Origin: Bacillus sp. BA3
Lineage (GTDB): Bacteria; Bacillota; Bacilli; Bacillales; DSM-1321
NCBI GenBank assembly: GCA_002835675.1
Contig: PIZR01000004.1
Coordinates: 87,381 to 151,380 of the forward strand
Reading direction: 5' to 3'
DNA length: 64,000 nt
Of the stretch, positions 1 through 64,000 are shown piece after piece. Numbering within the stretch: position 1 is the first letter of the stretch; every line of letters begins with the position of its first letter. The notes beneath the pieces are model-generated. The model was not told the DNA's origin and did not search any database. It saw nothing but the letters and a program-made list of their open reading frames with translations. The translations under genes and the position numbers were made by a program.

Positions 1-269
1 CCATGAATGATACCTGTTTCTTCCTTAATCGCCGCAAAACATTTTTCAATGCTTTCATCCTTCGTTACATCACATTGTAAAATGATGGAGGGCTCCCCTT
101 CCAATGTAGAAGATAGTTCCCTAACGCTTTTTTCCGTACGGTCTTTTCCGTAAGTGAAGATCAGCTTTGCACCTGCTTTATGTAAGGAACGGGCAACTCC
201 CCATGCAATACTTCTTTTATTCGCAACACCCATTAAGACAAACGTTTTTCCTTCTAATGAAAAAGTCAT
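1..269 (-). CDS. fabI: Enoyl-ACP reductase FabI, N-terminal part (runs off the window)
   Basis: This is the start of the NADH/NADPH-dependent enoyl-[acyl-carrier-protein] reductase of type II fatty acid synthesis, which makes the last reduction of each elongation cycle. About 89 residues are visible. They begin MTFSLEGKTFVLMGVANKRS, the Rossmann nucleotide-binding strand and the short-chain-dehydrogenase-like turn typical of FabI, followed by WGVARSLHKAGA. The ATG is preceded by a strong AGGAGGT ribosome binding site. The gene continues beyond position 1, so the catalytic Tyr/Lys are not visible. A FapR operator lies about 30 bp upstream, as expected for a gene of the FapR regulon. FabI is favoured over FabL by the N-terminal sequence. 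Confidence 0.92.
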   Translation of the reverse strand, partial: MTFSLEGKTFVLMGVANKRSIAWGVARSLHKAGAKLIFTYGKDRTEKSVRELSSTLEGEPSIILQCDVTKDESIEKCFAAIKEETGIIH

Positions 270-300
270 CGTATGTGACCTCCTATTTTTAATACAAGTT

Positions 301-319
301 ATTAGTACCTGCTACTAAT
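301..319. promoter_or_regulatory. FapR operator of fabI
   Basis: The 19-bp palindrome ATTAGTACCTGCTACTAAT matches the FapR consensus (ATTAGTACC-N-TACTAAT type) almost perfectly. FapR represses lipid synthesis genes and is released by malonyl-CoA. The site lies 32-50 bp upstream of the fabI start codon, where it would overlap the promoter. Confidence 0.9.
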
Positions 320-402
320 GACAGTATATCAAATTTCCTTTGATAAAAACACCGTTTTCTGAAGCCACTAGGGAATAACACTTCAAAAAAGCCTTCTTTA
401 GC

Positions 403-1782
403 TTATAGTAAATAACCCATGAATAAAGTAGCTAATCCGAAGTAAATCAGGATACTGATAATGTCATTGATGGTTGTGATGAATGGTCCGGAAGCTACTG
501 CCGGGTCGATCTTCATTTTATGCATGAGTAGCGGTACAAGCGATCCCGCGAGTGTGGCGACTATCAATGTAATGAAAATAGATATGCCGACCAATAAACC
601 GAGCATTAAATCCCCCTGCCAAATATATACGATTAAACTGATGGCTATTCCACATGTCAGGCCGGTGATGAGGCCTGTCCCAGCCTCTCGCAAAACTAGC
701 TTCCACTTGCTATCCTGCTCCAAGTCCCCTGTTGCAATTCCCCGTACTGCAACAGCCAATGCTTGAGTTCCTGTGTTGCCAGCCATTCCGCCTATCAATG
801 GAATAAATACAGCAAGAATCGCTTTTTGGCTAAGTGTCTCCTCAAAACGGCCAATCAGGCTGGCGGTCAATAAACCTAAAAACAAAAGGATGATCAACCA
901 AGGCAGCCGTTTCTTGGCAGCAGAAAAGGGACTCTTATCAACATTGTCCAAATTTGATACACCCGCCAATTTGGAATAATCATCAGATGCCTCTTCATCC
1001 ATGACATCAATGATATCATCAACGGTTATAATCCCTAACAAATGGTTTTGGAAATCGACGACAGGCACGGCAAGGAAGTTATAGTCCCTTATTTTTCGTG
1101 CCACCTCTTCCTGGTCTTCAGATACAGGTACGGAAACTACCCTGTCATCCATTAAATCACCGATTAAAGCATCTTCATCAGCTATGATCAATGTCCTGAG
1201 CGATAATACACCAAGCAGCTTCTTATCCTGATCGGTAACGAACACATAATATATCGTTTCCGCTTCCGAAGCTTCCCTTTTTAAGATCTGCATGGCTGAT
1301 CGAGCCGTTTCGTTTGCTTCAATGGCAATGAACTCTGTCGTCATGATGCTTCCTGCCGTAGATTCCTCATAGTTCAGAAGCTCCTGGATTTCACTTGCCG
1401 CTTCATCATCCATGATGGTCAAATAGCTGACGGCCTGCTCATCGTTGATTTCATTCAGGACGTCAGCCGCATCATCCGCATACATATTGGAAAGCATATC
1501 GGCTGCATAAGAGGGATTCATTTCAGCCAGCAGGCTTTCGTAATCCTCTTCATCTATTTCTATATTTTCAAAAAGGTCCGCCATTTCTTCCGGTGACAAA
1601 TATGTGTAAACGACGGATCTGATTTCATCTGACAAGCTTGTATAAAATTGAGCCTGATCATATGGATGCATTTCAAGGAACTCCGTACGAAACTGATCCA
1701 AATTTTCCGTTTTAAGTGCTTCAAGCAAAAGCTCGTTATTCATTTGACTGCTCTCCCGCTCCCGGTCCTTCATCTCCTCCAT
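403..1782 (-). CDS. mgtE: Magnesium transporter MgtE
   Basis: MgtE is a dimeric magnesium channel/transporter of the cytoplasmic membrane, gated by cytosolic Mg2+. The 459-residue protein has the usual order: an acidic helical N domain (about 15-130), a pair of CBS domains (about 135-255, with the segment GIITVDDIIDVMDEE at the end), a connecting helix, and five membrane segments from about 285 to the C terminus. GGMAGNTGTQALAVAVRG, the conserved pore region, is present. The chosen ATG at 1782 is about 8 bases after AGGAGGT; an in-frame ATG two codons earlier is too close to it. The gene stands alone between fabI and divergent prpE. No Mg2+ riboswitch (M-box) fits in the ~110-bp upstream gap. 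Confidence 0.95.
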   Translation of the reverse strand: MEEMKDRERESSQMNNELLLEALKTENLDQFRTEFLEMHPYDQAQFYTSLSDEIRSVVYTYLSPEEMADLFENIEIDEEDYESLLAEMNPSYAADMLSNMYADDAADVLNEINDEQAVSYLTIMDDEAASEIQELLNYEESTAGSIMTTEFIAIEANETARSAMQILKREASEAETIYYVFVTDQDKKLLGVLSLRTLIIADEDALIGDLMDDRVVSVPVSEDQEEVARKIRDYNFLAVPVVDFQNHLLGIITVDDIIDVMDEEASDDYSKLAGVSNLDNVDKSPFSAAKKRLPWLIILLFLGLLTASLIGRFEETLSQKAILAVFIPLIGGMAGNTGTQALAVAVRGIATGDLEQDSKWKLVLREAGTGLITGLTCGIAISLIVYIWQGDLMLGLLVGISIFITLIVATLAGSLVPLLMHKMKIDPAVASGPFITTINDIISILIYFGLATLFMGYLL

Positions 1783-1895
1783 AACCATACACCTCCTAAA
1801 ACATATTTTTTCATTTCCTCGTTTATATTTTATTTTTTTAAATAATACTATACTAATACCATAACCATAGACAAAACAAACAAAGGATGTGTCAA

Positions 1896-2639
1896 ATGAA
1901 CATCGATATCATCGGGGACATTCATGGATGTTTCGCTGAATTCAGGCAGCTGACCGAAAAAATGGGCTATACGTGGGAGACTGGGTTTCCTGTACATCCC
2001 TCTGGAAGGATTCTCGGCTTTGTAGGGGATTTAACCGATCGCGGCCCACATTCCCTTCAAGTAATCGAGATTGTCCATGAATTAGTCATTAACCAAAATA
2101 TAGCAAGGTATGCCCCAGGTAACCACTGCAATAAATTATATCGTTACTTTTCAGGAAATAAAGTTCAAATATCACACGGTTTAGAGACTACTGTAGCTGA
2201 ATATGAATCACTGAACATCCGGGAGCAGAAGAAGATCCGAAAAAAATTCATGGATCTGTATGAACGATCCCCACTTTACCACCTGATTGATGAAGGGAGA
2301 TTGATCATTGCCCATGCAGGAATTCGCAGTGACTATATTGGTCAATATAGCAGTAAAGTAAAAACCTTTGTCCTCTATGGTGATATCAATGGCTCCAAAC
2401 ATCCCGATGGGTCTCCCGTCAGGAAGGATTGGGCCCAAACATATAAAGGGGAAACATGGATCGTATATGGACATACACCAGTTCCTGAAGCTAGACGAGT
2501 CAATCATACATACAATATTGATACAGGCTGCGTCTTTGGTGGAAAACTGACCGCTGTCCGTTATCCCGAAATGGAGCTTCAAGAGGTGCCTTCAACCATG
2601 CCATATATTGCGGAAAAATTCAGGACATCTTTTGATTAA
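1896..2639 (+). CDS. prpE: Bis(5'-nucleosyl)-tetraphosphatase PrpE, metallophosphoesterase
   Basis: This calcineurin-like metallophosphoesterase is of the PrpE type, which in Bacillus splits Ap4A asymmetrically and dephosphorylates phosphotyrosine peptides. The metal-binding blocks are visible in order: GDIHGC (residues 7-12), [24 protein letters not shown] and YGHTPVPE. The 247-residue length is normal. The start at 1896 is preferred over the in-frame ATG at 1887, because AAAGGA lies 9 bases before 1896 but overlaps 1887. It is the first gene rightward of mgtE, is transcribed alone and is followed by a hairpin terminator. In B. subtilis prpE also lies beside the yjbO-nadF-relQ group. Confidence 0.9.
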
Positions 2640-2641
2640 CC

Positions 2642-2673
2642 AAAAAAACTCGCCATCTTGGTGAGTTTTTTTG
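2642..2673. terminator. Bidirectional terminator after prpE
   Basis: The stem AAAACTCGCC / GGTGAGTTTT (9 of 10 paired) closes on a 4-base loop and has a run of T on both strands. It serves prpE on the + strand and can serve the rluD-like gene on the - strand. Confidence 0.85.
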
Positions 2674-2734
2674 CGTCTATGGATTTTTTCATAAGTTTGA
2701 ATTCGTTACAATGCACCGGTTAAAAGGCTCAACT

Positions 2735-3628
2735 TCACTCGAGCAGACGCGCCATATCTTCTGGTAACCCTTCTTGAAACAACATCATCTTCTTGGAGAA
2801 AGGATGTAAAAATTTCAATTCAAAACAATGAAGGGCTTGGCGAGGGATTCCTTTCCTGTTCCCACCATATAAATCATCACCAGCCAGCGGGTGACCTATA
2901 TGCGCCATATGGACCCTGATTTGATGTGTACGCCCTGTTTGGAGTTCCAAATTAAGGAATGTATGGGATTCTGTGTGTGCCAATACCTTAAATAGGGTAC
3001 TGGCATACCGGCCATCCTCCCTGACTTCCCGTTCAATGATGCTGGTCGATTTTCGTCCGATTGGCGCCACTATCTCTCCTACAGGACCTTCAACGATTCC
3101 TTCAGCTATGGCTTGATATCTCCGTTTAACCTGTCCTGATTTTTGCTGTTCACTCAAAAGGTGATGGATATGCCGGTGCTTGGCAATTAAAACCAGACCG
3201 GATGTGTCCCGATCAAGACGTGTAACTATATGGATCGTTGCCTGTATTCCCGTCTTCCTATAATAGCCCGCCAAGCCATTCGCCAAACTGCCGTGGGGAT
3301 GCTCGCGGGAAGGAATGGTATTCATGGAAGGGGGCTTTGCCACAACCAATACAAACTCATCTTCATACCTGATATTCAGGGGGATGGGTTCCGGCAAAAG
3401 GCCTTCGCTTGCCTGCTCCGGCGGAAATATGACGGTGACGATGTCGCCTGTCTCTATCCGTTCCCTTACGGTTACTTCTTCGCCGTTCAACTGGATATAT
3501 CCACCTTTAAACTTAATATCCGTTAATGCTCGTTTTGAAATATCGCATTTGTTGAGAAACTCTCGCAATAAAGAGCCAGAATCCTCTTCAAAAACCGACC
3601 AGGTCAAAGAAAAGTTTTGATTTGACAT
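2735..3628 (-). CDS. RluD-family 23S rRNA/tRNA pseudouridine synthase (YjbO-like)
   Basis: This is a pseudouridine synthase of the RluA/RluD family, which isomerises uridines in structured RNA. The 297 residues comprise an S4-like N-terminal region (KRALTDIKFKGGYIQLNGEEV, about 28-50), the catalytic domain with the motif HIVTRLDRDTSGL, whose Asp is the nucleophile, and the closing motif LQTGRTHQIRVHMAHIGHPLAGDDLYGG. Position and length match B. subtilis YjbO. It is the last gene of the relQ-nadF-rluD operon: nadF ends 17 bases upstream, and AAGGAG overlaps the end of nadF about 13 bases before this ATG, a slightly long spacing. The exact RNA target cannot be read from sequence. Confidence 0.92.
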   Translation of the reverse strand: MSNQNFSLTWSVFEEDSGSLLREFLNKCDISKRALTDIKFKGGYIQLNGEEVTVRERIETGDIVTVIFPPEQASEGLLPEPIPLNIRYEDEFVLVVAKPPSMNTIPSREHPHGSLANGLAGYYRKTGIQATIHIVTRLDRDTSGLVLIAKHRHIHHLLSEQQKSGQVKRRYQAIAEGIVEGPVGEIVAPIGRKSTSIIEREVREDGRYASTLFKVLAHTESHTFLNLELQTGRTHQIRVHMAHIGHPLAGDDLYGGNRKGIPRQALHCFELKFLHPFSKKMMLFQEGLPEDMARLLE

Positions 3629-3645
3629 GAGGTGAGTCTATCTCC

Positions 3646-4440
3646 TTAATTAGCAATAAATGAATCATGCACTCTTTTCCAGAAAGGAAAAGGGCGGAAT
3701 CTGGCAAATCGGATCTTCTCATCTGCCACTCGGCACTGTATTGACTTTACATTTTCCTGAAGCAAGGACAAATGGTCGACGGTAATTTGAAAATTGACCG
3801 CATTGACCGGCCTGAACATACAAGTATGATGTGCCGGCAGCAGAAGTGGGGATCCTACCGTCCTAAACACCCGGTTATTAATGGATGCCAATTCGGTAAT
3901 CTGGATGGCATCGATTGATGGATGGACGATGGCCCCTCCAAGCGCCTTATTATACGCCGTGCTTCCAGATGGCGTCGCAATGCATAAACCATCTCCACGG
4001 AACGTCTCGAAATGCTGGCCGCGAATTTCAACGTCCATGACGAGCGTCCCTTCAACACTTTTGACTGTCGATTCATTCAAAGCCAAAAATCTGGCTTCCC
4101 GTCCACCATGCTGATAACGGACAATCGTTTCGAGCAGTGGATATTCCACAATTTGAAATGGTGTTTTTGCTAAAGCAATCACCAATTTTTCAATTTCATC
4201 AGGGGTCCAATCTGCATAAAAACCAAGATGTCCTGTATGTACACCAACAAAGGCGGTTTTATCCAATCGATTCTTATAACGGTGAAAAGCATATAATAAA
4301 GTGCCATCACCACCGACAGAAATGACAATATCCGGCTGATCTTCGTCATATTCCAAATGAAAGTCCTGAAGATACGTTCGCATCCTTTGCATTAAAGTAT
4401 TCGATTTCGCATCTCCTTTTGACGTAATCGCAAATTTCAT
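3646..4440 (-). CDS. nadF: NAD kinase
   Basis: The enzyme phosphorylates NAD to NADP with ATP (or polyphosphate). The 264-residue protein has the diagnostic GGDGT loop ([16 protein letters not shown], about 43-58), the TGHLGF segment after it, and the NESTVK and [17 protein letters not shown] blocks that bind the nucleotide. AAGGTGGG lies a good distance before the ATG. It sits between relQ and the rluD-like gene, as in B. subtilis (ppnKA/nadF). Pairing with a ppGpp synthetase in one transcript links NADP supply with the stringent response; that link is contextual only. Confidence 0.95.
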
Positions 4441-4489
4441 GTAATCCCACCTTCAATTTAGATTTCTTCTCGTTTACCCATTTATGCTT

Positions 4490-5110
4490 TCAAGAATCTT
4501 TCTTCCGGGAAAAAAGACGCTGTGCTTCCTGGATTTCCGTACGGATTTGCGACATCTCAGCATCAAGCAGGAAGGCAGCTTCAGCTGCACGTTTGAGTCG
4601 CAGTTGTATATCTTCCGGGAAAATGCCTTTATATTTATAATTTAAAGAATGTTCGATCGTCGCCCAAAAATTCATCGCAAGGGTCCTGATTTGAATTTCG
4701 GCAAGGATATTTTTTTCGCCATGGATCGTCTGGACCGGATAGCGGATTACAACATGATAAGAACGATAGCCGCTTGCTTTTTTATGGGAAATATAATTTC
4801 TCTCCTCGACTATCTCGAAGTCATTGCGGCCTCGTAATAGTTCAACTACCTGTTCGATATCATCCACGAACTGGCACATCATCCGAAGCCCTGCAATATC
4901 CTGTATTTCCGTTCCCAATTTATCAATGGGAATATCCTTCAGGCTCGCCTTATCCAAAATGCTGACAATCGGCTTTACCCTGCCTGTTACAAATTCGATC
5001 GGTGAGTGAATATTCTCTCTCTCAAACTGTTTCCTTAATCCTTTAAGCTTAACCTTTAATTCTTCGACAGCCTGAGTATAAGGCGCCAAGAAATCGTCCC
5101 AACTCTCCAT
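4490..5110 (-). CDS. relQ: Small alarmone synthetase RelQ (GTP pyrophosphokinase)
   Basis: This single-domain (p)ppGpp synthetase transfers pyrophosphate from ATP to GTP or GDP. It lacks the hydrolase, TGS and ACT domains of RelA. Of its 206 residues, the synthetase core is plain: SPIEFVTGRVKPIVSILDKA (about 35-54), DIAGLRMMCQF, SGYRSYHVVIRYP and the catalytic EIQIRTLAMNFWATIEHSLNYKY. It aligns with B. subtilis YjbM/RelQ over its whole length. The ATG at 5110 is chosen over the in-frame GTG at 5116 because AGGTGG is seven bases before the ATG and would abut the GTG. It is the first gene of an operon with nadF and the rluD-like gene. Confidence 0.95.
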   Translation of the reverse strand: MESWDDFLAPYTQAVEELKVKLKGLRKQFERENIHSPIEFVTGRVKPIVSILDKASLKDIPIDKLGTEIQDIAGLRMMCQFVDDIEQVVELLRGRNDFEIVEERNYISHKKASGYRSYHVVIRYPVQTIHGEKNILAEIQIRTLAMNFWATIEHSLNYKYKGIFPEDIQLRLKRAAEAAFLLDAEMSQIRTEIQEAQRLFSRKKDS

Positions 5111-5367
5111 TGCCACACCACCTATATCTATCTAAAAAGCGCCTGTTCAACTCTGGTATGGGCAGAACGCTCTCCTAAATCCAGCAGTCACATGACCTTA
5201 TGCCAATTCACCACTGGATCCTATTAAATCTTTCTAGCAAAAAGTATGTATTAAATTCCTATATATACGATATACCAATTTCTCATGCTCAACGTTTATA
5301 TTTTATCATATCCTGCAATTGATTCCTAAATATTCAAGTACAATAGCAAAAAATTATTGCATTCAAT
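5111..5367. other. Intergenic region between divergent relQ and yjbK
   Basis: The gap is 318 bp and AT-rich. Apart from the yjbK promoter at its right end, I see no coding signal, no clear riboswitch and no strong hairpin. The relQ promoter must lie here, but no -35/-10 pair stands out. Confidence 0.5.
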
Positions 5368-5395
5368 TTGACAGCTCGAATGGTTCTTATATGAT
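5368..5395 (+). promoter_or_regulatory. Sigma-A promoter for yjbK
   Basis: TTGACA (5368-5373) and TATGAT (5390-5395) are separated by 16 bp. This places a start site about 25 bp upstream of the yjbK start codon. Confidence 0.6.
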
Positions 5396-5428
5396 TAACC
5401 TAAGAATCAGCCAGAAAGGATGGAACAC

Positions 5429-6007
5429 ATGAACCAGCATATTGAAATTGAATTTAAAAACCTCTTAAGCGAAAAAGAATTTCATCAACTGATCGAACAC
5501 TTTCATGTCGGGGCATCGAACTTTAAAACACAGAAAAATCATTACTTCGATACACTCGGATTCACTTTAAAAAATCAAGACTCTGCCCTTAGGATCCGCG
5601 AGAAAAACGGGCGTTACGAGCTGACTTTAAAACAGCCCGCTACAGAAGGATTATTGGAAACGAATCAAGATATCTCTGAAGAAACCGCATATGCGTTTCT
5701 GAATCATAACACATTCCCTGATGGCGAGATCCAACTTCTTATCCTTGAATGCGGAATTGATCCAAAAGACTTTACCTGCTTTGGGACATTAAAGACGGAC
5801 CGTTTTGAATTTCCTTACAAAGAGGGCTTACTTGTTTTAGATCATAGTTCGTATTTGAATCAGGAAGACTTTGAGCTTGAATATGAAGTGACGGATGCAA
5901 ACGCCGGGAAAAAAAATTTCCTGACCCTCCTTGAAACCCTTCAAATTCCAGTAAGGGAAACCGAAAATAAAGTGAAGAGGTTTTATCGCGCCAAATTCCA
6001 AAAATAA
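5429..6007 (+). CDS. yjbK: CYTH-domain protein YjbK
   Basis: This is a member of the CYTH/triphosphate tunnel metalloenzyme superfamily. Such proteins bind or hydrolyse triphosphorylated substrates; the substrate of the Bacillus protein is not settled. The ExExK signature is at the very N terminus (HIEIEFKNLL), followed by RIREKNGRYELTLKQP and, at the C terminus, ELEYEV and ENKVKRFYRAK, which supply the charged tunnel residues. The protein has 192 residues, normal for the family. The ATG at 5429 is chosen over 5420 because AAAGGA ends at 5420. A sigma-A-type promoter precedes it. Confidence 0.88.
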   Translation: MNQHIEIEFKNLLSEKEFHQLIEHFHVGASNFKTQKNHYFDTLGFTLKNQDSALRIREKNGRYELTLKQPATEGLLETNQDISEETAYAFLNHNTFPDGEIQLLILECGIDPKDFTCFGTLKTDRFEFPYKEGLLVLDHSSYLNQEDFELEYEVTDANAGKKNFLTLLETLQIPVRETENKVKRFYRAKFQK

Positions 6008-6036
6008 TCCTGTTTGAACCCTTCGGAGGTGGAGAG

Positions 6037-6693
6037 TTGAAAATCCAAGATTTCAAAACGTTCATGGAATTGCAGGCAATCCAGCAATTCACAAATGGCA
6101 ACAACACAAATGCAAATTCATCTCGATCCATTTTCCAGGACATGCTCTCGGAACTGGTTTCGGTTGATGCTCTTGAAGGCGCTTCACAGACATTGGGTTC
6201 CCTTTTATCACGCGTGGAAGCGGAAACGAAGTCCTTCCTTCAACCCGGCGGCATGACACCCATGAACATCAACCCGGTATCCAATGCCCCTGCTGACAAT
6301 GAGAGCAGTGAAACAGCACAAAACTATGATCATATCATCAGCCAGGCGGCCAGCTTATATAATCTCCCGGAAAAACTGATTAAGTCCGTCATTAAACAAG
6401 AATCGAACTTTAACCCTGAAGCCACCAGTTATGCGGGTGCAACTGGCCTTATGCAGTTAATGCCAGCAACTGCAAAAAGCCTTGGGGTGGATGATGCAAC
6501 CGATCCGCAACAAAACATCATGGGCGGGAGTAAATATTTAAGTCAAATGATGGCACGTTATGACGGGGACATCCAGATTGCCCTTGCTGCTTATAATGCA
6601 GGGCCTGGAAATGTAGATAAATATAACGGCATCCCTCCCTTTAAAGAAACTCAGAACTATGTTCAGAAAGTTTATGGCACATTTTCAAGCTAA
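6037..6693 (+). CDS. yjbJ: Lytic transglycosylase, SLT domain (YjbJ)
   Basis: This is a putative peptidoglycan lytic transglycosylase (CwlQ/YjbJ type). The 218-residue protein has a Ser/Asn-rich N-terminal half and a C-terminal SLT/lysozyme-like domain from about 105: LPEKLIKSVIKQESNFNPEATS with the catalytic Glu in KQESNF, then GATGLMQLMPATAKSLGV and ALAAYNAGPGNVDKY. There is no classic signal peptide, as in the B. subtilis homologue. The start is TTG at 6037 after GGAGGTGG. It lies 29 bases after yjbK, probably in the same transcript, and ends at a hairpin terminator. Confidence 0.9.
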   Translation: MKIQDFKTFMELQAIQQFTNGNNTNANSSRSIFQDMLSELVSVDALEGASQTLGSLLSRVEAETKSFLQPGGMTPMNINPVSNAPADNESSETAQNYDHIISQAASLYNLPEKLIKSVIKQESNFNPEATSYAGATGLMQLMPATAKSLGVDDATDPQQNIMGGSKYLSQMMARYDGDIQIALAAYNAGPGNVDKYNGIPPFKETQNYVQKVYGTFSS

Positions 6694-6699
6694 AGCAAG

Positions 6700-6734
6700 C
6701 TGACCCTGTTTATTTGTGAAGGGTCAGTTTTTTC
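6700..6734 (+). terminator. Terminator after yjbJ
   Basis: The stem CTGACCC / GGGTCAG is followed by six T residues just downstream of the yjbJ stop codon. Confidence 0.85.
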
Positions 6735-6925
6735 ATGTCTATATTCTTTTTCCACGAATTGTTAACAAATCGTAAAGCTCCCCAAAACCTGTCATTTCCG
6801 GATCATTCGCATGTGTCATACTACAGATGTAAAATTTTCTTTAAGCTATATATTTGTTATATCATGACGTCATTGATAAAATATGAATAAATATCAACCA
6901 TCTTTCTTTAAAAGGAGTAATCAAC

Positions 6926-7330
6926 ATGATGCAAGGGAACCCTACACCATATGAATTAATTGGAGAAGGGCAATTACACAAGTTAATTGATGTGTTTTAC
7001 TCCAACGTTAGTCAACACCCGGATCTGCAGCCAATATTCCCTGACGATTTAACAGAAACGGTCCGTAAACAAAAACAATTTATGACTCAATATCTAGGCG
7101 GTCCCTCTTTATATACAGAAGAGCATGGCCATCCTATGTTGCGGGCTCGACATATACCTTTCGAAATTACACCAGAACGTGCGAAAGCATGGCTCTCATG
7201 CATGTATCAAGCTATGGACGAAGTTGGCCTTGAGGGTGAGATTAGGGAGTTTTTCTATCACCGCCTCTATTTGACGGCGCAGCATATGATCAATACATCC
7301 GGAACTGACGGGAAAGGAGAAGGCAGTTGA
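6926..7330 (+). CDS. yjbI: Truncated haemoglobin, group II (YjbI)
   Basis: This is a 134-residue 2-over-2 globin of the group II (TrHbO) type, which binds haem and reacts with O2, NO or peroxide. Seen are PTPYELIGEGQLHKLIDVFYSNV, the CD-region PDDLTETVRKQKQFMTQYLGG, the proximal-histidine segment PMLRARHIPFEI and the G-helix Trp in AKAWLSCMYQAM. Its stop codon overlaps the TTG start of spxH, so the two are co-translated, as in B. subtilis yjbI-yjbH. The globin and the adaptor that destroys Spx therefore share a message, which fits a nitrosative/oxidative stress role. Confidence 0.92.
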   Translation: MMQGNPTPYELIGEGQLHKLIDVFYSNVSQHPDLQPIFPDDLTETVRKQKQFMTQYLGGPSLYTEEHGHPMLRARHIPFEITPERAKAWLSCMYQAMDEVGLEGEIREFFYHRLYLTAQHMINTSGTDGKGEGS

Positions 7331-8220
7331 GCGCACAAAAACCAGTTTTCAATATTTCCGATTGGATCAAGACGCAGCATTGCTATGATATAGGAAAAAA
7401 GCCAATTGAAATTTATGTTTTTGTTGATCCGCTTTGTCCCGAATGCTGGGGCTTAGAACCAATTATTAGGAAATTACAGATAGAATATGGCCAATTGTTC
7501 AGTTTACGCCATGTTTTAAGCGGTAAAATCGATTCTCTTAATATGGGGAAAAATAAAAATTATGAAAACATTGCTCAAGTTTGGGAAAAGACAGCCAGCC
7601 GCTCGGGAATGTCCTGCGACGGAAGCCTTTGGTCTGAAAACCCAATCTCTTCTCCATATACAGCTTCCATCGCAATAAAAGCAGCGGAATTGCAGGGCCG
7701 TAAATTGGCCATTCGCTTTTTAAGGCAGCTTCAAGAATATGTATTCATAGGAAAAAAGGATATATCCAATATCGAAGTCTTGACCGAATGTGCCAAGATG
7801 GTTGGACTGGATGTGGAAGAATTCCTTTATGACATCAATTCCTCCAGTGCAGCCAAAGGCTTTCAATGTGACATGAAAATCACGAGCGAAATGGAAGTGA
7901 CTGAAATACCTTCCCTTGTCTTTTTCAATCAAAATATTGAAGAAGAGGGAATAAAAGTTTCAGGTGTCTATTCTTACGAGGTATATGTTCAAATTTTAGA
8001 AGATATGCTGAATGGTCTTCCAGCCCCTGCAACCCCCCCCTCTCTCGAAGAGTTTCTAAGCTGTTTCAAACTAGTGGCCACGAAGGAAATTGAAACCGTT
8101 TATAATATGAATAAGAATAATGTCGAGTTGGAAATGAAAAAGCTTGTTTTAAAACAGGTTGCAGAGAAGATACCTGCTAAATACGGAACGTTTTGGAGAT
8201 ATACAAAGAAGCAGTCATGA
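7327..8220 (+). CDS. spxH: ClpXP adaptor protein SpxH (YjbH), DsbA-like
   Basis: SpxH binds the stress regulator Spx and speeds its degradation by ClpXP; oxidative or disulfide stress inactivates the adaptor. The 297-residue protein has a thioredoxin/DsbA-like fold with CPEC at residues 37-40 inside VFVDPLCPECWGLEP, the inserted helical region, and a cis-Pro-like strand VTEIPSLVFF. The start is TTG at 7327, overlapping the stop of the globin gene. Its target SpxA is encoded in this window (15246-15641), and MecA, a second ClpC adaptor, lies between them. The 3' end forms part of a hairpin terminator. Confidence 0.93.
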   Translation: MSAQKPVFNISDWIKTQHCYDIGKKPIEIYVFVDPLCPECWGLEPIIRKLQIEYGQLFSLRHVLSGKIDSLNMGKNKNYENIAQVWEKTASRSGMSCDGSLWSENPISSPYTASIAIKAAELQGRKLAIRFLRQLQEYVFIGKKDISNIEVLTECAKMVGLDVEEFLYDINSSSAAKGFQCDMKITSEMEVTEIPSLVFFNQNIEEEGIKVSGVYSYEVYVQILEDMLNGLPAPATPPSLEEFLSCFKLVATKEIETVYNMNKNNVELEMKKLVLKQVAEKIPAKYGTFWRYTKKQS

Positions 8221-8243
8221 ATTTGACTGCTTCTTTGTTATTT
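8205..8243 (+). terminator. Terminator overlapping the spxH stop codon
   Basis: AAAGAAGCAGTCA pairs with TGACTGCTTCTTT across a short loop containing the TGA stop, followed by a T-rich stretch. Confidence 0.8.
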
Positions 8244-8249
8244 TAAAGG

Positions 8250-8360
8250 AAAAACCATGCAATCAAAAGATTGCATGGCTTTTTATAAGAAAATAAGGGG
8301 ATGGGAGAAATTTTTCACGATCAAACAAAGGGGTATAAGTTTGTTTGTGATTCACTTCAC
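8250..8360 (-). ncRNA. roxS: Small regulatory RNA RoxS/RsaE, copy 1 (next to spxH)
   Basis: The minus strand carries the conserved body of the RoxS (B. subtilis) / RsaE (Staphylococcus) sRNA as I know it. Its parts are the loop ATACCCCTTTGTTTG, the spacer GTGAAAAATTTCTCCCATCCCC and a final intrinsic terminator CCATGCAATC-TTTT-GATTGCATGG with five T. The two C-rich motifs (CCCCTTTG and TCTCCCATCCCC) pair with Shine-Dalgarno sequences of target mRNAs in central metabolism and redox balance. CAAACAAA/TTTGTTTG arms can form a 5' hairpin with the first C-rich motif in its loop. The position downstream of spxH (yjbH) agrees with the B. subtilis locus. A Rex-like operator and ResD-like repeats sit at its promoter. 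Ends are estimated from promoter and terminator. Confidence 0.9.
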
Positions 8361-8362
8361 AA
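8345..8362 (-). promoter_or_regulatory. Rex-like operator at the RoxS copy 1 start site
   Basis: On the minus strand TTGTGAAGTGAATCACAA matches the Rex consensus TTGTGAA-N4-TTCACAA at 13 of 14 fixed positions. It overlaps the expected transcription start, a repressing position. Rex senses NADH/NAD and is known to control roxS in B. subtilis. Confidence 0.7.
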
Positions 8363-8367
8363 TAAAT

Positions 8368-8397
8368 AATATAACAGATAACCCATTTGCGTTTCAA
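8368..8397 (-). promoter_or_regulatory. Promoter of RoxS copy 1
   Basis: On the minus strand TTGAAA (8392-8397) and TATATT (8368-8373) are 18 bp apart. The start site would be near 8360, giving an RNA of about 110 nt. Confidence 0.6.
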
Positions 8398-8410
8398 CTA
8401 TATGTGTAAC

Positions 8411-8430
8411 TTTTCACAAATTGTTCACAA
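8411..8430 (-). promoter_or_regulatory. ResD-like direct repeats upstream of RoxS copy 1
   Basis: On the minus strand TTGTGAACAATTTGTGAAAA contains two direct TTGTGAA copies 11 bp apart. This is the type of site bound by the ResD/SrrA response regulators that activate roxS/rsaE under NO or low oxygen. It lies about 13 bp upstream of the -35 box, a normal activator position. Confidence 0.6.
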
Positions 8431-8651
8431 TATATATTTTGGTCATTTTTTATTATCCATTCCGATATATAGCTAAATATAAGCCCTTTTCATTTAAAGC
8501 TATAAGAGTTTTAGATATCCTCTTAATATCTGATTTAAAATGGAATAAATCTATTTGTGAAACAAATCACATTATCTTTTTTGTATTGCCTAAGCCTTTT
8601 TTAACTTCCGTTAAAGCCGATCATTTAATTCTTTTTACTTTTCATGCAAAT

Positions 8652-8774
8652 GAAAAACCCCGGCAAACCGCTAAATTTGCTGGGGTTTTCATCTATTTAT
8701 ACGAATAAGGGGATGGGAGAAATTTCACGACGAACAAACAAAGGGGTATATGTTTGGGATGTGATAACTTCTAT
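8652..8774 (-). ncRNA. Small regulatory RNA RoxS/RsaE, copy 2 (tandem paralogue)
   Basis: This is a second complete copy of the RoxS/RsaE body on the minus strand, about 400 bp upstream of copy 1. The loop ATACCCCTTTGTTTG and the distal motif ATTTCTCCCATCCCCTTAT are unchanged, whereas the sequence between them is shorter by two T and differs at a few bases. It has its own terminator (ACCCCAGCAAA / TTTGCCGGGGT with a T run, different in sequence from that of copy 1) and its own promoter (TATAGT at 8781-8786). The leader has no Rex-like site. Keeping both C-rich motifs and an independent terminator argues for a working gene and not a decayed duplicate. Confidence 0.87.
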
Positions 8775-8780
8775 ATCTGT

Positions 8781-8810
8781 ACTATAGCAGATTACATACC
8801 TTAATTGCAA
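8781..8810 (-). promoter_or_regulatory. Promoter of RoxS copy 2
   Basis: On the minus strand TTGCAA (8805-8810) and TATAGT (8781-8786) are 18 bp apart, placing the start near 8774. Confidence 0.55.
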
Positions 8811-8816
8811 GAACTT

Positions 8817-8832
8817 TGTGCGCAACTTCACA
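8817..8832. promoter_or_regulatory. Fnr/ResD-like site between RoxS copy 2 and the small membrane protein
   Basis: The minus strand reads TGTGAAGTTGCGCACA, which fits the Bacillus Fnr box TGTGA-N6-TCACA at 9 of 10 fixed positions and also holds a ResD-like TGTGAA half site. Its centre is about 50 bp upstream of the estimated RoxS copy 2 start. It could also act on the rightward promoter at 8836-8865. Confidence 0.45.
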
Positions 8833-8835
8833 TTA

Positions 8836-8865
8836 TTGTCATATTCTTAGAATACTGCTTATTCT
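8836..8865 (+). promoter_or_regulatory. Candidate promoter of the 54-residue membrane protein gene
   Basis: TTGTCA (8836-8841) and TATTCT (8860-8865) are spaced by 18 bp on the + strand, upstream of the ribosome binding site at 8916-8923. Confidence 0.4.
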
Positions 8866-8928
8866 AAAACATACTATCTAATAAAGAGCAGATGAGCTTT
8901 TTCTGCTACCAGGTTGGAGGTGACCAAA

Positions 8929-9093
8929 TTGAAAGTCTTTATTCTTCTCATGCTCTTGATAGGGTCGCTATTTGTCCAGCTACTCGGTATCATGAACCTC
9001 ATTCCTCTGTATTTTACCTCCCCTATTTTATTTTTTGTTTTCTTTATAATTCTTCATAGCTTAAATCAGAGAAATCGTTTTAAAGGATTATGA
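8929..9093 (+). CDS. Small two-helix membrane protein (yizD position)
   Basis: This is a 54-codon frame, TTG to TGA, with GGAGGTGA six bases before the start. The product begins MKVFILLMLLIGSLFVQLLG, continues through IPLYFTSPILFFVFFIILHSL and ends in a basic tail NQRNRFKGL, so two membrane helices joined by a short Pro-containing turn are likely. In B. subtilis the small gene yizD occupies the same place between pepF and the roxS-yjbH locus, so this may be its counterpart. No function can be assigned. It is followed by a terminator shared with pepF. Confidence 0.72.
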   Translation: MKVFILLMLLIGSLFVQLLGIMNLIPLYFTSPILFFVFFIILHSLNQRNRFKGL

Positions 9094-9110
9094 CGGACAT
9101 CATATATGAT

Positions 9111-9143
9111 GAAAAGGACCCTGCAGTGCTCGGGTCCCTTTTC
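9111..9143. terminator. Bidirectional terminator, small membrane protein gene / pepF
   Basis: AAAAGGACCC pairs with GGGTCCCTTTT around a 10-base loop, with T runs on both strands between the convergent genes. Confidence 0.85.
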
Positions 9144-9148
9144 ACATC

Positions 9149-10966
9149 CTATTTATTCAAAAGCTCTTCCAACTCATTTAATTTTTCTTCGAATACATTC
9201 ATGGCTTCTTGTACAGGCTCGGCTTTTGTCATATCGACACCAGCCTTTTTGAGTACTTCAATCGGATAATCGGAACTTCCTGACTTCAAGAACTCCAGAT
9301 ACCTTTTGACAGCAGGCTCTCCTTCTTCAAGGATTTGCTTGCTCAATGCTGTTGCTGCACTGATTCCAGTCGCATATTGATAAACATAGTAATTATAGTA
9401 GAAGTGTGGAATACGCGCCCATTCCAAACCGATTTCCTCATCGATGGTCACGTTCTCGCCAAAGTATTTCTTGTTCAGCTCATAATATTCCTTAGTAAGC
9501 ATATCCGCTGTTAACGCTTCCCCATTTTGAGCCTTTAAATGTATGGTATGTTCAAACTCTGCAAACATCGTTTGCCGGAACAATGTGCCACGGAAACCTT
9601 CCAGGTAATGATTCAATAAATAAATGCGTTTCTTTTCATCTTCGATTGAATTCAGTAAATAATCATTCAACAGGTTTTCATTACAAGTCGATGCAACTTC
9701 CGCTACAAATATTGAATAATTTCCGTATGGATATGGCTGATATTTACGTGTATAGTAGCTATGGACCGAATGTCCAAACTCATGAACGAGCGTGAATAAG
9801 TTATTAACGTTATTTTGCCAGTTCATTAAAATATAAGGATTCGTCCCGTATGTACCAGAAGAATAGGCACCGCTTCGTTTCCCTTTGTTTTCATGCACAT
9901 CGACCCACCGGTTTTCAAACCCCTCTTTCAAAACATTCAAATAATCCTCCCCAAGTGGAGCAAGTCCTTTAAGGACATAATCCTTGGCCTCGTCATAAGT
10001 CACTTCCATCTTCACTTCTTTAACAAGAGGAGTGAATAGATCATACATATGAAGTTCATCTAATTGCAGTACTTTTTTACGTAAGTCAAGATAACGGTGA
10101 AGTAAAGGCAAATTGTCATTGACCGTTTTAACGAGATTATCGTATACAGTCTCCGGAATGTTGTTATTACTTAATGCCGCTTGGCGTGCTGAATCATATT
10201 TTCGAACAGTGGCATTGAAGTTATGGTTTTTCACCTCACCAGACAGGGTTGAAGCAAATGTATTGCGGAACTCCCCATACTTGCTGTATACCCCCTTAAA
10301 TGCCTCCTCACGTACACGGCGATCTTCACTCTCAAGAAAACTGATATATCTTCCGTGAGTTATTTCCACTTCATCTCCCTTTTCATCCTTGATGGTCGGG
10401 AATTTCAAATCGGCATTGTTAAGCATACCGAAAGTATTGCCCGATGCATCGAGTACTTCTGATGCCTGCGCCAATAATTCTTCCTGCTCTGCAGATAAGA
10501 TATGTGGTCTCTGAAGATTGATTTCCTCTAAAGAATGCTTGTACAATTTCAATTCTTCTTTTTCTTCCAAAAACCCTTCCACTTTGCTTTCGTCAATACT
10601 CAATAGTTCAGGAACCATAAATGAAAACGCAGCCGCTGCCTGGGCATATAAAGCTTTTGCCCGATCCTCCATCCCTTGATAAAAAGGATTGGTTGTATCT
10701 TGATCATTGCGCATATGTGAATAAGAATAAACTTTCCCTAGCTTCTCGAATACTTCATCTTGGAGTTGAAGCGCCGCGAATAATTTCTCTGCGCTTTCAC
10801 CCAACGTGCCTTTATGTGCCTCCGCCTTCTTGAGGTCTTCCTTTACCGCTTTGAAGGCAGCTTCCCAATCTTCCTCGGTTGCGAAGATATCTTCCAGTCT
10901 CCAAGTATCTTCAGGAGCTATTTCACTTCTTGAGGGTAATGTATTCGTTTTTGTTTCCTGTGCCAT
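9149..10966 (-). CDS. pepF: Oligoendopeptidase F
   Basis: This is a cytoplasmic zinc metallopeptidase of family M3B that cuts short peptides. The 605-residue protein has the N-terminal helical domain and, near residue 390, the zinc motif HEFGH inside TLVHEFGHSVHSYYT, with the downstream Glu ligand in VAEVASTCNE. Length is normal. The ATG at 10966 (MAQETKTN) follows AGGAGGAA; an upstream in-frame ATG at 11035 would add 23 residues without a ribosome binding site. B. subtilis PepF (YjbG) lies at the same place beside coiA and has been linked to turnover of signalling peptides. Confidence 0.95.
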   Translation of the reverse strand: MAQETKTNTLPSRSEIAPEDTWRLEDIFATEEDWEAAFKAVKEDLKKAEAHKGTLGESAEKLFAALQLQDEVFEKLGKVYSYSHMRNDQDTTNPFYQGMEDRAKALYAQAAAAFSFMVPELLSIDESKVEGFLEEKEELKLYKHSLEEINLQRPHILSAEQEELLAQASEVLDASGNTFGMLNNADLKFPTIKDEKGDEVEITHGRYISFLESEDRRVREEAFKGVYSKYGEFRNTFASTLSGEVKNHNFNATVRKYDSARQAALSNNNIPETVYDNLVKTVNDNLPLLHRYLDLRKKVLQLDELHMYDLFTPLVKEVKMEVTYDEAKDYVLKGLAPLGEDYLNVLKEGFENRWVDVHENKGKRSGAYSSGTYGTNPYILMNWQNNVNNLFTLVHEFGHSVHSYYTRKYQPYPYGNYSIFVAEVASTCNENLLNDYLLNSIEDEKKRIYLLNHYLEGFRGTLFRQTMFAEFEHTIHLKAQNGEALTADMLTKEYYELNKKYFGENVTIDEEIGLEWARIPHFYYNYYVYQYATGISAATALSKQILEEGEPAVKRYLEFLKSGSSDYPIEVLKKAGVDMTKAEPVQEAMNVFEEKLNELEELLNK

Positions 10967-11153
10967 AAAAAAATTCCTCCTCATTCTATAGAAACTTGCC
11001 ATTGGGCTTACTCGTAAACCGGATAGACGCCGCAATGCTTCATTCGGCGTTCATTCTTTTTAAAGCTTTTAATTCCCAGTTCTTATTACTATTTCTCCAT
11101 TAACAAAAATAATCCTGCCATTTCATCTGAATTCAAGATAAATAGAGATGTTA

Positions 11154-12362
11154 TCACAGATTATACTGGATATTCCCCTTTTCCATCATCAATTTATGCT
11201 TATCATAGAAATTTTTTTCCAAAATTTGAGCTTGATCACTGGTGAAGGGCAGGGTAAATTCCCTTTCAACTTTAAAAACCCCTTTTTCCAGCTTTGATAG
11301 ATAACCCAATTGCTCCAAAATCATGATATATTGACCTACAGGATACTCGATTGGTTTTTCATGAAGCAATGGCAATGGTCTGAACTTTATTTCCCCTTTT
11401 TTTGAGCGCTTTCTAAAAATGCAGATAATATCAGCCATAGAAATCTTTTCCCCTGTTCGTTTCTCTTGAAACACATCCATGTATAACCATGCCTGCCATT
11501 CGATCGAGGCAGTTTCAATCAACAGCATCCCCCTGACGGGAACACCCACTTCAATGGGAAGTGTCGCTGGTGTAATATGATGTGAATAAAGCTCTTCGAA
11601 AAAAGGATCGCATCTGCGCGCTGTTTTCACTCGATGCAGGGACCAGCCATTTCGTTTATATCTCCACGCAGGCAGAAAAGGGAAAACAAAGCAATTTCGG
11701 GGCAATGCCCGATTTGGGGGAAGGAGCTTTAAAGAAGCTGTTGTCAATTCGGCTAAGACGGTTCTAGGGGTAAACGGAGTGAGGTTCTTCAATACTGATA
11801 AATGATCAGTTTCCGGACAATACATCCAAAGAAACGGATGATGGAAGCTGCCGGTGACGAAGAGCCATTGGAAGCGGGTTAAACTGAATTCATACAAGCT
11901 TTTCCTTTTTAAGCGTTTTGCAGCGAGGATCCAGATTGGCTTGATGCCTATGCTTTGGTAGGCTCTTGTCCTTTCCATGAAATCCACCTCGGGGATAACT
12001 GAGCATTGAAATTCTATTGCATAGCGATTGCCTCCTATTACAGCTAAAATATCAGCCCTTTTCTTAATTTCAGGAAGGTAGGCTTCTAGATCCACTTGGT
12101 AACCATGTGATAATAACCACTGAAACAATTTTCTTTTTCCCATTAAATGATAGGCGGATTCCGGTTCTGAAGAAGCACGGCATGAAGAACTATTTTTATG
12201 TGCGAAATGAGGAATCCTGACGTTTCCCGCTTTGATGGTCATTTCCATCTTGCAGCATGGACAGTAATAATCTGCCGATTTTCTCCATTCATCAATCTCG
12301 TTTGCCGGTATCTTTTCAGGGAGGGTAATCCAAGTTCCATCTTTCTTTATCGCGGTTAGCAT
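11154..12362 (-). CDS. coiA: Competence protein CoiA
   Basis: CoiA is a competence-induced protein needed for full recombination of incoming DNA. It has 402 residues. The N-terminal part has a zinc-ribbon-like YYCPCCKMEMTIK and the HFAHKNSSSC segment. The middle holds a restriction-endonuclease-like (PD-(D/E)XK) core: EIKKRADILAV followed by YAIEFQCSVIPEVDF, whose Asp, Glu and Gln fit the active-site pattern. The ATG at 12362 is preferred because GAGGAGGAG lies just before it; an ATG 15 bases earlier falls inside the ribosome binding site. It lies upstream of pepF in the same direction, as in B. subtilis. Expression would normally depend on ComK; I did not find a convincing ComK box pair. Confidence 0.92.
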   Translation of the reverse strand: MLTAIKKDGTWITLPEKIPANEIDEWRKSADYYCPCCKMEMTIKAGNVRIPHFAHKNSSSCRASSEPESAYHLMGKRKLFQWLLSHGYQVDLEAYLPEIKKRADILAVIGGNRYAIEFQCSVIPEVDFMERTRAYQSIGIKPIWILAAKRLKRKSLYEFSLTRFQWLFVTGSFHHPFLWMYCPETDHLSVLKNLTPFTPRTVLAELTTASLKLLPPNRALPRNCFVFPFLPAWRYKRNGWSLHRVKTARRCDPFFEELYSHHITPATLPIEVGVPVRGMLLIETASIEWQAWLYMDVFQEKRTGEKISMADIICIFRKRSKKGEIKFRPLPLLHEKPIEYPVGQYIMILEQLGYLSKLEKGVFKVEREFTLPFTSDQAQILEKNFYDKHKLMMEKGNIQYNL

Positions 12363-12420
12363 ACATCTCCTCCTCATCCACTACATTCGCCTGCTTCGCT
12401 TAGGATTCCTTTTAATCCGC

Positions 12421-12450
12421 AAAAAAAAAATGCCTCATCGGCATAAAGTA
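12421..12450 (-). terminator. Terminator after cls
   Basis: ATGCC-GATGA-GGCAT hairpin on the minus strand, followed by an uninterrupted run of ten T. Confidence 0.85.
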
Positions 12451-12460
12451 AAGTTGCTAT

Positions 12461-13969
12461 CTAAAGAAGGGGTGAAAGCAATCGGCATGTGGACTCCAAT
12501 ACTTTCAAACCGAAATTCCGTTTGGAAAACGCATCAATCTCCACTTCTTGAGATACCTTTATATCTTCCAAAAAATCATTCACCAACTGCCGAGTACTTT
12601 CCGTCCTGTAGAGAAAAGCATTGACTTCGAAATTCAGGTGAAAGCTTCTCATATCCATATTGGTTGTCCCAATTGACGCCAGTTGGTCATCGACGATGAT
12701 GATTTTACTATGCATGAAGCCTTCATTATATTGGAATATACGAACTCCGGAAGCGAGCAATTCGGGAAAATAAGTTCTCGAAGCATGAAATACGATACGT
12801 TTATCGGGGTTCTTCGGTACGAGCAGCCTGACATCCAAACCACTTAAGGCAGCTACCTTCAACGCTTGAAAGATATCGTCATCAGGAACGAAATACGGAG
12901 AGGCAATCCAGACTGACTTTTCTGCCGAAGCGATCATTTTAAAAAAAATGCTTTTAATGATCGTCCACTCACTATCCGGCCCGCCGCCAATCAATTGAAC
13001 TCCGCCATGTCCATGATGGTTCGGCAGGCCAACCATGAGATATTCATCACTTAAAAAACTATTATTGGTGCTATAATACCAATCCTGCAGAAATATGAGC
13101 TGTAAAGTCCTGACCGCCTCCCCCTTTATGATAAGATGCGTATCCCGCCAAGAACCGAATTTCTGATCTTGTCCCAAATATTCATCCCCAATATTGAGAC
13201 CGCCGATGAAACCGACAGAGCCATCTATCACAATTATTTTACGATGGTTGCGAAAGTTGAATGTATTATTTAATAAAGGGAGATGCAATGGACCAAAAGC
13301 AACCATTTCAGCTCCCGCACTCCTCAGTTCATCGATATATGAACGAGCTAACTTCCAGGAACCAACCGCATCATAGAGAAACCTGACCTCTACCCCTTCT
13401 TTTACTTTCTGTATCAAGATGTCCTTTAGCAGACCGCCAATACGGTCATCCCTAACAATATAATATTCCAAATGAATATGATGTGTGGCTTTTTTTAATT
13501 CTTCGATGATATTGGAAAATGTCTCATCACCATTCCTTAAAACCCGGGTTTCAGTCGTAAATGAAATAGGGCTATTACCCAGCCTATTTGCAAGAGTGAT
13601 TAACTGCTGAGGGTTCTCGCCCATTTCCTTAATTCGGTCATTATACTCCGCCTCGCCGCTTATTTTAACGAAACTCTGTTTATCCAAAAAGTACTTCTTG
13701 CGAAATATCCTTTCTTTCCGAAAATGACGGCCAAACAAAAAGTAAAAAATGAAACCGATGAATGGGAAAGCGCAAAAAATAACCAGCCATGTTATGGTCT
13801 CGATGGGATCTCTGTTTTCCAGGAAAATGTTGAATCCAATTATCACCAAGAAAAGGGTCAATATAAGGCTGGAATAAAAAATCACCCTGCCATCGACACC
13901 ATTTATTAGAAAATACCAAGAGCCGACCAACAAGAGAATTAGCAGACCGATGCCAACTATATTCTTCAC
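12461..13969 (-). CDS. cls: Cardiolipin synthase (two HKD motifs)
   Basis: This phospholipase-D-family membrane enzyme joins two phosphatidylglycerols into cardiolipin. The 502-residue protein starts with two membrane helices (about 4-24 and 30-52) and a third near 60-80. Two catalytic HKD motifs follow: NHRKIIVIDGSVGFIGGLN (about 235) and MHSKIIIVDDQLASIGTTN (about 415). The start is GTG at 13969, seven bases after GGAGGT. B. subtilis has no cls between coiA and mecA, so this is a local difference in gene order; as I recall, members of the B. cereus group carry one here. Confidence 0.94.
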   Translation of the reverse strand: MKNIVGIGLLILLLVGSWYFLINGVDGRVIFYSSLILTLFLVIIGFNIFLENRDPIETITWLVIFCAFPFIGFIFYFLFGRHFRKERIFRKKYFLDKQSFVKISGEAEYNDRIKEMGENPQQLITLANRLGNSPISFTTETRVLRNGDETFSNIIEELKKATHHIHLEYYIVRDDRIGGLLKDILIQKVKEGVEVRFLYDAVGSWKLARSYIDELRSAGAEMVAFGPLHLPLLNNTFNFRNHRKIIVIDGSVGFIGGLNIGDEYLGQDQKFGSWRDTHLIIKGEAVRTLQLIFLQDWYYSTNNSFLSDEYLMVGLPNHHGHGGVQLIGGGPDSEWTIIKSIFFKMIASAEKSVWIASPYFVPDDDIFQALKVAALSGLDVRLLVPKNPDKRIVFHASRTYFPELLASGVRIFQYNEGFMHSKIIIVDDQLASIGTTNMDMRSFHLNFEVNAFLYRTESTRQLVNDFLEDIKVSQEVEIDAFSKRNFGLKVLESTCRLLSPLL

Positions 13970-14046
13970 CTAGACTACCTCCAATTAACAAACACAGGCA
14001 CATGATAAAAACCTCCCTGCTGAGGTAAAACACTCATTCTTGGACG

Positions 14047-14075
14047 AAAAGGCCGATTTCTACTGAAATCGGCCT
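14047..14075 (-). terminator. Terminator after mecA
   Basis: GGCCGATTTC / GAAATCGGCC perfect 10-bp stem with a 4-base loop, followed by TTTT on the minus strand. Confidence 0.88.
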
Positions 14076-14082
14076 CAACAGT

Positions 14083-14751
14083 CTATGCGAAATATTTATC
14101 GACCGTTGTGAATACATCATTTTCGATAACTATCTTCCCGTACTCTTCAAGCATATGCACCGTTATAGGTGACTCCTGACTATATTCCAATAAAAGACTT
14201 AGAACATTATCGATTTCTTCCTCATCAATTTCTGCCTCGGAAAATTCGATATAAAGATAATATTTATTCTGATAAACATAAAGTTTAGTCGTCCAGTCAT
14301 CCAAGCCATGACGCTTGCTTAATGAAATGACATCTTCAAAATCCTCGAAAGTCGTGATGAATTCAATCATACCATCTTCGAATGTCATACCACTTTCTTC
14401 ATCTTTCCCATGAAAATGTTGATCAAGAAGCGTATCCATCTTGTCTGATACATTCAAATCCCTTAACTTATCATCTGAAAGAGGCAGCTCGAGTTTCTGA
14501 CCATCTTTGGCAAGCTGGGCTTTTGTGACCAAAACTTCCAAGCCTTTTTCAAGGGCTTGAACTTGAATCCATAAAGGTCCTTCAATCATGAATTCTTCTT
14601 CTTGATGCACTTCATCCATCATTTCCCAAAAAAGTTCCTCACTTCGCTCACGGCTGTACCAAATTTCTTCGCGATCAAAGCCTCTTTCCTCAATATCTAT
14701 ATAGGAAATATAAAATTTAACTGTATCATCATTAATGCGTTCGATTTCCAT
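14083..14751 (-). CDS. mecA: Adaptor protein MecA
   Basis: MecA targets ComK and other proteins to the ClpC-ClpP protease, so it is a negative regulator of competence; it also helps assemble ClpC hexamers. The 222 residues comprise the N-terminal substrate-binding domain (MEIERINDDTVKFYISYIDI, about 1-80), an acidic linker (about 95-135, KMDTLLDQHFHGKDEESG) and the C-terminal ClpC-binding domain (FITTFEDFEDVISLSKR to the end). GGGAGAGG precedes the ATG. With coiA, spxA, spxH and comZ in the window, the region concentrates genes for competence control and Clp-dependent proteolysis. Confidence 0.95.
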   Translation of the reverse strand: MEIERINDDTVKFYISYIDIEERGFDREEIWYSRERSEELFWEMMDEVHQEEEFMIEGPLWIQVQALEKGLEVLVTKAQLAKDGQKLELPLSDDKLRDLNVSDKMDTLLDQHFHGKDEESGMTFEDGMIEFITTFEDFEDVISLSKRHGLDDWTTKLYVYQNKYYLYIEFSEAEIDEEEIDNVLSLLLEYSQESPITVHMLEEYGKIVIENDVFTTVDKYFA

Positions 14752-15200
14752 GATTCCCCTCTCCCTTCCTATCTCATTTTGAAGGGATAATAACCCCCAA
14801 GCGAAAATTGCTCTTAAAAGCTCTTTACCCGTAAGTGAATACTGTAAATCATGATAGCCATTAAAACAGACTATTTTACATCATTTTATGACAAAACCTT
14901 GAAGAAGGGAAATAAAAAACATTACTTATCTAAAAAACAATTGTTTGCCTAATATTCCATTCATTCTATAAAAAAATTCATCCGCATGCAACTATCCTAA
15001 TGCTTTCTTCAATTTTAAACTTCCTGCCATTTATGCCTTATTATATACACGGCATGATGGTGTGCATTCTTATTTTTTCTTTAAATGATGACCGGTTCAA
15101 GGAACCTGCTGCAAATCCGAAACGTCTCCTGTCCCCTATGAATCCTGTTATGTTACCCGTCATTAAGTAAAAAAAATCAGCGGAAAATCGGTTATGTATA
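14752..15200. other. Intergenic region between spxA and mecA
   Basis: About 490 bp lie between spxA and mecA on the same strand. B. subtilis has yjbE (a TerC-type membrane protein) here; no frame of that kind is present. The sequence is AT-rich, with only the spxA terminator at its right end recognised. Confidence 0.5.
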
Positions 15201-15205
15201 AAGAA

Positions 15206-15236
15206 AAAGCCCTGCACATTTCCTGGCAGAGCTTGA
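15206..15236 (-). terminator. Terminator after spxA
   Basis: On the minus strand AAGCTCTGC pairs with GCAGGGCTT (one G-U pair), followed by TTTTTC. Confidence 0.75.
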
Positions 15237-15245
15237 AAGACCTTA

Positions 15246-15641
15246 TTAGTTGACCATACGTTGTGCTTCCCGTAACTGGAAGGTACGAACTTTACGTGGT
15301 AAAAAGCGTCTTATCTCATCTTCGTTATAACCAACTTGAAGCCGTTTCTCGTCAAGGATAATTGGACGTCTCAACAGACCTGGATTTTCCTTGATCAATT
15401 TATATAGTTCTTGAAGAGGCAGGCTCTCTAAATTTACGTTTAACTTTTGGAAAGTTTTTGACCGTGTTGAAATGATTTCATCGGTTCCATCTTCAGTCAT
15501 TCGAAGAATTTCTTTAATTTCATCAATCGTTAACGGTTCTGAAAAAATGTTTCTTTCTTTATATCCAATCTCATGTTCCTCTAACCATGCTTTTGCTTTC
15601 CTGCATGAAGTACAACTAGGTGATGTATATAATGTTACCAT
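15246..15641 (-). CDS. spxA: Global stress regulator SpxA
   Basis: Spx is an ArsC-fold protein that binds the alpha subunit C-terminal domain of RNA polymerase and redirects transcription during disulfide stress. It is kept low by SpxH and ClpXP. The 131-residue length is exactly that of the family. The redox switch CTSC is at residues 10-13 ([17 protein letters not shown]). The conserved [29 protein letters not shown], including the Arg needed for thiol sensing, is at about 91-119. AGGGAGTG precedes the ATG. The gene is separated from yjbC by 1.3 kb holding a dispersed repeat and a tandem array, whereas in B. subtilis yjbC and spx form one operon. Confidence 0.96.
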
Positions 15642-15691
15642 GTTTACTCACACTCCCTAAATATAGAATCGGTGATCTATGAGGGGAAATC

Positions 15692-15712
15692 TACTATTAG
15701 TATTCATAAGTA
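15692..15712. promoter_or_regulatory. TACT/AGTA dyad in the spxA leader
   Basis: TACT and AGTA half sites flank a 13-bp centre, between the -10 box and the start codon of spxA. In B. subtilis spx is repressed from downstream of its promoter by YodB and PerR, and YodB sites have TACT/AGTA arms. The spacing here differs from the N7 I recall, so the assignment is weak. Confidence 0.25.
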
Positions 15713-15757
15713 CCACTCTAATTTGAAATAATTTTAAATAAGTATTTCATTTTCTTT

Positions 15758-15786
15758 ATTATACACTAAATTATTTAAAATGAATA
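15758..15786 (-). promoter_or_regulatory. Candidate spxA promoter
   Basis: A perfect TATAAT (15758-15763, minus strand) has a weak -35 (TATTCA) 17 bp upstream. The leader would be about 110 nt. Confidence 0.4.
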
Positions 15787-16210
15787 CCCTTTTTGATATT
15801 TGGAAAAATCCTTATAAACTTCTAGTTTAGCCTGTACTATAGCTTTTTCTGTTTTTTATGTAATACATTAAAACCGCTTTTTCTAATTGAAAATACCTAC
15901 CTGCCATTCTCAGTTAACTCTCAATTCGGCCCTCATGATTTTTTTATTAACTCGTTACTTTTATTTACCCCCTATCTTTGTCAATAAACAAGTACATGTT
16001 AATATATTTTCTTTAATAAAAAGCAAATTCCTCCTTTTACAAGAAAAACCATTCTTTTAGCACATATATTTCCAAAAGTAAAAAAGTAATTCGAAAAAAT
16101 CGGCGATAAGTGAGTAATCTACCATTCGAGAAGTTATAGATATTCATTTGCCTGCAAAAAATGCACAATAAGAAAAGACAGTTTGGCTGCACTCGAAAAA
16201 ACCATAACAG

Positions 16211-16330
16211 TTGTTTTCAGAAATCCGCTCCCTTTCCCGCCGACTGTCTGCAAGCCGCATCAAAGCACGCGACTCCGGGGTCCCGGCTAGCCAGTTTTTC
16301 GGCAGAAGTGTCGCAATTTCCTTCAATCTA
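16211..16330. repeat. Degenerate copy of a Bacillaceae dispersed intergenic repeat
   Basis: This GC-rich island sits in AT-rich surroundings and begins GTTGTTTTC...CCGCTCCCTTTCCCGC. It has the same order of blocks (CTTTCC, AGCC, GGGGTC) as the element at 30481-30580. Both resemble, from memory, the ~100-120-bp non-coding repeats scattered between genes in Bacillus, with a CGCTTTCCGCGGG start and a GGGTCTC centre. The 66-codon minus-strand frame here has no ribosome binding site and lies mostly within the repeat, so I do not call it a gene. Confidence 0.5.
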
Positions 16331-16529
16331 TTGAGGGTTTTCATAGAATAGTAAAAAGCCCTAAACGATAACCTTTTATAATCGAGGTTGGGGTGAGACC
16401 ATTCCGAACCTCCTTTATGGACAAATTTTAAGAAAGAACAGTTTGCCTCAATTTTTCTTTAAAAAACGTTCCAGATGTTTTCTGCTGGAGCACTTTTTTC
16501 GGCCCTTACTGTTCTTTTTCGACGTACTT

Positions 16530-16912
16530 AGCTGTTTTTTCAGCCGTTCACGCAGTTTTTTCTTCCATCACTGCACTTTTTTCAGCCGTTCACGAATTTT
16601 TTCGACCTACACCGCACTTTATTCGACCTACACTACACTTTATTCGACCTTCCACGAATTATTCGACCTACACCGCACTTTATTCGACCTTCCACGAATT
16701 ATTCGACCTACACCGCACTTTTTTCGACCGTTCACGAATTTATTCGACCTACACCGCACTTTTTTCGACCGTTCACGAATTTATTCGACCTACACCGCAC
16801 TTTATTCGACCTACACCACTCTTTATTCGACCGTTCACGAATTTATTCGACCTACACTACACTTTATTCGACCTACACCGCACTTTATTCGACCTCTACA
16901 CCGTACTTTTTC
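16530..16912. repeat. Tandem array of ~20-21-bp units, TTCGACC core
   Basis: Fifteen copies of TTCGACC occur between 16601 and 16894, 19 to 21 bp apart (mean 20.5). More diverged TTCAGCC-type units extend the array to the left. Two unit types mix: A (CTACACCGCACTTTATTCGAC) and B (CGTTCACGAATTTATTCGAC or CTTCCACGAATTATTCGAC). The approximate order from the left is A A B A B A B A B A A B A A A. It is not a CRISPR: there are no unique spacers of constant length. The plus strand is open through the array, but the translation is low-complexity Phe/Thr/Arg/Tyr and starts without support, so I treat it as non-coding. It ends at the yjbC terminator. Confidence 0.85.
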
Positions 16913-16921
16913 CGACAAACT

Positions 16922-16957
16922 AAAAAGGGCCGGTTAAGCGCCCGGCCCCTTTTTTCT
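16922..16957. terminator. Strong bidirectional terminator at the end of yjbC
   Basis: GGGCCGG / CCGGCCC stem with an 8-base loop, and long T runs on both strands. It serves yjbC on the minus strand and isolates it from the array and spxA. Confidence 0.85.
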
Positions 16958-17537
16958 AAATTTCCATCTCTTTAAAAATATCCGTTTCCTGACTTGCATT
17001 CAAGCTTAGTACATCCTCTACATCTTGATAAGATTTCCCATATAGGTCATCATCTTTGTAGGTATGGATTTCAGAATAAATCTCTTTCATGAAATCAAAT
17101 ACGTCTTCTTCATCAACCGATGGGTTTGCTGGCCAAAATAGGATTTCCATAGGCGTATTCTCCTTGGTGGCAAGGGATTTTCTGCTGTAGGTAATTGAAG
17201 AGGCATGCTGGAATCCTTCCCTTTTATAAAACTTCAGCCTTTTCAAAGTATCGTCATCATTTTCTTGTACTGGTTCTACTTCCAGCAAGATCGTTTTCTG
17301 CTTTTTTTGCAATTTTTGAATTAATTTCCTTCCTAGTCCCTGACCCCTTGAATTCTTTGATACAAAAAGGTAATCAACGAATATAAACTCTTCTCCTTCC
17401 ACATATAATAAAACATGGTCGGGACCTTCATCCTTTTTATATATTTCCTGCTTATCTTCTAAAAGAACTTCTATATGTTCTTTGGACTTCATTTCTTCAA
17501 TAGGGAAATACTGGTTCAGCTTATCATACCAATTCAT
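16956..17537 (-). CDS. yjbC: GNAT-family acetyltransferase YjbC
   Basis: This is a 193-residue N-acetyltransferase-fold protein. The acetyl-CoA pyrophosphate loop is visible in VSKNSRGQGLGRKLIQKL (about 78-95), within a typical GNAT core (DHVLLYVEGEEFIFVDYLFVSKN). An acidic tail (SVDEEDVFDFMKEIY to the end) follows. The substrate is unknown. In B. subtilis yjbC is the gene before spx and is linked with salt and stress responses. Here the spx partner is separated by a strong terminator and 1.3 kb of repeats. GAGGAG precedes the ATG. Confidence 0.85.
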   Translation of the reverse strand: MNWYDKLNQYFPIEEMKSKEHIEVLLEDKQEIYKKDEGPDHVLLYVEGEEFIFVDYLFVSKNSRGQGLGRKLIQKLQKKQKTILLEVEPVQENDDDTLKRLKFYKREGFQHASSITYSRKSLATKENTPMEILFWPANPSVDEEDVFDFMKEIYSEIHTYKDDDLYGKSYQDVEDVLSLNASQETDIFKEMEI

Positions 17538-17633
17538 AAATTAATCTCCTCATTTGCTAGATTATACTTTCCAGATTTTTTCTTATCCACTACAATGGAA
17601 CTTGAATAGCTTGAAAATATTAGGAGGGTTTTG

Positions 17634-17822
17634 ATGATCAGTTACTTTTTGGACTTTTTTTTAGTCGCTGCTTGCGTTATTGGCATTACAGCTGTGAATG
17701 GCGTTGTGACGAATGGCATCGGCGAAAAATGGTTTGGCGGGAAACGTCACTCTCATATTTTCGATCAATCGAAACGAATTCAGTCAGGGTGGAGTAAAGT
17801 TGGCGGGAATAAAAAGCGGTAA
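17634..17822 (+). CDS. Small membrane protein of unknown function
   Basis: A 62-residue frame begins ATG ATC after AGGAGGG; a TTG directly before the ATG is too close to the ribosome binding site. One hydrophobic helix (YFLDFFLVAACVIGITAVNGVV, about 3-25) is followed by a basic hydrophilic tail (EKWFGGKRHSHIFDQSKRIQSGW...NKKR). I do not recognise the family. It is convergent with the DUF4015 gene, and a hairpin terminator follows. Confidence 0.7.
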   Translation: MISYFLDFFLVAACVIGITAVNGVVTNGIGEKWFGGKRHSHIFDQSKRIQSGWSKVGGNKKR

Positions 17823-17836
17823 TTCAGAGAGAAATT

Positions 17837-17872
17837 GGATGACCGGAAGTTCTTCCAAGGTCATCCTTTCTT
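17837..17872. terminator. Terminator between the small membrane protein and DUF4015 genes
   Basis: GGATGACC / GGTCATCC perfect 8-bp stem, with an inner GGAAG/CTTCC stem, followed by TTTCTTT on the plus strand. Confidence 0.75.
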
Positions 17873-19051
17873 TCACGGGGTATAGTCTACTCCCTTTGTA
17901 TATCGATTTGCCGCATTCCATAATAAGTATTCATCAATACCATTATCATTCAATGCTTTTATTTGGGCTTCCACTTCTTCCTTTCCGTATCTTTGGTAAT
18001 TCCCCTCACCTAAATATGAGGCAGTAAAATCTTGTAGCCAAGGTCTTGAAGTAGGTGGGGTTTTTAATTCCTTCAGCTTCCCGTTCTCCAATTTCGCATA
18101 TTCCTTAACGAGATTATAAGGCTCCAAATCAGGCTTATCGATACCAAAATAAGATGTCCAGTGACTCGGATAGATCATCGAGGAAATTACATCGACATTC
18201 TCAGAGATTTTTGTGAAGTTTTGCCCTATTCCGGGAGCTTCAGGCAATGTAGCTGCATATCCAAAAATATCCACAGATACTTCCACATCATATGGCTCCA
18301 GTTGTTTCCTCGCATAACTTACGAAATCTGTCACTGCCTGAACCCTTTTGGCTGTATGACTTACTTTCGCTTCATCATATTCACCGACATCATATTTCAA
18401 ATCATCTTCTTTATTTTCGAATCCTTCGGGAAAACGGACATAGTCAAATTGAATTTCTTTAAACCCCATCTTTGCCGCTTCAATGGCAATACCGACATTA
18501 TAATCCCACACCTCTTTTAAGAATGGGTTAACGAAGGCTTCCCCTCGACCATTCCTCCAAACCTTTTCGCCATCTAAAAAAGATAATTCAGGCTTCTCTT
18601 TGGCCAAAAGTGAATCTTTAAAGACGACTACCCTCGCAATCGGATAAATCTGTTTATCCTCCATTTTTTTCAGCATTGCCCTTGGATTTTTTATGTAGTC
18701 TTTACCAATCCCAGCATATGGAGAATCTGGATCTTCGGTTTTAAACGTAACGTTCCCCTTGTCATCCTTAATGTCAATGACCATCGCATTCAAGTCGGTT
18801 TCATCTACATATTTAATAAGTTCATTCAATTTATTGCCGCCCGCTGCAGGCCCTGTCACATATATTCCGCGCACAGCATCCGGATAGTCGAATTTCAACC
18901 CCGAATCAAAAACAAAACGCGGTACGCTCGCAGGCAATTCTTTATTTTCTAATGCCACCTGCCTGGTTTCGTTCATGCCTTCTGCATGAACTGGCTGTTG
19001 AATCAGGAATATGCACATTCCTGTCATCAACCATTTACACATTGGTTTCAT
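17873..19051 (-). CDS. Secreted putative glycoside hydrolase (DUF4015/GHL13 family)
   Basis: This is a 392-residue protein with an N-terminal signal peptide (KPMCKWLMTGMCIFLIQQPVHAEG, cleavage expected after the Ala-Glu region near 24-27). A TIM-barrel-like domain annotated as a putative glycosyl hydrolase follows: RGIYVTGPAAGGNKLNELIKYV, NAMVIDIKDDKGNVTF, YPIARVVVFKD, KEIQFDYVRFPEGF, VDIFGYAA and SMIYPSHW. The IQFDYVRFP and IDIKDD acidic residues are the likely active-site side chains. The real substrate is not known; cell-wall or exopolysaccharide is a guess. The ATG at 19051 is chosen because GAGGTGG lies five bases before it. Confidence 0.85.
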   Translation of the reverse strand: MKPMCKWLMTGMCIFLIQQPVHAEGMNETRQVALENKELPASVPRFVFDSGLKFDYPDAVRGIYVTGPAAGGNKLNELIKYVDETDLNAMVIDIKDDKGNVTFKTEDPDSPYAGIGKDYIKNPRAMLKKMEDKQIYPIARVVVFKDSLLAKEKPELSFLDGEKVWRNGRGEAFVNPFLKEVWDYNVGIAIEAAKMGFKEIQFDYVRFPEGFENKEDDLKYDVGEYDEAKVSHTAKRVQAVTDFVSYARKQLEPYDVEVSVDIFGYAATLPEAPGIGQNFTKISENVDVISSMIYPSHWTSYFGIDKPDLEPYNLVKEYAKLENGKLKELKTPPTSRPWLQDFTASYLGEGNYQRYGKEEVEAQIKALNDNGIDEYLLWNAANRYTKGVDYTP

Positions 19052-19072
19052 TTTCTCCACCTCATTCGCCAT

Positions 19073-20567
<1,495 letters not shown>

Positions 20568-20570
<3 letters not shown>

Positions 20571-20604
20571 AAAAAAGACGATCCTCAACGGATCGTCTTT
20601 TTTT
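20568..20604. terminator. Bidirectional terminator trpS / yjbA
   Basis: AAAAAAGACGATCC / GGATCGTCTTTTTT perfect stem with a 5-base loop, between convergent genes. Confidence 0.92.
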
Positions 20605-21359
20605 CATAATATCGATGGGCTATCGCCAGCCTCCACTTGCCACAGCTTTTCAAAAAAAGGCTGCCCCTTCACAAGGTTTTCACAAAGTTGAAGATGCTTC
20701 TCTGACCAGCCTTCCTTCATTTCTTCATATAATTCAAGCCAAGCTATCTGAAAATCCATTTCTTGAATGCTTTCATATTTCTCAGGAGCCCATTCTGTAT
20801 ACCAATAGCGGATTTCAGCAGTGTTTTTCGCCGTGAATAATTGGTCCATGGCCATGAATAGCAATTGCTTAAGCTGTCTTTCTTTTCTTGTCAAACCGTT
20901 CATGAATAAGGGAGACGGCGACAAAATATGATATTCTTTCTCAGATGTAGGTTTTTCAGTAAAGGTGTAATCCATCTCATCATGGTTTTCTATCATGTCA
21001 TAAACAATTTGTTCCTGCCGAGGAATTATTCTGCTTTTCCTAATCGGAATATGATACCCTATCGTATCAACAGCTAAGATTCCATTTCCGTCAGTCACGA
21101 TAAAACAATAGTCGAGCTGAATTCGTTCATGATTTTTCCTTGCATATGCTTTTTGATATACATCATTCAGCAGTGGCTTAGGTAATTCTGACAAGTCGTT
21201 TTCTATGTAGTGGAACAATGTTGATGACACTTTCAACAAAGGAACTTGATCTAGTAGTTCGATCCCGTCATCCTTCCTCCATTCATGAAAATGACAAATA
21301 TTATAGCCGTTTTCTTCTCCTTCAAACCAGTTAACCCATACATCATGAAGATATAGCAT
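20604..21359 (-). CDS. yjbA: YjbA-family protein (DUF3603)
   Basis: This is a conserved Bacillaceae protein of 251 residues, recognised by the N terminus [31 protein letters not shown] and by its place next to trpS. No catalytic motif, signal peptide or membrane helix is visible; it is probably cytosolic. Its function is unknown. Of two adjacent in-frame ATG codons the second (21359) has the better spacing from GAGGG. Confidence 0.85.
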
Positions 21360-21467
21360 CATTCATCCCTCACTTAAACAAATTTCTGTTTGTCAATCAG
21401 TATAGGCAGGAACCATACAATTTATTCCTATTCTAGAAAACAGATTAAGAAAAAAAGAACGTATATA

Positions 21468-22238
21468 TTAACTCTTTTTAGATAGGAATTCTTCAGATTG
21501 AATAATGAACGATTTTTTCACAGAGAGTTTCTCAGAATTTTTCACCAGGTAATAGCCACTACAGTATCCAAGCATATATGGATATCCTTTCATCCCGAGC
21601 AGAAGTGCATCATGAAGAGGATCTGTACGTTTTATCGTGTGCTTTTCCTCTAAATGCTTGCTCCAAAATTCTCTTAGTTTATCTTCCTGATATAACTTAG
21701 TCCAATTTGCTAAAAATTTTGTTCCTAAATATTTCCCCACCGTTCTTTCCGCCAGTCCTTCCATGATCATCGTATCCAGGAGAGTGAATTCTTTTTGGTC
21801 CTTTTTCAAATGATGCAGACGGCAAACATGATGATATTCATGAATCAACAGCGCCTCCATTTCCTTTTCGGCTATCCCCTTTCCGTAAAAAAGGAATAGT
21901 TTATCTTTAAATGCCAGCCCTGACTTCGTTTCAACTTTTTTATTCCATATCCCTGAAGACATCAGCGGAAAAATATATATGGGAACATCAGGCCCACCCC
22001 ATAGCTTCTTATAAGCTGTAAACAAGCTTTGTGTTTTTTCCCAGACATTATTTTCGTTTAAGTCTTCCCATGTTTGTTTTGTTTTTTGATTCGGCGAATA
22101 CATGCCATGCTTCAATAAATGATGATAAATCATGTCCGCATCAAGGGTATTGTTGAATGTACTTTTAACTCTTTCCATCATCTGGACCGGGCGGTTGAAA
22201 TCCTTCTTCATCCATTCATTGGTTGAAATGACTCCCAT
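21468..22238 (-). CDS. yjaZ: YjaZ, DUF2268 putative zinc-dependent protease
   Basis: A 256-residue protein with a gluzincin-like zinc motif HEYHH in ALLIHEYHHVCRLHHL (about residue 130) and a downstream Glu in MIMEGLAERTVG that can be the third ligand. DUF2268 members are annotated as predicted Zn-dependent proteases. The start MGVISTNEW at 22238 is preferred to an ATG four codons earlier, because GGAGGTG abuts the earlier one. As in B. subtilis it follows fabF; the app oligopeptide transporter genes found next to it there are missing here. Confidence 0.85.
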   Translation of the reverse strand: MGVISTNEWMKKDFNRPVQMMERVKSTFNNTLDADMIYHHLLKHGMYSPNQKTKQTWEDLNENNVWEKTQSLFTAYKKLWGGPDVPIYIFPLMSSGIWNKKVETKSGLAFKDKLFLFYGKGIAEKEMEALLIHEYHHVCRLHHLKKDQKEFTLLDTMIMEGLAERTVGKYLGTKFLANWTKLYQEDKLREFWSKHLEEKHTIKRTDPLHDALLLGMKGYPYMLGYCSGYYLVKNSEKLSVKKSFIIQSEEFLSKKS

Positions 22239-22335
22239 TTTCCCATACACCTCCGCTTCTATTGACTATCGTATGATTTAAAGAAGGCGGTTGACACATT
22301 TTATATCCCTTGTATTTGCAATTTTCCCTTCAACA

Positions 22336-22370
22336 TAAAAAGAGCAAATCCCTAAAGATCTGCTCTTCCT
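22336..22370 (-). terminator. Terminator after fabF
   Basis: AGAGCA / TGCTCT arms on the minus strand, followed by TTTTTAT; the stem is short, so moderate confidence. Confidence 0.6.
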
Positions 22371-22376
22371 TCAAAC

Positions 22377-23615
22377 TTATTGATATTTTTTGAAAAGGAT
22401 AGTTGCGTTATGCCCACCGAATCCAAGTGAATTACTGATGGCTGCACTGATTTCGCCCTTCCTTGCTTGATTCGGGACATAGTCCAAATCACACTCAGGG
22501 TCTGGTGTTTCAATATTGATGGTTGGAGGCAAAATGCTGTCCCTGATTGCCTGAATCGTGAAAATCGCTTCCACACCGCCTGCTGCCCCTAACATATGGC
22601 CCGTCATCGATTTAGTGGAACTTATTGCAAGTTTATTAGCATGGTCGCCAAAGACTTCTTTGACTGCCATCGTTTCGTATTTATCATTGTAAGGCGTACT
22701 CGTTCCGTGGGCATTCACATATTGGATGTCTTCCGGATTCAAACCTGCATCCTCGATTGCAATTTTCATCGCTCTTGCCCCGCCTTCTCCACCTGGTGCC
22801 GGAGCGGTAATATGGAAGGCATCTCCAGTTGAGCCATAGCCAGCTATTTCAGCATAAATCTTGGCTCCTCTATTCAATGCATGTTCAAGATCTTCCAGAA
22901 CAATGATTCCAGCTCCTTCGCCTATTACGAAACCATCACGGTTAAGATCAAAAGGACGGCTAGCCGTTTGTGGATCAGGGTTTGTCGATAAAGCCGTATT
23001 TGCACAGAATCCTGCAACCGACATTTTTGTGATTGGCGCTTCGGCCCCGCCTGTAATCATCACATCGGCATCGCCCCGCTGAATGGCTTTAAACGCATCA
23101 CCAATTGAATTAGTTCCTGTAGCACAGGCTGTTACCGTACATGAATTGATTCCTTTTGCACCCAGTAAGATAGAAACCTGGCCAGCTGCCATATCCGGAA
23201 TCATCATTGGTACGAAAAATGGGCTTACACGTTTGTATCCTCTGTTTAAAAAGTTTTCATGCTGTGTCTCAAGTGTCTCCAGCCCGCCAATACCCGAACC
23301 GATCCAGACCCCGACTCGTGCAGCATTTTCATCGGTTATTTCCAGCTTGCTATCATTATATGCCATAACGGAAGCTGCAATTGCATAATGGGTAAAACGG
23401 TCCATTTTGCGTGCTTCTTTACGATTTATATATGTTTCTATATCAAAATCCTTGATTTCAGCAGCCACTTTAACGGGATATTCTTCAGCATTCAAACGAG
23501 TTAAAGGTCCTATCCCCGATTTCCCCTCGATTATATTTTTCCATCCAGTTTCTGCATCATTACCAACTGGAGAGATTGCTCCAATACCAGTTACAACTAC
23601 ACGGCGATTAGTCAT
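22377..23615 (-). CDS. fabF: Beta-ketoacyl-ACP synthase II FabF
   Basis: The elongating condensing enzyme of type II fatty acid synthesis. The 412-residue protein has the Cys-His-His triad: Cys in [16 protein letters not shown] (about 163), His in [12 protein letters not shown] (about 303) and His in [13 protein letters not shown] (about 340), with the conserved Lys in SSTKSMT. It lies 51 bases after fabH in the same direction and is almost certainly cotranscribed from the FapR-controlled promoter upstream of fabH, as in B. subtilis fabHA-fabF. Confidence 0.97.
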
Positions 23616-23666
23616 TTAAAAATGGCTCCTTCCTATTTTTAAAGCTCTTACGTTTTGCTTCTTCTT

Positions 23667-24602
23667 TTATTTACCCCACCTAAGAGCGATCGCTCCCCAT
23701 GTAAGGCCACCACCAAAACCGACCATGACGATTAAGTCATTGTCCTTGATTCTTCCTGCTTCCATTTCTTCCACAAGGGCCATTGGAATGGACGCTGAAG
23801 AAGTATTTCCATATTTATGAATCGTTTTTGTCATTTTTTCAAGCGGGAGATCCAAGCGTTCCCTAGAGGCTTCCATAATTCGTATATTAGCTTGATGCGG
23901 GACAAGCAGATCCACATCTTCTTTAGTCAAACCAGCTTTGTCCAAGACACCCAGGCTGGATTCACCCATCTGACGGACAGCAAATTTAAATACTTCACGG
24001 CCATTCATATGAATGAAATCTCCTTCTTGTAATAAGTGCTTCCCACCGGTTCCATCTGCGCCTAATTCAAAGGAAAGGACTCCTTTGCCTTCAGATACAG
24101 GTCCAAGTACAACTGCACCAGCTCCGTCACCAAAAAGTACAGCAGTATTGCGGTCTTCCCAATTGGTTACTTTCGAAAGTTTTTCAACACCGACAATCAG
24201 CACATGCTTATATGCACCTGTCTTAATAAATTGCTGTGCCGTGATCATTGCATACATAAAACCGGCGCATGCAGCACTTACATCCATTGCTGCTGCCTTC
24301 ATTGCTCCCAATTTCTCTTGAATCATGCAAGCGACTGAAGGAAACGACTGATCCGGTGTAACAGTGGCTACAAGAATTAAATCTATCTCTTCAGCCAAAA
24401 TTTCCGCATTTTTCAATGCAGCTTTTGCGGCTTCATAGGCCATATCTGATGTATCAATATCATCTTTGGCAATTCTTCTTTCCTCAATACCCGTCCTAGT
24501 CCGAATCCACTCATCGGAAGTGTCCATAATTTTCTCTAGGTCCGCATTTGTAACGATTTTGTCGGGTAAGTAGCGGCCAAGCCCTAGTATTCCAGCATTC
24601 AT
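23667..24602 (-). CDS. fabH: Beta-ketoacyl-ACP synthase III FabH
   Basis: FabH condenses an acyl-CoA primer with malonyl-ACP and starts fatty acid synthesis; in Bacillus it sets the branched-chain composition. The 311-residue protein has Cys in [12 protein letters not shown] (about 112), His in [11 protein letters not shown] (about 238) and Asn in [13 protein letters not shown] (about 268). The [16 protein letters not shown] entry segment is intact. A FapR operator lies about 43 bp upstream of the ATG. It corresponds to fabHA of B. subtilis by position. Confidence 0.97.
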
Positions 24603-24644
24603 CTTGCCATCCCCTTATATTTTAATGAGTTATTATAATCATCT

Positions 24645-24663
24645 ATTATTACCTGGTACTAAT
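24645..24663. promoter_or_regulatory. FapR operator of fabH-fabF
   Basis: ATTATTACCTGGTACTAAT matches the FapR palindrome with one departure in the left arm (ATTATTACC for ATTAGTACC). It lies 43-61 bp upstream of fabH. Together with the site at 301-319 it places both fatty acid loci in this window under malonyl-CoA control. Confidence 0.85.
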
Positions 24664-24804
24664 TTTATATAAAAAAAGACTTCCTTGCAAGAGTTAACAA
24701 TTTGAAAAGCTAAAGAAATCTCTTTCGGAAGTCGGACAAGTGCCTATGCCAAGGGAAATTTGGGACATACATTATAAATAAAAGGAGAATAGGAGGAATT
24801 CATT

Positions 24805-25029
24805 TTGGACATCTTCAATCGCAACCGGGAGAGAAACACGGATGATCATTTTTCTAATTTGATGTTTGGCAGGAAAAATGAACCGGAGCAAGAGGAGGAA
24901 GCGCAGGTTGATTACATGCAATTGATGGCGAGCGTTGAAACATTGATGGGCTTATACAGTCAATACAAACCGACCATTGATAAAATCAATCTGAGCCCCT
25001 TGATCGCCAAGTTCTTGAAAAAAGAATAA
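24805..25029 (+). CDS. Small acidic protein at the yjzB position
   Basis: A 74-residue hydrophilic protein, start TTG after AGGAGG. The N terminus is Arg/Asn-rich (DIFNRNRERNTDDHFSNLMFGRK), the middle acidic (EPEQEEEAQVDY), and an amphipathic C-terminal half (MQLMASVETLMGLYSQYKPTIDKINLSPLIAKFLKK) looks helical. No family was recognised with certainty. In B. subtilis yjzB occupies this gap between comZ and fabHA, so it may be the counterpart. It is divergent from fabH and convergent with comZ. Confidence 0.75.
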   Translation: MDIFNRNRERNTDDHFSNLMFGRKNEPEQEEEAQVDYMQLMASVETLMGLYSQYKPTIDKINLSPLIAKFLKKE

Positions 25030-25035
25030 AAAAAT

Positions 25036-25070
25036 CCAAAGGCTGCCCTTTTAACGGACAGCCAACCTTT
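25036..25070. terminator. Bidirectional terminator between the small acidic gene and comZ
   Basis: AAAGGCTGCC / GGACAGCCAACCTTT arms with an AT loop between convergent genes, and A/T runs on both sides. Confidence 0.7.
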
Positions 25071-25072
25071 AA

Positions 25073-25255
25073 TTAACGCTGAGCATCTTGTTTACCAAGC
25101 TCATAAGCTTCTTGCATAACGCTTTTAAAGAGCTCCATGAATGGCTCTGCCATCTCCATTGAGAATGGAATCCCGCTTGCTTCAAGCTTCGCTTTAGCCT
25201 CTGGGAAGTATTTCATGGCGATTCCCATAAATTCAAGAGTTTTATCTGAACTCAT
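25073..25255 (-). CDS. comZ: ComG operon repressor ComZ
   Basis: In B. subtilis ComZ is a 63-residue repressor of the late competence operon comG. This 60-residue protein matches it across its length: KTLEFMGIAMKYFPEAKAKLEASGI, then FSMEMAEPFMELFKSVMQEAYELGKQDAQ. Both halves look helical. The second ATG (25255) is taken because GGGGGAA abuts the first. In B. subtilis comZ is the second gene of the med-comZ operon; the 200 bp upstream here hold no med-like frame. Confidence 0.9.
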   Translation of the reverse strand: MSSDKTLEFMGIAMKYFPEAKAKLEASGIPFSMEMAEPFMELFKSVMQEAYELGKQDAQR

Positions 25256-25472
25256 TCGCATTTCCCCCTATCTTTTGAATATTCATCAATTGATCATTTT
25301 GATGCCAAAATAAGCTCAATATTATCATAATTCCACTGAACCCTTTCGTAAAGGGCGTACATATAAAATCATGAATATCTTTTGATGTAATTCCTATCCT
25401 TGAACATTATAGTACAAGACATATAGATTAGAGGCAAATATACAGTTTTGTCCTTCCCAAATAACAAAAATG

Positions 25473-26306
25473 TCAATCACGCTTTCTCCACGTTTTAAGT
25501 AAGTTTAATCGTTTATTATGTTTTCTCTGTAATGCAATGCCTTCTTCCGGTTCCATTTTGCATTGCACTTCAAATAATGTTCCTTTATTGATTTTCGTTG
25601 TTGATTGGGAAGTGAATGAATCCATACTTTCACCAAATATTAACTTGGCACATTTATCCCAATGATCGTCGATACTGCTGCACAATTGGATGTCCCTATC
25701 GGAACTTGTGGCAAGCACCGCTTCCAAAGCATTTACAAAATCAGTGATGTAGAGAGCATCTCCGTTATATTCGGCAGCAATTGCCCCTTTGATATCAGAC
25801 TGTTCAAGCTGATTGATTCCAGCTTCAAAACTCATGCCTTCCGATTGCCAAGGTCCATAAATCGTCGGTAAAAATATGATTTTTGCGGAATCCATTTCAC
25901 GAATCGAGCTTAATATCGACTGAAATATACCGACCTCTTTTTCAATGGGCATGAAAAGAACGAAATTTGGCGTTTCATTCTTGCCATTTTTTTTGCATTT
26001 CTCGATGAAGGAAACGATTTCTCCTATTACAAAATCGATTTTGTCCATTTTTCCGCTTTTAATATCGTAACAAGATATGAACACCGTGTCCTGCTGTGAA
26101 ATATCCAATAATTTAAGTTTATTTATCGGAAAGTATAAATAATTTGAATTCCTGCCTATTTCAAGTTCCTTTTCTTCCTTAATATATTGACTTGCTTCGG
26201 AATCATCCCAATCGATTCCGATTACTTCTTCACCTTGGTTCAAAAAGAATTGAGCCACATAGAACCCCACGAATCGATAAGTGCCAATGACAATGTTTGT
26301 TTGCAT
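25473..26306 (-). CDS. NAD-dependent epimerase/dehydratase-like protein
   Basis: A 277-residue extended-SDR-like protein. The N terminus MQTNIVIGTYRFVGFYVAQFFLNQGEEVIGIDWDD keeps the beta-alpha-beta outline of a Rossmann fold, but the glycine motif is reduced to GTYRFVG instead of GxxGxxG. The middle has IIFLPTIYGPWQ, like the LPTxYGPxQ strand of sugar-nucleotide epimerases, then a GDALYITDFVNALEAVL segment. The usual YxxxK pair is not evident, so it may be catalytically altered. The ATG follows CGAGGAGG; an in-frame ATG 26 codons earlier has no support. It may correspond to yjaV by position. Confidence 0.65.
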   Translation of the reverse strand: MQTNIVIGTYRFVGFYVAQFFLNQGEEVIGIDWDDSEASQYIKEEKELEIGRNSNYLYFPINKLKLLDISQQDTVFISCYDIKSGKMDKIDFVIGEIVSFIEKCKKNGKNETPNFVLFMPIEKEVGIFQSILSSIREMDSAKIIFLPTIYGPWQSEGMSFEAGINQLEQSDIKGAIAAEYNGDALYITDFVNALEAVLATSSDRDIQLCSSIDDHWDKCAKLIFGESMDSFTSQSTTKINKGTLFEVQCKMEPEEGIALQRKHNKRLNLLKTWRKRD

Positions 26307-26408
26307 AAATACAGCCTCCTCGTATGCCATCAAGCCCACTTTACCCGGCACGTCTAGTTTTTTTAGATGCTGTATCGTATGCAAACCATTGTAAAAATAT
26401 ATCTCTTC

Positions 26409-27131
26409 TCATAAAGTCTCTTCATTCTCATTGAAAAACTTCTGTATTTGATAGGGGATTTTATAACGTTTTTCGGGCAGTATATAAGTCAGCTGCAAGT
26501 CTGCTTTTCTAGCCAGCTGGATTTGCCGATAAAGGGAGGCTTGCTCTTTCCGTAAGCTTCCAAAAACCTGAATCACTTTCATGGGGATATTCTCTGCGAT
26601 CATTGAATCTTCAGTGTCCAGTATATGCTGTTCACATTCTGCCGGATCGAGCTCATATGCAGCAGCGACCTCGGACAGCCACTTTTTATAGAAGAACTTA
26701 TTTTCCTTTTCTTTCTCCAGTTGTGCTTTCAAGGAAAAAACCGGATCTATCAACACGACGGACCGTATTTTATTACCAAGTTGATTCATTAACTTTAAGG
26801 CAAGGAGTGCGCCTGTCCCCTCTGCCAATATATGAACCCTTTGATTGATTATTTCTTTTTTCAAGAACAGAATATATAGGTTAAGGGAAAGCTCGAGTGC
26901 TTTAGGACTGCCCCAGTTGGCTCCATAAAAATTGGATGAAAATAGCGTGTATCCGTATTCCTTTAAATATTCCAATATCTGCAGCCTGCCAGGATGCTGC
27001 AGCCAAAAGCTGCTGTCTTTTTCGACAAAATGACTACGGTCTCCAATTACCATTACGGAAAAACCACTGGGCCGCTCTGGATAATAGATGATATTCCATT
27101 GGTCATCAATTTGAAAAGTTCGCTGTTCCAT
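26409..27131 (-). CDS. Alpha/beta-hydrolase-like protein (YjaU position)
   Basis: A 240-residue protein with an alpha/beta-hydrolase outline: GFSVMVIGDRSHFVE, a nucleophile-elbow-like VHILAEGTGALLALKL in which the elbow is GxGxG-like (EGTG) without an obvious Ser, and IRSVVLIDPVFS. The missing nucleophile Ser suggests it is not an ordinary esterase. It lies upstream of the epimerase-like gene with a 24-base gap from its extended frame, so the two are probably one operon, like yjaU-yjaV of B. subtilis. AAAGGAG precedes the ATG. Confidence 0.65.
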   Translation of the reverse strand: MEQRTFQIDDQWNIIYYPERPSGFSVMVIGDRSHFVEKDSSFWLQHPGRLQILEYLKEYGYTLFSSNFYGANWGSPKALELSLNLYILFLKKEIINQRVHILAEGTGALLALKLMNQLGNKIRSVVLIDPVFSLKAQLEKEKENKFFYKKWLSEVAAAYELDPAECEQHILDTEDSMIAENIPMKVIQVFGSLRKEQASLYRQIQLARKADLQLTYILPEKRYKIPYQIQKFFNENEETL

Positions 27132-27426
27132 CGTTCAAACTCCTTTAAGGAATATTACTACTACTATATTAATTTATGACGAAAAATAGAAAGGGTCAGT
27201 GGAAACGCCTAACTTCTTACTCTTAAATTAACCAAGCACGGAGTTTTTGCTTTTATTTTTCCTTATGATTTCCCTTTTGAAGTTTGAAACCAACTAGTCT
27301 GCCTGAAAAAGTTCTCTTATGAATTAATGTATTGAATTATTTAAAGGTTATTATTAAAAACACGTTTTAACTGTATATTAATTATGGTAAGATAAAAATG
27401 AATGTAGTGGAATGAGGTGAAATTCG

Positions 27427-27618
27427 ATGCGTTATGCTTGGACAATTTTTTGGACATTCTTATTAGTGCATATGACTGTATATGTTGTTTCTTCCATGAT
27501 CGGAGTTTCATACGATGCTGCGCAGGGAACGATTTTAGGATTAGCTGCTGCTATCCTGATTTGCATCATCCCGGCTATCATGCCTGCTGGGCCAGCTAAA
27601 GACTCTCATCAACATTAA
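27427..27618 (+). CDS. yjzD: YjzD-family small membrane protein (DUF2929)
   Basis: A 63-residue integral membrane protein with two helices (WTIFWTFLLVHMTVYVVSSM and GTILGLAAAILICIIPAIMP) and a short His-rich tail (DSHQH). It matches the DUF2929 family by length and pattern, and B. subtilis yjzD lies between yjzC and yjaU. Function unknown. GAGGTGAAATTCG precedes the ATG. A strong terminator follows. Confidence 0.82.
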   Translation: MRYAWTIFWTFLLVHMTVYVVSSMIGVSYDAAQGTILGLAAAILICIIPAIMPAGPAKDSHQH

Positions 27619-27623
27619 GAAGC

Positions 27624-27659
27624 AAAAGAGGACATCCTTTATAGGATGTCCTTTTTGTT
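27624..27659. terminator. Terminator after yjzD
   Basis: AGGACATCCT / AGGATGTCCT perfect stem with a 4-base loop, followed by TTTTTG; usable by clpB in the other direction. Confidence 0.9.
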
Positions 27660-27700
27660 ATACCGTACTTTGCTTACGGGTAAACTACATTTCAACGTTT

Positions 27701-30289
27701 TTATATGAGAACCAATTCATCATGATCATAATCAATCGTTATTCCTTCTTTAATCTCAACAGTCCCGGCAATGATTTTACGGGCGATTTTCGTTTCCAGA
27801 TGCTTTTGGATGAATCGCTTCAGCGGTCTTGCCCCATATACCGGATCATATCCTTGTTCCGCAATGAATTCCTTAGCCGCTTCAGTAACATTCAGATCTA
27901 TATTTTGTTCAGTTAACCTTACTTGTAATTGATGAACCATTTTATCTACGATTTCCACGATTTCTTGTTTCGTCAGAGGTTTGAATAAAACAATGTCATC
28001 AACGCGATTCAAAAATTCCGGACGGAAATGCCCTCTTAACTCTTTAAAGACCTGATCTTTTATTTCTTCTTCAATGCCGCCATCCACCCGGTTGGACTGC
28101 AATAAGAAATGGGATCCGATATTGGAAGTCATGATGATCACCGTATTTTTACAGTTGATTGTTCTTCCTTGGGAGTCGGTTATCCTTCCATCATCCAGCA
28201 TTTGCAGCAAAATATTGAAGACTTCCGGATGCGCCTTTTCAATTTCATCCAATAATATGACTGAATATGGGTTTCTCCTAACAGCCTCCGTAAGTTGGCC
28301 GCCTTCCTCAAATCCAACATATCCAGGAGGTGCACCAACAAGGCGGGACACTGAATGTTTCTCCATATATTCCGACATATCGATTCGAATCATATGTTCC
28401 TCACTATCGAATAACGTTTCTGCCAAAGCTTTTACCAATTCGGTTTTACCTACACCCGTTGGCCCAAGAAAAATGAATGAGCCGATTGGTCTGTTTGGAT
28501 CTTTAATTCCAGCCCTTGCTCTTAAAACAGCATCGGATACGAGTTCCACCGCTTCTCCTTGACCTATTACGCGTTCATGAAGGATATCAGATAGGCGAAG
28601 CAGCTTCTCCCTTTCACTTTCCACCAGCTTGCTAATCGGAATCCCCGTCCACCTTGCAACAATCGAGGCAATTTCCTCCTCCGTCACTTCCTGGCGAAGC
28701 AATCGTGATTCCTGTTTTTCCTTTTCCAATTCGTCTTCCATTGCGTCCAATTCTTTTTGAAGCTGCGGAATCCTTCCATGCCGAAGTTCAGCTGCCCGGT
28801 TAAGGTCATAGTCATTCTCTGCTTGTTCCAGTTCATGACGCAATTTCTCAAGCTCTTCACGTTGATCCTGCACCTTTTGAAGCGCTGATTTCTCCATTTG
28901 CCACTTCGATTTCATGCTATTCGCTTGATCCTGAAGTTCTGATAGTTCTTTTTGAAGCACTTCCAGTCTCGCCCTGCTTTGAGGGTCCTCCTCATTCTTC
29001 AAGGCGGCCTCTTCAATTTCAAGTTGCATGACTTTTCTCGTGATTTCATCCAACTCGGATGGCATTGAGTCGATTTCCATTCGGATCATCGCACATGCTT
29101 CATCCACAAGATCTATTGCTTTATCCGGTAAAAATCGCTCCGTTATATATCGGTTCGAAAGGACAGAGGCCGCAACGATCGCCCGATCGTGTATCCTGAC
29201 GCCATGGTGAATTTCAAACCGTTCCTTTAATCCCCGCAAAATTGAAATCGTATCTTCAACATCCGGTTCGGGAACCAGAACCTGTTGGAAACGGCGTTCC
29301 AGAGCCGGATCCTTTTCAATATATTGCCGATATTCATCAAGGGTCGTTGCACCGATACAATGCAGCTCACCGCGTGCAAGCATCGGCTTTAACATATTTC
29401 CGGCATCAAGTGCGCCATCCGTTCTTCCTGCACCGACAATTGTGTGCAATTCATCAATGAATAATAGAATTTTACCGTCACTCTTCTTAATCTCATTCAA
29501 GACCGCTTTTAGGCGTTCCTCAAATTCACCGCGGAATTTGGCGCCAGCGACAAGCGCACTCATATCCAGTGAAAAAACGGTCTTGTCCTTTAATCCCTCA
29601 GGCACATCCTTCCTGACTATCCTTTGTGCCAGCCCCTCGACGATGGCTGTTTTACCTACTCCGGGTTCTCCTATTAATACAGGATTATTTTTCGTTTTAC
29701 GTGAAAGGATCCGGATGACGTTACGGATTTCCGTATCACGGCCGATTACGGGGTCGACATTCCCCGATTTAACCTCAGCAACGAGATCTCTCCCGTATTT
29801 TTTCAGTACTTCATAAGTGCTTTCAGGATTTTGACTAGTCACTCGCTGATTCCCCCTTATATCGTTTATTACCTGTTTTGCTTTATCATAATCAATTCCA
29901 TATGATGAAAAAAGCCTGTTCACATTCGTTTTATTGTCCTGCAGCGACGCAAGGAGTATATGTTCGACAGATAAGTATTCATCCTCCCACATCTGCATTT
30001 CCTTTTCGGCAGCCGTCAACATTTGCTGCAGGGAGGATGACATGTAAACCTGGGAAACACTCCCGCTCACTTCCGGTAATCGATCCAGTTCCTTATTTAG
30101 CTCTATATCAAATAGATTCATCGGTTTACCAGATTCCGATAAAATCCTGATTAATAAACTTTCATCCTGTTCCATTAATGTTTTTAATAAATGAAGCTCC
30201 GTCAGCTCGGGATTCCCTCTATCTTTGGCTAGCTCCTGGCCGCCGATGAACGCCTGTTGGGTTCTCTCCGTCATTTTATTAATATCCAT
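27701..30289 (-). CDS. clpB: ATP-dependent disaggregase ClpB
   Basis: ClpB is a hexameric AAA+ chaperone that, with DnaK, dissolves protein aggregates after heat shock. It has 862 residues: N-terminal Clp repeat domain (about 1-145), first AAA+ module with Walker [14 protein letters not shown] (about 203) and [13 protein letters not shown], a coiled-coil middle domain (about 405-525, [22 protein letters not shown]), and second AAA+ module with [14 protein letters not shown] (about 600) and the arginine-finger region. There is no ClpP-binding tripeptide, as expected for ClpB. The ATG at 30289 follows GGGAGG. A CtsR operator lies 47 bp upstream. B. subtilis 168 lacks clpB, so this marks a difference from that species. 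Confidence 0.97.
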
Positions 30290-30335
30290 CTTAAAACCTC
30301 CCATTCATCTATATCATGAACGAATTCCCACTCGG

Positions 30336-30352
30336 TTTGACCAAATTTGACC
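30336..30352 (-). promoter_or_regulatory. CtsR operator of clpB
   Basis: On the minus strand GGTCAAATTTGGTCAAA matches the CtsR direct heptad repeat (A/GGTCAAA-NAN-A/GGTCAAA) with both heptads perfect and 3-bp spacing. It lies 47-63 bp upstream of the clpB start codon. No HrcA CIRCE element is seen. Confidence 0.9.
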
Positions 30353-30426
30353 TTTATATTTTCATTATACTTCTAATTTTCCCCATGTAAAGAAAAGTTA
30401 CTAAAAATGCAGGAGTATGGAAAATA

Positions 30427-30474
30427 AACGGAAAAAACCTTTCTTCATATAGAAGAAAGGCTTTTTCCGTTTGT
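30427..30474. terminator. Strong terminator of the gentisate operon
   Basis: AAACGGAAAAA-CCTTTCTTC pairs with GAAGAAAGG-CTTTTTCCGTTT around ATATA. It stands between the end of the hydroxylase gene (beyond the repeat at 30481) and the clpB promoter. Confidence 0.85.
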
Positions 30475-30480
30475 ACAATT

Positions 30481-30580
30481 TGGTTGATTTCCTATCCAGG
30501 CACTCGCTTTCCGCGGGAGGTCCGGGAGCCCCCTCGGCGCCTTTACGCCTGCAGGGTCTCGTACACCCGCTCCAATGATC
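30481..30580. repeat. Bacillaceae dispersed intergenic repeat, degenerate copy
   Basis: GC-rich block with CACTCGCTTTCCGCGGGAGG, GAGCCCCCTCGGCGCCTTTA and GCAGGGTCTCGTACACCCGC in order, between an AT-rich terminator and the hydroxylase stop codon. It has the layout of a non-coding repeat that I recognise from many Bacillus intergenic regions. A related, more diverged copy is at 16211-16330. No reading frame of note crosses it. Confidence 0.65.
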
Positions 30581-30620
30581 TTTGTTCTAACTTTTAGATG
30601 CATGGATGAAACAAAACGGA

Positions 30621-31823
30621 TTATGCTTTCACGGCCGTTTTATTATAACCATGAAATTCATCGATGAATTGGAAATCCTTATCCGTCCGACCTGCAAGGA
30701 TCGTATCTCGGAGCAGAATGCCTGCATCGGTCGTGTTGTGGATGATTTCCCCCCACATTCTTGCGCTCGATTGAACATTAGCCGTGCGCGGTATGCGTTC
30801 CTCTTGATATTCCAAAAATGCCTGTTCAATGTCATTCCCATGCTTATGAAGCATATCCGACAAATAAGCTGCATCTTCTAAAGCCTGGCAAGCTCCTTGT
30901 GCCAAGTATTGAAGCATCGGATGTGCCGCATCTCCCATAAGCGTAATTCTTCCTTTTGTCCAATTATCAATTGGTAAACGGTCATACATTGGCCAACGGC
31001 GTTGCCTTTGAATGAATGAAATCGCATTCTGAACAAGCTCACAAGTTCCGGCAAACACACGGTCCATTTCTTCCGGGGTTCCCCATTGATCTGTTTTTTC
31101 GTTTTCTTCCGTATATTGAGAACTTTTGAAGACCACTACTTGGTTGTACAGTTCTCCCCTTCTAACCGGATATTGAACAAGATGAAGGTCTGGGCCAATC
31201 CACATATAAACATCATCTAAATCTCCATGGCTCGTAACCTCTTCCATCGGGATCGCTCCCCTGTATGCAACATATTGTGAGCAGACCGGCTGATCTTCCA
31301 CAAAAAGTTTCCGTGCCTTGGACCATAATCCATCGGCTCCAATGACAGCAGTTCCTGAATGTTGGGACCCGTTGGCAGAAGTAACCGTCACTTCACCTTC
31401 ATTTTCTACTGTCTCAATAATGGTTTGATTCGTAACCAGTTCGATATACGGGTTCTTTTCACATGCTTCAGCCAGTACTTTATGCAAATCGGACCGATGC
31501 AAAACAACATATGGAGCTCCATATCTTTCTTTATAAACATCACCTAAATCCAAAGCGGAAAGCTCTTTTCCGGAAAATGCATCCATCAGCACCAACCTTT
31601 TTGGAAATACTGCAATTTCATTGATTTTATCCATGACGCCTAAACGCTGCAAGACGTTGGTGGCATTTGCTGCGAGCTGAATGCCTGCACCGATTTCGCC
31701 AAACTCGGGAGCTTGTTCAAGGACTTTTACATACTGTTTTGTTTCTGCGATTCCTAAAGCAGTTGCCAATCCGCCAATTCCCCCACCGATAACGATGAAT
31801 GGTTTATTTTCTGTGTACATCAT
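30621..31823 (-). CDS. FAD-dependent aromatic hydroxylase, probably 3-hydroxybenzoate 6-hydroxylase
   Basis: A flavoprotein monooxygenase of the salicylate hydroxylase/UbiH type, 400 residues. The FAD-binding GxGxxG is in FIVIGGGIGGLATALGIAE (about 9-27), the DG motif in TAVIGADGLWSKAR (about 155-168) and the GD motif in RITLMGDAAHPMLQYLAQGACQALEDA (about 288-314). Sequence alone does not separate salicylate 1-hydroxylase from 3-hydroxybenzoate 6-hydroxylase, but the next genes upstream use gentisate, so making gentisate from 3-hydroxybenzoate is the consistent reading. It is the last gene of the operon, 123 bp after the dioxygenase gene, with a cre site in that gap. Confidence 0.82.
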   Translation of the reverse strand: MMYTENKPFIVIGGGIGGLATALGIAETKQYVKVLEQAPEFGEIGAGIQLAANATNVLQRLGVMDKINEIAVFPKRLVLMDAFSGKELSALDLGDVYKERYGAPYVVLHRSDLHKVLAEACEKNPYIELVTNQTIIETVENEGEVTVTSANGSQHSGTAVIGADGLWSKARKLFVEDQPVCSQYVAYRGAIPMEEVTSHGDLDDVYMWIGPDLHLVQYPVRRGELYNQVVVFKSSQYTEENEKTDQWGTPEEMDRVFAGTCELVQNAISFIQRQRRWPMYDRLPIDNWTKGRITLMGDAAHPMLQYLAQGACQALEDAAYLSDMLHKHGNDIEQAFLEYQEERIPRTANVQSSARMWGEIIHNTTDAGILLRDTILAGRTDKDFQFIDEFHGYNKTAVKA

Positions 31824-31872
31824 AAATTCCCCCTATATTAGTTGCTATTAGCCAATGTTGCGGACCACACAC

Positions 31873-31886
31873 AGTAAGCGTTTTCA
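31873..31886 (-). promoter_or_regulatory. CcpA cre site within the gentisate operon
   Basis: On the minus strand TGAAAACGCTTACT fits the catabolite-responsive element consensus TGWAARCGYTWNCW at all fixed positions. It lies 50-63 bp upstream of the hydroxylase start codon, in the only sizeable gap of the operon. It would let CcpA block an internal promoter or transcription into the hydroxylase gene when good sugars are present. Confidence 0.7.
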
Positions 31887-31946
31887 TTCGACTGGCATTC
31901 CATATATTCATCAGGACCTAAGCTGAAGATTCCATACAGATTATTT

Positions 31947-33059
31947 TCAAACCAAAACAGGCTTGAATTCACTTTCAACCTTTTGGTAACCATTGTTTGC
32001 GTCTAATGCCTGTTGCTGCTCCAAATCGAATCTCTCCATTATTGGTAGGTCGTTTACCGAGAATAAGTAAGAATCCGCTTCTGCAACGTGCTCATGCCAT
32101 GCCCAATTTGGAACGACGAAATAATCTCCCTTGGACCAGTCAAAGCGCACTCCATTAATGACCGTATAGCCTGATCCTTGGTGCACTTGATATATTGTGG
32201 AATGGGTATGGCGATGTGCTTTCGTATGGAAACCTTTCGGAAGCTTCTGCATCCATGCCCCCATCGTCGGATTGGCCGTTTGGCCATTTGATGGATTGAT
32301 ATATTCAACGGCGAAACCATCATATGGGTCCGGTTCGAAATTCATTAATCCTTCTATCGCTGCTTTGGTCCCTTTCCACTTGTAGTTGGCAAGCGGTGCC
32401 ACTTGTGAATAACGGTCGGATACTGGACGAACCATTCCGCCTTGATAACGGAGCTCTGAAAAATTATCGGGCCGTTTAGGCGTTTCAATCCGATCAGGAT
32501 ATGGTTCAAAGAAAGTGCCGCCTATGGAGTAGATGGTTGGGATATCAAGGGCATCCATCCAAATCATCGGTTTATCGCCAACATGTCCATGACCATGCCA
32601 TAGGTTTTTAGGCGTGATCAAGAAATCTCCTTCTTCCATGAAGATCCTTTCTCCCTGCACGATGGAGTAGGCACCTTCACCATTCGTGATGAAACGAAGT
32701 GCACTTTGGGAGTGACGGTGGGAAGGGGCCACTTCACCTGGCAGCAATAGCTGGACCGCTGCATATAGCGTTTGTGTTGTCGAAGCCCATCCCCAAGGCT
32801 GACGATAAGTGAGTCCAGGATTCTGAAAATAAATGGCCCTGCGCTCCCCGCCTCGGTCAGGTGTGAATATTTCAGCTGCTTCCATCAATTTTTTTGTCAA
32901 AAGCTCTTCTTTCCATAAATAAGCATGCGCATGAGGTTTAGGTTCATGGTCCATCAGAGCGGGAATGGCTTCCCACAGCGGCCCAAGGTTATACTGCTGA
33001 ATATCCTTTGTAAAATCTTTTACGATTGTACTATTCATGTATTCCGATTTTTCAGCCAT
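31947..33059 (-). CDS. Gentisate 1,2-dioxygenase
   Basis: This Fe(II) ring-cleavage dioxygenase of the bicupin class opens gentisate to maleylpyruvate. The 370-residue protein has an N-terminal cupin with the iron-binding SHRHSQSALRFITNGEGAYSIVQGER (about 118-143) and FLITPKNLWHGHGHVGDKPMIWMDALDIP (about 148-176), and a second cupin (about 270-345: KAHRHTHSTIYQVHQGSGYTVING, PNWAWHEHV). Length and motifs fit the NagI/SdgD family well. Only a weak ribosome binding site (AGTAGGGAT) is present. It follows the DinB-fold gene by 30 bp. Confidence 0.93.
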   Translation of the reverse strand: MAEKSEYMNSTIVKDFTKDIQQYNLGPLWEAIPALMDHEPKPHAHAYLWKEELLTKKLMEAAEIFTPDRGGERRAIYFQNPGLTYRQPWGWASTTQTLYAAVQLLLPGEVAPSHRHSQSALRFITNGEGAYSIVQGERIFMEEGDFLITPKNLWHGHGHVGDKPMIWMDALDIPTIYSIGGTFFEPYPDRIETPKRPDNFSELRYQGGMVRPVSDRYSQVAPLANYKWKGTKAAIEGLMNFEPDPYDGFAVEYINPSNGQTANPTMGAWMQKLPKGFHTKAHRHTHSTIYQVHQGSGYTVINGVRFDWSKGDYFVVPNWAWHEHVAEADSYLFSVNDLPIMERFDLEQQQALDANNGYQKVESEFKPVLV

Positions 33060-33089
33060 ATTAATCCCTACTTTCTTTTTTATCTTGCC

Positions 33090-33581
33090 TCACTGGATTT
33101 TAGAAAGATTTCGCTTTATTTGATCATAGTGTCCTGAAACATGCTCATCGATGAAGTGATCGACAATATAAGAAACTGGTTTGTTTCCGAATTTAGCGAA
33201 ATTCCGGTGTGGCGATTCTTTGGATAGTGTTTCTTCATCTAAATTCCCGAGACTGCTCTCCACTTTATATTTAAGCTCCTCCACTTGCTTCATGACATCT
33301 TCGACAGCAAGTTTGTCTGTATCGGTGACTGCTGCCAAACGGGCTGGATCTTGCAATCCACGCCCCCATTCGGCTCCTGGCATCGCTATTACAGTTTCCA
33401 CTTCACCTAACCAATAAGGAATGGCTTCAGCTAAATGGGAAAGTATCTGCATGATTGACCATTCATCCTCTGCTGGTTTAAATCGAATCGTTTCTTCCGG
33501 TAGGTTTGCCGCTGTCTCAAGAATGTGGTCGATTGATTGTTGAACCGATTGGATTGATGTCCCGATTTCCTGATAAGCCAT
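33090..33581 (-). CDS. DinB-fold protein, candidate thiol-dependent maleylpyruvate isomerase
   Basis: A 163-residue four-helix protein of the DinB/YfiT superfamily. The metal-binding His triad is visible: His49 (MQILSHLAEAIPYW), His147 and His151 (DEHVSGHYDQI). Many members are thiol-S-transferases, and the mycothiol-dependent maleylpyruvate isomerase of actinobacteria has this fold. Here the gene sits exactly between the genes for the enzyme that makes maleylpyruvate and the one that hydrolyses fumarylpyruvate, and no zeta-class GST isomerase is present. A bacillithiol-dependent maleylpyruvate isomerase is therefore the best hypothesis. The ATG at 33581 follows GGGAGGG and is one base after the stop codon of the hydrolase gene. 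Confidence 0.75.
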   Translation of the reverse strand: MAYQEIGTSIQSVQQSIDHILETAANLPEETIRFKPAEDEWSIMQILSHLAEAIPYWLGEVETVIAMPGAEWGRGLQDPARLAAVTDTDKLAVEDVMKQVEELKYKVESSLGNLDEETLSKESPHRNFAKFGNKPVSYIVDHFIDEHVSGHYDQIKRNLSKIQ

Positions 33582-33582
33582 T

Positions 33583-34530
33583 TTATTTTCCCTCCCCGAC
33601 ACGTCGCACACGGTTTTCAAGATAACCTATTTTGTCTATTTCGATTTTGACAACGTCACCATCTTTTAAGAACACTTGTGGATCACGTGCTACTCCTACC
33701 CCACCCGGTGTTCCTGTGAGGACGATGTCACCTGGTTCAAGAGTCATTAAGTTCGATAAGAATTCAACTAGATACTTCACATCGAATACGAAGTTGGATG
33801 TATTCGTTTTTTGGCGTTCTTCACCATTTACCGTTAATCGGACATTTAAGCCAGATGGATCGGAAAGTTCATCGGAAGTGACTAACCAAGGCCCCATCGG
33901 AGCGCTTCCTTCAACCGTTTTCCCTTGTAGCCACTCAAGTGTGCGCCGCTGGATATCACGGTAAGTGACATCATTCGCAATTGTATAACCAGCTACATAA
34001 TCAAGAGCATCTTCTTTAGAAACATTACGTGCCCTTTGTCCGACTACAAAAGCGAATTCCGCTTCATAATCCAGTTGTTCAGAGATTGGGAAAAACGGTA
34101 TATCATCCTGGGGACCGATTACTGTATTGGCGAACTTTGCGAATACCACAGGGAATGGCGGCAGTTCACGCCCCATTTCAGCAATGTGCTCACGGTAGTT
34201 ATGTCCGACACAAATAATTTTGCTTGGCTTTTGGACAGGGGCCTCAAGCTTTATATTTTCAATTTCATGTACCAATTTATGTCTGAAGGAATCACGATTG
34301 TTAATAGCGTAGTCCGCAGCCTTTCGCGCTATGGAAAGGCTTTCATTCCCTCCCTGTAAAAACTCCTCCATTGTTGCAGGGACATACGCGTCAGCGATTT
34401 GTTCACTGCGAAGTTTCCCCTCGCTTTCAAGAAGCGCTTGATAGGCATAGTTCAAGTCAACTACTACATTATTCGGGTAAATAGCACCAATACGTTTAAA
34501 GCCTTGACTGCTGAAAGTTACTAATTTCAT
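33583..34530 (-). CDS. Fumarylpyruvate hydrolase, FAH family
   Basis: This enzyme of the fumarylacetoacetate hydrolase superfamily cleaves fumarylpyruvate to fumarate and pyruvate (or related 2-keto acids). In 315 residues the C-terminal FAH fold is clear: PSKIICVGHNYREHIAEMG (about 104), the metal-binding LDYEAEFAFVVG with its Glu pair (about 149-160), GYTIANDVTYRDIQRR and GDIVLTGTPGGVGVARDP (about 272-290). It is the first gene of the gentisate operon, reading away from the IclR-type regulator. Operon context favours fumarylpyruvate over other FAH substrates. Confidence 0.88.
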   Translation of the reverse strand: MKLVTFSSQGFKRIGAIYPNNVVVDLNYAYQALLESEGKLRSEQIADAYVPATMEEFLQGGNESLSIARKAADYAINNRDSFRHKLVHEIENIKLEAPVQKPSKIICVGHNYREHIAEMGRELPPFPVVFAKFANTVIGPQDDIPFFPISEQLDYEAEFAFVVGQRARNVSKEDALDYVAGYTIANDVTYRDIQRRTLEWLQGKTVEGSAPMGPWLVTSDELSDPSGLNVRLTVNGEERQKTNTSNFVFDVKYLVEFLSNLMTLEPGDIVLTGTPGGVGVARDPQVFLKDGDVVKIEIDKIGYLENRVRRVGEGK

Positions 34531-34922
34531 ATTTCATTCTCCTTTATTTATCTGGATTTTTTTAATACCTCTTTTTGATGCCACCATCCTGATTCAGCTG
34601 GATTCGCTTCGAATACCAGTATTTGAATGACTGTACATCTTCTTGATTCCACTTATAGATAACAATGTTCACTATTTATATAAATGATAACTCAATTTTC
34701 GGAATATTGTCAAGAAAGTATTGCAAATTTTTGTACAAATGTTATCATCTACACCATTATCAGCACTTCGGAATCAATAAAAACTGTGCTAAAGTTATTT
34801 TTTTAATAGAAAAGGATATTGATAGATTCAAGCAGCCGGCGGTTTTTCTGCTAATTTTCATTTAAATTTTACAGATTCTGATATACTAGACCTAAATTAA
34901 AACAGATTAGGGAGATTGATTT
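34531..34922. promoter_or_regulatory. Divergent control region of the gentisate operon and its IclR regulator
   Basis: This 392-bp AT-rich region separates the operon from the regulator. An imperfect dyad, GTTCACTATTT with AAATGATAAC (34667-34691), and nearby repeats of GATAAC/GTTATC are candidates for the IclR-type operator. No -35/-10 pair is outstanding. No coding signal is seen. Confidence 0.4.
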
Positions 34923-35681
34923 ATGGAAATCGTAAAATCCGGTTCGACGATTCAATCATTACAAATAGGGATGAGCATCATAGATTTACTTGCTTCCCAA
35001 AGAACTCCTTTAAGATTCTCTGATATACAGGAATTAACGGAAATAACGAAAAGTAACCTCTATAAGTATTTGAATACTTTGACTCAACTGGAGCTACTAT
35101 ATCGCGATAAGACAACCGGTATGTATCATCTTGGGAGCAAATTGATTCAATACGGAATGGCAGCGATAGGAAATGAGGATGTAACGAGCAGAATAACTCC
35201 TTATTTACAGGAAATCAGTCACCATACTTCTTGCACGGTCCTTTTTTCCGTTTGGACATACGACGGACCAATAACTGCAAAAATATGGAATTCCAACCAA
35301 AACTTAAACATCGGGGCACAGTTAGGTACGCGACTCCCGCCATCATCCTCTTCCGGAAAGGTATTCACTGTATTTCAGGATCCTTCATTGACGGCGGAAT
35401 GGATTGAAAAAGATCGTAATGTTACAGGCTCGTTCCTTAAAGAAACAAATGAATATGATGAAATTCGGAAATACAAAATAGCTTTTGCCAAAGAGCCACT
35501 TGTACCATCCGTTTCATCCATGTCCATTCCGGTTTTTAATTATAATTCGGAATTATTGGGGGCGATCACTGCCGTTGGGTTCACCGAGAGCATTCCTGAT
35601 CATTATGAAGATCCTTTAAGCCATTATTTAAGGAAGTGCTGTTTGGAAATCTCGAATATATTCGGTTATTCCGCTGAATAG
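34923..35681 (+). CDS. IclR-family transcriptional regulator
   Basis: A 252-residue regulator with an N-terminal winged helix (SLQIGMSIIDLLASQRTPLRFSDIQELTEITKSNLYKYLNTLTQLELL, about 13-60) and a C-terminal effector domain (RITPYLQEISHHTSCTVLF ... SMSIPVFNYNSELLGAITAVGF, about 90-245). IclR proteins often control aromatic catabolism from a divergent position, responding to a substrate or ring-cleavage product. Divergence from the gentisate genes makes them the likely target. AGGGAGATTGATTT precedes the ATG. Confidence 0.88.
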   Translation: MEIVKSGSTIQSLQIGMSIIDLLASQRTPLRFSDIQELTEITKSNLYKYLNTLTQLELLYRDKTTGMYHLGSKLIQYGMAAIGNEDVTSRITPYLQEISHHTSCTVLFSVWTYDGPITAKIWNSNQNLNIGAQLGTRLPPSSSSGKVFTVFQDPSLTAEWIEKDRNVTGSFLKETNEYDEIRKYKIAFAKEPLVPSVSSMSIPVFNYNSELLGAITAVGFTESIPDHYEDPLSHYLRKCCLEISNIFGYSAE

Positions 35682-35683
35682 AA

Positions 35684-35729
35684 AAAAGCAGGAAGAAGGA
35701 TTGCGATCATTCCTTTTTCCTGCTTTTAG
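35684..35729. terminator. Terminator between the iclR-type gene and yjzC
   Basis: AAAAAGCAGGAA / TTCCTGCTTTT arms with an inner GGATTGCGATCATTCC hairpin, between convergent genes. Confidence 0.85.
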
Positions 35730-35734
35730 ATGTT

Positions 35735-35914
35735 TCATGGCTTCCGCTTATATGTCCATATCCGGTTATGATTGGATGTTTCAGGAAAAGAATCCCCTGC
35801 ATCAAGCTTTACCATTTTCGGATTCACTACCGTACTGCCCGTTTCACCGATTTCTACGTAGGTCCCATTATTCGGAGCCTTCTGACCTGGCTTAAATTGA
35901 CGATTTTGCCCCAT
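35735..35914 (-). CDS. yjzC: YjzC-family small protein
   Basis: A 59-residue basic protein, MGQNRQFKPGQKAPNNGTYVEIGETGSTVVNPKMVKLDAGDSFPETSNHNRIWTYKRKP, matching the conserved YjzC-like family of spore formers. Function unknown. The ATG at 35914 has an AGGGGTGAGAT ribosome binding site; a longer in-frame start has none. In B. subtilis it sits between argF and yjzD; here the gentisate genes and clpB separate it from yjzD. Confidence 0.85.
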   Translation of the reverse strand: MGQNRQFKPGQKAPNNGTYVEIGETGSTVVNPKMVKLDAGDSFPETSNHNRIWTYKRKP

Positions 35915-36002
35915 AGATCTCACCCCTTTACATGCTTTCCCTGTTATTATTACCAGGTTCCTTCCTTTCATGTCAGAAAAATTAGGAAAGCGGCTTGAAT
36001 CA

Positions 36003-36040
36003 AAAAAGCGTCCGCTCAGAGAGCAGACGCCTTTTTTTGG
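36003..36040 (-). terminator. Terminator of the arginine operon
   Basis: GCGTCTGCT / AGCGGACGC stem on the minus strand followed by a T run, directly after argF. Confidence 0.88.
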
Positions 36041-37000
36041 TTAAGACATTAAGTCCACTAGGACCGCCTTTTGGGCATGGAGACGATTTCCGGCTTGGTG
36101 AAAAACGACGGAATTAGGTCCATCGATGACTTCAGCCGTAACCTCTTCCTCCCGATGTGCAGGCAGGCAATGCATGAATAAGTAATCTTCTTTAGCAAGT
36201 TTAACTAGCTCACCATTTATTTGATAATCTTTAAAAGCTTCCAAGCGAATACCATTCTCTATTTCCTGCCCCATGGAGGTCCAAACATCGGAATAGACGA
36301 TATCTGCATCTTTTATTGCTTCCGAAGCTGAGGTTGTCACCAAAATTTCACTGCCAGTCTCTTCTGCCACTTTTTTAGCATATGCGACGACCTTTTCATC
36401 AGGTTTGTAGGCGTCAGGACATCCAATGGAAAAATCCATTCCCATTTTTGCACAGCCTACCATTAATGAATTGGCGACATTATTGCCATCACCGATATAA
36501 CTCATCTTCAAGCCTTTTAGCTGCCCTTTTATCTCGATGATCGTCAAGAAGTCAGCAAGCACCTGACAAGGATGGGCAAGATCTGTTAACCCATTGATGA
36601 CTGGGATAGAAGCATTTTCTGACAATTCCAGGATTTTCTCATGCTCAAAGGTACGAATCATGATGCCATCAATATATTCAGAAAGGACTTTTGCAGTATC
36701 GGAAATAGTTTCACCACGTCCAATTTGCAAGTCATTGCCACTCAGGAACAAAGCATGTCCGCCAAGCTGCATCATGCCCACTTCAAAAGAAACACGGGTA
36801 CGGGTAGACGATTTTTCAAAGATCATCCCCAGCGTTTTGCCTTTTAAAGGCGTATATTCTTCACCAGCTTGCAATTTGCCTTTAATGGTCTGCGCAAGTT
36901 TTAACAAATCTGCAATTGCCGTTGGTGTAGACTCCTTCATGGTCAAAAAATCTTTTCCATTTAAAATCTTCGCTTGTGTCGGTGCCGTCATTGAACTCAT
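36041..37000 (-). CDS. argF: Ornithine carbamoyltransferase
   Basis: ArgF makes citrulline from ornithine and carbamoyl phosphate in the cytosol. The 319-residue protein has the carbamoyl-phosphate motif SSTRTRVSFEVG (about 58-69), HPCQVLADFLTI (about 135) and MHCLPAHREEEVT (about 270), which contains the catalytic Cys. The ATG at 37000 overlaps the carB stop codon (ATGA) with AAAGGAG upstream, so translation is coupled to carB. It is the last gene of argCJBD-carAB-argF; argG and argH are not in this window. Confidence 0.96.
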   Translation of the reverse strand: MSSMTAPTQAKILNGKDFLTMKESTPTAIADLLKLAQTIKGKLQAGEEYTPLKGKTLGMIFEKSSTRTRVSFEVGMMQLGGHALFLSGNDLQIGRGETISDTAKVLSEYIDGIMIRTFEHEKILELSENASIPVINGLTDLAHPCQVLADFLTIIEIKGQLKGLKMSYIGDGNNVANSLMVGCAKMGMDFSIGCPDAYKPDEKVVAYAKKVAEETGSEILVTTSASEAIKDADIVYSDVWTSMGQEIENGIRLEAFKDYQINGELVKLAKEDYLFMHCLPAHREEEVTAEVIDGPNSVVFHQAGNRLHAQKAVLVDLMS

Positions 37001-40000
37001 ACGTGTGACACTCCTTTCGAATATGGTACAAGCCATTCCTGAAGTGAGTTCACCCCTGGATCAGCATTTTCTAACGATTGTAGATAGGCCTTGAACGTCT
37101 CTTCTTCCGTAAATGCAAGCAGTCGGTATTTCGCTGCAAGTAACCTTAGCTTCTTATCTTCCTCTGTCGTTCCATATGCCAAAACTACCGCCGCATTTCC
37201 TTCATTTAACCATTTATCAAAATCCGAATTCCCCAATATCAAACCTGCTTCTTTGATTTGGTCTAACAAATCTTCACTTAATTGGACAGATTCTGATTGA
37301 TAAACACCAGTAGTATGTTTAGCTTTTTGAGCATGGAATACTTTTGTCAAAGCTTCATTTACCGTTTCCCCGATGGCGATCCCTTCACCCGTTGATTTCA
37401 TTTCCGGACCTACTTTCGAATCAAGTCCGCTTAGTGCAAATGTAGAGAATACGGGATATTTGACGACTGCATATGGAATTTCATCCATTAAGCCCGTTTT
37501 TTCGAACGCGTTCGACAGTGAATATTTCCCAAGCAATATTTTTGTCGCTATTTGCACCAAGGAAACATCGGTCACTTTACTGATGATTGGAATTGTCCGA
37601 CTTGCACGAGGATTCACTTCCAATACATAAACACTATTTCCCTCAATCACGAATTGGATGTTCATAAGTCCTTTATAACCAAGTTCACTAACTAGTTTTT
37701 TAGCATAAAGGGTCATTTTATCTTTGATATCATCCGTTAAGGATTGAGCTGGCAATAATGCCATGCTATCCCCTGAATGGACGCCTGCTTTCTCTATATG
37801 TTCGGCAATGATGGGAATGTATACATCATTTCCATCCGCAATCAAATCGATTTCGGCTTCCTTTCCTGGAATATAGGAATCGATCAACACTGGATAGACA
37901 AGTGCCGTTCCATTTGCCATTCTATTCAACAAGCTTTCCTTGGAGCGGATGATTTCCATTCCCTGGCCGCCAATTACATAGGATGGGCGTAAAAGCACCG
38001 GAAAGCCGATTGCCTCTGCACTTGCAATTAATTGTTCATCACCATTAGCCATAGAACCCGGTACATGCGGGATATCCAGTTTTTGAAGAAGCTGATAAAA
38101 ACGATCACGATCTTCTAATTGATCAAGTGTATCGAAGGAAGTCCCCAACAAATTGACACCGTATTCTTCCAGGCCTTTTGCCAGGTTTATCGCAGTCTGC
38201 CCACCAAATTGGACGATAACATCTTTAATATCTTCCGCTTCTATTACATTAAGAACATATTCAAGAGTCAACGGTTCGAAATAAAGGCGATCTGCCGTCG
38301 CAAAATCCGTGCTTACCGTTTCCGGATTATTATTGATCATGATCGTTTCAACATTTTCATCCTGGAGTGCATAAACACCGTGAACCGAACAGTAATCAAA
38401 TTCTATTCCCTGCCCGATGCGGATCGGACCGCTGCCAATCATCAAGACTTTCTTTTTATCAGTTTTTTTCTGTTCGTTCTCACCAAAATATGTTGAATAG
38501 TGATAGTTCGTATGTGATTCGAACTCGGCTGCACATGTATCAACCGTTTTGTAGACAGCCGTAAGGCCCAGTGATTTGCGGTGTGCTCTCACTTCCATCT
38601 CACTTACTTTCCATACGGAAGCAAGATAGCGGTCGGAAAAGCCCTTTTCCTTGTATGTCTGCAGTTCATCCTTTGTTACCTGATCGATTGCCTTAGATTC
38701 AATCTCAAATTCATAATGGATCAATGACGCAAAGGATTTAAGGAAGAAATAATCTATGGCTGTCGCTTCATGGATTTCTTCAATCGTCACGCCTTTTCTA
38801 AGCATTTCAAAAATGACAAATATTCGTTCATCGGATTTTTCGGCAAGCTTTTCCCAAAGTTCAGGAACCGATTTATTTTTCAGTGATGATAGCTGCAGCC
38901 CAATCGTTTTCAATTCCAAAGAATCGACGGCCTTTTGGACTCCCCCTTCAAAGCTGCGGTGTAAAGCCATCACTTCACCAGTCGCCTTCATCTGTGTTCC
39001 CAATTTGCGGTTGGCGGTCGTGAATTTATCGAATGGCCACCTCGGAAACTTCACCGCTACGTAGTCAAGAGCAGGTTCGAAGCTTGAGTATGTGCTTTTC
39101 GTTACTGGATTGATGAGTTCCGATAAATCGTAGCCGACAGCGAGCTTTGCGGCAATGCGTGCTATCGGATAGCCTGTTGCTTTGGAAGCCAGTGCCGATG
39201 AACGGCTGACGCGCGGGTTTACTTCTATTAAATAATATTGCTTGCTATTCGGATCAAGGGCAAATTGAATGTTACAGCCGCCTATGATACCTAAAGCAGA
39301 AATGATTTTAATGGATGCGGCACGCAGCATCTGAAACTCATCGTCCGATAAAGTCTGTGATGGTGCCACGACGATCGAATCACCTGTATGGATCCCTACC
39401 GGATCGATATTTTCCATATTACAGATGGTAATGCACGTATTGTTTCCGTCTCGCATAACCTCATATTCGACTTCCTTATAACCAGCTATGCTTCTTTCAA
39501 TCAAGCATTGTGTAATCGGGCTTTCTTGAAGTCCGCCCCGTACAAGTTCCTTAAAGATGTCCAGTGAATCGGCAATACCACCGCCAGTTCCGCCGAGTGT
39601 ATAAGCGGGACGAACGATGATGGGGAAACCGATTTTGTCGGCAAAAGCCAGCGCTTCTTCAAGTGTATGGACAATCGTACTGTCGGGAACGGGTTCACCT
39701 ATTTCAAACATCAACTCACGGAACAGTTCACGATCCTCCCCTTTTTTGATGGAATCGATCGGGGTTCCCAATAATTTGACATTATATTTTTCAAGTACTC
39801 CAGCATCATCCAATTGATAAGCAAGATTCAATCCTGTTTGACCGCCTAATGTAGCGAGCAGGCCATCCGGCTTTTCTTTGGAAATGATCTTTTCCAGTAC
39901 ATCAACTGTTAAAGGTTCGAAATAGACAGCATCCGCATTCATATCATCAGTCATGATCGTTGCTGGATTGTTGTTGACCAGTATGACTTTATATCCTTCT

Positions 40001-40116
40001 TCCTTTAAAGCAAGGCAGGCCTGTGTACCTGCATAATCGAATTCGGCGGCCTGCCCGATGACAATCGGCCCCGAACCAATCACTAAAATGGTCTGTATCG
40101 TGTCGTCCTTAGGCAT
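36997..40116 (-). CDS. carB: Carbamoyl-phosphate synthase large subunit, arginine type
   Basis: This large subunit makes carbamoyl phosphate from bicarbonate, ATP and ammonia passed from CarA. It has 1039 residues in two duplicated synthetase halves, each starting with a glycine-rich loop (VIGSGPIVIGQAAEFDYAG at the N terminus and MIGSGPIRIGQGIEFDYCSVH in the middle), each with an ATP-grasp domain (RPAYTLGGTGGG and RPSYVIGGQGME). The C-terminal allosteric domain is short, as in the arginine-specific enzyme of Bacillus. The ATG at 40116 lies within the last codons of carA (8-base overlap), preceded by GGGAGAG. Confidence 0.96.
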   Translation of the reverse strand: MPKDDTIQTILVIGSGPIVIGQAAEFDYAGTQACLALKEEGYKVILVNNNPATIMTDDMNADAVYFEPLTVDVLEKIISKEKPDGLLATLGGQTGLNLAYQLDDAGVLEKYNVKLLGTPIDSIKKGEDRELFRELMFEIGEPVPDSTIVHTLEEALAFADKIGFPIIVRPAYTLGGTGGGIADSLDIFKELVRGGLQESPITQCLIERSIAGYKEVEYEVMRDGNNTCITICNMENIDPVGIHTGDSIVVAPSQTLSDDEFQMLRAASIKIISALGIIGGCNIQFALDPNSKQYYLIEVNPRVSRSSALASKATGYPIARIAAKLAVGYDLSELINPVTKSTYSSFEPALDYVAVKFPRWPFDKFTTANRKLGTQMKATGEVMALHRSFEGGVQKAVDSLELKTIGLQLSSLKNKSVPELWEKLAEKSDERIFVIFEMLRKGVTIEEIHEATAIDYFFLKSFASLIHYEFEIESKAIDQVTKDELQTYKEKGFSDRYLASVWKVSEMEVRAHRKSLGLTAVYKTVDTCAAEFESHTNYHYSTYFGENEQKKTDKKKVLMIGSGPIRIGQGIEFDYCSVHGVYALQDENVETIMINNNPETVSTDFATADRLYFEPLTLEYVLNVIEAEDIKDVIVQFGGQTAINLAKGLEEYGVNLLGTSFDTLDQLEDRDRFYQLLQKLDIPHVPGSMANGDEQLIASAEAIGFPVLLRPSYVIGGQGMEIIRSKESLLNRMANGTALVYPVLIDSYIPGKEAEIDLIADGNDVYIPIIAEHIEKAGVHSGDSMALLPAQSLTDDIKDKMTLYAKKLVSELGYKGLMNIQFVIEGNSVYVLEVNPRASRTIPIISKVTDVSLVQIATKILLGKYSLSNAFEKTGLMDEIPYAVVKYPVFSTFALSGLDSKVGPEMKSTGEGIAIGETVNEALTKVFHAQKAKHTTGVYQSESVQLSEDLLDQIKEAGLILGNSDFDKWLNEGNAAVVLAYGTTEEDKKLRLLAAKYRLLAFTEEETFKAYLQSLENADPGVNSLQEWLVPYSKGVSHV

Positions 40117-41191
40117 AAGCTTTTTCTCTCCCGCTATAATCATTTATCATTTGTAAAAAGTCGTTGAATAGTAATGAACTCTCGATAGGTCCTGGATTAG
40201 CCTCTGGGTGGTACTGGGTAGTGAAGATTGGCAAGTCTTCATGCATGAGCCCCTCAACCGTGTTATCATTCACGTTTCTGAACCTCACCTGCAGTGATGT
40301 TCCTTGCAGGCTCGGTTCATCAACCTCATAACTATGATTCTGCGAACTCATATACACCTTTTTCGTTTTCAAATCGACCACGGGCTGATTCGCACCGCGA
40401 TGTCCAAACAGCATTTTTTTTGTATTTCCGCCTAAGGCAAGGGCCGTTAATTGATGACCGAGGCAGATGCCCATCGTTGGAAAATTCGTAATGATCTTTT
40501 TAATGTTTCCTAAGAGGTATTCAAGCTGTTTTGGATCCCCAGGCCCATTTGAAAGCAAAATGCCATCTGGCTTCAAGTCCTTGATTTGCTCGAATTCCGT
40601 ATCGAATGGTACGACAGAGACTCGGCAGCCTTGCTCGACCAATGAATCCAATATGGATTTTTTATAACCGAAATCCATCATCACAACGTGCTTGTCGCCT
40701 TCCCCAAAGCTCTCGATAACCTTTGTGGATACCTCAGCTACATGGGCTGATAAACCAATCAGGCCGGGTGCGACAGTATATTTTTCTTCTGCTGTGATGA
40801 CTGCCTGCATGGAACCTTCCTGTCTTATATTCTTAACGACCGCTCTTGTGTCAACATGGCTTAAAAGAGGGATGTTCCACTTGTCTAAATATTCACCAAG
40901 TGAATATTCAGCCTGATAATGGGAATGGCTCATATTCCCTTCATATACAATCACACCGGCAACATGCGGCTTCTTACTTTCAAAATCATGTTCATTGATT
41001 CCGTAATTTCCGATTAGCGGGTATGTGAAGATGACAATCTGGTCCTTATATGAAGGATCTGTCAACACTTCTTGATATCCGGTCATTCCTGTGAAAAAGA
41101 CAATCTCTCCAGTGATCGTTTTTTCAGTAGATTTAGTCAGCAGTTCCCCTTCAAAGACGGAACCATTCTCTAAATATAGATAGCTTTTCAT
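40109..41191 (-). CDS. carA: Carbamoyl-phosphate synthase small subunit, arginine type
   Basis: CarA is the glutamine amidotransferase subunit, delivering ammonia to CarB. The 360-residue protein has an N-terminal CPSase_sm domain (LYLENGSVFEGELLTKS...FFTGMTGYQEVLTDPSYKDQI) and a C-terminal class I amidotransferase: nucleophile Cys in GICLGHQLTALALGG (about 245) and His/Glu in TTQYHPEANPGP (about 330). Placement inside the arg cluster marks it as the arginine-regulated pair, distinct from the pyrimidine pair. AGAGGTGA precedes the ATG at 41191. Two candidate ARG boxes lie in the gap from argD. Confidence 0.95.
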   Translation of the reverse strand: MKSYLYLENGSVFEGELLTKSTEKTITGEIVFFTGMTGYQEVLTDPSYKDQIVIFTYPLIGNYGINEHDFESKKPHVAGVIVYEGNMSHSHYQAEYSLGEYLDKWNIPLLSHVDTRAVVKNIRQEGSMQAVITAEEKYTVAPGLIGLSAHVAEVSTKVIESFGEGDKHVVMMDFGYKKSILDSLVEQGCRVSVVPFDTEFEQIKDLKPDGILLSNGPGDPKQLEYLLGNIKKIITNFPTMGICLGHQLTALALGGNTKKMLFGHRGANQPVVDLKTKKVYMSSQNHSYEVDEPSLQGTSLQVRFRNVNDNTVEGLMHEDLPIFTTQYHPEANPGPIESSLLFNDFLQMINDYSGREKAYA

Positions 41192-41230
41192 GATCTTCAC
41201 CTCTTTAGATGATGTATATTTATATATACA

Positions 41231-41268
41231 ATAGCATAATTATTCATTTTGTTCTATAAAAATTCAAT
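41231..41268 (-). promoter_or_regulatory. Tandem candidate ARG boxes upstream of carA
   Basis: Two 18-bp AhrC/ArgR-like boxes lie side by side with a 2-bp gap: 41231-41248 (minus strand AATGAATAATTATGCTAT, 13 of 18 to CATGAATAAAAATKCAAK) and 41251-41268 (inverted, minus strand ATTGAATTTTTATAGAAC, 14 of 18). Centre-to-centre spacing is 20 bp, two helical turns. They lie between argD and carA, so a secondary arginine-repressed promoter is possible. Confidence 0.55.
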
Positions 41269-41272
41269 AAAT

Positions 41273-42424
41273 TTAGACAGTTTGTTTTATTGCCAATACT
41301 TTTTTAATTTTATTTATCGCCCTATCGATCTCCGATTCGGTAACTGTCAGGGATGGGAGTAAACGAAGTACTTTAGGACCTGCACTCAATACAAGTAAGC
41401 CCTCTTCTTGCAGTTCCATTAAAAACACCTGAACATCTTGTTTACACTCAATTCCAACCATCATTCCCAGACCGCGAATCTCTTTCACTTCTTCCATGCC
41501 CTTCAATGCTTTTGCCAATTGGCTTTTAAGGTATTCAGCCTTTGAAACGGTTTCTTTTAAAAACCCTGAATGGAAAATTTCCTTTAACACAGCTTCAGCT
41601 GCTGAGACACTGACGGGATTACCTCCAAAAGTGGATCCATGACTTCCAGGGTTAAAAAACTCAGACAGCGCTTCCTTCCCAATCATCGCCCCGATTGGCA
41701 GGCCATTTCCCAGTCCTTTTGCAGAAGTGATGATGTCCGGTTGGATATTGAAATGCTGGAATGCGAATGGCTTCCCTGTACGCCCTATCCCCGTCTGAAT
41801 TTCATCTATGATGATGAGAACCCCGTGTTCTTGGCATTTAGTTTGAATAGCGTCCAGATATGATTGCTGTACAACATGTATGCCGCCTTCTCCCTGAACG
41901 ATTTCAATCATTACAGCTGCCGTATTTTCATCAATGGCTGCTGTCATCGCTTCATTATCATTAAATGGAACATATTCGAACGAAGCTAGCATCGGTCCGA
42001 AACCAGTCTTGATTTTTTCCTGCCCCGTTGCAGCCATCGTTGCAAACGTACGGCCATGGAAAGACTGCTGACATGTGACAATTTTGCTTTTCCCGGTAGC
42101 TTTACGTGCTAGTTTGATAGCTGCCTCATTCGCCTCGGCACCGCTGTTGGCAAAGAATACCTGACTTAAACCAGAGGCATCAGCCAGCATTTTTGCTGTC
42201 CGTTCCTGTATGGAACTTTGAAACATATTCGATACATGCCAATATTTATCAAGCTGTTCCGTGACGGCCGTTTTTACCTTCTCATGACAATGTCCAAGAT
42301 TCACTACCCCGATTCCGGATGTGAAATCCAAATACTCTTTACCTGTTACACTCGTAATCTTCAATCCTGACGCTTTTCTTGGCTCAATGTTCCACCTTGC
42401 ATATGTTGGAAATAAAGAACTCAT
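41273..42424 (-). CDS. argD: Acetylornithine aminotransferase
   Basis: This PLP-dependent class III aminotransferase converts N-acetylglutamate semialdehyde to N-acetylornithine. It has 383 residues. The cofactor-binding parts are FANSGAEANEAAIKLARKAT (about 92-111), IIIDEIQTGIGRTGKPFAFQ (about 200) and the Schiff-base Lys in DIITSAKGLGNGLPIGAMIG (about 236), then STFGGNPVSVSAAEAVL. The ATG overlaps the stop codon of argB (ATGA). Confidence 0.96.
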   Translation of the reverse strand: MSSLFPTYARWNIEPRKASGLKITSVTGKEYLDFTSGIGVVNLGHCHEKVKTAVTEQLDKYWHVSNMFQSSIQERTAKMLADASGLSQVFFANSGAEANEAAIKLARKATGKSKIVTCQQSFHGRTFATMAATGQEKIKTGFGPMLASFEYVPFNDNEAMTAAIDENTAAVMIEIVQGEGGIHVVQQSYLDAIQTKCQEHGVLIIIDEIQTGIGRTGKPFAFQHFNIQPDIITSAKGLGNGLPIGAMIGKEALSEFFNPGSHGSTFGGNPVSVSAAEAVLKEIFHSGFLKETVSKAEYLKSQLAKALKGMEEVKEIRGLGMMVGIECKQDVQVFLMELQEEGLLVLSAGPKVLRLLPSLTVTESEIDRAINKIKKVLAIKQTV

Positions 42425-43194
42425 TGTAATACCCCTTCCTCCTGAAGAAATTTCGTACCGATGAATTGACCGCCTTGATAAAAATGATCTTTCCCACTAA
42501 CGATCATCACTTCTTCAATCCCTTTATTCAGCACCGACAACGCTGTATTGACCTTCGGGATCATTCCCCCATGGATACTTCCATCCATGATCATATTCTT
42601 CGTTTCCGTTTCATTCAATTTCTCGATGATCTGCCCGTTCTTCAAGACCCCTTTAACATCGGTTACAAATAAACACATATCGGCCGATAGTGCCTTCGCT
42701 ACAGATCCTGCAGCCATATCGGCATTCACATTTAATTTAGTGCCATCTTCGGTAGTTGAAATGGGCGTCAATACCGGACAATAACCTTTTTCGAATAAAA
42801 GCCCGAATAATTCCGTATTGACTTGTTGTATTTCACCAACAGCTCCAAGTTTCTTTTCATCGATATAATCACCTGTGAGAATTCCGCCGTCTGAGCCATT
42901 TAACCCGACTGCCTTGATGCCATGAGCCTCCAATTTATGAACGAGGCTTCGGTTTGATTTGCCTGCCAGCATAAGTTCCACAATTTCCAACACTTCAGTG
43001 GTCGTTTTTCTTAACCCATCTTCAAATACAGGTTCAATTTCAAATTTTTCAAGCATTGAATTTATATCAGGGCCGCCTCCATGCACAAAGACGATATGGT
43101 AGCCGCGGTTTTGTAACTCTTTAACACTATTGAAAAACGACTCCGATAACTCGTTAATGATGCTGCCGCCGCACTTAATGACTAATATGTCCAT
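42421..43194 (-). CDS. argB: Acetylglutamate kinase
   Basis: This amino-acid-kinase-fold enzyme phosphorylates N-acetylglutamate. The 257-residue protein has the ATP-binding KCGGSIINEL (about 6), VFVHGGGPDINSMLEKFEI (about 38) and NVNADMAAGSVAKALSADMCLFVTDVKGVL (about 155-185). There is no N-terminal arginine-sensing helix, so feedback inhibition by arginine is not expected at this step. The ATG at 43194 is taken because AGAGGTGA lies six bases before it; the upstream GTG overlaps that ribosome binding site. Confidence 0.95.
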   Translation of the reverse strand: MDILVIKCGGSIINELSESFFNSVKELQNRGYHIVFVHGGGPDINSMLEKFEIEPVFEDGLRKTTTEVLEIVELMLAGKSNRSLVHKLEAHGIKAVGLNGSDGGILTGDYIDEKKLGAVGEIQQVNTELFGLLFEKGYCPVLTPISTTEDGTKLNVNADMAAGSVAKALSADMCLFVTDVKGVLKNGQIIEKLNETETKNMIMDGSIHGGMIPKVNTALSVLNKGIEEVMIVSGKDHFYQGGQFIGTKFLQEEGVLQ

Positions 43195-43206
43195 ACTTTT
43201 CACCTC

Positions 43207-44439
43207 TTACGAACGATAGCTTCCGTTTATTTTCACATAATCATAGGTTAAATCGCAGCCCCATGCCGTGCCTGATTCATTACCATCTTTCAAATAAACA
43301 TTAATGATGATACTTTCATTTTCCAAGTATGCTTTGGCATCTTCCTCAGAAAACATTATTGGCTCACCATCTTTAAGTACGACAATGTCACCAAAAACGA
43401 TCGTTGTTTGATCGGGATTGAATACCACTCCGCTTCTTCCCATCGCAGCAATGATTCGTCCCCAGTTTGCATCCGCTCCAAAAGCTGCCGTTTTCACTAG
43501 ATTTGACCCAACGATCGTCTTCGCCATCATCTGTGAATCTTGCTTCGTATTCATGCCATGAACATTCACTTCTATCAGTTTTGTGGCACCTTCTCCGTCT
43601 TTCGCAATTTGTTTTGCGAGATTTTCCGAAGTTTGCTTTAATAATTCCAGGAAGATGGACCATTCCGGATGGTCAGGTGTCAAAGGTTCATTGTTCGCTT
43701 CTCCATTCGCGAGCACCAACACCATGTCGTTCGTTGAACAGTCGCCATCAACCGTGATTTGATTGAATGTATCATTGGTAATCGAGGATAGTGCCTGCTG
43801 TAAATCAGCCGGTTCAATTACAGCATCCGTCGTAATGAAGCCGAGCATTGTGGCCATGTTTGGATGAATCATTCCCGAGCCCTTTGCAGCACCGCCCATT
43901 TTCACGGTTTTGCCGTCAATGATTGTTTCATAACCACAGCTCTTCGTTACGATATCCGTTGTTAAAATGGCTGTACCAAAAGCTTCAGCAGCTTCGGGTG
44001 TATTTTCTGGCTGCAATGACGCTATGCCTTTCCTTACCTTTTCCATTTCCATGAATTCCCCTATGACTCCTGTTGAAGCCACTGCAAATGAATGGTCCTC
44101 CAAACCGAACTTTTGAGCAGCAAGCTTCCTCATTTCCTTTGCATCTTTTAAACCCTGTTCACCTGTACAAGCATTCGCACAAGCACTATTCACTACAATG
44201 CCGTGTAGTTTCCCAGTAACGGCAATGCTGTCTTTCGTTACATTGATTGGAGCTGCTTGAACTATATTTTGTGTATAAACGGCAGCGGCTGATGCTGGGA
44301 CATCGGTAAAAATGATGCCAACGTCCTTTTTAGAATAGCGTAATCCTGCATGGACACCTGACGCTTTGAACCCTTGGGGCATTAAAATGTTTCCTTCTTG
44401 AATATGTTTGATTTCTTCAACTTGCTGTAGTGTATTCAT
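43207..44439 (-). CDS. argJ: Bifunctional ornithine acetyltransferase / N-acetylglutamate synthase
   Basis: ArgJ transfers the acetyl group from N-acetylornithine to glutamate and may also use acetyl-CoA, making the pathway cyclic. The 410-residue precursor has the self-cleavage site in HPNMATMLGFITTDAV, where Thr becomes the N-terminal nucleophile of the beta chain, and the oxyanion region STGVIGEFM. The C terminus ends DYVKINGSYRS as in the family. GGAGGGAAAC precedes the ATG. The single operon copy of argJ means no argE or argA is required here. Confidence 0.95.
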   Translation of the reverse strand: MNTLQQVEEIKHIQEGNILMPQGFKASGVHAGLRYSKKDVGIIFTDVPASAAAVYTQNIVQAAPINVTKDSIAVTGKLHGIVVNSACANACTGEQGLKDAKEMRKLAAQKFGLEDHSFAVASTGVIGEFMEMEKVRKGIASLQPENTPEAAEAFGTAILTTDIVTKSCGYETIIDGKTVKMGGAAKGSGMIHPNMATMLGFITTDAVIEPADLQQALSSITNDTFNQITVDGDCSTNDMVLVLANGEANNEPLTPDHPEWSIFLELLKQTSENLAKQIAKDGEGATKLIEVNVHGMNTKQDSQMMAKTIVGSNLVKTAAFGADANWGRIIAAMGRSGVVFNPDQTTIVFGDIVVLKDGEPIMFSEEDAKAYLENESIIINVYLKDGNESGTAWGCDLTYDYVKINGSYRS

Positions 44440-44455
44440 TGTTTCCCTCCAAAGT

Positions 44456-45493
44456 TTACGGATATATCGGACTGTTCCATAGTCCTGCCGTTTCTTCTAG
44501 TCCCATTAAAATATTTGCATTTTGAATGGCCTGCCCTGCAGCACCCTTCACTAAATTATCAATTACCGAAACCACCGTTACCTTACCTGTCCTTTCATCA
44601 TAATCGACGCCAATATCGCAAAAGTTCGATCCATATACCTGTTTCGTGGATGGAAAGCGATCAAGGGGCTGTACCCGGACAAATGGGTGGTTCTCGTATA
44701 CGGTTTCGTATAAATCCTTTAATTCAACATTTGAGGTTTCCCGATTTACCTTAATATACATCGTTGCCATAATCCCTCTCGTCATTGGAACAAGATGTGT
44801 ATTAAAGGTAATAGGTTGTATACCTGTTGACCATCGCCCAAGCTGTTGTTCGATTTCAGGTATGTGTTGATGTTGATTTACCTTATATATTTTAAAGTTC
44901 TCATTCATTTCACTATAATGGGTAACTGCCGAAGGTGATTTACCCGCCCCTGAAACCCCGGATTTTGCATCGATGATCACATCGGCAGCTGCTCCCGCCA
45001 ATCCTTCAGTGAATAAAGGGGCAAGACCTAATAGTGAAGCGGTTGGGTAGCACCCAGGATTTGCAATAATCGTCGCTTTTTTGATTGCTTCGGCATTCCA
45101 TTCAGCCAACCCGTATACGGCCTCTTCAATAATATGCTGAGGCGCGGCCGGCTTTTTATACCAGTGCTCGTATTCACCTGGAGTTTGAAGCCTGAGGTCT
45201 CCTGATAGGTCGATCACTTTAATGTCAAGGTCAGAAAATTCCGAAATCAATTGCGAGGAAACACCGGAAGGAATTGCAAGAAATACAATATCGGATTTTT
45301 TTGCAATCGCTTCCGGATCAATTTTTTCTAATGTATCTTTCATATGCATTAAATGTGCATTATCTTCATATAAACTTCGACCAAATTGGGATGAAGTATG
45401 CAATGATTTTATTTTAAATTGCGGGTGATTATTCAAAAATCTTATTAGTTCCATTCCTCCATAACCCGTTGCACCTACTATTGATACGTTCAT
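44456..45493 (-). CDS. argC: N-acetyl-gamma-glutamyl-phosphate reductase
   Basis: This NADPH-dependent reductase forms N-acetylglutamate semialdehyde. The 345-residue protein starts with the Rossmann motif VSIVGATGYGGMELIRFL and has the catalytic Cys in IIANPGCYPTASLLGLAPL (about 148) and the conserved HTHLVPMTRGIMATMY-like segment (about 215-232). It is the first gene of argCJBD-carAB-argF, with candidate ARG boxes upstream. Confidence 0.96.
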   Translation of the reverse strand: MNVSIVGATGYGGMELIRFLNNHPQFKIKSLHTSSQFGRSLYEDNAHLMHMKDTLEKIDPEAIAKKSDIVFLAIPSGVSSQLISEFSDLDIKVIDLSGDLRLQTPGEYEHWYKKPAAPQHIIEEAVYGLAEWNAEAIKKATIIANPGCYPTASLLGLAPLFTEGLAGAAADVIIDAKSGVSGAGKSPSAVTHYSEMNENFKIYKVNQHQHIPEIEQQLGRWSTGIQPITFNTHLVPMTRGIMATMYIKVNRETSNVELKDLYETVYENHPFVRVQPLDRFPSTKQVYGSNFCDIGVDYDERTGKVTVVSVIDNLVKGAAGQAIQNANILMGLEETAGLWNSPIYP

Positions 45494-45549
45494 AAAACCA
45501 TCTCCTATAATTTCAGGTCCCTGTCATTCTTTGATTCTATTATTATATG

Positions 45550-45588
45550 ACTGAATAAAAATAAAATCAAATGTATTTTTATAAAATT
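45550..45588. promoter_or_regulatory. Candidate ARG boxes upstream of argC
   Basis: The + strand ACTGAATAAAAATAAAAT (45550-45567) matches the AhrC consensus CATGAATAAAAATKCAAK at 14 of 18. A second, inverted, weaker box (about 12 of 18) follows at about 45570-45588. They are 57-95 bp upstream of the argC start codon, where the promoter should be. Confidence 0.55.
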
Positions 45589-45725
45589 TAAAACATAAAT
45601 TTTACATGAAAAATTATCCAACGAAAATCCTAGAATTATCCAAACTTGTTGACTACTAGGGTTTTTTCCGTTTAAATCAAAGGTAGTAATTGAGTAATGA
45701 CGCTATCTGAAAGGTGGTCATATGC

Positions 45726-46415
45726 ATGAATGAATTATCGTTATCTAATCGGATGCATGCAATTTTAGATAATAAACAACAAGTTAAACATATGGAAAAA
45801 GGGCGCTACCTTTTTCAGGAGAGCACCCCAGCAAGTGATTTGTATTACATTATTAAAGGGAAAGTGGAAGTGAGCAAGGTTGTTCCCGACGGTCGGGAAT
45901 TGACTATACGCATTAGTTCGGAGAATGATTTGGTTGGGGAAACCGTCTTATTTTCTCAAAATCCTAAATATATGATGAATGCAAAAATGATGGAAGATGG
46001 AACTGTTGCGGTTATCTCCAAAGAAGCATTAGAAGATAAAATCGCCTCCGATAGCCATCTTGCAGTCGAGATGATGACATGGTTATCCGCTCAAAACCGT
46101 AAAAACCAGGCTAAATTCCGCGATATGCTCCTGCACGGTAAGAAAGGTGCATTTTACTCCACCCTCATCCGTTTATCAAATAGCTATGGCACTGAAGCAG
46201 AAGACGGTAAAGTTATCAACCTTCCCTTTACAAACCAAGAACTCGCCAATTTTTGCGGCACATCCCGCGAGGTGGTCAATCGAATGCTTGCTCAATTAAG
46301 GAAAAACAATGTCATCTCCATTAAAAAGGGACGCATTACGATTCTTGACTTTGACTATTTGAAACAGGAAATCGACTGTGAAAACTGTCCAATAGAAATC
46401 TGTACCATCGATTGA
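45726..46415 (+). CDS. fnr: Anaerobic regulator Fnr (Bacillus type, C-terminal Fe-S cysteines)
   Basis: This Crp/Fnr-family activator of anaerobic genes has 229 residues: cyclic-nucleotide-binding-like fold (about 10-125), dimer helix, and a C-terminal winged helix with the recognition segment FTNQELANFCGTSREVVNRMLAQLRKNNV (about 172-200). The C terminus DCENCPIEICTID has Cys218, Cys221 and Cys226, the C-x2-C-x4-C spacing of the three cluster ligands of B. subtilis Fnr. That placement is unlike E. coli FNR, whose ligands are N-terminal. The ATG at 45726 follows AAAGGTGG. It is convergent with moaA. Confidence 0.92.
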   Translation: MNELSLSNRMHAILDNKQQVKHMEKGRYLFQESTPASDLYYIIKGKVEVSKVVPDGRELTIRISSENDLVGETVLFSQNPKYMMNAKMMEDGTVAVISKEALEDKIASDSHLAVEMMTWLSAQNRKNQAKFRDMLLHGKKGAFYSTLIRLSNSYGTEAEDGKVINLPFTNQELANFCGTSREVVNRMLAQLRKNNVISIKKGRITILDFDYLKQEIDCENCPIEICTID

Positions 46416-46591
46416 ATCCTTCCCATAAAAAAGCAGCAATACATAATGCCTTACTGTTCTTAAAATGATTGGAGTTTATTTCACGCTAAATCCATCCCTA
46501 GGACCATTGAATTATTTTCATTGCCTTGTGTCCTATATAAAAATGCATAAAAAAAGTATAAAATGACTGACATCAGTTCCTGACAACTATT

Positions 46592-46629
46592 CAAAAAAAG
46601 GGATGGCATAACTGCCATCCCTTTTTTTA
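46592..46629 (-). terminator. Terminator after moaA
   Basis: AAAGGGATGGCA / TGCCATCCCTTT stem with a 4-base loop and A/T runs on both sides; it could serve fnr too. Confidence 0.9.
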
Positions 46630-46643
46630 CTCATTCGGACGGA

Positions 46644-47657
46644 TTACCCGCCAATGAATGACATTTCGATTTTTTCCTGTTTCTTCACCGTTCCCGCTGC
46701 CCGCTCATCCGAATAGCGGTCGTCCCTACGGTTCCAAAGTGAAATGATGAACCCGGTCAATTCTTCATCTGTCATGTCGGAACGGAGCAATGACTTCAAG
46801 TCATTTCCCTTTCCATTAAACAGGCATGTATATAAACTTCCATTAGCAGAAAGACGTGCACGTGTACAACTTGAACAAAAAGACTCGGATACCGAGGTTA
46901 TGAAGCCCACTTCTGCATTAGTGCCTTTATAACGGTAGCGTTTTGCCACCTCTCCAAAATAATCTTCTTCAACCGGTTCAAGATCGAATTCGGTTTGGAG
47001 CATCGCAAGCAGTTCTTTTTTCGTAATGACATTCTTCAACTGCCAGCCATTTGTATGTCCGACATCCATGAATTCTATATAGCGTAATTGAATGCCCTCA
47101 TCTTTACAAAATCGGGCCATCGGCAGGATTTGAGATTCATTGGTTTCTTTTTTCACAACCATATTCACTTTTACGCCAAGCCCTGCTTCCTTGGCAGCAG
47201 CGATGCCTTCAATAACTGGCTTTATGCCGATATCCCTGCCGTTCATCTTCTTGAAAAGGTCGTCATCGAGGCTGTCCAAGCTGATATTCACCCTTTGCAA
47301 ACCAGCTTCCCTCAAATTCACGGCATGTTTTTTCAAGAAGACCCCATTCGTGGTCAGTCCAATATCTTCAATGCCTTCAATTTTAACGAGACTTGAAATC
47401 AGAGTGGTAAGATCTCTCCGTAGTAATGGTTCCCCGCCAGTCAACCTTAGTTTTTTTACCCCTAAGCTTGCGAATATTTTAGAAAGCCTTACAATTTCCT
47501 CATAAGATAATAGCTCACTTTTAGGCAGGAACTGAAAATTATCGTGAAAAATTTCAGCAGGCATGCAATACTGGCAGCGAAAGTTACAGCGATCTATGAC
47601 TGAAATCCTTAAATCCCTTAGTGGCCTGTCCAATGAATCTTTAATTTGACTGTTCAA
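46644..47657 (-). CDS. moaA: GTP 3',8-cyclase MoaA
   Basis: This radical-SAM enzyme performs the first step of molybdenum cofactor synthesis with MoaC. The 337-residue protein has the N-terminal cluster motif CNFRCQYC (about 24-31), the SAM-binding [14 protein letters not shown], and the C-terminal cluster cysteines in [23 protein letters not shown] (about 257-279). The C-terminal end is SFIGG, the GG tail required for activity. Its neighbourhood with fnr is functionally sensible because respiratory nitrate reductase needs this cofactor; in B. subtilis the homologue is narA. Confidence 0.95.
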
Positions 47658-47763
47658 TTAACCACTCCTAGCCGAAAGTATTAGAAAAAACCAGACCATA
47701 AAAAGTGGCTCCTTGGATGGATTCACTTTTTTTGACTGGCTTTTTATTTCTATTACAGAGTTA

Positions 47764-48081
47764 TCATTTGATACCTAATGCAATTTTAGCATATCTGGAC
47801 ATTTTGTCTTTCGTCCATGGCGGACTCCAGACAATCTTCACATCCGTTTCCTTGACCTCGGGGATATCTTCCAGAACCAATTTAACTTGATCTACGATTG
47901 TCCCAGCCATCGGACAGCCCATTGCTGTCAATGTCATCGTCACCGTAGTCAGACCTTCCTCATCCATATCCACATCATATACCAAGCCTAAATTAACGAT
48001 ATCTATACCAAGCTCAGGGTCAATGACCTGCTCCAAAGCTCCCAAAATAATGTCTTTTGTATCTTGATCCACTTCGATCAC
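47764..48081 (-). CDS. Fe-S cluster assembly factor, MIP18/DUF59 family (YitW/SufT-like)
   Basis: A 105-residue single-domain DUF59 protein. Diagnostic parts: LGALEQVIDPELGIDIVNLGLVYDV (about 12-36), the Cys-containing TLTAMGCPMAGTIVDQVKLVL (about 50-70) and VWSPPWTKDKMSRYAKIALGIK at the end. The family helps mature Fe-S proteins, including those needing carriers such as SufA. B. subtilis YitW is the positional counterpart, next to YitV and YitU as here. Confidence 0.9.
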   Translation of the reverse strand: MIEVDQDTKDIILGALEQVIDPELGIDIVNLGLVYDVDMDEEGLTTVTMTLTAMGCPMAGTIVDQVKLVLEDIPEVKETDVKIVWSPPWTKDKMSRYAKIALGIK

Positions 48082-48167
48082 TCCTTTTATGGATAATCTC
48101 TTCGTTTTAGATTATCGGTTTCATCATTATGTCCGTATAAGCATCATAACAGATTTTGTGTAAGTAC

Positions 48168-48956
48168 TTAAGCATTTTGCACAGCTGACAGTAAATGTTT
48201 CGCGAACCAGTCTGCTGTCTTTAGCACTCCTTCTCTACTGACCTTATGTCCAGCCTTGGGGTCAAGGATAAAATCAATTTTTTCATCTGCCTCATCATAC
48301 CCTGCTTTGACCCCTTCATAAAAACGGTATGCATGTTGATAAGGCACAACCGGATCTTTGGCACCATGCCAAAAAAGAAGCGGACGGTTGCAAAGCTTAT
48401 CCTGATTAAGACTCAAATCAAATGGCTTGAGCTGTTCAATCACCTTGGCAACTTCCTCATCAGTAGCTGGGAAATTAACTTTCCTTTTCTTAATCTCCTC
48501 CATTTGGAGCTCTGCATACGCGACATATGATGGGTTACCCATTAAACTGACTCCGGCGGAAATCCATTCATAAGCAGCCAGGGCCCCATTAGTCACTATT
48601 CCCCCCATGGAGGTACCCGCTACGCCAATTCTGTCGGGATCAATTAATTCTCGGGATAATAAATCATCCTTCAGCAAAGATAAATCCTGGATTGTCTGTA
48701 AAACCATTTCCCAAAAACGGGGCATCATTTGAGAATCACTTAAACCGGCTTCCCTTTCCCCATGATGAATCACATCGGGTAGAAGCACCCGAAACCCCTT
48801 TTCAGCCAATAAATAAGCATAGTGTAGATTGTGCTCTTTTGCACTTTGAAAACCATGTATAAAAATAATAAGCGGCAATTCCTGTTTGAAAGTGGTTTCT
48901 TCACCTAGGTGCAAGACAGGAATATTTCCAATTAGTTCTTTTTCAATTATTATCAA
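48168..48956 (-). CDS. Alpha/beta-hydrolase esterase (YitV-like)
   Basis: A 262-residue serine hydrolase of the prolyl-oligopeptidase-like/dienelactone-hydrolase group. The oxyanion segment IIFIHGFQSAKEH is near 30. The nucleophile elbow GTSMGG lies within DPDRIGVAGTSMGGIVTNG (about residue 115), the Asp is in FWHGAKDPVVPYQHA and the His in DPKAGHKVSREG. It matches B. subtilis YitV by order of genes. The natural substrate is not known. Confidence 0.88.
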   Translation of the reverse strand: MIIIEKELIGNIPVLHLGEETTFKQELPLIIFIHGFQSAKEHNLHYAYLLAEKGFRVLLPDVIHHGEREAGLSDSQMMPRFWEMVLQTIQDLSLLKDDLLSRELIDPDRIGVAGTSMGGIVTNGALAAYEWISAGVSLMGNPSYVAYAELQMEEIKKRKVNFPATDEEVAKVIEQLKPFDLSLNQDKLCNRPLLFWHGAKDPVVPYQHAYRFYEGVKAGYDEADEKIDFILDPKAGHKVSREGVLKTADWFAKHLLSAVQNA

Positions 48957-49186
48957 GTTAACCCCTCCGAATAATTTGTTCCGGTCTTTCCAATACCATT
49001 ATCAAAATGGCATTGGCATTCATCATTTCATTCCTTTAAACCTGAGTTTCGCTTTAATTATCTTAATCCTGGATATAGTAATATCATACAGGAATGCATA
49101 AAGAATGAAAAAGATTTACATTTACTTTAAAATAGGCTTAACAATATTCACATATAATGAAATCAAAAAGAACAGAAGGTGTGTAC

Positions 49187-50002
49187 ATGGCTGAGAAACA
49201 TTTGATCGTATTGGATCTTGATGGTACTTTACTTACAGATAACAAAACAATTTCTTCAAGGACTAAAAAAACACTCCTGAAATTAAAAGAAGATGGACAC
49301 GAAGTTATGATCGCCACCGGGCGTCCCTTTCGCTCAAGTGAACTTTATTACCGGGAATTGGGGTTGAATACACCAATCGTTAATTTCAATGGTGCTTTCG
49401 TCCATCACCCATTACATACAAGCTGGGGGGTATACCACTCTCCACTGGATATAAATGTTGCGAAAGAGATTGTCGAAGCATGTGATCAGTTTAAATATCA
49501 CAACATCATCGCAGAAGTCCGGGATGAAGTTTATGTCCATTATCATGATGAAAAATTGATGAACATGTTCAATGTAGGAAATCCGATCATGAAGACAGGT
49601 GACTTGCGCAATTACCTTCAGGATTCCCCAACTTCGATGCTAATTCACACAGATAGTGAATTCGTAGGACAGATTCGCCAGCATTTATCCGATGTTCATG
49701 CAGAATTGGTCGATCATCGCCGCTGGGCAGAGCCTTTTCATATCATCGAAATAATAAAAAGCGGGTTAAGTAAAGCCGTAGGGCTTAAACGGGTATCCAA
49801 CTATCTGGAAATTCCTCAAAATAGGATAATCGCCTTCGGTGATGAAGATAATGATTTGGAAATGCTTGAATACGCGGGAACCGGGGTGGCCATGGGAAAT
49901 GCGATCTCACCAGTAAAAACGGTAGCAAATACGACTACATTGACGAATGAAGAAGATGGTATAGCCGTCTTCCTCGAAGAAAAATTCAATATAAAAGCCT
50001 AA
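49187..50002 (+). CDS. HAD-superfamily Cof-type sugar/nucleotide phosphatase (YitU-like)
   Basis: This HAD subfamily IIB phosphatase, 271 residues, is of the group acting on FMN precursors and sugar phosphates; YitU of B. subtilis dephosphorylates the riboflavin pathway intermediate ARPP. Motif I is DLDGTLL (residues 11-17), motif II ATGRP, motif III the Lys in IIKSGLSKAVGLKRV, and motif IV GDEDNDLEMLEYAG. The ATG at 49187 is preceded by AGAAGGTGTG. An ATG 30 bases earlier has no support. It is divergent from the esterase gene. Confidence 0.9.
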   Translation: MAEKHLIVLDLDGTLLTDNKTISSRTKKTLLKLKEDGHEVMIATGRPFRSSELYYRELGLNTPIVNFNGAFVHHPLHTSWGVYHSPLDINVAKEIVEACDQFKYHNIIAEVRDEVYVHYHDEKLMNMFNVGNPIMKTGDLRNYLQDSPTSMLIHTDSEFVGQIRQHLSDVHAELVDHRRWAEPFHIIEIIKSGLSKAVGLKRVSNYLEIPQNRIIAFGDEDNDLEMLEYAGTGVAMGNAISPVKTVANTTTLTNEEDGIAVFLEEKFNIKA

Positions 50003-50104
50003 TACGTCATTTTTTACCTTCATAATATCGACCTTTCAAGCCAAACTAATATGGACAACAGATCCACTCCGTTGTCGAAACGCTCAGAATCGGAGGAGAT
50101 AAGA

Positions 50105-50257
50105 ATGGGTAAAAGCAGTAAATCTAAACGATTTGTACAGCAAGGCAAAGAAAGTGTTGCCAAGCATGCCGAAAAAATCCCTTATCACACTACGTTTGAA
50201 GAAGCAGAAAAAGACAGGTTAAGAATTATGTCTGAACAAAGCTATGGTGGCTTCTAA
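50105..50257 (+). CDS. Small basic hydrophilic protein, unknown
   Basis: A 50-residue frame with CGGAGGAG before the ATG. Sequence: MGKSSKSKRFVQQGKESVAKHAEKIPYHTTFEEAEKDRLRIMSEQSYGGF, strongly charged, with no membrane segment. Its stop codon overlaps the ATG of the next gene (TAATG), so the two are translated together. Family not recognised; small proteins of this composition are common in spores, but I have no direct evidence for that. Confidence 0.7.
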   Translation: MGKSSKSKRFVQQGKESVAKHAEKIPYHTTFEEAEKDRLRIMSEQSYGGF

Positions 50258-50448
50258 TGGGAAACAAATTATTTCAAAAGGCAAGGGAATTTGTTGAAGA
50301 AGCTCTCCACTCTGAGCATGACGGTGACCAGCAAAAGACAGAGGAAATCGCTAAAAACGCTCTTTCATCAGCCTTTGCCAATACGAACGAGGCCGAAAAA
50401 GAACAACTGCGAGAACTTCAGGAAGAGCTGGAAAACCACTCTAAATAA
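50257..50448 (+). CDS. DUF3813-like small helical protein
   Basis: A 63-residue acidic, probably all-helical protein (MGNKLFQKAREFVEEALHSEHDGDQQKTEEIAKNALSSAFANTNEAEKEQLRELQEELENHSK). It resembles the DUF3813 family of Bacillaceae. Function unknown. The ATG overlaps the previous stop codon. It is followed by a strong terminator. Confidence 0.75.
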   Translation: MGNKLFQKAREFVEEALHSEHDGDQQKTEEIAKNALSSAFANTNEAEKEQLRELQEELENHSK

Positions 50449-50449
50449 C

Positions 50450-50488
50450 GTGAAAGCCTCCAGGACAGGATTCCTGGAGGCTTTCGCT
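50450..50488. terminator. Bidirectional terminator
   Basis: GAAAGCCTCCAGGA / TCCTGGAGGCTTTC perfect 14-bp stem with a 6-base loop, between convergent genes. Confidence 0.92.
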
Positions 50489-50492
50489 TGTT

Positions 50493-50744
50493 TCAATTGT
50501 TATTTCGTGCCTTACCGCCTTTTTCACCGATCTCTTTATAAAAGTCTTTACCATGGGAATCAGCAGTGGCTTCCCCACCCTTTTGTCCAATTTCTTGATA
50601 GAATTCCTTATCATGATTATCCGATGTGGCTTCTCCGCCCTTTTGCCCAATTTCCCGGTAAAAATCCTTGTCGTGATTTTTAGATGTGGCTTCCCCGCCT
50701 TTACGGCCTGCTTCCTGTCTGCTCATTTTTTCGTCATTGGCCAT
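50493..50744 (-). CDS. KGG-repeat general stress protein (GsiB-like)
   Basis: An 83-residue hydrophilic protein with four KGG motifs: GRKGGEATSKNHDKDFYREIG, then QKGGEATSDNHDKEFYQEIG, QKGGEATADSHGKDFYKEIG and EKGGKARNNN. Each 20-residue unit is a plant LEA-group-1-like repeat found in B. subtilis GsiB (YciG family). Such proteins are thought to protect against desiccation and stress. GsiB is longer, so this is a short version. The ATG at 50744 follows AAGGAGTGA. I looked for a sigma-B promoter upstream and did not find a good one. Confidence 0.88.
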   Translation of the reverse strand: MANDEKMSRQEAGRKGGEATSKNHDKDFYREIGQKGGEATSDNHDKEFYQEIGQKGGEATADSHGKDFYKEIGEKGGKARNNN

Positions 50745-50878
50745 TTTCATCACTCCTTCTAAGATTTTAAATTGGCGCTACAATATAAGAATTAGCCGTT
50801 TTGTACAGGCAATAAACTTATTACGCCCAAATACTCCCTTTTGTATAGAAGTGTAATGGCCTAGATTTTTTGTTAATA

Positions 50879-51721
50879 TCATTCCCTGCGGAAAGTTCCA
50901 ACAATGCCTGACGTTTCTATGATGTTTGTGAAAGCGTGTGGATCCACTTCCTTGATGATCCGTTCAAGGTCATACAGTTCATACCTTGTAATGACAATCA
51001 ATAACATTTCCTTAGTTTCGTTAGTGAACGCACCTTTTGCGGGAACCCTTGTAATTCCGCGAACTAATTTAGCGTGGATTGCCTGTTTAAGCTCTTCGCT
51101 TTTCTTTGTAATGATCATGGCCGTAAGCTTTTCATGACGCGTATGTATCGCGTCCACGACACGTGTCGATGTATAAAGGGTAACAAGTGTATACAAAGCT
51201 TTTTCCGGTCCATAAACAGCACCTGCCGTAACAATGATCACGCCATTCAGCAGAAATAAATAAGTACCTACAGGTTTATCTTTCTTACGTGAAAGAAGCA
51301 TGGCGATAATATCCATTCCTCCAGTCGATGCACCGTATTTCAATGTGATCCCCACACCTACTGCAGCAATGACTCCGCCAAATACCGCATTCAATAATAT
51401 GTCAGGTGACCAGCGTGTAATCGGAATGATTTCCATAAAGAAGGACATCAAGACAACACTGAGGAAACTATAAAAAGTGAAAGACTTTCCAACCTTTCGC
51501 CAAGCAATGATCGTTACTGGAATGTTCAATAAAAGCAATAGAATACCTGTCGATACATTAAAAGGAGCAAAAGAACCAATCATCCTTGACAGAAGCTGGG
51601 CCACTCCCGTAAAGCCGCTTGCATATACGTTTGCCGGTATTAGAAAAAAGTTCATTGCAATGGCATTAAGCAATGCTCCGACCACAACTATGATAATTTT
51701 CTTCATTTCACCACTAAACAT
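50879..51721 (-). CDS. YitT-family membrane protein
   Basis: A 280-residue protein of the YitT/DUF161 family: five membrane helices in the N-terminal two thirds (MKKIIIVVVGALLNAIAMNFFLIPANVYASGFTGVAQLLS, FTFYSFLSVVLMSFFMEIIPI and others), then a cytoplasmic DUF2179 domain (about 215-280, VTRYELYDLERIIKEVDPHAFTNII). The conserved KYGASTGGMDIIAMLLSRK is present. Substrate unknown; the family is found as several paralogues in Bacillus. The ATG at 51721 lies eight bases after GGAGG. Confidence 0.88.
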   Translation of the reverse strand: MFSGEMKKIIIVVVGALLNAIAMNFFLIPANVYASGFTGVAQLLSRMIGSFAPFNVSTGILLLLLNIPVTIIAWRKVGKSFTFYSFLSVVLMSFFMEIIPITRWSPDILLNAVFGGVIAAVGVGITLKYGASTGGMDIIAMLLSRKKDKPVGTYLFLLNGVIIVTAGAVYGPEKALYTLVTLYTSTRVVDAIHTRHEKLTAMIITKKSEELKQAIHAKLVRGITRVPAKGAFTNETKEMLLIVITRYELYDLERIIKEVDPHAFTNIIETSGIVGTFRRE

Positions 51722-51878
51722 CCTAAAAACCTCCATTTCACCCTTATTCTATTATCTTTTTACCCTTAATTATTTATTCTATTTACGTAGAGATTGAATT
51801 TTCACCGTTACGTGCTACACTAAAAAGTAGAGTGACCACTCATTTTTCTAAAAATTGTAAAAAGAAAGCAGGTGTATT

Positions 51879-52745
51879 ATGGCTATCACAATTCTTGCAG
51901 ATAGTGCATGTGATTTGCCGTTGTCTTTCTATAAGGAAAACAATGTTTCATTAATCCCTTTACAAGTCCATCTTGACGGGGAAAATTATGAAGATTTACT
52001 TACTATTAATTCTCACGAAGTCTATCAGGCGATGCTTGAAGGAAAAGCCCCGAAAACATCGCAAGCTTCCCCAGAATACTTTATAGAACTTTTCACACAG
52101 TTTGCCAAGGAGAAAAAACAAGGGATATATATAGCCTTTTCTTCTGAGTTATCAGGAACATATCAAACGGCAGTGATGATTCTTAATCAGGTGAAGGAAG
52201 AGTACCCTGAACTTGACATTGAAATCGTCAATACGAAATGTGCTTCAATGGGCGTCGGTTTAATTGTAAAGAAAGCGGCCGATCTGGCAGCAAACGGTGC
52301 CACTAAAGAAGAAATCCTGGCTGCCATCGAATTCCAAACGCGGCATATGGAGCATCTATTCACTGTAGATAACCTAGAATATCTGGCCCGTGGCGGCCGC
52401 ATCTCCAAGACATCTGCCCTTGTTGGCGGTTTATTAAACATTAAACCTTTATTGCATGTTGAAGATGGGAAGCTTGTTCCGCTCGAAAAGATACGCGGCA
52501 AAAAGAAATTGATTAAACGTGTAATCGAATTAATGCACGAAAGAGGCAAAAATTTAACAACCCAAACGATTGCCATCAGTCATGGCGATGATGAAGAAAC
52601 GGCACTGGAATGGAAGGAAGCCATCCAAAATGAATTCGGGACAACCGACTTCATGATCCATACAATTGGCTCCGTCATCGGTGCACATGCCGGTCCTGGC
52701 ACAATTGCCCTCTTCTTCTTAAACGATACCCCTGAGAAATCATAA
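51879..52745 (+). CDS. DegV-family fatty-acid-binding protein (YitS-like)
   Basis: A 288-residue EDD-fold protein. DegV proteins are FakB-type carriers that present exogenous fatty acids to the kinase FakA. Seen: ITILADSACDLPLSFYKENNVSLIPLQVHLDGENYED at the N terminus, the ligand-pocket SQASPEYF and AFSSELSGTYQTA segments, the central LFTVDNLEYLARGGRISK, and a C-terminal IGSVIGAHAGPGTIALFF with the conserved His. Start ATG follows AAAGAAAGCAGGTG. It is divergent from the YitT gene. Confidence 0.9.
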   Translation: MAITILADSACDLPLSFYKENNVSLIPLQVHLDGENYEDLLTINSHEVYQAMLEGKAPKTSQASPEYFIELFTQFAKEKKQGIYIAFSSELSGTYQTAVMILNQVKEEYPELDIEIVNTKCASMGVGLIVKKAADLAANGATKEEILAAIEFQTRHMEHLFTVDNLEYLARGGRISKTSALVGGLLNIKPLLHVEDGKLVPLEKIRGKKKLIKRVIELMHERGKNLTTQTIAISHGDDEETALEWKEAIQNEFGTTDFMIHTIGSVIGAHAGPGTIALFFLNDTPEKS

Positions 52746-52753
52746 ACATACAT

Positions 52754-52806
52754 ACTCCCTTCCATAATTGTGAACAATATATATTGATCAGATAATGGAA
52801 GGGAGT
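52754..52806 (+). promoter_or_regulatory. Inverted repeat covering the ribosome binding site of a 43-codon gene
   Basis: ACTCCCTTCCAT (52754-52765) and ATGGAAGGGAGT (52795-52806) are a perfect 12-bp inverted repeat with a 29-base loop, followed by TTTTC. It can end the degV-type transcript. Its right arm also contains the GGAAGGGAG ribosome binding site of the next small gene, so on a read-through message the site would be hidden in the stem. Confidence 0.6.
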
Positions 52807-52813
52807 TTTCACT

Positions 52814-52945
52814 ATGTCCAAAACAACCGATGACAATAAAAGGCCCAAAGATAACCAAGCAAGAAATGCTGAAAAAAATATCGCTTATCAGGAAAACCTT
52901 ACTGCAGGTAAGCACTCCTATTCGAAGAAAACGGACCATAAATGA
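52814..52945 (+). CDS. Small hydrophilic protein, unknown
   Basis: A 43-codon frame, MSKTTDDNKRPKDNQARNAEKNIAYQENLTAGKHSYSKKTDHK, very polar, without hydrophobic segment or Cys. GGAAGGGAG lies nine bases before the ATG, and a GC-rich terminator follows directly, which supports a real gene. The composition resembles small stress or spore proteins, but no family is recognised. Confidence 0.62.
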   Translation: MSKTTDDNKRPKDNQARNAEKNIAYQENLTAGKHSYSKKTDHK

Positions 52946-52978
52946 AGCGCGGGGCTAGTCCCCTCGCTTTTTTAATAT
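52946..52978 (+). terminator. Terminator after the 43-codon gene
   Basis: AGCGCGGGG / TCCCCTCGCT arms around CTAG, followed by TTTTTT. Confidence 0.8.
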
Positions 52979-53048
52979 CGTTTATTTAGTTGTCTTCCTA
53001 TCACACTTTCTCTATAATAAAGGAAATAAACCCTGCTGGAGGTAAGTG

Positions 53049-53540
53049 ATGGCAAAGGAAAATTCATTTGATATTGTTTCGAAAGTAGACTTTTCAGAGG
53101 TAACGAATGCAGTTACCATGGCTATGAAGGAAATACAGACTCGCTATGATTTTAAAGGGAGCATAAGCAGCATCTCAATTGAAAAAGAAGACCTGGTTCT
53201 AGTATCCGACGATGAATATAAGCTCGATCAGCTGAAGGATGTTCTCATCAGTAAGCTCATTAAACGTGACGTACCCGTCAAGAACCTGGATTATGGCAAA
53301 TTAGAAGGAGCTTCTGGCGGAACCGTTCGCCAACGGGCTAAGTTAATTCAAGGCATCGATAAGGAGCAAGCAAAAAAAATCAATACCATCATTAAAAATA
53401 GCGGTCTTAAAGTGAAAAGCCAAATCCAGGATGATCAAATCCGGGTTACCGGTAAGAACCGGGATGATTTACAAGGAATCATTTCCGCGATCCGGGGCGC
53501 TGATCTGTCCATTGATGTACAGTTCCTAAATTACCGCTAA
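53049..53540 (+). CDS. YajQ-family nucleotide-binding protein (YitK-like)
   Basis: A 163-residue UPF0234/YajQ protein. Members bind nucleotides or tRNA, and some bind cyclic di-GMP. Two tandem ferredoxin-like domains are present: [33 protein letters not shown] at the N terminus, [45 protein letters not shown] in the middle, ending [12 protein letters not shown] as in the family. The ATG at 53049 lies five bases after GGAGGT. A short terminator follows. Confidence 0.92.
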
Positions 53541-53548
53541 GTATTAAG

Positions 53549-53580
53549 GGCTCACCTGCTTTGGGTGGGTCTTTTTTTAT
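53549..53580 (+). terminator. Terminator after the yajQ-like gene
   Basis: GGGCTCACC / GGGTGGGTC arms with G-U pairs, followed by seven T residues. Confidence 0.7.
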
Positions 53581-53681
53581 TTGTTGCAACGGCCTCCATA
53601 AGAGTTCATCCCCCCTTTTTCTTCAAATGAATCGCCTTCATGGAACATGGAAAGACTAGTCATGTTCCCTACAGTTAAAAC

Positions 53682-53706
53682 ATTAAACAAGACTTATATT
53701 GGGTAT
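53682..53706 (+). promoter_or_regulatory. Possible sigma-B promoter of the SDR gene
   Basis: A perfect sigma-B -10 GGGTAT (53701-53706) is preceded 13 bp upstream by ATTAAA (consensus GTTTAA, 4 of 6). The gene downstream is of a type that belongs to the sigma-B regulon in B. subtilis (YhdF, GSP39). Tentative. Confidence 0.35.
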
Positions 53707-53780
53707 TTTTTCCATGTTTTCTTTTTCCTAAAAGAAGGAATAGAAAAAGCATAGATAATTAAATGGGAGGCGTTTATATC

Positions 53781-54656
53781 TTGACTACTCAAAACCAAAA
53801 TCAGAACAAACAAGGATTTCCACCTCAACATCAGCAGCATCAACCTGGACTGGAAACAAAAATGGAACCGAACCCTGATTCAGTTAAAGCTGCCTACAAA
53901 GGAAGCGGCAAATTAAAAGGTAAAACGGCAATCATAACAGGAGGAGACAGCGGAATCGGTAAATCGGTTGCCATTTACTACGCTAAAGAAGGAGCTAATG
54001 TGACAGTTGCTTACTTGGATGAACACGAGGATGCCAAAACGACAAAAGAATTGATCGAAAAAGAAGGCCAGAAATGTTTACTCATTTCCGGTGATATCGG
54101 TGATGAAGCCTTCTGCCAGGAAGTCGTCAAAAAAACGGTTGATGAATTTGGCGGTTTGGACATTCTAGTCAACAACGCCGGAGAACAGCATGTGCAGACA
54201 AGTATCCTGGACATTTCAGCTGAACAATTGGAAAAAACGTTCCGCACGAATATTTTCTCGATGTTCCACTTAACTAAAGCTGCATTGAAGCACCTTAAAA
54301 AAGGAAGCAGCATCATTAATACAACCTCTATCACAGCCTATCAGGGCAACCCAAAACTAATCGATTACTCTTCAACAAAAGGTGCAATACTTGCATTTAC
54401 AAGAGCCCTGTCGAACTCCATTTCAAAAGATGGCATCAGAGTGAACGGTGTGGCTCCAGGCCCGATCTGGACACCGCTGATTCCTGCCTCATTCGGCGAA
54501 GAGGATGTTGCCAAATTCGGACAGGATACTCCAATGGGCCGTGCAGGGCAGCCAGAGGAATTGGCACCAGCCTATGTATATTTGGCAAGTGATGATTCAT
54601 CCTATGTCAGCGGACAAGTCATCCATGTAAACGGCGGGACCGTTGTAAACGGATAA
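53781..54656 (+). CDS. SDR-family oxidoreductase, general stress protein 39-like
   Basis: A 291-residue classical short-chain dehydrogenase with a Gln/His-rich N-terminal extension (TTQNQNQNKQGFPPQHQQHQPGLETKMEPNP). NAD(P)-binding TGGDSGIGKSVAIYYAKEGA lies at about 55, NNAG in DILVNNAGEQHV, and the catalytic Ser in INTTSITAYQ with Tyr/Lys in YSSTKGAILAF. The C terminus YVSGQVIHVNGGTVVNG is typical. The start is TTG at 53781, after GGAGGCG; an upstream ATG at 53763 overlaps that ribosome binding site. The extension and motif pattern match YhdF/YdaD stress dehydrogenases; the natural substrate is unknown. Confidence 0.88.
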   Translation: MTTQNQNQNKQGFPPQHQQHQPGLETKMEPNPDSVKAAYKGSGKLKGKTAIITGGDSGIGKSVAIYYAKEGANVTVAYLDEHEDAKTTKELIEKEGQKCLLISGDIGDEAFCQEVVKKTVDEFGGLDILVNNAGEQHVQTSILDISAEQLEKTFRTNIFSMFHLTKAALKHLKKGSSIINTTSITAYQGNPKLIDYSSTKGAILAFTRALSNSISKDGIRVNGVAPGPIWTPLIPASFGEEDVAKFGQDTPMGRAGQPEELAPAYVYLASDDSSYVSGQVIHVNGGTVVNG

Positions 54657-54669
54657 GCCTTACCTTTCC

Positions 54670-54704
54670 AAAAGCAGTGGATTTCACAAATCCGCTGCTT
54701 TTGC
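54670..54704 (+). terminator. Terminator after the SDR gene
   Basis: AAAGCAGTGGATTT / AAATCCGCTGCTTTT stem with a short loop and T-rich tail. Confidence 0.9.
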
Positions 54705-54766
54705 TCTTTCAAGCAGGATATTACCGGTTAGCGCGGAATATATGATTGGAAGGAGTGGAGTCATTT

Positions 54767-55555
54767 TTGAAAAAAATTGTAAATCCATGGTTTACCGTTC
54801 AGGAATTGGACCCAAATACGTTTGCAATCAGTGAATATGGTCATTGGGAGAAAGTTCATTCCTATTTATTACTTGGGGGGACCCGAGCTGCGTTAATAGA
54901 CACAGGGTTAGGCATCGGTTCGATTAAGGGGATTACAGACCAGCTTACCGATCTTCCTATTATCGTCCTGACTACACACGTTCATGCGGATCATATTGGG
55001 GGTCACGGTGATTTTGATACCATTTATGTTCATGGTGATGATGCCAATTGGCTAATCAACGGCATTGATGGTTTGTCCTTGGAACAAATAAGAAAGAACA
55101 TGGCCCGGGATATAACATTACCCATACCTGAATCATTCGATCCTTTTACATACAAGCCATACCAGGGGTACCCTGATAGGCTCTTATCTGATGGGGACAC
55201 GATCGATCTCGGGAACCGTAGTTTAATCATTTATCACACGCCTGGGCATTCACCTGGCCACATCTCAATTTTGGATAATGAAACAGGTTATTTATTCACT
55301 GGCGACCTGCTCTATTCAGATACCCCCGTTTATGCATTTTATCCCTCTACGAGCCCTGAAGACCTTGTTAATTCGTTAGAAAAAATCGCAAAGATCAAGG
55401 CAGTCTCCAAAATCTATGGCGGACACAACCAACTCGGCCTCGAACCAAGGATTCTTGAGGAAGTTCTAGCAGCCATTAAATATCTTAAAGGGAATAAATT
55501 AGTCAGACACGGAACGGGTGTACATGCATTCAAAAGTTTTAGCGTACATTTCTAG
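54767..55555 (+). CDS. MBL-fold metallo-hydrolase
   Basis: A 262-residue metallo-beta-lactamase-fold hydrolase. The metal motif HVHADH is at about 75-80 (IVLTTHVHADHIGGHGDF). Other ligands are the His in YHTPGHSPGHISIL (about 163) and the Asp in LFTGDLLYSD, with a final His in KIYGGHNQLG. It could be a glyoxalase II-like thioesterase or lactonase; sequence does not decide. The start is TTG at 54767, eight bases after AAGGAGTGG. Confidence 0.85.
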   Translation: MKKIVNPWFTVQELDPNTFAISEYGHWEKVHSYLLLGGTRAALIDTGLGIGSIKGITDQLTDLPIIVLTTHVHADHIGGHGDFDTIYVHGDDANWLINGIDGLSLEQIRKNMARDITLPIPESFDPFTYKPYQGYPDRLLSDGDTIDLGNRSLIIYHTPGHSPGHISILDNETGYLFTGDLLYSDTPVYAFYPSTSPEDLVNSLEKIAKIKAVSKIYGGHNQLGLEPRILEEVLAAIKYLKGNKLVRHGTGVHAFKSFSVHF

Positions 55556-55556
55556 C

Positions 55557-55592
55557 AAAAAAAGGCATTGCTTTTGCAATGCCCTTTTCTTT
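55557..55592. terminator. Bidirectional terminator between the MBL gene and the lacI-type gene
   Basis: AAAAAGGCATTGC / GCAATGCCCTTTT stem with a 4-base loop, between convergent genes. Confidence 0.9.
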
Positions 55593-56634
55593 AATAAGTC
55601 ATGGCCATTGCACCTTGCTTGATCGATCTGCAGGAGTGCCTTTCCACGAAATGATGTGGAATGATGGTCCCGGCAGGAGCATCCCCAGTCTGCAGCATGT
55701 GAATGATGCCTTTAGCGGCCTGATATCCCAAATCAAAAATATTAATATCTACGGAAGTCAGGGCCGGTAATGACAGTTCAGAGAAAAGAACGTTATTGAA
55801 GCTGACGATTGACATTTCTTCAGGAGTGCGCACGCCCATCTCGCGAAGTGAATGGACGATGCCAAGTGCCATGAGATCATCACTGACCACCAAAGCGGTA
55901 GGTGGTTCATCGATGGATAGTAACCTTTTTGCAGCGGCTTGTCCCCCTTCATGCAAAAAATCTTCATGCAGGGTATATTCCATCCTTCGATCAATTCCAG
56001 CCCTCTCCAATGCCCGTTCATATCCTGATAAGCGATCAAGGGTCATCACAAGGGATTCATCACCTCCGATGAATCCAACCCTTTCATGCCCTAGCTGTAT
56101 AAGGTAATCCGTTGCCTGTTCGGCTGCCAAGACATTATCATTATCAACATATGTTATCTCCTCGATGTAATCATAGGGCTTCCCAATGATTACAAATGGA
56201 AAAGCCCTTTCTCTCAAATAGGTCAGAATGTGATCGTTCATCCTTGAATACATCAGGATTATTCCATCCACCATACCCCCCTGCACCATATTCACTACTC
56301 CTTCGTAGATTTCATCTTCGGTTTTTCCCGTGCTTAGCAACAAGGAATAGTGGTTTTCCTGGGCTCCCTCACTTAGACCCTGGAGGATCGTCGGAAAAAA
56401 GGGATTTTGATAATAATCATTTGACGAACTTGGCATTACCAAACCAATGATCCTGGTCGATTGATTGGCAAGACTACGTGCAATGAAGTTTGGATGGTAT
56501 CCTAATTTAGTCATCGCCTTACGTACCCGTACCTTTGTTTTTTCACTTATCCGAGGATTGTTTGCAATCACTCGAGAAACTGTTGAAGGAGCAACATTCG
56601 CTAGCTGTGCCACATCTTTTATTGTGATGGCCAT
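55591..56634 (-). CDS. LacI-family regulator, probably of maltodextrin use
   Basis: A 347-residue repressor/activator. The LacI helix-turn-helix is at the N terminus (ITIKDVAQLANVAPSTVSRVIANNPRISEKTKVRVRKAM, about 3-41), the hinge helix follows, and the periplasmic-binding-like core runs from RIIGLVMPSSSNDYYQNPFFP to the end. The ATG at 56634 follows GAGGGGAAA. It lies downstream of and colinear with a GH13 glucosidase, which makes it the likely MalR of this island; the ligand cannot be read. Synteny with B. subtilis yvdE, which precedes the maltodextrin genes, supports this. Confidence 0.85.
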   Translation of the reverse strand: MAITIKDVAQLANVAPSTVSRVIANNPRISEKTKVRVRKAMTKLGYHPNFIARSLANQSTRIIGLVMPSSSNDYYQNPFFPTILQGLSEGAQENHYSLLLSTGKTEDEIYEGVVNMVQGGMVDGIILMYSRMNDHILTYLRERAFPFVIIGKPYDYIEEITYVDNDNVLAAEQATDYLIQLGHERVGFIGGDESLVMTLDRLSGYERALERAGIDRRMEYTLHEDFLHEGGQAAAKRLLSIDEPPTALVVSDDLMALGIVHSLREMGVRTPEEMSIVSFNNVLFSELSLPALTSVDINIFDLGYQAAKGIIHMLQTGDAPAGTIIPHHFVERHSCRSIKQGAMAMTY

Positions 56635-56845
56635 GCATTTCCCCTCTCCCCTCTTAGCCTTTATTGACTTCATTTTTAAAAAAGGTGAATACCAATAAAC
56701 ACTTCTTTAATATTTGTTTTATATTTATACATTTTGCATGTATTCATAATACACTCAGTTCAATAGTTATATCCATACTTTTTTTAATGTTTGTTCAATT
56801 TTTCAGAAAATACTTACTTTTCCGTTTTTTTCATCTATGTTTTAA
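56635..56845. other. Intergenic region upstream of the lacI-type gene
   Basis: AT-rich DNA of about 210 bp that must hold the regulator's promoter. I see no confident -35/-10 pair or clear LacI-type palindrome. Several plus-strand frames of about 60 codons here lack ribosome binding sites and are not called. Confidence 0.45.
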
Positions 56846-56886
56846 AATTCAAAAAGAAGCTGATGTATGATCAGCTTCTTCAAAAA
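56846..56886 (-). terminator. Terminator after the oligo-1,6-glucosidase gene
   Basis: AAGAAGCTGAT / ATCAGCTTCTT arms with a short loop, followed by TTTTTG on the minus strand. The regulator is therefore a separate transcript from the glucosidase. Confidence 0.85.
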
Positions 56887-56966
56887 CGACAGGTGTATTG
56901 GAAAATAAGAAGTCAGACGACTAACTACATAGGTTTTAAGCTAATTTCCAATCAAGTCCATAGCAA

Positions 56967-58616
56967 TCAATAACGATAAATCCTCGTTTCATATGGACGT
57001 AAATCAATAAGGGATACCTCAGGGCAATCATCATAATTAGCTAGTAAAAGTTCCATTTTCCCCCAATAGGAAAGGTCGATTTGATGGTGATTCATACTAA
57101 AGTTACATATTACCATGACTGAATTATCATTCATGTTTCTTGTATAAATATAAAGTTCAGGATGATCTTCCCATAACAATTCATATTCCCCATAAACGAG
57201 GACCTGATGTTTTTTTCGAAGTTCAATCATCCTTTTATAAAAATGATAAATGGATGACGGGTCATTTTTCTGCTGTTCTACATTAATGGCGCGATAATTT
57301 GGATTAACCCTCATCCAAGGTGTTCCATGGGTGAATCCGCCATTTTCAATATCGTTCCATTGCATCGGTGTTCGTGAATTATCACGGCCGCTATGCCATA
57401 TAATGTTCATGATTTCATCATGAGGACGACCTTTCGAGGTCTCTATCCGGTAGAAGTTTTTCATACCGACATCATCATAATCATCAATCGAATCAAATTG
57501 GACATTCGTCATGCCAATTTCCTGACCTTGATAAATAAAAGGTGTCCCTTGCATAAAAAAGTATAGGGCCCCTATCATCTTTGCGCTTTCCAACCAAAAT
57601 TGTTGATCATTTCCCCAGGTGGATACACTTCTCGGCTGGTCATGATTTTCAAAAAACAAAGCATTCCATCCTTTGTTTTTCAGCCCCTTTTGCCATTTGG
57701 TCATTGTGCGCTTTAACCCTTGAACATCAACATCGTGATTCTGTCCCCTATTCCAAAGCCCTAGATGTTCAAATTGAAAGATCATATTGAACTTCCCCTT
57801 CGATTCCCCGACCCATTCTTCCGCCTGCTCAATCCTGACGCCATTGGCCTCACCGACCGTCATGATATCATACTTAGAGAAAGTCTCTTCTTTCAACTCC
57901 TGAAGGTAATCCAGAATTCCGTCCTGATTGGTATGCATTTCAAACGCAGGTACATACTGATGCCAATAAGGATTGGGCATATCCGGAAGGCCTTCACGCT
58001 TATGAATATGCGTGATCGCATCAATCCGGAAGCCATCGATTCCCTTATCGAGCCACCAATTGACCATTTCATATAATGCCTTTCGCACATCAGTATTTTT
58101 CCAGTTTAAGTCTGGCTGCTTTTCGGCAAATAAATGTAAATAGTATTGATTGGTCCTTTCATCGAATTTCCAGGCACTTCCGGAAAAGATGCTTTCCCAA
58201 TTATTAGGCTCACGGCCGTCCTGCCCATCCCTCCATATATACCAATCCCGTTTCGGATTATCGCGGGAAGAACGTGACTCGACGAACCAGGGGTGCTCAT
58301 CACTTGTATGATTCAAAACAAGATCGAGTATCACCTTCATCCCACGTCCATGAACATCTTTCAATAATAGATCAATATCTTCAATTGAACCGAATTCATC
58401 GGAAACTGCTTGATAATCACTAATATCATAGCCATTATCCGCATTGGGAGATTTATAAAATGGACAAATCCAAATAACATCTATCCCCAAATCCTGCAGG
58501 TAGTCAAGCTTAGATATCAATCCTTTTATATCCCCGATTCCATCACCATTACTATCCATGAAACTGCGCGGGTATATTTGATAGCAAACCGCTTCTTTCC
58601 ACCAGGTCTTATTCAT
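56967..58616 (-). CDS. malL: Oligo-1,6-glucosidase / alpha-glucosidase (GH13)
   Basis: This cytoplasmic enzyme hydrolyses isomaltose, maltose and short alpha-glucans. The 549-residue protein begins KTWWKEAVCYQIYPRSFMDSNGDGIGDIKG. GH13 regions are all intact: VILDLVLNHTSDEHPWF (I), GFRIDAITHI with the nucleophile Asp (II), TVGEANGV with the acid Glu (III) and FFENHDQPR (IV). The GFRIDAITH form with a following helper sequence fits MalL. GGGAGGTTACAGC precedes the ATG at 58616. It follows the membrane-anchored GH13 gene by about 80 bp. Confidence 0.93.
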   Translation of the reverse strand: MNKTWWKEAVCYQIYPRSFMDSNGDGIGDIKGLISKLDYLQDLGIDVIWICPFYKSPNADNGYDISDYQAVSDEFGSIEDIDLLLKDVHGRGMKVILDLVLNHTSDEHPWFVESRSSRDNPKRDWYIWRDGQDGREPNNWESIFSGSAWKFDERTNQYYLHLFAEKQPDLNWKNTDVRKALYEMVNWWLDKGIDGFRIDAITHIHKREGLPDMPNPYWHQYVPAFEMHTNQDGILDYLQELKEETFSKYDIMTVGEANGVRIEQAEEWVGESKGKFNMIFQFEHLGLWNRGQNHDVDVQGLKRTMTKWQKGLKNKGWNALFFENHDQPRSVSTWGNDQQFWLESAKMIGALYFFMQGTPFIYQGQEIGMTNVQFDSIDDYDDVGMKNFYRIETSKGRPHDEIMNIIWHSGRDNSRTPMQWNDIENGGFTHGTPWMRVNPNYRAINVEQQKNDPSSIYHFYKRMIELRKKHQVLVYGEYELLWEDHPELYIYTRNMNDNSVMVICNFSMNHHQIDLSYWGKMELLLANYDDCPEVSLIDLRPYETRIYRY

Positions 58617-58695
58617 GCTGTAACCTCCCGATCCTGTTTTCCACAAAGCCTTAGGGACAATGTTTGGCGGCTACCGACAATCGAGAGGCATATGA

Positions 58696-60231
58696 TTATT
58701 TTGGTTGGTTTCGTTTTGAACGCTTAATAACCAAAGCAATGAATATACCAAAAATAAGAAGAACCAATCCTATAACTAACAGGTAAGGAATATTAATAAT
58801 CGACTTAGGTGACAGCGTGTAGACTTCTGTCGTCTCCCTGTCGATTACGATAGAGTAGCTGTTGTCCTTACTGCGGACCAGATCCCCATTCAGCATACCT
58901 CTCAACTCTTTATTGCTTTCAAGCTCCTTATCAGTAAGGTTTATCGTTTGAGTTTCAGTCGTATTGTTCATGGCGACGACAATCGTTTCTTCACCATATA
59001 CACGCTTGAATACCGAAGCCCCACCTTTTTCATATAAACGCTCCATATCCCCTTTTTTCAATGCTGGGTACATGTCTCTGAGGTCAGAAAGCTTTGTTAT
59101 ATATTCCACCAATTCCTGTTCTGTCTTAAAATTCATCAATTTATGATTATCCGGGGCAATATCGCCGTTCAAGGCAATTTCCGAACCATAAAATACGATT
59201 GGCACCCCTGGCATAGTATAAAGATACGACAGCGCCATTCTCCATCTGGAACCTGGATTTTCGTTATGGTCGGCTGCATCCTTTGTAAACCGGGGCATTC
59301 CCTCTGTATCCATGAACAATGCCTGATGGGCATTGCCCCCTAATTTATCTTCGCTTTTCGCAAACGCATCAAAAACAGGTTTCAATTCTTTATCGGGTGC
59401 AGCAAATGCTTTCCGTAGCTCTGAATTTTGCGGATAAGCCATAAAAGCATCGATACCCGTCTCCTTGTAGCTTGAAATAAATTCGGCATCACCTTGCACA
59501 TCGCCGATTGTATAGAAATTTGATTTTTCAGATTTAACTTCATCCACAAATTCCTTCCAAAAATCCTTCGCTACGTATTGGACTTTATTTATACGGTATC
59601 CATCAATATCGGTTTCCGTTATCCACCATTTGGCAGCATCCAGTAAATATTTTCTTGTTTCCTCATTATCTTGATTCAAATCGGGAAGACCATCGACCCA
59701 CCCTGTTTCCAAATCCGTTTGGCTACCGTCCTTGGAAATCTTTTTTTCTTCATGGAACCAATCTTGTTTTTTTTGATCGGTCAGCCAAGTGGAGTCAGGC
59801 CCCACATTATTTGCTTGAAAATCAATGATCACCTTCATATCACGTTTATGTGCCTCATTCACGAGTTTTTTAAACTCTTTCATTGTCCCATAGTGTTTAT
59901 CCGTTTTATAAAAATCGGCCACCCAATCGCCATGATAGCCTTTTTCATCGTTAGCGAAAATCGGTGAAAGAATGATAGCGGTATAACCCATATCTTTTAA
60001 ATAATTAAGTTTCTTCGTGACACCTTCGAAATCCCCACCATTAAACGCGGAAGGGTCATTCACGTTCGCATCTCCATTATTTTGAGTATTCCCATCGAAA
60101 AATCTGTCGACCAATAATGAATAAACGATTTCATCCTTCCAAGTTCGTTGTTCTTTTTCAGCTGCTCCTACTGGAATGGCGTAAAAAAGAAGCAACGGAA
60201 TTAAAGCGAGTGATAACACTCTTTTTCTCAT
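58696..60231 (-). CDS. Membrane-anchored GH13 amylase homologue with altered catalytic residues
   Basis: A 511-residue exported protein: signal peptide RKRVLSLALIPLLLFYAIPVGAAE (1-25), GH13 barrel (about 30-400), small C domain, and a C-terminal membrane helix IPYLLVIGLVLLIFGIFIALVI followed by KRSKRNQPK. The protein would be displayed outside the cell on the membrane. All four GH13 regions are changed: region I has FQANNVG where NH is normal, region II GYRINKV with Asn where the nucleophile Asp belongs, region III TIGDVQGD with Asp for the acid/base Glu, and region IV FMDTEGMPRF where NHD is expected. Hydrolase activity is therefore doubtful; glucan binding is possible. The frame is intact and has a good ribosome binding site. 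Confidence 0.85.
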   Translation of the reverse strand: MRKRVLSLALIPLLLFYAIPVGAAEKEQRTWKDEIVYSLLVDRFFDGNTQNNGDANVNDPSAFNGGDFEGVTKKLNYLKDMGYTAIILSPIFANDEKGYHGDWVADFYKTDKHYGTMKEFKKLVNEAHKRDMKVIIDFQANNVGPDSTWLTDQKKQDWFHEEKKISKDGSQTDLETGWVDGLPDLNQDNEETRKYLLDAAKWWITETDIDGYRINKVQYVAKDFWKEFVDEVKSEKSNFYTIGDVQGDAEFISSYKETGIDAFMAYPQNSELRKAFAAPDKELKPVFDAFAKSEDKLGGNAHQALFMDTEGMPRFTKDAADHNENPGSRWRMALSYLYTMPGVPIVFYGSEIALNGDIAPDNHKLMNFKTEQELVEYITKLSDLRDMYPALKKGDMERLYEKGGASVFKRVYGEETIVVAMNNTTETQTINLTDKELESNKELRGMLNGDLVRSKDNSYSIVIDRETTEVYTLSPKSIINIPYLLVIGLVLLIFGIFIALVIKRSKRNQPK

Positions 60232-60380
60232 ATCCGCTCTCCTCCTAGCTATCTCTTTACGCCTTTAAGATTAGCCTTTTGACCCCTTAACGTCAAATCC
60301 AATTTATAAAAAACTTTACACTAAAGGGACAAATTGGGGATACTGGTTATGGTTTCTGAATTAAAAAAGGCAGAACATGA

Positions 60381-61634
60381 TTAACGTTCTTTATTTATCG
60401 TCTTGACCGCTTTATCCAAAGCCCTTTTTGGTTTTGCTTTTTGAGTGGTCATTTCATCCATGGCTGAATTCATCGGTCCCCGTACCTTATTCATTTCCGG
60501 AATATTCGGTACTGGTTCAGCGTATTGTAATTGTATGCTTAAGGCTTGTGCCCTTTCATTTTCATTGATTGCGGCATTGTGTTTGATTGATTTATTCGGA
60601 GGGATTTCCCCTGTTAAATCATAACGCTGCATTGCATTATCATCATTAGTCAAATATTCAACTAACTTCGTAGACCAATAAGGATGTTTTGTGAATGCTG
60701 TTACATGCCAGCCTTTGATTTCCATGAACGTTTTCATTGGCTTGCCATTGGGCAATTCAGGCATGGGGGCAATTCCTGTATCCTTCCGCTCGGTAAATGA
60801 GTTCCCGTCACTCATGATAGAAGCCAAATTCCCTTGCATGAACAACTTTTCGATCGCTGCCTTGTCGCCTTTGGGAATCAAACCCGCCCTATACCATTTT
60901 TGGATGTATGCAGCCCCTTTTATGGCACCCTTATTATTCAAACCAATGTCGGAAGGGTCTAGTTTCCCATTCTTATCTTTAAATATATAACCTCCCATTC
61001 CAGCGATTACTCCATACGAATCATGGAAACCATTCCATTTGGCGTAGTAACCATGGACGTCACCCTTTCTTAATTCCTTCGCCATTTTATAAAGGCCATT
61101 CATCGTCTCAGGAGCCTTAGCCATCAATTTTTTATTATAAAAGAAAACGGATGTGTTTACGGATTTCGGCAATCCAAATACCTTATCTTGATACATTTCC
61201 CCCCTAATTGAAGGTTCAATGAAGGCATTCAATACCTCATCTTCCACCTTCACTTCCTGAATTAAGCCTTCCTTCACGATTTGCCCGACTCTTTCATGAG
61301 AAAAAGTTACGACATCCGGGGCCTTTCCGTTTCCGATTGGCCCATCACGACGAAGCCGTTCATACATCTCGGTAGCTATTTCAAGCTCTTCATGCTCAAC
61401 GTTGATTCCATATTCTTTTTCAAAAGCTTCAATCACCGGCTTTAGGGCCTCCGCTCTACCTTTTTCCTCCCAAATGATCAATTTTTCCGGCTTCGCTTCA
61501 TTGCTGGCTTCGTCTTCCTTTTCCTTATTTTCTTCTTTCACTGCTTCATTTTCCAAATCTGAACTGGAACCACAAGCACTTACACTAACGATCAAAAACA
61601 TGGACATGAACAAATGAAAAATCAGCTTCTTCAC
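60381..61634 (-). CDS. Maltodextrin-type ABC transporter substrate-binding lipoprotein
   Basis: A family-1 extracellular solute-binding protein, 417 residues. A lipoprotein signal peptide ends in the lipobox VSAC with Cys at about 21, followed by an acidic linker (SSSDLENEAVKEENKEKEDEASNEA). The mature domain starts KLIIWEEKGRAEALKPVIEAFEKEYGI, resembling MdxE/MalE. The start is GTG at 61634 with AAGGAG upstream. The gene has no MalF/MalG-type permease next to it; the following genes are GH13 proteins. It is divergent from the neopullulanase-type gene. Confidence 0.85.
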   Translation of the reverse strand: MKKLIFHLFMSMFLIVSVSACGSSSDLENEAVKEENKEKEDEASNEAKPEKLIIWEEKGRAEALKPVIEAFEKEYGINVEHEELEIATEMYERLRRDGPIGNGKAPDVVTFSHERVGQIVKEGLIQEVKVEDEVLNAFIEPSIRGEMYQDKVFGLPKSVNTSVFFYNKKLMAKAPETMNGLYKMAKELRKGDVHGYYAKWNGFHDSYGVIAGMGGYIFKDKNGKLDPSDIGLNNKGAIKGAAYIQKWYRAGLIPKGDKAAIEKLFMQGNLASIMSDGNSFTERKDTGIAPMPELPNGKPMKTFMEIKGWHVTAFTKHPYWSTKLVEYLTNDDNAMQRYDLTGEIPPNKSIKHNAAINENERAQALSIQLQYAEPVPNIPEMNKVRGPMNSAMDEMTTQKAKPKRALDKAVKTINKER

Positions 61635-62000
61635 TTTGATTCTCCTTTTTAAAATGTTTATTCTATCATGTCCAAAAGCACCAAATAATACTGTTTTTTC
61701 AGTTCAGTACTTCAAATAAAGCCACTTAATGAAAGCGATGCCAAAGCTATTGTTATCATTATATGAACGGCTTTGGTTTTTACAACATTTTCCTTGGTGT
61801 ATTTATTTCCTTGTAGTGATGAACACTTTTTGTTATTTTTTAGTTAATAAGTGCTTCTTTCAATTGAAATAGGGTATATAACCATATTGAAAAAGCACTT
61901 AACCTGGCTAGTGCAGCTTCATAGAGATCCCCCCTCATAAACAGCTGGAAAGTTTCCTTTTTCACATCCTCAAATACTTATAGAATTGGAGTGGTTTTAT
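61635..62000. promoter_or_regulatory. Divergent control region of the maltodextrin island
   Basis: The 366-bp gap carries promoters for the binding-protein gene and the neopullulanase-type gene. A cre-like site is at 61730-61743. I did not see a clear palindrome for the LacI-type regulator. Confidence 0.5.
61730..61743 (+). promoter_or_regulatory. Candidate cre (CcpA) site
   Basis: TGAAAGCGATGCCA matches the cre consensus TGWAARCGYTWNCW at 12 of 14 positions, about 100 bp upstream of the binding-protein gene. Confidence 0.5.
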
Positions 62001-63752
62001 ATGGAATTTTCATCCATACACCATAGACCTAATGACAATTACGGCTATCCCATCAACACTGAAACCCTACATATCCGCCTACGTACGAAAAAACAAGATA
62101 TCTCCTCAGTTGGATTGATTTTTGGTGATCCATACATATCAGATAATGGTCAATGGCAGTATGAAGAACTTCCCATGAGCTTGTCAGGCAGCGATAACCG
62201 TTATGATTATTGGCATATTTATGTGAAACCTCCTTACCGAAGAATACGATATGGGTTCAAGGTAACCTCAGAAGAAGAAAGTGCATTTTACACGGAAAAG
62301 GGCTTCTTTAAAGAAGCCCCCCGAGATCCAGGATGCTATTTCGCGATTCCCTATCTACATCAAAATGAAGTTTTCGGGGCACCGGAATGGGTCAAGGATA
62401 CAATTTGGTACCAAATTTTCCCTGAACGTTTTGCGAACGGAAACCCCGATAACGATCCGGAAGGTGTGAAACCCTGGGGAAGTGAAGATCCGGCAGTGGA
62501 TAATTTTTTTGGCGGGGACTTTGAAGGAATCATTGAACATTTGGATTACCTAGAGAATCTCGGCATCAACGGAATCTATTTCACGCCGATTTTCCATGCC
62601 CACTCCAATCATAAATACGATACGATTGATTATCGGAGTATCGATCCGCAATTCGGAACGAAGGAAACATTGAAAACGCTAATAGCCGAATGCCACAAAC
62701 GGAATATCCGGGTCATGCTCGATGCCGTTTTTAACCATAGCGGCTACTATTTCCCCCCTTTTCAGGATTTACTCGAAAAGGGAGAGAAATCGAAATATAA
62801 GGATTGGTTCCACCCACACAGCTTCCCTCTTAAGGGAGGGGAAAGGCCCAATTATGAAACATTCGGTTTTTTTGAATCGATGCCAAAATTGAATACGGCA
62901 AATCCGGAGGTGAAAGAATATCTGCTCGAAGTCTCGGCTTATTGGATCAAGGAGTTCGATATAGACGCCTGGCGGCTCGATGTGGCAAATGAAGTCGACC
63001 AGCCATTCTGGCGTGAATTTCGAACAACGGTGAAAAAAATAAAGCCTGACCTTTATATTCTTGGGGAAATTTGGCATGACTCAATGCCATGGCTTCGCGG
63101 CGATCAGTTCGATGCCGTCATGAATTACCCTTTCACCAACCAAGTTTTTCGCCTGGTCGCCTCACAAACCATCAAAGCACGCGAGTTCACAGAAGAAATG
63201 ACAGCCATCTATCACAGTTATCCGACCAATGTTTTTGACGTGACATTCAATCTTCTTGGAAGTCATGATACACCGCGGATTTACACGGATTGCGGGGAAG
63301 ATCTAGCTCGAGCCAAGCTCATCCACGCAATCCTGCTGACATTCAATGGCAGCCCTTGTATATACTATGGCGATGAAATCGGCTTAACCGGTGGCATGGA
63401 TCCAGGGTGCCGAAAATGCATGGTCTGGGAAGAGGAAAAACAAAACACCGAGCTGCTCAATGAAATTAAGGCATTGATCCACTTGCGAAAAGAAGAACGA
63501 TTACTTTCCAATGACGGGAAGTTCAAATTCCTTGATACAGCCGGAAACGAAAATATCGTGGCCTACCAAAAGTATAATGAAAAACGTTCTGTCGTGGTCC
63601 TCATCAATCCGACGGATGTCCAGCAATCCTTTACCCTCCCTTTTGATTTGGAAGGACGTACACTAACGGATTTAAGAACAAAGGAAACCACACAAGTTGG
63701 CAAATTTGAATTGAGCGGTTATCAATATAAAATTCTCGCAATCAATCATTGA
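62001..63752 (+). CDS. Neopullulanase / maltogenic amylase / cyclomaltodextrinase (GH13_20)
   Basis: A 583-residue cytoplasmic GH13 enzyme with the N-terminal CBM34-like domain (about 1-125: EFSSIHHRPNDNYGYPINTETLHIRLRTKKQD ... YRRIRYGFKVTSEE) that drives dimerisation in this subfamily. Then follows the catalytic barrel starting DTIWYQIFPERFANG. Catalytic regions are intact: AVFNHSGYYF, WRLDVANEVD with the nucleophile Asp, ILGEIWHDSMPW with the acid Glu and LLGSHDTPRIY. Length and architecture match B. subtilis YvdF. The ATG at 62001 follows GGAGTGG. It opens cyclodextrins, pullulan and maltodextrins inside the cell. Confidence 0.93.
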   Translation: MEFSSIHHRPNDNYGYPINTETLHIRLRTKKQDISSVGLIFGDPYISDNGQWQYEELPMSLSGSDNRYDYWHIYVKPPYRRIRYGFKVTSEEESAFYTEKGFFKEAPRDPGCYFAIPYLHQNEVFGAPEWVKDTIWYQIFPERFANGNPDNDPEGVKPWGSEDPAVDNFFGGDFEGIIEHLDYLENLGINGIYFTPIFHAHSNHKYDTIDYRSIDPQFGTKETLKTLIAECHKRNIRVMLDAVFNHSGYYFPPFQDLLEKGEKSKYKDWFHPHSFPLKGGERPNYETFGFFESMPKLNTANPEVKEYLLEVSAYWIKEFDIDAWRLDVANEVDQPFWREFRTTVKKIKPDLYILGEIWHDSMPWLRGDQFDAVMNYPFTNQVFRLVASQTIKAREFTEEMTAIYHSYPTNVFDVTFNLLGSHDTPRIYTDCGEDLARAKLIHAILLTFNGSPCIYYGDEIGLTGGMDPGCRKCMVWEEEKQNTELLNEIKALIHLRKEERLLSNDGKFKFLDTAGNENIVAYQKYNEKRSVVVLINPTDVQQSFTLPFDLEGRTLTDLRTKETTQVGKFELSGYQYKILAINH

Positions 63753-63763
63753 GGCATTGAAAA

Positions 63764-63799
63764 AAACGGGGCAATGAAAATCGCCCCGTTTTTTTCATT
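63764..63799. terminator. Bidirectional terminator, neopullulanase gene / asparagine synthetase gene
   Basis: AAAAACGGGGCA-ATGAAAA-TCGCCCCGTTTTT strong stem with long A and T runs, between convergent genes. Confidence 0.92.
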
Positions 63800-64000
63800 C
63801 GATTATCTGGATATCATATTCTTTGAACCATACATGGGTTTGTGCCAAGTGAGCGAGCAGCTGTGGACCTGACATCAATTGCCCGAACCACGGCACTTTA
63901 AAAGCGGCACCCCTGGAATCTACTATATCGGTTAGCTTCTGCTTATCGAAAAACTCATGCAGCACCGAACTTTTATCCATCAGTAAGTCTTTCAACCACG
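63795..64000 (-). CDS. Asparagine synthetase (glutamine-hydrolysing), C-terminal end only
   Basis: Sixty-seven codons are visible and the frame runs off the right edge; the first visible codon reads Trp, in WLKDLLMDKSSVLHEFFDK, which is the helix after the synthetase domain. The last part, KVPWFGQLMSGPQLLAHLAQTHVWFKEYDIQIIE, matches my recollection of the end of Bacillus AsnB/AsnO-type asparagine synthetases (VPWYGQLM...). No gene start is in this window, so asnB versus asnO cannot be decided. Confidence 0.65.
   Translation of the reverse strand, partial: WLKDLLMDKSSVLHEFFDKQKLTDIVDSRGAAFKVPWFGQLMSGPQLLAHLAQTHVWFKEYDIQIIE

Follow-up and report, generated by a model that had tools for sequence, protein, structure and literature searches.

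Why should a genome keep two genes for a small RNA of which related bacteria generally carry one? In the soil Bacillus relative studied here, the minus strand between spxH and pepF bears two sRNA genes of the RoxS/RsaE type. The window, i.e., the whole stretch of 64,000 nucleotides that was analysed, belongs to a genome of 5.59 Mb, and the original prediction had seen the RoxS/RsaE body twice at this spxH locus and had proposed a covariance-model search with RF01820 as a check. That search (cmscan) bears out both the identity and the duplication, since each copy aligns with model positions 1-112. The downstream, spxH-proximal copy D (8250-8360, minus strand, about 111 nt by the model bounds) scores 96.8 bits, and the upstream, pepF-proximal copy U (8654-8773, minus strand, about 120 nt by the model bounds) scores 59.1 bits with an E-value of 5.4e-9. 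As the gathering score of RF01820 is 79 bits, default Rfam annotation reports D alone and skips U, although U matches the model over its full length. Copy U is a RoxS paralogue by descent and not a member certified by Rfam. The third-best match in the genome reaches 26.1 bits at an E-value of 0.085, which excludes a chance origin of the D and U matches. The neighbourhood is that of RsaE/RoxS as well, with spxH (7327-8220, plus strand; PF13743, 252.5 bits for 7327-8217) on one side, a gene which we take to be spxH/yjbH from the gene order, and pepF (9149-11035, minus strand; product TIGR00181, 729 bits) on the other.

A scan with the spxH product yields 22 named loci at 56-99% identity, and the 11 loci with at least 95% identity come from nine Peribacillus and two Bacillus species. 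Within Peribacillus, 28 of 36 genomes, this one included, carry the tandem pair and eight have a single copy; pairs are found in genomes of P. simplex, P. frigoritolerans, P. muralis, P. butanolivorans, and P. asahii, and one copy in P. glennii and P. cavernae. In 25 of the 28 tandem genomes, one copy or both score below the Rfam cut-off. Seven other genomes of the family give one RF01820 match each. In a survey of the order, with stricter search filters by which weak copies can be lost, 189 of 299 genomes are matched and 110 are without a match. The expectation that RoxS is normally a single-copy gene holds outside the genus, where 180 of the 181 matched genomes carry a single match and the remaining one (G188) has two. 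G188 is a member of another family; its near-alike RoxS-type copies, separated by 480 bp, form a tandem pair of their own (L112, G188:C14:85300-87500), which is devoid of the start-site dyad described below. For comparison with the pairs, 34 single-copy relatives were assembled: eight come from the genus, seven from the family, and 19 were picked from high scorers among the listed matches of 178 further genomes in the order.

Third RoxS-like copies occur in five genomes (L077-L081), 76-77 kb from the pair, and form a series from intact (82.7 bits) to eroded (34.4 bits). In the genome studied here the flanks of that locus are present (L161), but no RoxS match is found there up to an E-value of 10. 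Weak matches in G010 (34.7 bits) and G013 (32.1 bits) were considered as extra copies and are not convincing. In G013 a CATCCCCTTTGTTCGT stretch resembling the RoxS tail is followed by a terminator-like hairpin (L083 5025-5138, G013:C62), the RoxS 5' part being absent; it is possibly a chimeric sRNA or a product of chance. Listeria rli61 (RF01485, filed as cis-regulatory) aligns with D (window 8243-8361, minus strand) at 34.9 bits versus a cut-off of 50 and has in common with RoxS the 5' stem, a CCCCUU loop, and a UUCUCC stretch. It may be a RoxS homologue, and a literature search for rli61 and RoxS together retrieved no paper.

A tree of the flanking coding sequences (G046 left out) unites 24 tandem genomes in one clade (100/97), consisting of G012, of G002 (P. 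asahii) with G003, and of a set of 21 close genomes that includes this one; G010, G011, G023, and G032 are located outside this clade among single-copy genomes. The 21 close genomes form the set used below, and G002, G003, G010, G011, G012, G023, and G032 are the seven remaining tandem genomes. In a tree of the copies together with 75 nt of promoter, operator columns included (G046, G053, G060, G065, and G188 left out), U of the 21 joins U of G002/G003 (95/88) and D joins D (99/99), and therefore the duplication predates the split of the 21-genome clade from G002/G003. In this tree U and D of G010, G011, and G023 cluster together (98/77), suggesting a separate duplication or gene conversion, and the placement of the G012 and G032 copies, which sit on long branches, is unsure. 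Within one genome the cores of U and D are 0.66-0.80 identical, which indicates that they have not been homogenised. As judged from these trees and identities, the pair consists of two paralogous RoxS genes derived from an old tandem duplication within Peribacillus. Titles and abstract openings among the matches listed from the open-licence PMC literature contain no report of a RoxS/RsaE gene duplication; in the available portions of PMC4409812 and PMC8216469, “duplicat” refers to a 10-nt repeat inside RoxS and to duplicate samples and not to a duplicated gene.

Could U simply be a decaying pseudogene? Its lower covariance-model score and the erosion seen in the third copies of five genomes would agree with decay. 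However, mean pairwise identity over the 21 genomes amounts to 0.965 for the U core and 0.976 for the D core, to 0.900 for the U promoter and 0.855 for the D promoter, and to 0.597 for the spacer, third codon positions of the flanking genes averaging 0.797 (208 of 210 pairs). The U core is thus better conserved than third codon positions or spacer and is no relic, and with core and promoter of U both under such strong conservation, a pseudogene is very improbable.

Both copies have the C-rich loop and the distal seed characteristic of RsaE/RoxS, as originally predicted. The ACCCCTTTGTTTG loop is common to U and D, its motif being present in 21 of 21 U copies. The distal C-rich seed CUCCCAUCCCC of D (8293-8311, minus strand) is exact in 20 of 21 D copies, and the same 19 nt in U (8705-8723, minus strand) are exact in 15 of 21 U copies and present in all 21 by a looser pattern. 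The folds predicted for U and D of this genome are alike. The sucC start region is predicted to pair with the shared distal motif, its duplex energy ranking 1/40 for D and 2/40 for U against 39 control start regions which a simple rule identified within the window, with energies that ignore internal folding. Over these 39 control regions the duplex energies of U and D correlate at 0.82. In B. subtilis, sucCD is a known RoxS target (PMC5419742). If labour were divided in the RNA instead of at the promoter, differences at the 5' end would alter the processing of U by RNase Y or add pairing sites (an extra C run in the 5' arm) and thereby provide a different target set. The U 5' end is indeed changed, the extra C run exists in most of the 21 genomes, and RNase Y is reported to process the RoxS 5' end in B. 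subtilis (PMC4409812). The retention of loop and distal motif in all U copies, the latter by the looser pattern, the similar folds in this genome, and the prediction of sucC for both copies argue against this explanation, which we consider distinctly unlikely.

Each copy has a predicted promoter and terminator of its own. Promoter-like sites with a TG before the -10 box precede D (8368-8397, minus strand, TTGAAA-18-TATATT) and U (8781-8810, minus strand, TTGCAA-18-TATAGT), and the extended -10 pattern is found in 21 of 21 genomes for either copy; the promoter scan alone is weak evidence, with 8 sites versus 4.8 expected. Firmer is the terminator scan (4 found versus 0.4 expected), which places terminator-like hairpins with stems at 8255-8278 for D and 8654-8689 for U, both on the minus strand. 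Whereas the prediction of a separate promoter and terminator for each copy agrees with these sites, its assertion that the terminators are of unrelated sequence does not stand: relatives carry intermediate versions (alignment judged by eye), and therefore the two are better read as diverged homologues. What had been missed is the difference between the copies, which, going by the sequences compared, is one of control and not of seeds.

In S. aureus the Rex consensus is given as TTGTGAAW4TTCACAA (PMC2883068). For B. subtilis, it is described that RoxS is derepressed without Rex, that Rex binds a roxS promoter fragment in EMSA, and that a predicted Rex site lies just downstream of the roxS start (PMC5419742). 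The present genome encodes Rex (NF003989, 364.8 bits versus a cut-off of 177). Scoring TTGTGA-N6-TCACAA with its 12 arm positions at the start, we find a perfect dyad, a predicted Rex-type operator, over the start site of D (8345-8362); this dyad is perfect in 16 of the 21 genomes and has one mismatch in the other five. At the equivalent site of U (8758-8775) the operator is lost, with at least four of 12 positions mismatched in 21 of 21 genomes even if spacings of 5-7 are allowed. D thus resembles B. subtilis RoxS in having a Rex-type operator at its start, here by sequence only, and U does not. Not one of the 34 single-copy relatives has a perfect start-site dyad; one mismatch occurs in 16, two in 15, and three in 3 of them. 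In the 21-genome clade, then, D appears to have mostly perfected the operator that U lost. Perfect dyads are rare: this genome contains two, that of D among them, versus 0 for a backward-pattern control, and the 36 genus genomes contain 79 versus 9 in the control, 36 of the 79 being situated within the roxS regions examined. The other perfect dyad of this genome (L132 1501-1518; G000:C42:10553-10570) is located just before a minus-strand gene, NAD-dependent epimerase-like by eye and read in two overlapping frames, and its 18-mer is identical in at least eight other genomes of the genus.

A second operator-like dyad is found in the spacer (8555-8572), with one mismatch in this genome and 210 bp from the D operator. 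Among the 21 genomes it is perfect in 12, has one mismatch in eight, and is absent in one (G014), and in the 20 genomes that have it the distance to the D operator is 164-210 bp. Shuffled spacers contain such a dyad in 0.03 of 21 on average; they are the fair control for the 10 of 12 arm positions that are invariant in the 20 spacer dyads, as this invariance is partly an effect of choosing the best dyad. Genome-wide, dyads with up to one mismatch of 12 are at chance level (9 versus 11 in the control), as are those with up to two mismatches of 14 (40 versus 35). Hence the evidence for the spacer dyad is its conservation, and mismatched Rex-type dyads were never used as sole evidence. A two-mismatch pair near the end of contig C24 was dropped, its sequence being repeated on C11. 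Helical phasing of the two dyads is not claimed: over 20 genomes the mean resultant at 10.5 bp is 0.43, or 0.39 if only distinct values are counted, and among the periods scanned (9.5-12.5) 12.0 bp is the best.

The same dyads might be read by Fnr in place of Rex, which would make D oxygen-gated. In the same window a Crp/Fnr-type gene (45714-46415, plus strand) codes for a product with a C-terminal CxxCxxxxC cluster, presumably like that of Bacillus Fnr, and the B. subtilis Fnr box, TGTGA-N6-TCACA, is nearly the same as the Rex-type dyad. On account of this gene and this box the dyads may be Fnr sites, the spacer dyad above all; the outer T of the Rex consensus is present in just 65% of the 20 spacer dyads. 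The Crp/Fnr-type gene itself stands between argC-like and moaA-like genes (by eye), and an NCBIfam search with its product gave nothing above cut-off. In favour of Rex, a location over the start fits a repressor, 16 of 21 D sites retain both outer letters (T and A) of the Rex consensus, and in B. subtilis Rex binds the roxS promoter fragment, with its predicted site in the same place (PMC5419742). Fnr as the reader of these dyads seems unlikely.

Farther upstream both copies have candidate elements of a ResD-type region. For B. subtilis, activation of roxS by ResD and a proposed site near -65 have been reported (PMC4409812). D has a TTGTGAA/ACACA element at about -59 (8402-8419), which is also an imperfect Rex dyad (best 1-3 mismatches in the 21 genomes), and U has a TGTGAA/GCACAA element at about -60 (8816-8833). 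The latter is an imperfect Rex dyad too, with two mismatches in 20 of 21 genomes and one mismatch in one, so that a residual effect of Rex on U is possible. All 21 U copies and 20 of the 21 D copies contain GA(A)CAA...TGTGAA, a pattern that was defined with the sequences already in view. Upstream of U only there is a ATTCTAAGAAT element (8843-8853), found as ATTCTAAGA in 20 of 21 U copies and in none of the 21 D copies; a looser form exists in just five of the 34 single-copy relatives, and we do not claim that the element is ancestral.

In the seven other tandem genomes, the start-site dyad of U is free of mismatches in G010, G011, and G023; G012 and G032 have one mismatch each, G002 and G003 three each. 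For D the dyad is intact in G002, G010, G011, and G023, departs by one position in G003 and by two in G012, and is degenerate in G032 (five mismatches). In G002 and G003 the CCCC of the D loop is gone. Lineages thus differ in how, and whether, the pair is divided. The confinement of the split to part of the tandem genomes, together with the imperfect D dyad in five of the 21, slightly reduces our confidence in a promoter split, and the eight of 36 genus genomes that manage with one copy also speak against it. Might two copies merely raise total RoxS, the promoter differences being without functional meaning? The seeds kept in both copies, the correlated duplex energies, and the perfect dyad in both copies of G010, G011, and G023 are compatible with dosage. 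In the 21-genome clade, however, the promoters show fixed divergence, with the U operator lost, the D operator perfect or one off, and the spacer dyad present in 20 of 21, and the cores are not homogenised. The original prediction had left dosage and division of labour both open; for the 21-genome clade the operator data favour division, at the promoter, and we give dosage little weight.

The reading we prefer, at a probability of about two in three, is subfunctionalisation of the promoter: a D copy gated by Rex and NADH and a U copy without a Rex block at its start would share the same seeds. The computations show that the copies are homologous, old, and both under constraint, that they share their seeds, and where operator sequences are present or lost; we infer transcription, binding of Rex and ResD, repression of targets, and the split as the reason for keeping both copies. 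U and D would each give rise to a base-pairing sRNA of about 110-120 nt, and both RNAs would use the same C-rich motifs to occlude the ribosome binding sites of mRNAs for the TCA cycle and redox functions, sucC being the predicted example. Both copies would be kept because their control is split. D would be repressed by Rex at its start when NADH is low and would fire as NADH rises, and the spacer dyad may strengthen or tune this control. With its start-site operator gone and the upstream TGTGAA-type element kept, U would provide RoxS activity in response to ResD-type (oxygen/NO) or other upstream inputs. A bolder version, which we regard as doubtful, envisages a two-channel redox readout in which the ancestral promoter was divided by complementary operator loss and improvement into an NADH-gated D and an NADH-blind U for oxygen/NO. 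In this version two Rex operators separated by 164-210 bp would act together on D, for example through a DNA loop or a spread roadblock, and its switch would be sharper than that of a single-copy roxS.

With regard to fold, C-rich seeds, the spxH neighbour, and possibly a ResD-type promoter region, the pair is similar to B. subtilis RoxS and S. aureus RsaE (RF01820). B. subtilis RoxS has been described as managing the NAD+/NADH ratio (PMC10433868), and one promoter joins the signals of Rex (NADH) and ResD (NO/oxygen) (PMC5419742, PMC4409812). Whereas RoxS/RsaE is treated as one gene in the parts of these papers available to us, there are two here, with the start-site operator on one of them and an extra dyad in the spacer. 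Sibling sRNAs with promoters that respond to different signals have been described for the CsrB copies of Vibrio tasmaniensis (PMC6262261) and for OmrA/OmrB and RsmY/RsmZ (PMC4211561). In contrast to these Gram-negative examples, the present case concerns a redox sRNA of a Gram-positive bacterium, in which the loss of the operator can be traced against single-copy relatives. LhrC of Listeria, a different sRNA, is also multicopy in a Firmicute, and it is induced by cell-envelope stress through LisRK (PMC4132741).

For annotation, the case means that a second copy can be conserved and yet escape a curated Rfam cut-off. The genus offers a series for studying how sRNA duplicates are retained, comprising the single copy, the pair with both operators, the split pair, and the eroding copy. 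If it is true that Peribacillus has distributed the Rex and ResD inputs over two sRNAs that share their seeds, either input could be studied in isolation.
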